Below, in pieces: positions 1-22,396 of a stretch of 22,396 nt of DNA. The notes beneath the pieces were generated by a model. That model made no database searches. It saw nothing but the letters and a program-made list of their open reading frames with translations, and was not told the DNA's origin. Source of the DNA: Pseudomonadota bacterium (GTDB taxonomy: Bacteria; Pseudomonadota; Gammaproteobacteria; Xanthomonadales; Rhodanobacteraceae); NCBI GenBank assembly GCA_018241165.1, contig JAFEEK010000456.1, forward strand, positions 1-22,396, in the 5' to 3' direction. Every line of letters starts with the position of its first letter. Within the stretch, counting starts at the first letter, position 1. The translations under genes were made by a program, and so were the position numbers.

Positions 1-90
1 AATCCGCGCACCGGCCAGCAGATCAAGATCAAGGCCTCGAAGAATCCTTCCTTCAAGGCTGGCAAAGCGCTCAAGGATGCCATAAACTAA
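1..90 (+). CDS. hupB: DNA-binding protein HU-beta, C-terminal 29 residues (partial)
   Basis: The window opens inside this gene, in frame 1, and reads to a TAA at 88-90. The 29 visible residues begin NPRTGQQIKIKASKNPSFKA and end KDAIN. NPRTG and the following beta strand are the DNA-contacting arm of HU/IHF proteins, and the FKAGKALKDAIN ending is typical of HU-beta. HU is a small nucleoid protein that bends DNA. The clpX-lon-hupB-ppiD order known from many gammaproteobacteria supports the beta subunit, because ppiD follows here after two tRNA genes. The 5' part lies outside the window. Confidence 0.93.
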   Translation, partial: NPRTGQQIKIKASKNPSFKAGKALKDAIN

Positions 91-116
91 GCGGCTTGCC
101 CGAAAGGTGGTTGTAA

Positions 117-191
<75 letters not shown>

Positions 192-218
192 GTACCTAGA
201 TGCGGATCATTCCGCAAG

Positions 219-248
219 GAATCCGGCAGCGGCAAGCCGCCGGATTTC
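219..248 (+). other. Hairpin in the spacer between the two tRNA genes
   Basis: ATCCGGC (221-227) can pair with GCCGGAT (239-245). Neighbouring bases extend the stem with one bulge, and an internal GCGGC/GCCGC pairing competes with it. Only three T residues follow, so it is a poor intrinsic terminator. It could be a processing signal between the tRNAs or a leaky attenuator; nothing in the sequence decides. Confidence 0.35.
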
Positions 249-260
249 CGGAAACAACGC

Positions 261-337
261 GGAGTGGTAGTTCAGCTGGTTAGAATACCGGCCTGTCACG
301 CCGGGGGTCGCGGGTTCGAGTCCCGTCCACTCCGCCA
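261..337 (+). tRNA. tRNA-Asp (anticodon GUC)
   Basis: This is a 77-nt cloverleaf with encoded CCA. The acceptor stem pairs GGAGTGG with CCACTCC, with G as the discriminator base. The anticodon loop CTGTCAC gives GUC (aspartate), and the T-arm is GCGGGTTCGAGTCCCGT. It closely resembles E. coli tRNA-Asp throughout. It lies 69 nt after tRNA-Val and is followed at once by an intrinsic terminator. Confidence 0.97.
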
Positions 338-347
338 CGTTTTCCCG

Positions 348-375
348 AAGGGCGCCGCAGGGCGCCCTTTATTTT
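348..375 (+). terminator. Intrinsic terminator after the hupB-tRNA unit
   Basis: A perfect 9-bp stem, AAGGGCGCC (348-356) with GGCGCCCTT (361-369), closes a GCAG tetraloop. The T-rich tail is TTTATTTT. It begins 10 nt after the tRNA-Asp CCA and ends about 18 nt before ppiD, so it should end the hupB/tRNA transcript. It leaves ppiD either with read-through transcription or a promoter overlapping this hairpin. Confidence 0.85.
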
Positions 376-393
376 GTCCAAACGGTGTCGTCT

Positions 394-2304
394 ATGGCTC
401 GCACGCTCCACGAAAGGTTTTCCGGCCCCTTCGTCAAGGTGGTTCTCGGCATCATTGGCGTGATTTTCGGTGGATTCTTCGGCATCCAGCAGTACTTCAA
501 CCCGCGTAGCGAAACCTACGTCGCCACGGTCAATGGCCACGAGATTTCCCAGGACGAGTTCCGCGATCGCTACAACAACTACCGTGCGCAGTCGCAGCGC
601 ATGATGGGCGCGCAGTTCGACGCACAGGCATTCGATACCCCGGAACGCAAGCGCGAATTGCTCGACCAGATGATCAACGAGCAGTTGCTCCTGCAGGCGA
701 ACGAGAAACTTGGGGTCGTGGTGCCGGTAACCGCGATTCGCGAGGAAATCATGGGCATTCCCGCGTTCCAGGTCGACGGCAAGTTCAGCCCGGACCAGTA
801 CCGCCTGCTGCTCGCCTCGCAACGCAAATCGCCCGAAGATTTCGAGCAAAGCGTGAGCCAGGATATTGCCCTGCGCCAGCTCACCGGTCAGATCGCCTTG
901 TCCAGCCTGGTCACGAACGCCGACGTGAACGCGTACTTGCGCTTGCGCGACCAGACCCGCGATTTCTGGTTCGTGAAGCTGCCCAAGCCCGACGCCGGCG
1001 CGCCGATTGCCGACACCGACATCGACGCTTACTACAAGGCGCATGCCGACCAGTTCATGACGCCGGAAAAGGTTTCGCTGGATTACGTCGAGCTGGATGC
1101 CTCGAAGATGCAGTCCGGCGCCAAGCCAGACGATGCCGCGCTCAAGAAAATGTACGACGAGCAGAAGTCGAAGTTCGTCAGTCCCGAACAGCGCGAGGCA
1201 TCGCATATTCTCATCGCGGTCGGCAAGAATGCCGACGCCGCCGCGCAAAAGACAGCGCTGGCCAAGGCCGAAGGCATCGAGAAGGAACTCAAGGCGGGCA
1301 AGGATTTCGCCACTCTGGCCAAGGCCGATTCGGACGACCTGGGTTCCAAAACCCAGGGTGGCGACCTGGGTTGGCTGGAAAAGGGCGTTACCGACCCCGC
1401 ATTCGAGTCCGCCTTGTTTGCGATGAAGAAAGGCGACGTGTCCGACCCGGTCAAGTCCGCCGACGGCTACCACATCATCTGGCTGCGCGACGTGCATCCG
1501 GAAGCGGTGCGCAGCTTCGACGAGGTCAAGGACGAACTCGCCAAGAAGTACGTCGACGAGCAGCGTGAGCACGCATACAGCGATGTCTCCGGCAAACTCA
1601 CCGACGCGATCTATCAGGATCCGACCTCACTGGCGCCCGCGGCGAAGGCGTTGGACCTGGACGTGCAGAAAACCGGATTGTTCGCGCGCAGCGGCGGCAC
1701 CGGCATCGCCGCCAATGCGGCCGTGATCAAGGCCGCGTTCTCCAACAGCGTGCTTGCCGAAGGCAACACCTCGGATCCGATCGAGCTGGGCACCGACCAC
1801 ATCGTGGTCGTGCGCGTGGACCAGCACGTCAAGCCCGAGCCCAAGTCGCTGGATGCCGTGCGTGAGCAGATCCGTGCGACGTTGAGCACGGAACAATTGG
1901 CCAAGGCGGCCAAGGAGCGAGCCACGGCACTTCTCGCGCGCTTGCAGAAGGGCGAGGCGCTGGACAAGGTCGCGACGGAATTGAAGCTGGCCCCGGTCGA
2001 GGAAAAGGGCATCGGTCGCGATGCCGCGAACCTGGAAAAGCCGCTGGTCGACGCCGTGTTTGCGCTGCCGCGTCCGGCGGCCGGAAAATCCGAGCCGGGC
2101 ATGGTTGCGCTGAACGCCGACACCTACGCGTTGTTCCAGCTCGATGCGGTCAAGGAAGGCGATCCGTCCAAGCTCGACCCGCGCACGCGCGAAGCCGCGT
2201 TGAACCAGCTGCGCCAAGGCGTTGGCTACGAATCGATGACCGGCTTCCTCGACAGCCTGCGCAAGGCAGCGAAGATCGAGATCGCGGAAAACCGGCTGCA
2301 GTAA
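394..2304 (+). CDS. ppiD: Periplasmic folding chaperone / peptidyl-prolyl isomerase PpiD
   Basis: PpiD is an inner-membrane-anchored periplasmic chaperone near the Sec translocon that helps newly exported proteins fold. The 636-aa product (E. coli PpiD is 623) has a short cytoplasmic N-terminus, one membrane anchor at about residues 12-32, a SurA/PpiD-like helical N-domain with the YVATVNGHEIS start, and a parvulin domain at about 265-368. The parvulin domain contains ASHILI, GGDLGWLEKG and GYHIIWL. A long helical C-terminal region follows. The position after hupB supports the name. Start choice is uncertain: neither the ATG at 394 nor the in-frame GTG at 385 has a clear Shine-Dalgarno, and ATG is preferred because MARTLHERF resembles other family N-termini. 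Parvulin activity of PpiD proteins is often weak; chaperone function is the family norm. Confidence 0.94.
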   Translation: MARTLHERFSGPFVKVVLGIIGVIFGGFFGIQQYFNPRSETYVATVNGHEISQDEFRDRYNNYRAQSQRMMGAQFDAQAFDTPERKRELLDQMINEQLLLQANEKLGVVVPVTAIREEIMGIPAFQVDGKFSPDQYRLLLASQRKSPEDFEQSVSQDIALRQLTGQIALSSLVTNADVNAYLRLRDQTRDFWFVKLPKPDAGAPIADTDIDAYYKAHADQFMTPEKVSLDYVELDASKMQSGAKPDDAALKKMYDEQKSKFVSPEQREASHILIAVGKNADAAAQKTALAKAEGIEKELKAGKDFATLAKADSDDLGSKTQGGDLGWLEKGVTDPAFESALFAMKKGDVSDPVKSADGYHIIWLRDVHPEAVRSFDEVKDELAKKYVDEQREHAYSDVSGKLTDAIYQDPTSLAPAAKALDLDVQKTGLFARSGGTGIAANAAVIKAAFSNSVLAEGNTSDPIELGTDHIVVVRVDQHVKPEPKSLDAVREQIRATLSTEQLAKAAKERATALLARLQKGEALDKVATELKLAPVEEKGIGRDAANLEKPLVDAVFALPRPAAGKSEPGMVALNADTYALFQLDAVKEGDPSKLDPRTREAALNQLRQGVGYESMTGFLDSLRKAAKIEIAENRLQ

Positions 2305-2314
2305 ACAGCCGGTT
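2288..2314 (-). terminator. Intrinsic terminator of fabI, overlapping the ppiD stop
   Basis: AACCGGCTG (2290-2298) and CAGCCGGTT (2306-2314) form a perfect 9-bp stem with a 7-nt loop. Read on the minus strand, the stem is followed by a short T run (TTTT at 2291-2288), so it fits a terminator for fabI, whose stop lies 6 nt away. The loop carries most of the ppiD stop codon. On the plus strand no T tract follows, so ppiD transcripts probably use it weakly or not at all. Confidence 0.6.
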
Positions 2315-2320
2315 GCTGGA

Positions 2321-3103
2321 TCAGAGTCCAGTCATGCCGAGGATGTTGTAGCCGGCATCGACGTAGGTCACCTCACCGGTGATTCCCGAGGCGAGGTCCG
2401 AGCAAAGAAACGCGGCGGCATTGCCGACTTCCTCGATGCTCACGCTGCGGCGCAGTGGTGCATTCTGCTCCGCGTGCTCGAGCATCTTGCGGAAGTTCGC
2501 CACGCCGGCGGCAGCCAGGGTCTTGATCGGGCCGGCCGAAATCGCGTTCACGCGCGTGCCTTCCGGACCCAGGTTGTAGGCGAGATAACGCACGCCAGCC
2601 TCGAGACTGGCTTTCGCCAGTCCCATCACGTTGTAATTGGCCAGTGCGCGCTCGGCGCCAAGATAGGTGAGCGTGAGCACGGCGCCGTTGCGCCCCTTCA
2701 TCAGCGGTCGCGCGGCCTTGGTCAGCGCCGGCAGGCTGTAGGCGGAGATATCGTGAGCGATTCTGAAGTTTTCGCGCGTCAACCCGTCGAGGAATTCGCC
2801 CGCCAGCGCTTCGCCCGGTGCGAATCCGATCGAATGGACCAGGATGTCAAAACCGTCCCAGCGCTTGCCGAGATCGGCGAACAACTGCTCGATCTGCGCG
2901 TCGCTGGACACGTCGCACGGCAGCACGATGTCCGAGCCGAATGTCTTGGCGGCCTCGTCGACGCGGGGCTTGAGCTTGTCGTTGACATAGGTGAAGGCGA
3001 GCTGCGCGCCTTCGCGGTGCATGGCCTCGGCAATGCCCCAGGCGATGGAGCGGTGGCTGATGATGCCGGTGATGAGTGCGTGTTTGCCCTGCAAAAATCC
3101 CAT
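2321..3103 (-). CDS. fabI: Enoyl-[acyl-carrier-protein] reductase (NADH), FabI
   Basis: FabI catalyses the last step of each fatty-acid elongation cycle, reducing trans-2-enoyl-ACP with NAD(P)H in the cytosol. The 260-aa product aligns with E. coli FabI (262 aa) over its whole length. Visible features are the cofactor-binding [20 protein letters not shown] start, the SIGFAPGE segment with Gly93, the TYLGAE tyrosine (Tyr147), and the YNVMGLAK catalytic Tyr157/Lys164 pair. [10 protein letters not shown] and VTYVDAG near the end are also family signatures. Gly93 is the wild-type residue at a classic triclosan-resistance position. The ATG has GGAA about 11 nt upstream. It lies 56 nt downstream of mltD on the same strand, so co-transcription is possible, and a hairpin terminator follows. 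Confidence 0.97.
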
Positions 3104-3159
3104 GATTGGTTCCGATGAATGGCCGAAATGAGGATTCTAGCCGACCGTGCGGAACGGCG

Positions 3160-4611
3160 TCAGTCGGGACTTGCCGCCGCCGTGGCGGATACGCCGCCGC
3201 GATCCGGCGCTTGCAGGCGCAAGCGCTGGCCGGGACGCAATACGGAGCCTGGGGTCAGGTCGTTCCAGCGCAACAGGTCGGACAACAACACATGCCCGTC
3301 GCGGGCGATGCTCCACAAGCTGTCGCCCGAGCGCACGATATGGATGTCGGCGAGGGTGTTGGCGCTCGCTCGCACCGGTTTTGGCGATTCTTCGCCGCGC
3401 CCCGGCAGCAGGACGCGCGTTCCCGCGGCGAGCGTGGCATCCGTGGCAATCGCATTCGCGGCGGCAAGTGTCGGCGCATCCAGGCCATGCGCTTGCGCGA
3501 GCACATCCAGCGGCTCGGGATTGCGCAGCACGATCTCGTGCCATTCGCGCCACAACGGCTGCGACACCCGGCCCAATGCTGCCGTCAGTTCGCGGCTTTG
3601 CTTCTTCGGAAGCAGCAGCCGGAACGGCCCGGACGGCGACATGCGGCCGTGCAAGTATCCGGGATTGAGCTGGCGCAGGCGCGCGACGTCCATGCCCGAC
3701 ATGCGCGCGGCGAGGCTCAGGTCCAGCGGGGCAGGAAGGGGAACCACCTCGAGTTCGTCGCCGGCATCCGGCTCGGGCAGTCTGACGTCGAATCGCGACG
3801 GATCCGACACGATGCAGGCAACGGCCAGCAGCTTCGCAAGGTGGCGGTGCGTGTGCGCGTCCACGCGCAGGCGCGACAGTTCCGCCGCGCTGGCGGGTAC
3901 GTCGGAATCGCCGAGCAATTTTGCAATGCGATAGGGGCCTGCATTGAACGCCATGTCGGACACGCGCCAGTCGCCGAAGCGGTCGTGGTAACGGTCGAGC
4001 AGGTTCAGCGCCGTGTCGGTGGATGCGACGACATCCAGGCGTCCGTCATAACCGCCGCCGATGCGCAGGCCGGCTTCGCGCGCGGTGTCCGGGAGCAGTT
4101 GCCAGATGCCGGCCGCATGATCGCCGGTCGAGGAAATCGGCACGTAATTGCTTTCGATGTACGGCAGCAACACGAATTCGCCCGGCATGCCGCGTTCTTC
4201 GACGCGTTGCGCAACGTAAAGCAGGAATGGCAGGGCTTGGCGCAGCGATTCGGCAAATCCGCTCGGGTCGGCGGCAAACCATTGCGAGAGACGCGTCACG
4301 TCCGGGCTGTAGTCGCAGTCGGCCAGCGCAAAACGGTTGCGCAATTGCTGCCACGCGGAAAGCGCCGGTGCGGCTACCGGTGTCGCGGATGCCGCAGGTG
4401 CGGGTTGCGCTTGAGCAAGACCGAGGCTCGGTGTTGATGGCTGTTCTACGGCCTGCGGCTTTTGCGGCGCAGTGCTGCAAGCCGCAAGCAGAACGCAGGC
4501 CGCACCCAGAGCCGTGCAACCACTGCCAAGCAATGCCAGACGCCAATCGCGTTCGCGCCGTGGCGGCGATTTCCGGTGCAATTGCTGGCTGGCAGGCACG
4601 ATGCGCCGCAT
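3160..4611 (-). CDS. mltD: Membrane-bound lytic murein transglycosylase D (lipoprotein with LysM)
   Basis: MltD cleaves glycan strands of peptidoglycan at MurNAc-GlcNAc bonds, forming 1,6-anhydromuramyl ends, from an outer-membrane lipid anchor. The 483-aa product has a basic N-terminus, a hydrophobic segment and a lipobox ending at Cys45 (LAAC-S). The SLT domain at about 145-235 has the catalytic IESNY (Glu153), the AAGIWQLLP motif, DVVAST and a NAG motif in MAFNAGP. Three LysM-like segments follow: about 293-335, 358-403 (degenerate) and 424-468 (IVRSGDSLWSIA, the clearest). This matches E. coli MltD (452 aa) in order. The reading frame is open upstream to 5013, but the start at 4611 is chosen because a GGGGAGGGG ribosome site lies about 10 nt upstream and the lipoprotein signal begins there. 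It is divergent from the yafS-rnhA-dnaQ operon. Confidence 0.93.
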   Translation of the reverse strand: MRRIVPASQQLHRKSPPRRERDWRLALLGSGCTALGAACVLLAACSTAPQKPQAVEQPSTPSLGLAQAQPAPAASATPVAAPALSAWQQLRNRFALADCDYSPDVTRLSQWFAADPSGFAESLRQALPFLLYVAQRVEERGMPGEFVLLPYIESNYVPISSTGDHAAGIWQLLPDTAREAGLRIGGGYDGRLDVVASTDTALNLLDRYHDRFGDWRVSDMAFNAGPYRIAKLLGDSDVPASAAELSRLRVDAHTHRHLAKLLAVACIVSDPSRFDVRLPEPDAGDELEVVPLPAPLDLSLAARMSGMDVARLRQLNPGYLHGRMSPSGPFRLLLPKKQSRELTAALGRVSQPLWREWHEIVLRNPEPLDVLAQAHGLDAPTLAAANAIATDATLAAGTRVLLPGRGEESPKPVRASANTLADIHIVRSGDSLWSIARDGHVLLSDLLRWNDLTPGSVLRPGQRLRLQAPDRGGVSATAAASPD

Positions 4612-4649
4612 TCTCGGTTTGCCCCTCCCCGGGCAAAAACGGGCGCGCA

Positions 4650-4656
4650 CTATAAC
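4650..4656. promoter_or_regulatory. Candidate overlapping -10 boxes between mltD and yafS
   Basis: In the divergent gap, ACTATAAC at 4649-4656 reads TATAGT on the minus strand (4650-4655, toward mltD) and TATAAC on the plus strand (4651-4656, toward yafS). The minus box would give mltD a leader of about 30 nt. No good -35 hexamer is visible at 16-18 nt for either strand, so this is only a position candidate. Confidence 0.3.
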
Positions 4657-4769
4657 AGCGAACTGGTAAGTGTCCGTTATCCCGCATCGTGCGGTGCAGC
4701 ATGCGGGTTTACCCGTTGCCATCGTTTCGCGCACAATCGACGGTTGTGAGCCAAGCACGAAATCCATCG

Positions 4770-5462
4770 ATGGCCGAAGTTGCCGATGTCTATTCCAGCG
4801 CACCGATGCAGGCACTGCTCGCGCGCGAGATGGCGGAGCTTGCGCCAATCCTGTCCGGCGCATACGGCAACTACGGCTTGATCCTGCGTCCGCGGCATGC
4901 CGGCGGGACGCTGCCGCCACATCTGCTCGGCACGATTGCCGCGCTGCATGTCGACGAGCGCGGCATGTTCGCCGGATCCGTGCAATGCGCGCCGTGGCAG
5001 TTGCCGTTTGCAAGCGAAAGCTTCAAGGTACTGATCGCGCAGCATGCGCTGGAACGCATTGCCGATGCAGCCGCGTGCGTTGCCGAACTTTCGCGCGTGC
5101 TTGCTCCGGAAGGCATCGCTCTCGTATTCGGATTCAATCCCTACGGCAGCTGGCGACCGTGGTTGCTGCGACGCGCGAACGATTTGCATCTTTGTTCGGC
5201 GCAAACCTGCAGTGCGCAATTCGCGCACGAACGCATCGACACCCTGCAGGTGCGTTTTCCGGGCCTGATGTGGCCGCGTGCGCAAGCGCCGGCGGATACC
5301 CGATCTGCGCCGGCTTCGCGGTTTGCACGCTTCGGCAGCTCGTGGTTGCTGATCGCGCGCAAGCGCCGCAGTGCGCTTACGCCGATCCGGTTGCGCAGTG
5401 GCGCGCGCGATCCGGGACGGGCCCCGCAACTGGCGCCGGGCGCGCACAGGAATGTCGCGTGA
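4770..5462 (+). CDS. yafS: YafS-like methyltransferase-fold protein upstream of rnhA
   Basis: The 230-aa product (E. coli YafS, 240 aa) has the C-terminal half of a class I SAM-methyltransferase fold: [19 protein letters not shown] (about residues 78-96), [19 protein letters not shown] (about 107-125), then GSWRPW. The glycine-rich SAM motif I (GxGxG) expected near the N-terminus is not visible, so catalytic activity is uncertain. The call rests strongly on context: divergent from mltD and overlapping rnhA by 4 nt, the same place as yafS in enterobacteria. No substrate is known. The start is uncertain: ATG 4770 gives a normal family start, while GTG 4746 and ATG 4701 are open in the same frame; none has a strong ribosome site. 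Confidence 0.78.
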
Positions 5463-5911
5463 GCATTGTCCACGGCGTCGAAATATTTACCGACGGCGCG
5501 TGCCTGGGCAATCCCGGGCCTGGCGGTTGGGCGGCGTTGTTGCGCTACAAGACGGTGGAGAAGGAAATCAGTGGCGGCGAACGCGACACGACCAATAACC
5601 GCATGGAGTTGATGGCGGCGATTTGCGCACTGGAATCCCTGCGCCGCGGCAGCGCCGTGCGCCTGACCACCGATTCCCAATACGTGCTGCAAGGCATCGA
5701 ACAATGGTTGCCGCGCTGGCAGGCCAATGGTTGGCGTACGTCCGATCGCAAGCCGGTGAAGAACCAGGACCTGTGGCAACGCCTGTCCACTGCCATCTTG
5801 CCGCATCGCATACGCTGGCAATGGACGCGCGGACATTCCGGCCATCCGGAAAACGAGCGCGTCGACGAATTGGCGCGTGCGGCGGCGCACGCCGTGGCGG
5901 AGGCGCGATGA
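5459..5911 (+). CDS. rnhA: Ribonuclease HI
   Basis: RNase HI degrades the RNA strand of RNA-DNA hybrids, removing primers and R-loops. The 150-aa protein (E. coli 155) has all catalytic acids: Asp12 in IFTDGAC, Glu50 in NRMEL, Asp72 in TTDSQ and Asp136 in VDELAR, plus the helper His126 in TRGHSGHP. The basic-protrusion segment with tryptophans ([12 protein letters not shown]) is also present. Translation probably starts at GTG 5459, which overlaps the yafS stop by 4 nt (GTGA). The frame is open far upstream, but only this start gives a normal RNase HI N-terminus. The gene overlaps dnaQ at its end (ATGA), so the three genes are likely translationally coupled. Confidence 0.96.
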
Positions 5912-6606
5912 GGCAAGTTGTACTCGATACCGAAACAACCGGACTGGAAGTCGGCAAGGGCCATCGCATCATCGAGATCGGTTGCATCGAGCTCATCGAG
6001 CGCCGTGCCAGCGGGCGCCGCTTCCACCGCTACCTGAATCCGCAACGCATGGTGGACGAAGGCGCGCGCGCGGTGCACGGGATCAGCGACGAATTCCTTG
6101 CCGACAAACCGCGCTTCGCCGAGGTCGCCACCGAGTTCCTGCAATTCGTCGAGGGCGCCGAACTGGTCATCCACAATGCCGCGTTCGACATTGCCTTCCT
6201 CGACGCCGAACTCGCCCTGGCCGATCCTGGATTGGGACGCATGACGGATCACGCCAGCGTGCTCGATACCCTGGCGCTGGCGCGCGAAAAATATCCCGGT
6301 CAGCGCATTTCGCTGGATGCGCTGTGCAAGCGCCTGAACATCGACAACCGCCATCGCGAATTGCATGGCGCCATGCTCGATGCGCAACTGCTTGCCGATG
6401 TCTATCTTGCAATGAGCGGTGGGCAGGGCGATCTGGGCCTGATCAATGCGCCGCTTGCCGCCGCGACAGCACACGTCGGGCAACGGCCCGTTTCGGATTC
6501 GCCGTTGCGCGTGCGTCGGGCAAATGCTCTGGAACAGGCGGCGCATGAGACGCGCTTGCAGGCCATCGACAAGGCCAGCAAGGGCCATTGCCTGTGGCGC
6601 GCCTGA
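5908..6606 (+). CDS. dnaQ: DNA polymerase III epsilon subunit (3'-5' proofreading exonuclease)
   Basis: DnaQ is the proofreading exonuclease of the replicative polymerase core. The 232-aa product (E. coli 243) carries the DEDDh residues: Asp7 and Glu9 in LDTETTG (Exo I), Asp94 in HNAAFDIAF (Exo II), and His153 and Asp158 in [10 protein letters not shown] (Exo III). A short QGDLGL segment at 173-178 sits where E. coli epsilon has its sliding-clamp-binding motif. The C-terminal tail, which binds the polymerase alpha subunit, ends KGHCLWRA. The ATG overlaps the rnhA stop (ATGA), as in many gammaproteobacteria. Confidence 0.96.
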
Positions 6607-6657
6607 TAGCGTGACGGTATGATCGCCCGCTAGGGACCGATCCTGGGGAGGAAGGCG

Positions 6658-7971
6658 ATGAAATCGACGACTGCGCTGCTCGTGTCAGTTATCTTGTGCG
6701 CAACGGCTGCCCGTGCCGAAACCGCGATCGACGCCATTGCCGCGCACAAGCACATGGGCGTGGCCACGTGCAGCAGCAGCGTGTGCCATGGCGCGTCGCA
6801 GCCATTCCGCGATTCCGACATCGCGCAAAACGAATTCGCGATCTGGCAGGAGTTCGATCCGCATGCCAAGGCCTATCAGATTCTCGCGCAGCCGCGTTCG
6901 CAGGCGATCGCGCGCAAACTGGGGCTGGGCGATGCGACCAAGGCCAAGGTTTGCCTGGATTGCCATGCCGACAACGTCCCGGCGGGCGATCGCGGCGAGC
7001 GTTTCCAGATTTCCGATGGCGTGGGTTGCGAAGCCTGCCATGGCGGCGCGCAGCTGTGGCTGAATTCGCACGCGGATCGCAAGGTTACCCATGCCGACAA
7101 CCTGGCCAAGGGCATGTACGCGACGGCCGATCCGGTCAAGCGCGCGCAGTTGTGCCTGTCCTGCCACATGGGCGAAAAGGAGCGCATGATCACGCACCGG
7201 ATCATGGGCGCCGGGCATCCGCGGCTTTCGTTCGAACTGGATACCTTCACCTGGCTCAAGCCGCACTACAAGATCACGGCGAACTGGATCAAGCGCAAGG
7301 GCGAATGGAATGGCGTGCGCGATTGGGCCGTGGGGCAGGGCGTCGCGGCCGAAAACCTGCTCGATCTGCTGGTCGATCCGAAAACCGGTTGGCAGGGCAT
7401 TTTCCCGGAACTCGTGCTGTTCAATTGCCAGGCCTGCCACAAGCTGATGAAGGACAACAGCTGGGGGCCGCGCCAAGGCACGGGCCTGGGCCCCGGCGTG
7501 GTCCGGCTCAACGACGCGAACCTGGTGACGTTCCGTTATGCGCTGGCGCCGGTGGACAAATCCGCGGCGCAACGCGTGTTCGAACAGACGCGTGCGCTGC
7601 ACCAGGCCACCACGCAAAGCCGCGATGCCACGTTCGCCGCGGCGCGCAATTTGCGCGGCACGCTGGAATCGATCCTGCCCAAGGTGTCCGCGTACGACTA
7701 TGGCGCAACGAGCCTGAATCCGATCCTCGATGCCATGCTCGCCGATGCGCGCAATGGCGAATTCCGCGATTACGCGGCGGCCGAGCAGGCGGCAATGGCT
7801 TCCGAGTCCATCGTCCTGGCATTCGAGAACGACGGCAAGCTCGACAAGGCGATGGCTGCGTCGTTGCACGTAAAACTCGATGCCTTGTACGCGACCGTGA
7901 AGGACGAAGATCGCTATTCGATGACGCCGTTCGTGGCCGCATTGAAGGATTTGCGCGCCGCCGCGCCATGA
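6658..7971 (+). CDS. Exported five-heme c-type cytochrome (cytochrome c554-like)
   Basis: The 437-aa product begins with a signal peptide (residues 1-20, cleavage after ARA) and is therefore periplasmic. It has five candidate heme c attachment motifs: CSSSVCH (38-44, the rare CX4CH spacing), CLDCH (99-103), CEACHGG (124-130), CLSCH (166-170) and CQACH (257-261). Other histidines, for example H141-region and H180/H187, could be distal ligands. The C-terminal 170 residues are helical and heme-free. The layout resembles the cytochrome c554 / multiheme family, whose members transfer electrons in the periplasm; the partner is unknown. A strong ribosome site, GGGGAGGAAGG, lies at 6645-6655. The gene follows dnaQ by 51 nt and precedes the Ser/Thr kinase by 10 nt, suggesting an operon with the kinase. 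Confidence 0.82.
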   Translation: MKSTTALLVSVILCATAARAETAIDAIAAHKHMGVATCSSSVCHGASQPFRDSDIAQNEFAIWQEFDPHAKAYQILAQPRSQAIARKLGLGDATKAKVCLDCHADNVPAGDRGERFQISDGVGCEACHGGAQLWLNSHADRKVTHADNLAKGMYATADPVKRAQLCLSCHMGEKERMITHRIMGAGHPRLSFELDTFTWLKPHYKITANWIKRKGEWNGVRDWAVGQGVAAENLLDLLVDPKTGWQGIFPELVLFNCQACHKLMKDNSWGPRQGTGLGPGVVRLNDANLVTFRYALAPVDKSAAQRVFEQTRALHQATTQSRDATFAAARNLRGTLESILPKVSAYDYGATSLNPILDAMLADARNGEFRDYAAAEQAAMASESIVLAFENDGKLDKAMAASLHVKLDALYATVKDEDRYSMTPFVAALKDLRAAAP

Positions 7972-7981
7972 GTTGCATGCG

Positions 7982-9406
7982 ATGACAGAAAACGTCCAGG
8001 TATCCGGCTACAAACTGGTTCAGAAAATCGGCGAAGGCGGCATGGCCACAGTCTATCTGGCCGTGCAGGAGTCGCTCGACCGTGAGGTGGCGCTCAAGAT
8101 CATGGCGCCGACACTGGCCGCGAACGAGACGTTTCGCGAGCAGTTCATGAAGGAAGGCCGCATCGCGGCCAAGCTGACGCATCCGCACCTGATGACCGTG
8201 CACGACATCGGTTCGGAGAAAGGCGTCTATTACCTCGCCAGCGAGTACCTTCCGGCCGGCACCCTGCGCGATCGCATGCAACGGCTGAATACGGCTGAAG
8301 TGCTCGAGATCATGCGCGACGTGGCATCCGGACTTTCCTATGCGCATGAAATGGGCTTCGTCCATCGCGACGTGAAACCCGGCAACATCATGTTCCGCAG
8401 CAATGGTTCCGCAGTGCTGGCGGACTTTGGCATCGCCAAGGCAATCAAGTCGGTGAGCGCGGCCACGATGGCAGGCAATGCGATCGGCACGCCCGACTAC
8501 ATGAGCCCGGAGCAGGCGCAGGCGACGCCGGTGGATGGGCGATCGGATCTGTACAGCTTGGGCGCGGTACTTTTCGAATGCGTGGCCGGACACAAGCCCT
8601 ACGAGGCCGGCGATGCATATGCCGTCGCCCTGATGCATGTGACCGAGCCGGTGCCCAAACTGCCGGAAAAACTCGCCTGGCTGCAACCGCTGATCGACAA
8701 GTCGATGGCCAAGCAACCGGACGAACGCTTTGCCACTGGCGATGCGTTCGTCGCCGAGCTCGATCGCCTGCTTGCCGCAAATCCGAAGATGGATGCGGTC
8801 ATGCGCGAATCGCGCAGCGCGCGCCGCCGTGCCGTGGCAACTGCCAAGTCCTCGTCTTCCACCGCGACCGGGACGAGCAGCAGAAAGTGGGTTTTCGCAG
8901 GCGCTGGCGTCGCCATGGCGGTGGCGGTGGCCGGATCGTCATGGTGGTTGTGGCATGGCCGAGGTACGGCGCCAACCGCCGTGGCAACGACCAATGTTCC
9001 GGCACAAACGCAATCCGCAGCGGTTGTCCCGGCACCCGTACCCGAGCCTGCCGCGGCAGCCGATGCGGCACTCGCGCAACTGGATCTTCCCACCTTGCTT
9101 TCGCGAGGCAGTGAATATTTTGCCTATGGCCAGAAAAACGGCGGCGAGAAGATGAGTTTCCCGCCCGGCGACAACGCCGTGGATTTGTTCCACGAGGCGC
9201 TCAAGCGCGATCCCGGCAACGCGCAGGCAACGCAAGGGCTGCTGAAGATCGCGGACTTCTACGCCAACGGCGCGCAAACTGCGCTCAAGAACGGGTTGTA
9301 CACGGGCGCGGATGTGCTGGTGGAATCGGGATTGCGCGCAGATCCGAAGAATGCCGCCTTGCTGCAGATGAAGGCGCAACTGGCGAAAGCCGAAGGCGGC
9401 GGCTGA
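7982..9406 (+). CDS. Transmembrane PknB-type Ser/Thr protein kinase with periplasmic C-terminal domain
   Basis: The 474-aa product is a Hanks-type kinase. Residues about 10-265 hold the P-loop GEGGMATVYLA, the ATP lysine Lys39 in VALKIM, HRDVKPGN (catalytic Asp130), DFG (148-150), the activation-loop end GTPDYMSPEQA, and DGRSDLYSLG. All catalytic residues are intact. A basic Ser-rich linker precedes one membrane helix (about 303-324). The outer part has an Ala/Pro-rich spacer, then a TPR-like helical domain (about 370-470) rather than PASTA repeats. Orientation should be kinase inside, helical domain in the periplasm. ATG 7982 is chosen because the kinase fold starts at once; the upstream TTG in frame is unlikely. 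It lies 10 nt after the cytochrome gene and faces a PP2C phosphatase gene 5 nt away. Targets are unknown. Confidence 0.9.
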   Translation: MTENVQVSGYKLVQKIGEGGMATVYLAVQESLDREVALKIMAPTLAANETFREQFMKEGRIAAKLTHPHLMTVHDIGSEKGVYYLASEYLPAGTLRDRMQRLNTAEVLEIMRDVASGLSYAHEMGFVHRDVKPGNIMFRSNGSAVLADFGIAKAIKSVSAATMAGNAIGTPDYMSPEQAQATPVDGRSDLYSLGAVLFECVAGHKPYEAGDAYAVALMHVTEPVPKLPEKLAWLQPLIDKSMAKQPDERFATGDAFVAELDRLLAANPKMDAVMRESRSARRRAVATAKSSSSTATGTSSRKWVFAGAGVAMAVAVAGSSWWLWHGRGTAPTAVATTNVPAQTQSAAVVPAPVPEPAAAADAALAQLDLPTLLSRGSEYFAYGQKNGGEKMSFPPGDNAVDLFHEALKRDPGNAQATQGLLKIADFYANGAQTALKNGLYTGADVLVESGLRADPKNAALLQMKAQLAKAEGGG

Positions 9407-9411
9407 AACAA

Positions 9412-10113
9412 TCAGCGGTCGCGGATAAGGATGACCGTTACGTTATCCGATCCGCCGCCTTCCAGCGCGGCCAGGATCAGGTGATCGACGCACTCCTGCG
9501 CGGAAAGGTCCTGGCGCGCCAACACCGCGCCGATGTCTCTGTCGTCGACTTCTTCGGTCAGGCCGTCCGAGCACAGCAGCACCTGCATGCCCGGCTGCAA
9601 GGTACCGCGGATCGTCTCCACGCGCAGGCTTTCCGGATCGGTAACCCCCAGCGCCTGGGTGACGACATTGCGATGCGGATGCGTGCGCGCCTGTTCGTGC
9701 GTGATTGCGCCTTGCGCGATCAGTTCCTGTACATAGGAATGATCGCGCGATAGTTGCTTGAGTTCGCCATTCCACAAGTAAACCCGACTGTCGCCGACCC
9801 AGCAGATTTCGTAGTCGCTGCCGTGCAGGCGCAGCGCGGCGATGGTGGTGCCCATCGGCAAGGCTTCGGCCTTCTTGCTCGAATGCAGGATGATTTCCTC
9901 ATCCGCGCGTTGGACTGCTTCGGCCAGCGACATGCCGGCACCGATCTCGCGCACGACCGCGTCGCGTGCGATCGCGCTGGCGACCTCGCCATGTTCGTGC
10001 CCGCCCATGCCATCGGCAACCAGCCACAGGCCAAGTTCGGCATCGGCGTAATACGTGTCTTCGTTGTGCTCGCGGCGCAAACCGACATGGGAGCTGTGGC
10101 CGAATTCGATCAT
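9412..10113 (-). CDS. PP2C-family Ser/Thr protein phosphatase
   Basis: This 233-aa cytosolic protein is a compact PP2C (PPM) phosphatase of the PstP/Stp1 type without membrane helices. Motifs in order: RREHNED (13-19), VADGMGGHEHG (32-42, metal-binding Asp34), GTT (88-90), WVGDSRVYL (105-113), a conserved HRNVVTQALG, LLCSDGL (metal-binding Asp184) and GGSDNVTV (Asp223). It should remove phosphate from Ser/Thr residues using Mn/Mg and is the natural antagonist of the kinase encoded convergently 5 nt away. The frame is open to 10317, but the PP2C fold begins at MIEFGHSSHVGLRREHNED, so ATG 10113 is chosen; the ribosome site is weak (GGGGATGA, rather far upstream). Confidence 0.93.
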   Translation of the reverse strand: MIEFGHSSHVGLRREHNEDTYYADAELGLWLVADGMGGHEHGEVASAIARDAVVREIGAGMSLAEAVQRADEEIILHSSKKAEALPMGTTIAALRLHGSDYEICWVGDSRVYLWNGELKQLSRDHSYVQELIAQGAITHEQARTHPHRNVVTQALGVTDPESLRVETIRGTLQPGMQVLLCSDGLTEEVDDRDIGAVLARQDLSAQECVDHLILAALEGGGSDNVTVILIRDR

Positions 10114-10237
10114 GCTGACAGTGTCATCCCCGGGCGCTGGCCGATCGGGCTGTGGCCAAACTGCGCGACGGCCATAGCATGCCGTGTCCACGGCCGTGCG
10201 CGCAAGTAGATCTGGCGGTGCGAGGCAGCGCGCATCC

Positions 10238-13219
10238 TCAGAACTCGATACGGATTCCGACGGACAAGCGATCGGCGTGTGCGCCTGCGCGGCCGGCCAT
10301 GTGTTCGTAGTACACATAACCGGAGCGCCCTTGCGCGAACACCGCGTTCAGGCCCAGGCCGAGGTTGAAGTAGTTGGAATCCGGCGCCTTGTCGGTCAGC
10401 GATATCGGGGTCTGCGTCGGGTCGGCGAGGAAGCGCACGACGATGGTCTGCGGGTCGTTGCGGAACTCGTGGTTCCATTCGACCACCGCATTGGGCACGA
10501 GTACGCCCCAGTCGGTGCTCATCGTGTAACTCACGCGCGCACCGGCAACGCCCAGCATCGAATCCATCGAACGACTCGCCACGGACGTACCAAGTCCGGC
10601 GCCGGCGGCATTCGGGTCGGACATCGTTTCGCTGAACCCGTCCAGGCTCGTGTGCGAATACACGCCACGCAGGTAGGGGCTGAATGTCCACGCCTTGCGG
10701 TTGAAATCACGTCCCGCCGACAGCGAGAACGAATTCTGGTCGCCGCTGGGCGATGCGAGGGCAGTTTGCGCCACCGTGGTGGTGCCACCGGACAGGCTCG
10801 CGATCTGGTACGTGATGTTGCGGCTCAGGTCGAAATCGAGCTTGTCGAAAATCAGCGAGCCTTCGACGTACCAATCGCCCCGATACCAGCTGAAGTAGCC
10901 ATTCAGGCTGTAGCCGTCGACGTCGGTCTTGCCGGCGTTGGCGTCGAAGCTGGAATTGTTCTGGTTGTAACCGAGCGCCGCGCCAGCCACGAACGTATCG
11001 GTGAAGCGATAGTCAACGCCCGCGGTCAGCGATGCATTGTGGTAGTCGAAGCCCGGGCGCAACGCGGTGGCATCGAAGCCGCCGCGTTCGATCATGCCGG
11101 TGGCGAAGAATCCCCAGCGCGAAAAATCCTTGCCGACTTCATCGCTGTTGGCCGGATCCTTGTGGAACAGGTCGCCGAGCATGGCCAGCGGCAAGCCGTG
11201 GCCGTCGAGGTTGAAGGTCAGGCCGCCAGCGCTGAATCCGCTGGCGCCCTGGCGCAACTCCGCAAAGCGCGTGTTGAGATTGTCGAACTGGCCCTGCTGC
11301 ACGCCTTGCGCCATGGCGCGTTGCGGCAGCGCCTTGTTGTTGAGCATGGCATCAAGCGCATCCGGCACCTGTTGCGGATTGCTGCTCGATCCGATCACGA
11401 GTTCCGAGCAACGTTGCAGGAAGTCTTTTTGCTGCGCTGTCAACGGCGCGGTTGAAGTGGCCAGAGCAGGGCATGCCTTGTCGATGGTGTTTGCCACGCC
11501 GGTCTGGGTCTGCGACAGACCGGGCAGGTTTTCCACGCCATTATTGAAGTTGAATGTCAGCGGTGGAATGCTGGTAATGCCCGCGATTTGCGCCGAGACC
11601 GTATAGCTGCCGGGAAGGACAACGGTGAGCGTGTTCTGCGCCGTGCCGTCTGCTCCGGTCGCGGTATTGGCATTGGCCAGGCTTCCAGTTGCGCCGGTGA
11701 CGCTCCACTGGATTACCGCGCCAGGTATTGCCGTGCCATCGGTCGAGGCGAGCTTGACCACGAGCGGTTGCGACGGCTGATTGGGCACGAGGGCCTGGTT
11801 GTTGCCGGACACGATCGTGAAGACCGAGCTGCCGGAGCTGATTTTTGGCGTCGCAATCGCACTGAACGTGATGCTGCCGGCACCGGCCACGGTCGCTTGC
11901 ACGAGATTGGTGCCGGGGTTGGGCCCGAGCGTGAGTGTGTTGCTGGCGCGTCCGCTGGCGTCGGTAAACGTCTGAAGCGACGCCATAGTTCCGCCGCCTT
12001 GCAGCACCGTCCAGGTCACCGCAATTCCACCCAGAGCGGCCGGACCCGAAGACTGCACCCTGCTGCTGGTGGATCCAGGTGGACTGATCTGCACGACGAA
12101 TGGTTGCAGGGTCGTGCCAACCGGGCCGGTCTGGCTGCTGCCGTTGATCGCGTTGAGTGCCGGAGCAAAGGCGGTTGCACTGAATGTAACCTGGTTCCCA
12201 CCGATGCTGGCCTGAATCGTTACCGGCCCGGGCGTCGTGCCATAGGTGAACGTGACTGATGCGTTGCCATTGCTGTCGCTGACTGAACTGGTCGCGCCGA
12301 GTGATGCTTGGCCGCTGGTTACGCTCCAAAACACGGATTGCCCGGACAAGGGATTGCCATTCGTGTCTGTTACCTTCACTGCCAGCGGCGAATCTCCCGC
12401 CGATCCGGCCGGACCGCTTTGATTGTTTCCGCTGAGAATTTCCAGTTTCGGCAAAGCGGAGGTGGCGTTGAAGGTGACTTGACTGCCAGGCACGCTTGCC
12501 TGAATCGAGATAACACCGGAATTTGCGCCGTACGTGAAGTTGACAGACGCGTTGCCGTTGCTGTCGGTGACCGAACTCGATGCGCTCAACGTTGCCTGTC
12601 CGCTGGTGACTGTCCATGCAACGGTTTGATTGGGAACGGGGGTGCCATTTGCCAGCAGTTGCACTGCCAGCGCGGACTTTGCGGCGGATTTGGCCGGCCC
12701 CGTCTGGTTGTTACCCGAGACGATCTGTAACGTCCCCTGGACTATGGTCAGGTTGAAATTCTGCACATAGTCGACGCTTCCCGACTGTTGGCAATCGCCG
12801 CAATATGCGCGAACGATGACCGGGCCGGGAGTCGATCCGAGGACGATATGGATTTCGCTGGATGCAGAAACCGTATTGCCTGGAGGCAGCGCGATCGAGT
12901 CGTCGTAGCTGGGGCCGCGTCCCTCCTGAATCGTTGCGTTTCCGCTCAACACGGTCCAGGTGACCGAAATCGGCTGTCCATCACTGCCGGGGGCTTCCAG
13001 ATCTACCGCGAGTGCCTGTGGCAATGTCGTCCCGGGCGCTCCGCTTTGGCCATCGCCGCTGTCGTAGTACATGGAAACGCAGTAGTAAGTGTCGCTATCG
13101 CACAATGCATGCGCGGCAGCAGGCCAGATGAGGCTGCATGCGAAAAACAGCAGGAAACCAAGTCGGTCTACACGAGTTCTTGACAGACGCGGTGCTAATT
13201 TTGCAGGTGCGGTTTGCAT
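10238..13219 (-). CDS. Type V autotransporter with tandem bacterial Ig-like repeats
   Basis: The 993-aa product has a Sec signal (about 1-38, cleavage near AHA-LC), a passenger of about five Ig-like domains (54-557), a helical linker with two cysteines (583, 604), and a C-terminal autotransporter beta-barrel (about 700-993). The barrel shows alternating aromatic strands (TAGVDYRFTDTFVAGAALGY, YFSWYRGDWYVEGSL) and ends RLSVGIRIEF with terminal Phe, the outer-membrane assembly signal. The Ig-like modules resemble invasin/intimin (Big_1-type) repeats, each with a SGNNQ-G-P start and a DSNGNAS or similar turn. The likely role is a surface-displayed adhesin; no enzymatic domain is seen. The start has a good ribosome site (GGGGGAA, about 7 nt upstream). 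It is divergent from the caspase-family gene and ends 124 nt before the phosphatase start on the same strand. Confidence 0.88.
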   Translation of the reverse strand: MQTAPAKLAPRLSRTRVDRLGFLLFFACSLIWPAAAHALCDSDTYYCVSMYYDSGDGQSGAPGTTLPQALAVDLEAPGSDGQPISVTWTVLSGNATIQEGRGPSYDDSIALPPGNTVSASSEIHIVLGSTPGPVIVRAYCGDCQQSGSVDYVQNFNLTIVQGTLQIVSGNNQTGPAKSAAKSALAVQLLANGTPVPNQTVAWTVTSGQATLSASSSVTDSNGNASVNFTYGANSGVISIQASVPGSQVTFNATSALPKLEILSGNNQSGPAGSAGDSPLAVKVTDTNGNPLSGQSVFWSVTSGQASLGATSSVSDSNGNASVTFTYGTTPGPVTIQASIGGNQVTFSATAFAPALNAINGSSQTGPVGTTLQPFVVQISPPGSTSSRVQSSGPAALGGIAVTWTVLQGGGTMASLQTFTDASGRASNTLTLGPNPGTNLVQATVAGAGSITFSAIATPKISSGSSVFTIVSGNNQALVPNQPSQPLVVKLASTDGTAIPGAVIQWSVTGATGSLANANTATGADGTAQNTLTVVLPGSYTVSAQIAGITSIPPLTFNFNNGVENLPGLSQTQTGVANTIDKACPALATSTAPLTAQQKDFLQRCSELVIGSSSNPQQVPDALDAMLNNKALPQRAMAQGVQQGQFDNLNTRFAELRQGASGFSAGGLTFNLDGHGLPLAMLGDLFHKDPANSDEVGKDFSRWGFFATGMIERGGFDATALRPGFDYHNASLTAGVDYRFTDTFVAGAALGYNQNNSSFDANAGKTDVDGYSLNGYFSWYRGDWYVEGSLIFDKLDFDLSRNITYQIASLSGGTTTVAQTALASPSGDQNSFSLSAGRDFNRKAWTFSPYLRGVYSHTSLDGFSETMSDPNAAGAGLGTSVASRSMDSMLGVAGARVSYTMSTDWGVLVPNAVVEWNHEFRNDPQTIVVRFLADPTQTPISLTDKAPDSNYFNLGLGLNAVFAQGRSGYVYYEHMAGRAGAHADRLSVGIRIEF
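11549..13060 (-). repeat. Five tandem Ig-like domain repeats in the autotransporter passenger
   Basis: Approximate residue limits are 54-160, 163-256, 258-352, 354-457 and 466-557 (about 90-105 aa each). Repeats 2 and 3 are the most alike (SGNNQ-GPA, VTSGQA-L, DSNGNASV-FTYG, IQAS, QVTF); 1 and 4 are longer and diverged, and 5 lacks parts of the motif. This is intragenic protein-domain repetition, seen at the DNA level mainly between repeats 2 and 3 (12170-12733). Confidence 0.8.
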
Positions 13220-13240
13220 GGCGCTTCCCCCAGGTCATCC

Positions 13241-13255
13241 TATAATCGGAGTATA
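13241..13255. promoter_or_regulatory. Candidate bidirectional promoter core between autotransporter and caspase genes
   Basis: The short divergent gap contains a consensus TATAAT on the plus strand (13241-13246, toward the caspase gene) and TATACT on the minus strand (revcomp of 13250-13255, toward the autotransporter). The two boxes are only 3 nt apart, so two RNA polymerases could not bind together. No strong -35 hexamers are seen; that of the plus box would lie at the autotransporter start codon. An activator or extracytoplasmic sigma factor is possible but unproven. Confidence 0.5.
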
Positions 13256-13291
13256 GCGGCAAATCCTGCGCATGCAGGCTCATACCACAGC

Positions 13292-13304
13292 GGAGAAAGT
13301 CATG
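13292..13304 (+). promoter_or_regulatory. Ribosome binding site that fixes the caspase-gene start
   Basis: GGAGAAAG begins at 13292, with GGAG 6 nt before ATG 13302. The upstream in-frame ATG at 13272 has no ribosome site, and the signal peptide reads well from 13302. Confidence 0.75.
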
Positions 13305-15758
13305 GGGATGCTCGGAAACTTGTACTGTCGCTTGCGGCCAGTTGCGATGGCTGCCGGGTTTGCGTGTGCGTCGCTTGCCGGTTCCTTTGTGCCGGTGCAA
13401 CCGGCGCAGGCCACGGTTACCACGCGCAATCCGGAGGATCTGTTGATCGTCGATTGCCTGCTGCCCGGGCAGGTGCGCAAACTCGGTCGCTCGACCTCGT
13501 TCATGAGCGCGCGGCGGCCGATTCGCACCACGCAATCCGATTGCGAGATTCGCGGCGGCGAATATGTATCCTACGATCGCGCCAACTATGAAACCGCGCT
13601 CAAGGTCTGGATGGGGCAGGCCGATTCCGGCGATGCCGAGGCGCAAAACTACGTCGGCGAGATTTATCTCAAAGGACTTGGCACCGATCCCGATTACGCC
13701 AAGGCGCGCGCATGGTTCGAAAAGGCCGCTGCGCAAGGCGACAAGCGCGCGCGAATCAATCTGGGTTACCTGTACGAACAGGGCCTGGGTGTTCCCAAAG
13801 ACCTTGCCAAGGCCTTGAACCTGTACGGCGAGGCATCCGGCGTCGACAACGACAAACTGGTTTTCGCATCCACCGTCACCGCGCAAGTGCAGGAAGCGAA
13901 GAACGAATCGGCATCGCTGCGAGAGCAGTTGGCGACCGAGCAGCAGAAGTCTTCGCAATTGCGCGCGCAAGTCGGCAAGCTGCAATCCGAGTTGCAGCAA
14001 AAGCAGCAAAGCTATCAAAAGTCGCAAGGCGAACTGGACAACGTCCGGCGCAAGCTCGATGCCGAGCAGGCGCGTGCGGGCGTCGACAAGAATCCGGATT
14101 TCATCAAGCTGCAAACTGATACGCAGGCCCAGGAAAAAGATCTGGCCGCACAGCGCGACGCACTCAAGGCCCAGCAGGATTCCAGCGCGAAGCAGCTTGC
14201 CGACGCCGAGGGCCAGATCGCCAAGCTCAAGGCGCGCGAGCAGGAATTGCTGGCGCAGAAATCCTCGCCGGACAACGACCAGGCGCTCACCTCGCTGCGC
14301 TCTTCGGCGTCGCAGATGGACGCGGCCCTGCGCGAAGGTCGCGAACGCATGCAGCTCGTGCAGAAGCAGATGGCGCAGAACGACCAGCAGCGCCAGGAGG
14401 CGCAGGCGAAGTTCGATCAGGCGCGCGCGCAACTCGCGCTTGAGCACGCACAGAACGAAAACTCGAAGCAATTGCTCAAACTGATGGAAGCGCAGCTTTC
14501 GGAAAAGCGCCAGGAGCTTGCCAGCCAGCGCAGCCAGATGGCCAGCTTGCAGGCCCAGATCGATGGCACGAAGTACGCGTCGCTGCCTTCCGGTTTCACC
14601 ACGGCCAGCCTGACCGGCGACTTGCGCGTGGAAATCCTGCAACCGTCATTGGCCCTTACGCGCGGCTTGAACAAGCCGGCGGCTTCGGTGCCGCCCGCGC
14701 AGAACGGCATCGACGTGGTCGGGCGCGTGCAGGCGCCGGCCGGACTGACTTCGGTCACGCTCAACGGCCAGACCGTTGCGGTCGGCGCTGGTGGCGTGTT
14801 CAAGACCCACGTGGCGCTGACCGGTGGCAACGACACGGCCGTGCGCGTGGCGGCCGCGGACAAGTCCGGCGGCGAAGCGGTACTGGATTTCATGCTCGTG
14901 CCGGGACCCGGCGGCAAGGCAACGCGGGAAACCGCTCCACGCGGCCAGGCGTTGCCACCCAATGTTCGTCTGGGTAAGTACTACGCCCTGATCATCGGCA
15001 ACGACAGCTACGCCGCATTCCCGGCGCTGGCCAGCGCGGCGGAAGACGCCAAGGCCGTGGGCGGCGTGTTGCAATCGCGCTACGGCTACGACGTAAAAAC
15101 GCTGACCAACGCGAATCGTTTCGAAATCCTGTCCGCGCTCAACGACCTGCGCGAAGCATTGACCGACAAGGACAATCTGCTGGTGTATTACGCCGGCCAC
15201 GGCGAAATCGACGCGCAACGCCAGGGCTACTGGCTGCCGGTGGATGCGCAGCTCAGCCAGCCCAACAGCTGGATTTCCAATCGTGCGATCAGCGACATCC
15301 TCACCACCATGCAGGCGCGGCACGTGCTGGTGATCGCCGACTCGTGCTATTCGGGCACGATGACGCGTTCGGCGCTGGCGACGTTCGGCGGCGGCATGGC
15401 CGACAACGTCTGGGGCGATTGGGTCAAGACCATGGTGGCCGGGCGCTCGCGCACGGCATTGACCTCGGGCGGCGTGCAGCCGGTCGCCGACGCGACGAGC
15501 AAGGGCGGTCATTCCGTGTTCGCCACGGCGCTGCTGACCGTATTGCGCGACAACAACCAGCTGCTGACCGGTCAGGAAATGTTCCGCGAGATCGCCGCCG
15601 GCATGGCCCTGCGCAGCGCGAACGCCGGCTTGCAGCAGGCGCCGGAGTACGCGCCGATCCAGTTCGCCGGACACGAGGCTGGCGAATTCTTCCTGCAACC
15701 GGAAAATGCCGGCCGCAAGACCGCCGCCATCGCGAGTCGACGCGGCGACGGCGTATAG
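13302..15758 (+). CDS. Exported caspase-family protease (orthocaspase) with Sel1 repeats and coiled coil
   Basis: The 818-aa product has a signal-like N-terminus (about 1-37, cleavage near AQA-TV), two Sel1-like repeats (about 94-180: ALKVWMGQADSGDAEAQNYV, GEIYLKGLG, AQGDKRARINLGYLYEQGLG), a long Gln/Ala/Lys-rich coiled coil (about 195-430), a beta-rich domain (about 440-540) and a C-terminal caspase (peptidase C14) domain from about 557. The C14 domain starts KYYALIIGNDSYAAFP and has the His of YYAGHGE (His633) and the Cys of ADSCYSG (Cys682), so the dyad is intact. C14 enzymes of bacteria usually cleave after Arg/Lys. Here the protease would act in the periplasm or at the membrane, which is unusual. 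It is divergent from the autotransporter. Natural substrates and any role in cell death are unknown. Confidence 0.88.
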   Translation: MGMLGNLYCRLRPVAMAAGFACASLAGSFVPVQPAQATVTTRNPEDLLIVDCLLPGQVRKLGRSTSFMSARRPIRTTQSDCEIRGGEYVSYDRANYETALKVWMGQADSGDAEAQNYVGEIYLKGLGTDPDYAKARAWFEKAAAQGDKRARINLGYLYEQGLGVPKDLAKALNLYGEASGVDNDKLVFASTVTAQVQEAKNESASLREQLATEQQKSSQLRAQVGKLQSELQQKQQSYQKSQGELDNVRRKLDAEQARAGVDKNPDFIKLQTDTQAQEKDLAAQRDALKAQQDSSAKQLADAEGQIAKLKAREQELLAQKSSPDNDQALTSLRSSASQMDAALREGRERMQLVQKQMAQNDQQRQEAQAKFDQARAQLALEHAQNENSKQLLKLMEAQLSEKRQELASQRSQMASLQAQIDGTKYASLPSGFTTASLTGDLRVEILQPSLALTRGLNKPAASVPPAQNGIDVVGRVQAPAGLTSVTLNGQTVAVGAGGVFKTHVALTGGNDTAVRVAAADKSGGEAVLDFMLVPGPGGKATRETAPRGQALPPNVRLGKYYALIIGNDSYAAFPALASAAEDAKAVGGVLQSRYGYDVKTLTNANRFEILSALNDLREALTDKDNLLVYYAGHGEIDAQRQGYWLPVDAQLSQPNSWISNRAISDILTTMQARHVLVIADSCYSGTMTRSALATFGGGMADNVWGDWVKTMVAGRSRTALTSGGVQPVADATSKGGHSVFATALLTVLRDNNQLLTGQEMFREIAAGMALRSANAGLQQAPEYAPIQFAGHEAGEFFLQPENAGRKTAAIASRRGDGV

Positions 15759-15768
15759 CAATTGACGA

Positions 15769-15797
15769 GCCGCTACGCCCGTTTGCGGCGTAGCGGC
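15769..15797. terminator. Perfect 11-bp inverted repeat between convergent genes
   Basis: GCCGCTACGCC (15769-15779) pairs with GGCGTAGCGGC (15787-15797) around a 7-nt loop. It lies 10 nt after the caspase-gene stop and overlaps the last codons of the convergent EcsC-like gene. Neither flank has a T tract, so it may act as a transcription barrier or RNA 3'-end stabiliser rather than a classical intrinsic terminator. Confidence 0.5.
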
Positions 15798-16450
15798 GAT
15801 TTGACGACGCTGGCGGCGCCCGCCATCGTCTTGCCAATGCCAGCGATCACGCCTTTCGCGGCGCCCAGCGACCACGCCAAAATGCGGCGCTCGTCGATGC
15901 CGGTGAAGGCGCGCAGTGCGTCGGGCATGCCGGCAATCGGCGCTTGTGGCAGTCGCGCCACGGCTTGCGCGCGCTTGCCGATCGCGTATGTCACGGTTGC
16001 GTTTGCCAGCGCCGAAGAAACGATGGCGGCCACCGGCAGCGCACGCCGTGCCACCAGGTTCCCGGCGTTGCGCAACAGGCGATGCAGCAGGCCGCGGCCG
16101 ATCGCGTCGCCGGCCACGCTCGCGCCGGTCCCGAACAGCAGCACTTTGTGTACAAGTGAATTTTGCAGCGCGGCAGGCAGGTTCAGCCCGTAAAGGCGGA
16201 ATGTTTCCTCGATGAGCTCGTGCTGGGTCGCCGCCAGCATTTCCGCATCGATGAGTTCGCCGAACACCACGCCGAGCGCCTTGCCGAGTCCTGGCAGGGA
16301 CTCGGCCGCCGCGGTGCAGGCGCCGATGGTCGCGGCGCGCACGCACTTGCGCCGCAACAGCGCAAGAAATGCTTTCGCGTGCGGATCCGATGGCCGTGCA
16401 GGATGACGGATTGCAATGATTTCGCGGCTGCGGACAACGATGGACTTCAT
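15773..16450 (-). CDS. Uncharacterised EcsC/DUF697-like helical protein
   Basis: I do not recognise a named gene. The 225-aa product is Ala/Leu-rich and helical. It has a [10 protein letters not shown] turn (51-60), an acidic/amphipathic helix (65-87), glycine-containing segments that could be membrane-associated (104-122, 138-157), and [20 protein letters not shown] near 137-156. The pattern 'PGLG ... LPV-------AN-A-TYAIG' recalls the EcsC and DUF697 families, whose biochemical role is poorly known. The tail is basic (SPLRRKRA). No signal peptide or catalytic motif is seen. It is convergent with the caspase gene and divergent from mtnA across 59 nt. The assignment to EcsC/DUF697 is from remembered pattern only and is tentative. 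Confidence 0.6.
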
Positions 16451-16509
16451 GCGCGCATGCTAACAGCTGCAAAGCGCATCGGTTATCCTGCCCACCTTTG
16501 GAACCGCAC

Positions 16510-17526
16510 ATGCAAACGCTCGAACATCACGACACGATCCGCGCCGTCGCCTGGACCGATGGCGCATTGCGCCTGCTCGATCAGCGCCGCCTGCCTTTCG
16601 TCGAAACCTGGCTGGATTGCCGCAGTGCGGACGAAGTGGCTATCGCCATTCGCGATCTGGTTGTGCGCGGCGCGCCGGCCATCGGCATTGCGGCCGCGTG
16701 GGGAGTGGTGCTCGCGGCGCGGCAAAATGCCGACCTCGATGCAGCAATCGCGCGCCTGCGCGCAGCACGGCCGACGGCGGTCAATTTGATGTGGGCGCTG
16801 GATCGCATGCGCGCGCGAATTGCTGCCGGCGCCGATACCGCAGCGTTGGAACGCGAAGCGCAATCCATCCAGGACGAAGACCTTGCCGCCAACCGGCGCA
16901 TGGGTGAGCTTGGCGCCGCCTTGATCGCGGCGGGTTCGAGCGTGCTCACGCATTGCAACACCGGATCGCTCGCCACGGCCGGGTTCGGCACGGCGTTGGG
17001 GGTAATCCGCGCAGGCTTCGCCGCCGGAAAGATCGCACAGGTCTATGCCGGCGAGACGCGGCCCTGGCTGCAGGGCGCGCGCCTGACCATGTGGGAACTT
17101 CTCCGCGATGGCATTCCGGCCAAGCTGATCGCCGATTCGGCGGCTTCGCACCTGATGAAGTCGGGCGCCGTGCAATGGGTCATCGTGGGCGCCGACCGCA
17201 TCGCCGCGAATGGCGACACTGCGAACAAGATCGGCACCTACCAGCTTGCCATCGCCGCGCGCCACCATGGCGTCAAGTTCATGGTCGTGGCGCCGAGTTC
17301 GACCGTCGACATGCAAACCGCGACCGGGGACGGCATCGACATCGAACTGCGCGATCCCGCCGAATTGTTCGCCGTCGGCGGACAACGCACCGTGGTCGAA
17401 GGCGCGCAGGCCTGGAATCCGGTGTTCGACGTGACGCCGCATGAACTGATCGATGCCATCGTCACCGAGCGCGGCGCGATCGAGCGTCCGGACCGTGCGC
17501 GCCTGCGCGCGGTGTTCGGCGCATGA
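16510..17526 (+). CDS. mtnA: S-methyl-5-thioribose-1-phosphate isomerase
   Basis: MtnA converts methylthioribose-1-phosphate to methylthioribulose-1-phosphate in the methionine salvage pathway. The 338-aa product has the family signatures [15 protein letters not shown] (51-65), [20 protein letters not shown] (146-165) with the catalytic Cys149, [18 protein letters not shown] (180-197), and [20 protein letters not shown] (227-246) with the catalytic Asp229. These separate it from the related eIF2B subunits. ATG 16510 is chosen over an in-frame TTG at 16498; TTTGGAA lies about 10 nt upstream. It overlaps the gtrA-like gene by 4 nt. No other salvage gene is in the window. Confidence 0.95.
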
Positions 17527-17972
17527 AATCGCATCTGCGCCGGCTGGCGATGTTCGCTCTGGTCGGCGTCGTGGGATTCATCGTCGATGCCGGCGTACTG
17601 CAACTGCTCGTGCTGGGCCTGGCCTGGGACCGCTACACCGGGCGGCTGATTTCCTTCCTGTTCGCGGCTACGGCAACCTGGCTGCTCAACCGGCGCTACA
17701 CGTTCCGCGGGCCACGCGTGCATTCGCGCAGTGTGGAATGGGCGCGCTACGTCCTTGCCATGAGCGGCGGATTCGCCTGCAATTTCGCCGCGTATTCGGC
17801 ACTTGTATACTTTTTCAACGTCGACCGGCAATGGCTGGTCCTGGCCGTCGCTGCCGGTTCCGTGGCCGGTCTCGGCGTCAATTACACGGCCTCGCATTAC
17901 TGGGTTTACCGGCATCAGCGCCAGCGCGATCCGGATGCTGGCGCCCATGCTGGAAATCGTGGCGAAAAATAG
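17523..17972 (+). CDS. GtrA-family four-helix membrane protein
   Basis: The 149-aa product has four predicted membrane helices (about 9-31, 38-56, 76-97, 103-124) and the GtrA signatures [17 protein letters not shown] (45-61) and [11 protein letters not shown] (120-130). GtrA-like proteins are thought to help flip or handle undecaprenyl-linked sugars for glycosylation of surface polymers, usually beside a GtrB-type glycosyltransferase. None is nearby here, so the sugar and target are unknown. The ATG overlaps the mtnA stop (ATGA), indicating translational coupling. The C-terminal 15 residues are hydrophilic and poorly conserved. Confidence 0.88.
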
Positions 17973-18027
17973 GGTAATCCGGCCTTGCAAATCAAGGTGT
18001 TGCGAGTCGTGGTCGGCTGCCGTGTTG

Positions 18028-18036
18028 TGCTAAAAT
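18028..18036 (+). promoter_or_regulatory. Candidate extended -10 promoter for gyrA
   Basis: TGCTAAAAT at 18028-18036 is an extended -10 element (TGn plus TAAAAT). No good -35 hexamer is visible at the usual distance, which is common for extended -10 promoters. The start would fall near 18043, giving a gyrA leader of about 70 nt. Confidence 0.5.
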
Positions 18037-18115
18037 CGTGCGGTTGAAATTGCCCTTCCTGGGCTCCGTGCAAGGCGGGGCCAGAAGCCCGAAAAATTCC
18101 AGGGAAAAAACCTCA

Positions 18116-20710
<2,595 letters not shown>

Positions 20711-20724
20711 TTGGCGCAAGCCCC

Positions 20725-21909
20725 ATGCGGGTAGCCATCAATGGCGCTGGCATTGCCGGAACGGCGCTCGCCTGGTGGCTGCGTCGTTACGGGCACGAAG
20801 TATTGCTCGTCGAGCAGGCGCCCGCGCTTCGCAGCGGTGGCTACCTGCTCGATCTATGGGGAATCGGCTACGACGTGGCCGAAAAGATGGGCGTGCTGCC
20901 GCGCTTGCAGGAATCGCAATATCACGTCGAGGAATTGCGCATCGTTGACCGGCAAGGACGTGTCTGCGGCGGTTACCCGACCAGCGTGCTGAGCCGCCTG
21001 GCGAAAGATCGCCTGCTGGCCATCGCGCGCTCGGATATTGCCGCTGGGATCCACGGCGCATTGGATCGTGGCGTCGAGACGATTTTCGGTGATTCGATTT
21101 GCGCGATTGAGCAGGACGAAAGCCGCGTCATGATCGGCTTCGAGCATGCGCCCACGCGCGAAGTCGATCTGGTTGTTGGTGCGGACGGCCTGCGATCGCG
21201 AGTGCGTGCGCTCGCTTTCGGTGCCGAATCGAAATTCGACTATGCGCTTGGCTGCCATGTCGCTGCGTTCGAGTTGCCGGGCTATCGACCACGCGAGGAC
21301 AGCGTCGCGATGATTCATGGCGCGCCCGGCCGATACATTTCCAACATCCCCTTGCGCGAGGACAGGACGCTGGTCTTCGCGGTGTTCCGTGACAAATGCC
21401 TGATTGGCGAAGTTCCATCGAACGCATCCGAACGCAAGGCGGCGTTGCGGGCAATTTTTGCCGACATGGGCTGGGAATGCCCGCGGATACTTTCCGCCAT
21501 GGCGGAAATCGACGAGATCTATTTCGACAGCGTCAGCCAGATCCGGATGGAGCGCTGGACGCATGGCCGCGTGGCGCTGGTCGGGGACGCCGCCGCTTGT
21601 CCGTCCCTGATCGCCGGCGAAGGCGCGGGTCTCGCGATGGCCGAAGCCTATGTGCTGGCGGGCGAGATCCACACGAGCCGTGGCAATCTTGCCGCCGCAT
21701 TTTCCCGATATGAGGAACGGCTGAAACCGTTCCTCACACGCAAGCAGAAAGCGGCGGAAAAGATGGTCGGCGCGTTTGTGCCGAACAGTGCTTTCGGGGT
21801 CGCCGCCCGCAACTTCGCGACGCGGTTGATGCGACTGCCGATATTCCCGGAACTGCTGATGGGGCGTTACCTGAGCGACGACGTCGAGTTGCCGGAATAC
21901 GCAACTTGA
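20725..21909 (+). CDS. Class A FAD-dependent monooxygenase (PHBH / TetX superfamily)
   Basis: The 394-aa product is a single-component flavoprotein hydroxylase. It has the N-terminal dinucleotide fold (AINGAGIAGTALAWWLRRYG, then VEQAP at the ribose-binding end), a substrate-side VVGADGLRSRVR (150-161) and the FAD GD motif RVALVGDAAACPSLIAGEGA (282-301). Such enzymes use NAD(P)H and O2 to hydroxylate aromatic or polycyclic substrates; the substrate cannot be read from the sequence. Members are often annotated TetX-like, but similarity of this fold alone is not evidence of tetracycline inactivation. It starts 14 nt after gyrA with a weak ribosome site, so it may depend on gyrA read-through. It is convergent with the peroxiredoxin gene (47-nt gap). 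Confidence 0.88.
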   Translation: MRVAINGAGIAGTALAWWLRRYGHEVLLVEQAPALRSGGYLLDLWGIGYDVAEKMGVLPRLQESQYHVEELRIVDRQGRVCGGYPTSVLSRLAKDRLLAIARSDIAAGIHGALDRGVETIFGDSICAIEQDESRVMIGFEHAPTREVDLVVGADGLRSRVRALAFGAESKFDYALGCHVAAFELPGYRPREDSVAMIHGAPGRYISNIPLREDRTLVFAVFRDKCLIGEVPSNASERKAALRAIFADMGWECPRILSAMAEIDEIYFDSVSQIRMERWTHGRVALVGDAAACPSLIAGEGAGLAMAEAYVLAGEIHTSRGNLAAAFSRYEERLKPFLTRKQKAAEKMVGAFVPNSAFGVAARNFATRLMRLPIFPELLMGRYLSDDVELPEYAT

Positions 21910-21938
21910 GACTTGGCGTCGCGCAGCGTGGCGATGGC

Positions 21939-21960
21939 CTGATCAGAACATCCTGATCAG
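21939..21960. repeat. Twin CTGATCAG palindromes between convergent genes
   Basis: CTGATCAG occurs at 21939-21946 and again at 21953-21960, separated by AACATC. Each copy is self-complementary, so the pair can form one 8-bp hairpin with a 6-nt loop, or act as two dyad sites. The second copy includes the peroxiredoxin stop codon. With no T tract on either side, a terminator role is uncertain. Confidence 0.5.
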
Positions 21961-22396
21961 CCCAGCGCTTGCAGCATTGCTTCGGCGGCGGAAACCTTGA
22001 ACTCGCCCGGCGCCTCGACGTGCAGTTGCTTGACGACGCCATCCTCGGCGTAAAGGGCAAAGCGCTTGCCGCGCATGCCGAGGCCGAACGCGGTGCCGTC
22101 CATATCGAGCCCCAGCGCTTTCGAGAATGTGCCATTGCCGTCGGCGAGCATGCGCAGGTTTTCCGGTACCTTCTGATTTTTCGCCCAGGCATCCATCACG
22201 AACGCGTCGTTGACGGCCAGGCACGCGACATCGATGCCCTTGTTGGTGAACTTCGCGAGGTTTTCGACATAGCCGGGCAAGTGCTTGGCCGAGCAGGTCG
22301 GCGTGAATGCGCCGGGCACCGAGAACAGCACCACATTCTTGCCCTTGAAGATTTCGTCCGTGTTGATCGCCTGCACGCCGTCTTTCAGGTAATTCA
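21957..22396 (-). CDS. Prx5-type peroxiredoxin (5' end beyond the window)
   Basis: The visible 146 residues hold most of a Prx5-family peroxiredoxin, which reduces H2O2 and alkyl hydroperoxides through a peroxidatic cysteine. The active-site motif FSVPGAFTPTCSAKHLPGYV is present, with the peroxidatic Cys codon at 22293-22295. The family segments NDAFVMDAWAK and GKRFALYAEDG (conserved Arg) follow. A second cysteine in VACLAVND sits where some bacterial members have one; whether it resolves the disulfide is unclear. The reading frame is open through the window edge (NYLKDGVQAIN), so the true start is outside; the GTG at 22376 lies inside the domain. About 15-20 N-terminal residues are missing. 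Downstream is a CTGATCAG twin palindrome. Confidence 0.94.
   Translation of the reverse strand, partial: NYLKDGVQAINTDEIFKGKNVVLFSVPGAFTPTCSAKHLPGYVENLAKFTNKGIDVACLAVNDAFVMDAWAKNQKVPENLRMLADGNGTFSKALGLDMDGTAFGLGMRGKRFALYAEDGVVKQLHVEAPGEFKVSAAEAMLQALG

Follow-up and report, generated by a model that had tools for sequence, protein, structure and literature searches.

We find that the caspase gene at positions 13302-15758 of the window, i.e. the whole stretch of 22,396 nucleotides analysed here, belongs to one large, apparently exported caspase family with a specific co-inherited partner gene, which encodes an autotransporter carrying a conserved helical stub. The partnership between caspase and stub autotransporter is well supported by the genome sequences compared. 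The family also has a second likely partner, a kinase with a periplasmic domain, and a natural variant that lacks the protease, and the co-inheritance hints at an envelope signalling or processing system not yet described. The caspase gene and the parts of its product are located as follows.

13302..15758, plus strand: predicted exported orthocaspase gene, 818 amino acids plus stop
13335..13412, plus strand: signal segment, residues 12-37, with a likely signal peptidase I site after PAQA (from the sequence and the hydrophobic segments of relatives)
13431..13586, plus strand: N-module, residues 44-95 (alignment A1, Pfam scan)
13587..13841, plus strand: Sel1 repeats, residues 96-180 (PF08238, AlphaFold2 model)
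13866..14579, plus strand: long helices or coiled coil, residues 189-426 (AlphaFold2 model, alignment)
14619..14906, plus strand: Ig-like beta domain, residues 440-535 (AlphaFold2 model, weak PF09136)
14967..15701, plus strand: C14 caspase domain, residues 556-800 (Pfam PF00656, model)

The open reading frame fills exactly 13302-15758 on the plus strand and encodes 818 residues plus a stop. Its ATG is directly preceded by GGAGAA, and the closest relative (L032) shares this start position; an alternative in-frame ATG lies upstream at 13272. No promoter-like or terminator-like site was found in 13100-13420. A protein search scored 7998 proteins, 5932 of them at E 1e-10 or better, and the 120 homologues listed are 51-98% identical and nearly all full-length. 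Judged from these near-full-length homologues, the frame is not a chance one. NCBI names among the listed homologues are "caspase family protein" of Rudaea sp., Xanthomonadaceae or unclassified Proteobacteria, and PF24161, a precomputed label on many of them, was not reproduced in a scan of four. On the 3' side of the caspase gene lies a small minus-strand open reading frame (15773-16450), which is kept there in the genus and whose only match, to DUF697, is weak (14.6 bits, cut-off 27.7).

A Pfam scan of the protein finds Peptidase_C14 at residues 561-783 with 78.7 bits, passing the curated cut-off of 21.4, and two Sel1 repeats with 64.7 bits (cut-off 30.7), while no peptidase family other than C14 scores over its cut-off. 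Glucodextran_B (PF09136) matches weakly over residues 459-524, with 24.4 bits and thus below its cut-off of 27. At E 0.01, the C14 match is found in 18 of the 18 members of alignment A1 and PF09136 in 10 of the 18. The AlphaFold2 model, built from 18 sequences (mean pLDDT 72, pTM 0.40), has a signal helix at residues 12-28, Sel1 helices at 96-179, long helices at 189-426, a beta domain at 442-534 and the C14 domain at 560-790. The score over the cut-off, the His/Cys dyad and the fold place the protein in Peptidase C14 (caspase fold); the model for EACC1-associated caspases (NF047832) gives 83.1 bits, below its cut-off of 140.

The original prediction had read the protein as Sel1 repeats, a coil of about 230 residues, a beta domain and a C14 domain, and this order is borne out by both Pfam and AlphaFold2. 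Its list of parts left unnamed a further conserved module at residues ~44-95. This N-module, which has no Pfam match in the scan of the window protein, is among the most conserved stretches of the caspase family in the alignment, and its Cys52 and Cys81 are invariant in A1. The helical part, ~230 residues long in the window caspase, is of variable length across the family and is missing in one relative (L172). His633 and Cys682 are present at those positions in the window caspase and are invariant in A1, as are Asp582 and Asp680, which may be acids of the S1 pocket, the role such residues have in metacaspases (orthocaspase Arg/Lys specificity).

The dyad is also kept in wider sets. Of 139 aligned proteins (121 from the protein search including the query, and 18 from loci), 136 have His633 and 137 have Cys682; where either is missing there is a gap, in P0079 (578 aa) or in one of two contig-end fragments. 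A scan with A1 over one genome per species gives at least 79 loci, which are the best-scoring ones and not a random sample; those listed come, by the labels of their MAG records, from Xanthomonadales, Methylococcaceae, Rhodocyclaceae, Thiodiazotropha, Pseudomonadales, Nitrospira, Myxococcota, Desulfobacterota and others. Of 119 loci, 10 were set aside as duplicates or fragments and 2 for having no single open reading frame with both modules, which leaves 107 deduplicated relatives. An intact dyad had been predicted for the window protein, with common loss among homologues named as the result that would speak against the reading; both residues are present in the window protein, and whole open reading frames keep them in 105 of the 107 relatives, at a spacing of 48-53. 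Of the remaining two, one lies at a contig end and the other has no C14 domain.

A hydrophobic segment precedes the N-module at the N-terminus of 103 of the 107 relatives, and a lipobox pattern is found in 65, a crude pattern by which some cases are false and some are missed. The nearer relatives of the window caspase have a signal-peptidase-I type segment instead of a lipobox, and in the window protein the hydrophobic segment ends PAQA/TV. Script gene calls in high-GC DNA are rough, and some called frames therefore begin too early. These segments support the signal-like start read by the original prediction, and the window caspase is apparently an exported protein of the cell envelope; to go by the relatives, predicted export and the dyad are both traits of the family.

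Divergent from the caspase gene, with 82 bp between, lies the gene for the autotransporter.

10238..13219, minus strand: autotransporter, 993 aa, with signal segment, Big_1 Ig-like passenger, helical stub and beta barrel (PF03797, PF02369)
11249..11521, minus strand: helical stub, residues 567-657, with Cys583, Cys604 and an RxxxLR motif (alignment, model)
11126..11245, minus strand: low-confidence linker from stub to barrel, residues 659-698 (pLDDT <50)

The window autotransporter scores 172.3 bits with PF03797 (cut-off 26) and 125.8 bits with PF02369 (cut-off 34.9), and its C-terminal PF03797 barrel, which starts after the stub, identifies it as type Va. The barrel is present in all 39 autotransporters compared beside caspases. 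In the same 39 proteins the stub keeps its two Cys throughout, Arg651 in 38 and Arg656 in 36. A model of stub and barrel (mean pLDDT 85.9, pTM 0.80) has about a dozen barrel strands; the stub forms a confident four-helix domain, with block means of 77-95 in pLDDT, and is followed by the linker, with pLDDT <50, and then the barrel. No stub-specific family was found in Pfam or NCBIfam; TIGR01414, a broad barrel model, scores 54.8 bits on the window segment, and its alignment, which starts at residue 22, covers much of the stub. The N-module and the stub are both conserved, and neither has its own family in the libraries searched. In the window genome (89.6% complete), no PF03797 protein besides the neighbour and no C14 protein besides the caspase was found. 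The envelope partner that the original prediction had proposed now has a named candidate, i.e. this neighbouring autotransporter.

The two genes stay together in relatives. When the window genes are mapped on 20 relative stretches, the autotransporter lies beside the caspase in 19, all but L045; the pairing persists where the other flanks differ, and its orientation shifts from divergent to head-to-tail. Among 90 deduplicated loci (from 99, less 7 duplicates or fragments and 2 in which no single open reading frame has both modules), a barrel lies within 5 kb of the caspase in 64, a kinase in 50, and either in 82. Where at least 5 kb is available on both sides (49 loci), the same distance takes in the autotransporter in 41, a kinase in 30 and either in 48, with varying gene orders and orientations. 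Since these neighbour loci were the best-scoring ones, a sample not chosen by similarity was needed.

Such a sample is given by 274 genomes drawn evenly from the class, the window's own genome (G000) included. We searched it with a model of the caspase N-module (A2, E 1e-6) and with a stub-only model (A4, E 1e-3). The N-module is found in 21 of the 274 genomes and the stub in 22, with both in 20 (Fisher P = 4e-27). With six genomes removed, among them those known to have contributed sequences to A4, the stub is present in 14 of 15 caspase genomes and in 2 of 253 others (P = 2e-20). Fisher tests ignore the relatedness of genomes; counted by family, the stub is present in 16 of 16 caspase-bearing families, and two further families have the stub alone. 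The discordant genomes are G158, with a caspase and no stub match, and G203 and G329, with weak stub matches (38.6 and 42.6 bits) and no caspase. The general PF03797 barrel was rejected as a mark of the partner, being too broad (106 of 274 genomes); the stub model is the specific mark. At E 1e-3, PF03797 is found in all 21 caspase genomes, with one to five matches each, and in 85 of the 253 genomes without a caspase.

Physical linkage is also seen in this sample, where the counts within 10 kb, their chance expectations and the comparison of C14 families were compiled by hand from the search output. PF03797 lies at most 10 kb from the N-module in 15 of the 21 genomes (including G168, where the match is to a remnant), against 0.2 expected; a kinase lies as near the caspase in 15 of the 21, against 0.65 expected; and one or the other does so in 18. 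Neither partner is near the caspase in G158 and G285, which belong to one genus, or in G246, whose contig ends 298 bases from the caspase. The sample contains 22 caspase places, of which the neighbour survey took 20, leaving out G000 (the window) and G168. C14 genes of the window family lie within 10 kb of an autotransporter in 13 of 20 cases, compared with 2 of 18 for C14 genes of other families (P = 0.0009), and both of the latter are near a caspase of the window family. Separately, a second C14 gene without an N-module lies ~1 kb from the module's autotransporter at G287:C142:14238-14912 (region in L160).

In 60 relatives the caspase (by A2) and the stub are each found in 22, and both in 21, while six members of the same genus have neither; this sample is not independent, many of the positive genomes having given sequences to A2 and two to A4. 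The exceptions are G005, with a C-terminal caspase fragment at a contig edge, and G050, where an autotransporter adjoins the caspase but misses the stub threshold. A full-length protein search of the 60 relatives over-counts, giving 44 of 60 with Sel1-only hits included, and was replaced by A2 (22 of 60). Co-inheritance of a linked block could also be hitchhiking, although gene order and orientation differ between groups.

Beyond the autotransporter lie three further genes.

7973..9406, plus strand: Ser/Thr kinase with a transmembrane segment and a periplasmic TPR-like part (PF00069, 161.3 bits; A3 match at 9044-9382)
9412..10113, minus strand: PP2C-type Ser/Thr phosphatase (PF13672, 53.7 bits, cut-off 24; NF033484, 218.7 bits)
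6658..7971, plus strand: multihaem cytochrome c adjoining the kinase (PF13435, 44.6 bits)

The transmembrane segment of the window kinase was read from its sequence and its relatives. Kinases beside caspases have this segment after the kinase domain, mostly followed by a TPR-like part with a PxGxNA motif, which we modelled as A3. In L111, L115 and L083 the A3-type match precedes the transmembrane segment, and on account of that location it would not be periplasmic there. A3 is found in 73 of the 274 genomes, i.e. in 20 of the 21 with a caspase and in 53 of the 253 others. The ten best A3 matches are all in caspase genomes. One of these ten genomes, G135, seems to be the source of L085, whose sequence went into A3, and four of the ten (G331, G288, G158 and G285) have their best kinase match away from the caspase. 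The kinase is a likely and frequent third partner, with a link that is real but looser than that of the stub autotransporter, because its best match is sometimes away from the caspase and A3 also occurs in genomes without one.

In genomes without the caspase, A3 reaches up to eleven matches per genome, and this part may be a general envelope module. Pkinase matches in the 2.4-Mb assembly of the window genome itself number fourteen, 13 of them above the cut-off, the most among the 21 genomes of that search. The phosphatase, which in some cases accompanies the kinase near the caspase, scores slightly under the NF033484 cut-off of 230, and its start was set at MIEFGH, as in L039, rather than at 10317. 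Among 99 loci, 17 (including 4 duplicates) have the cytochrome next to the module, and these belong to nearer relatives only.

The following relatives lack the protease.

L172 9741-10799: protease-less family member beside a stub autotransporter
L151 844-1830, minus strand: protease-less family member that has lost part of the N-module, with a neighbouring autotransporter match that is a fragment

Specifically, the gene in L172 (genome G291) encodes a lipobox-type signal, the N-module, Sel1 repeats and the beta domain, and then stops. Neither G291 (96% complete) nor its congener G168 (99%) has a PF00656 match, and the family copy in G168 looks decayed. Because G291 thus has the scaffold and the stub autotransporter without C14, it seems to be the scaffold, rather than the C14 domain, that makes the pairing, with the protease as effector. 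The G291 stub also keeps the segment RLAGVRG, and retention of the Arg residues in a genome without a C14 match weakens a reading of them as merely a caspase cut site.

We consider the chances about even that the window caspase is the protease arm of a conserved envelope sensing module with the stub autotransporter. In such a module, the N-module, Sel1 repeats and beta domain would dock on the autotransporter at the outer membrane, while the helical spacer would keep C14 periplasmic. The caspase would be released or activated when the autotransporter changes, e.g. through ligand, damage or assembly state, and would cut after Arg/Lys, and the kinase/phosphatase pair would read or set the state of the complex from the cytoplasm. 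The docking, the activation by autotransporter state and the kinase/phosphatase coupling are inferred, like the mechanism and substrate as a whole; stub and caspase need not meet in the periplasm, because the passenger should end outside the cell. The fuller version is caspase-based transenvelope signalling, in which a surface stub autotransporter would signal to a periplasmic caspase carried by a Sel1/coiled-coil scaffold, with coupling to a eukaryote-like kinase of the inner membrane and its phosphatase; it is more tentative, and we lean somewhat against it. If true, it would give a caspase a role in the bacterial envelope, in place of one in cell death in the cytosol. With the partner named, the question of what an envelope caspase targets becomes a two-gene experiment in cultured bacteria.

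Other readings account for part of these data. The caspase could cut the autotransporter at the LR-x-G that ends the stub helix and, under control of the kinase, free the Ig passenger, much as adhesins are released in Lap systems. The window autotransporter does have a Big_1 Ig-like passenger, Arg656 ends a confident helix and adjoins the low-confidence linker, and orthocaspases cut after positively charged residues (PMC6426788). In Lap systems, a receptor in the inner membrane is coupled to a periplasmic protease and an adhesin at the surface (PMC3032545, PMC4359373). We nonetheless regard such release as unlikely, given the stub Arg retained in the C14-free G291, a type Va stub that may be beyond the reach of a periplasmic protease, and several stub autotransporters with almost no passenger beyond the stub.

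The same degree of doubt applies to a role in quality control, in which an envelope protease with a chaperone scaffold would dispose of stalled or misfolded autotransporters and the kinase would be near through shared regulation only. Sel1 repeats and Ig-like domains are binding modules, and a scaffold that exists without its protease is expected of a chaperone. A general helper, however, should track all autotransporters, and in genomes without the caspase the stub (2 of 253) is far scarcer than PF03797 (85 of 253); the kinase linkage would also be unaccounted for. Least probable by far, in our view, is an effector of cell death or anti-phage defence that is exported by chance or is cytosolic, with incidental neighbours or a defence island around it. 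Cell death is a usual reading of bacterial caspases (PMC3501461), the PADLOC caspase model gives a weak match (31.9 bits), and the window kinase strongly matches the PADLOC PD-T4-6 kinase models (284.5 bits), which may hit Ser/Thr kinases broadly. Against such an effector stand the export segment of nearly all relatives, the partnership statistics with the stub autotransporter, and the scarcity of other-family C14 genes near autotransporters. The sensing module remains our preferred reading.

The 2012 survey of bacterial caspases (PMC3501461) lacks localisation information for 529 of 671 proteins, so the premise of the original prediction that most bacterial homologues are cytosolic is not supported by it. 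The survey gives transmembrane helices in 15.5%, most of the caspases classed as membrane proteins having a helix at the N-terminus, possibly a signal peptide, and Sel1 repeats in 6.0% of the 671, with N-terminal helices also on record; one "Sel1 x 3|metacaspase" is recorded in PMC4933709 (2016). The survey's section on operons names surface proteins and OmpA, and autotransporters are absent from it. We found no report of a partnership of caspases with an autotransporter or kinase in the open-licence literature. Exported caspases and Sel1-bearing caspases were already known; within the literature searched, the module of caspase and stub autotransporter, often with the kinase, appears to be new.

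Compared with known systems, the window protein shares with prokaryotic metacaspases and orthocaspases (C14, PF00656) the fold, the His/Cys dyad and an Asp two residues before the catalytic Cys. Unlike known orthocaspases, it has the order signal, Cys-paired N-module, Sel1 repeats, long helices, Ig-like domain and C14, and its family is linked to a stub autotransporter and a kinase with a periplasmic domain. The paracaspase MALT1, a eukaryotic cytosolic protein, has an Ig-like domain after its protease, whereas that of the window protein precedes it, and the likeness is one of fold only. The neighbours share the PF03797 barrel with type Va autotransporters, and differ from these in general by a helical stub with two invariant Cys and RxxxLR, followed by a flexible linker. 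The Lap system (LapD, LapG, LapA) would be alike, should adhesin release be right, in joining an inner-membrane regulator, a periplasmic protease and a surface protein. By contrast with Lap, the window protease is a C14 rather than a LapG-type enzyme, a Ser/Thr kinase replaces the c-di-GMP receptor, and an autotransporter replaces the type 1 secreted adhesin.
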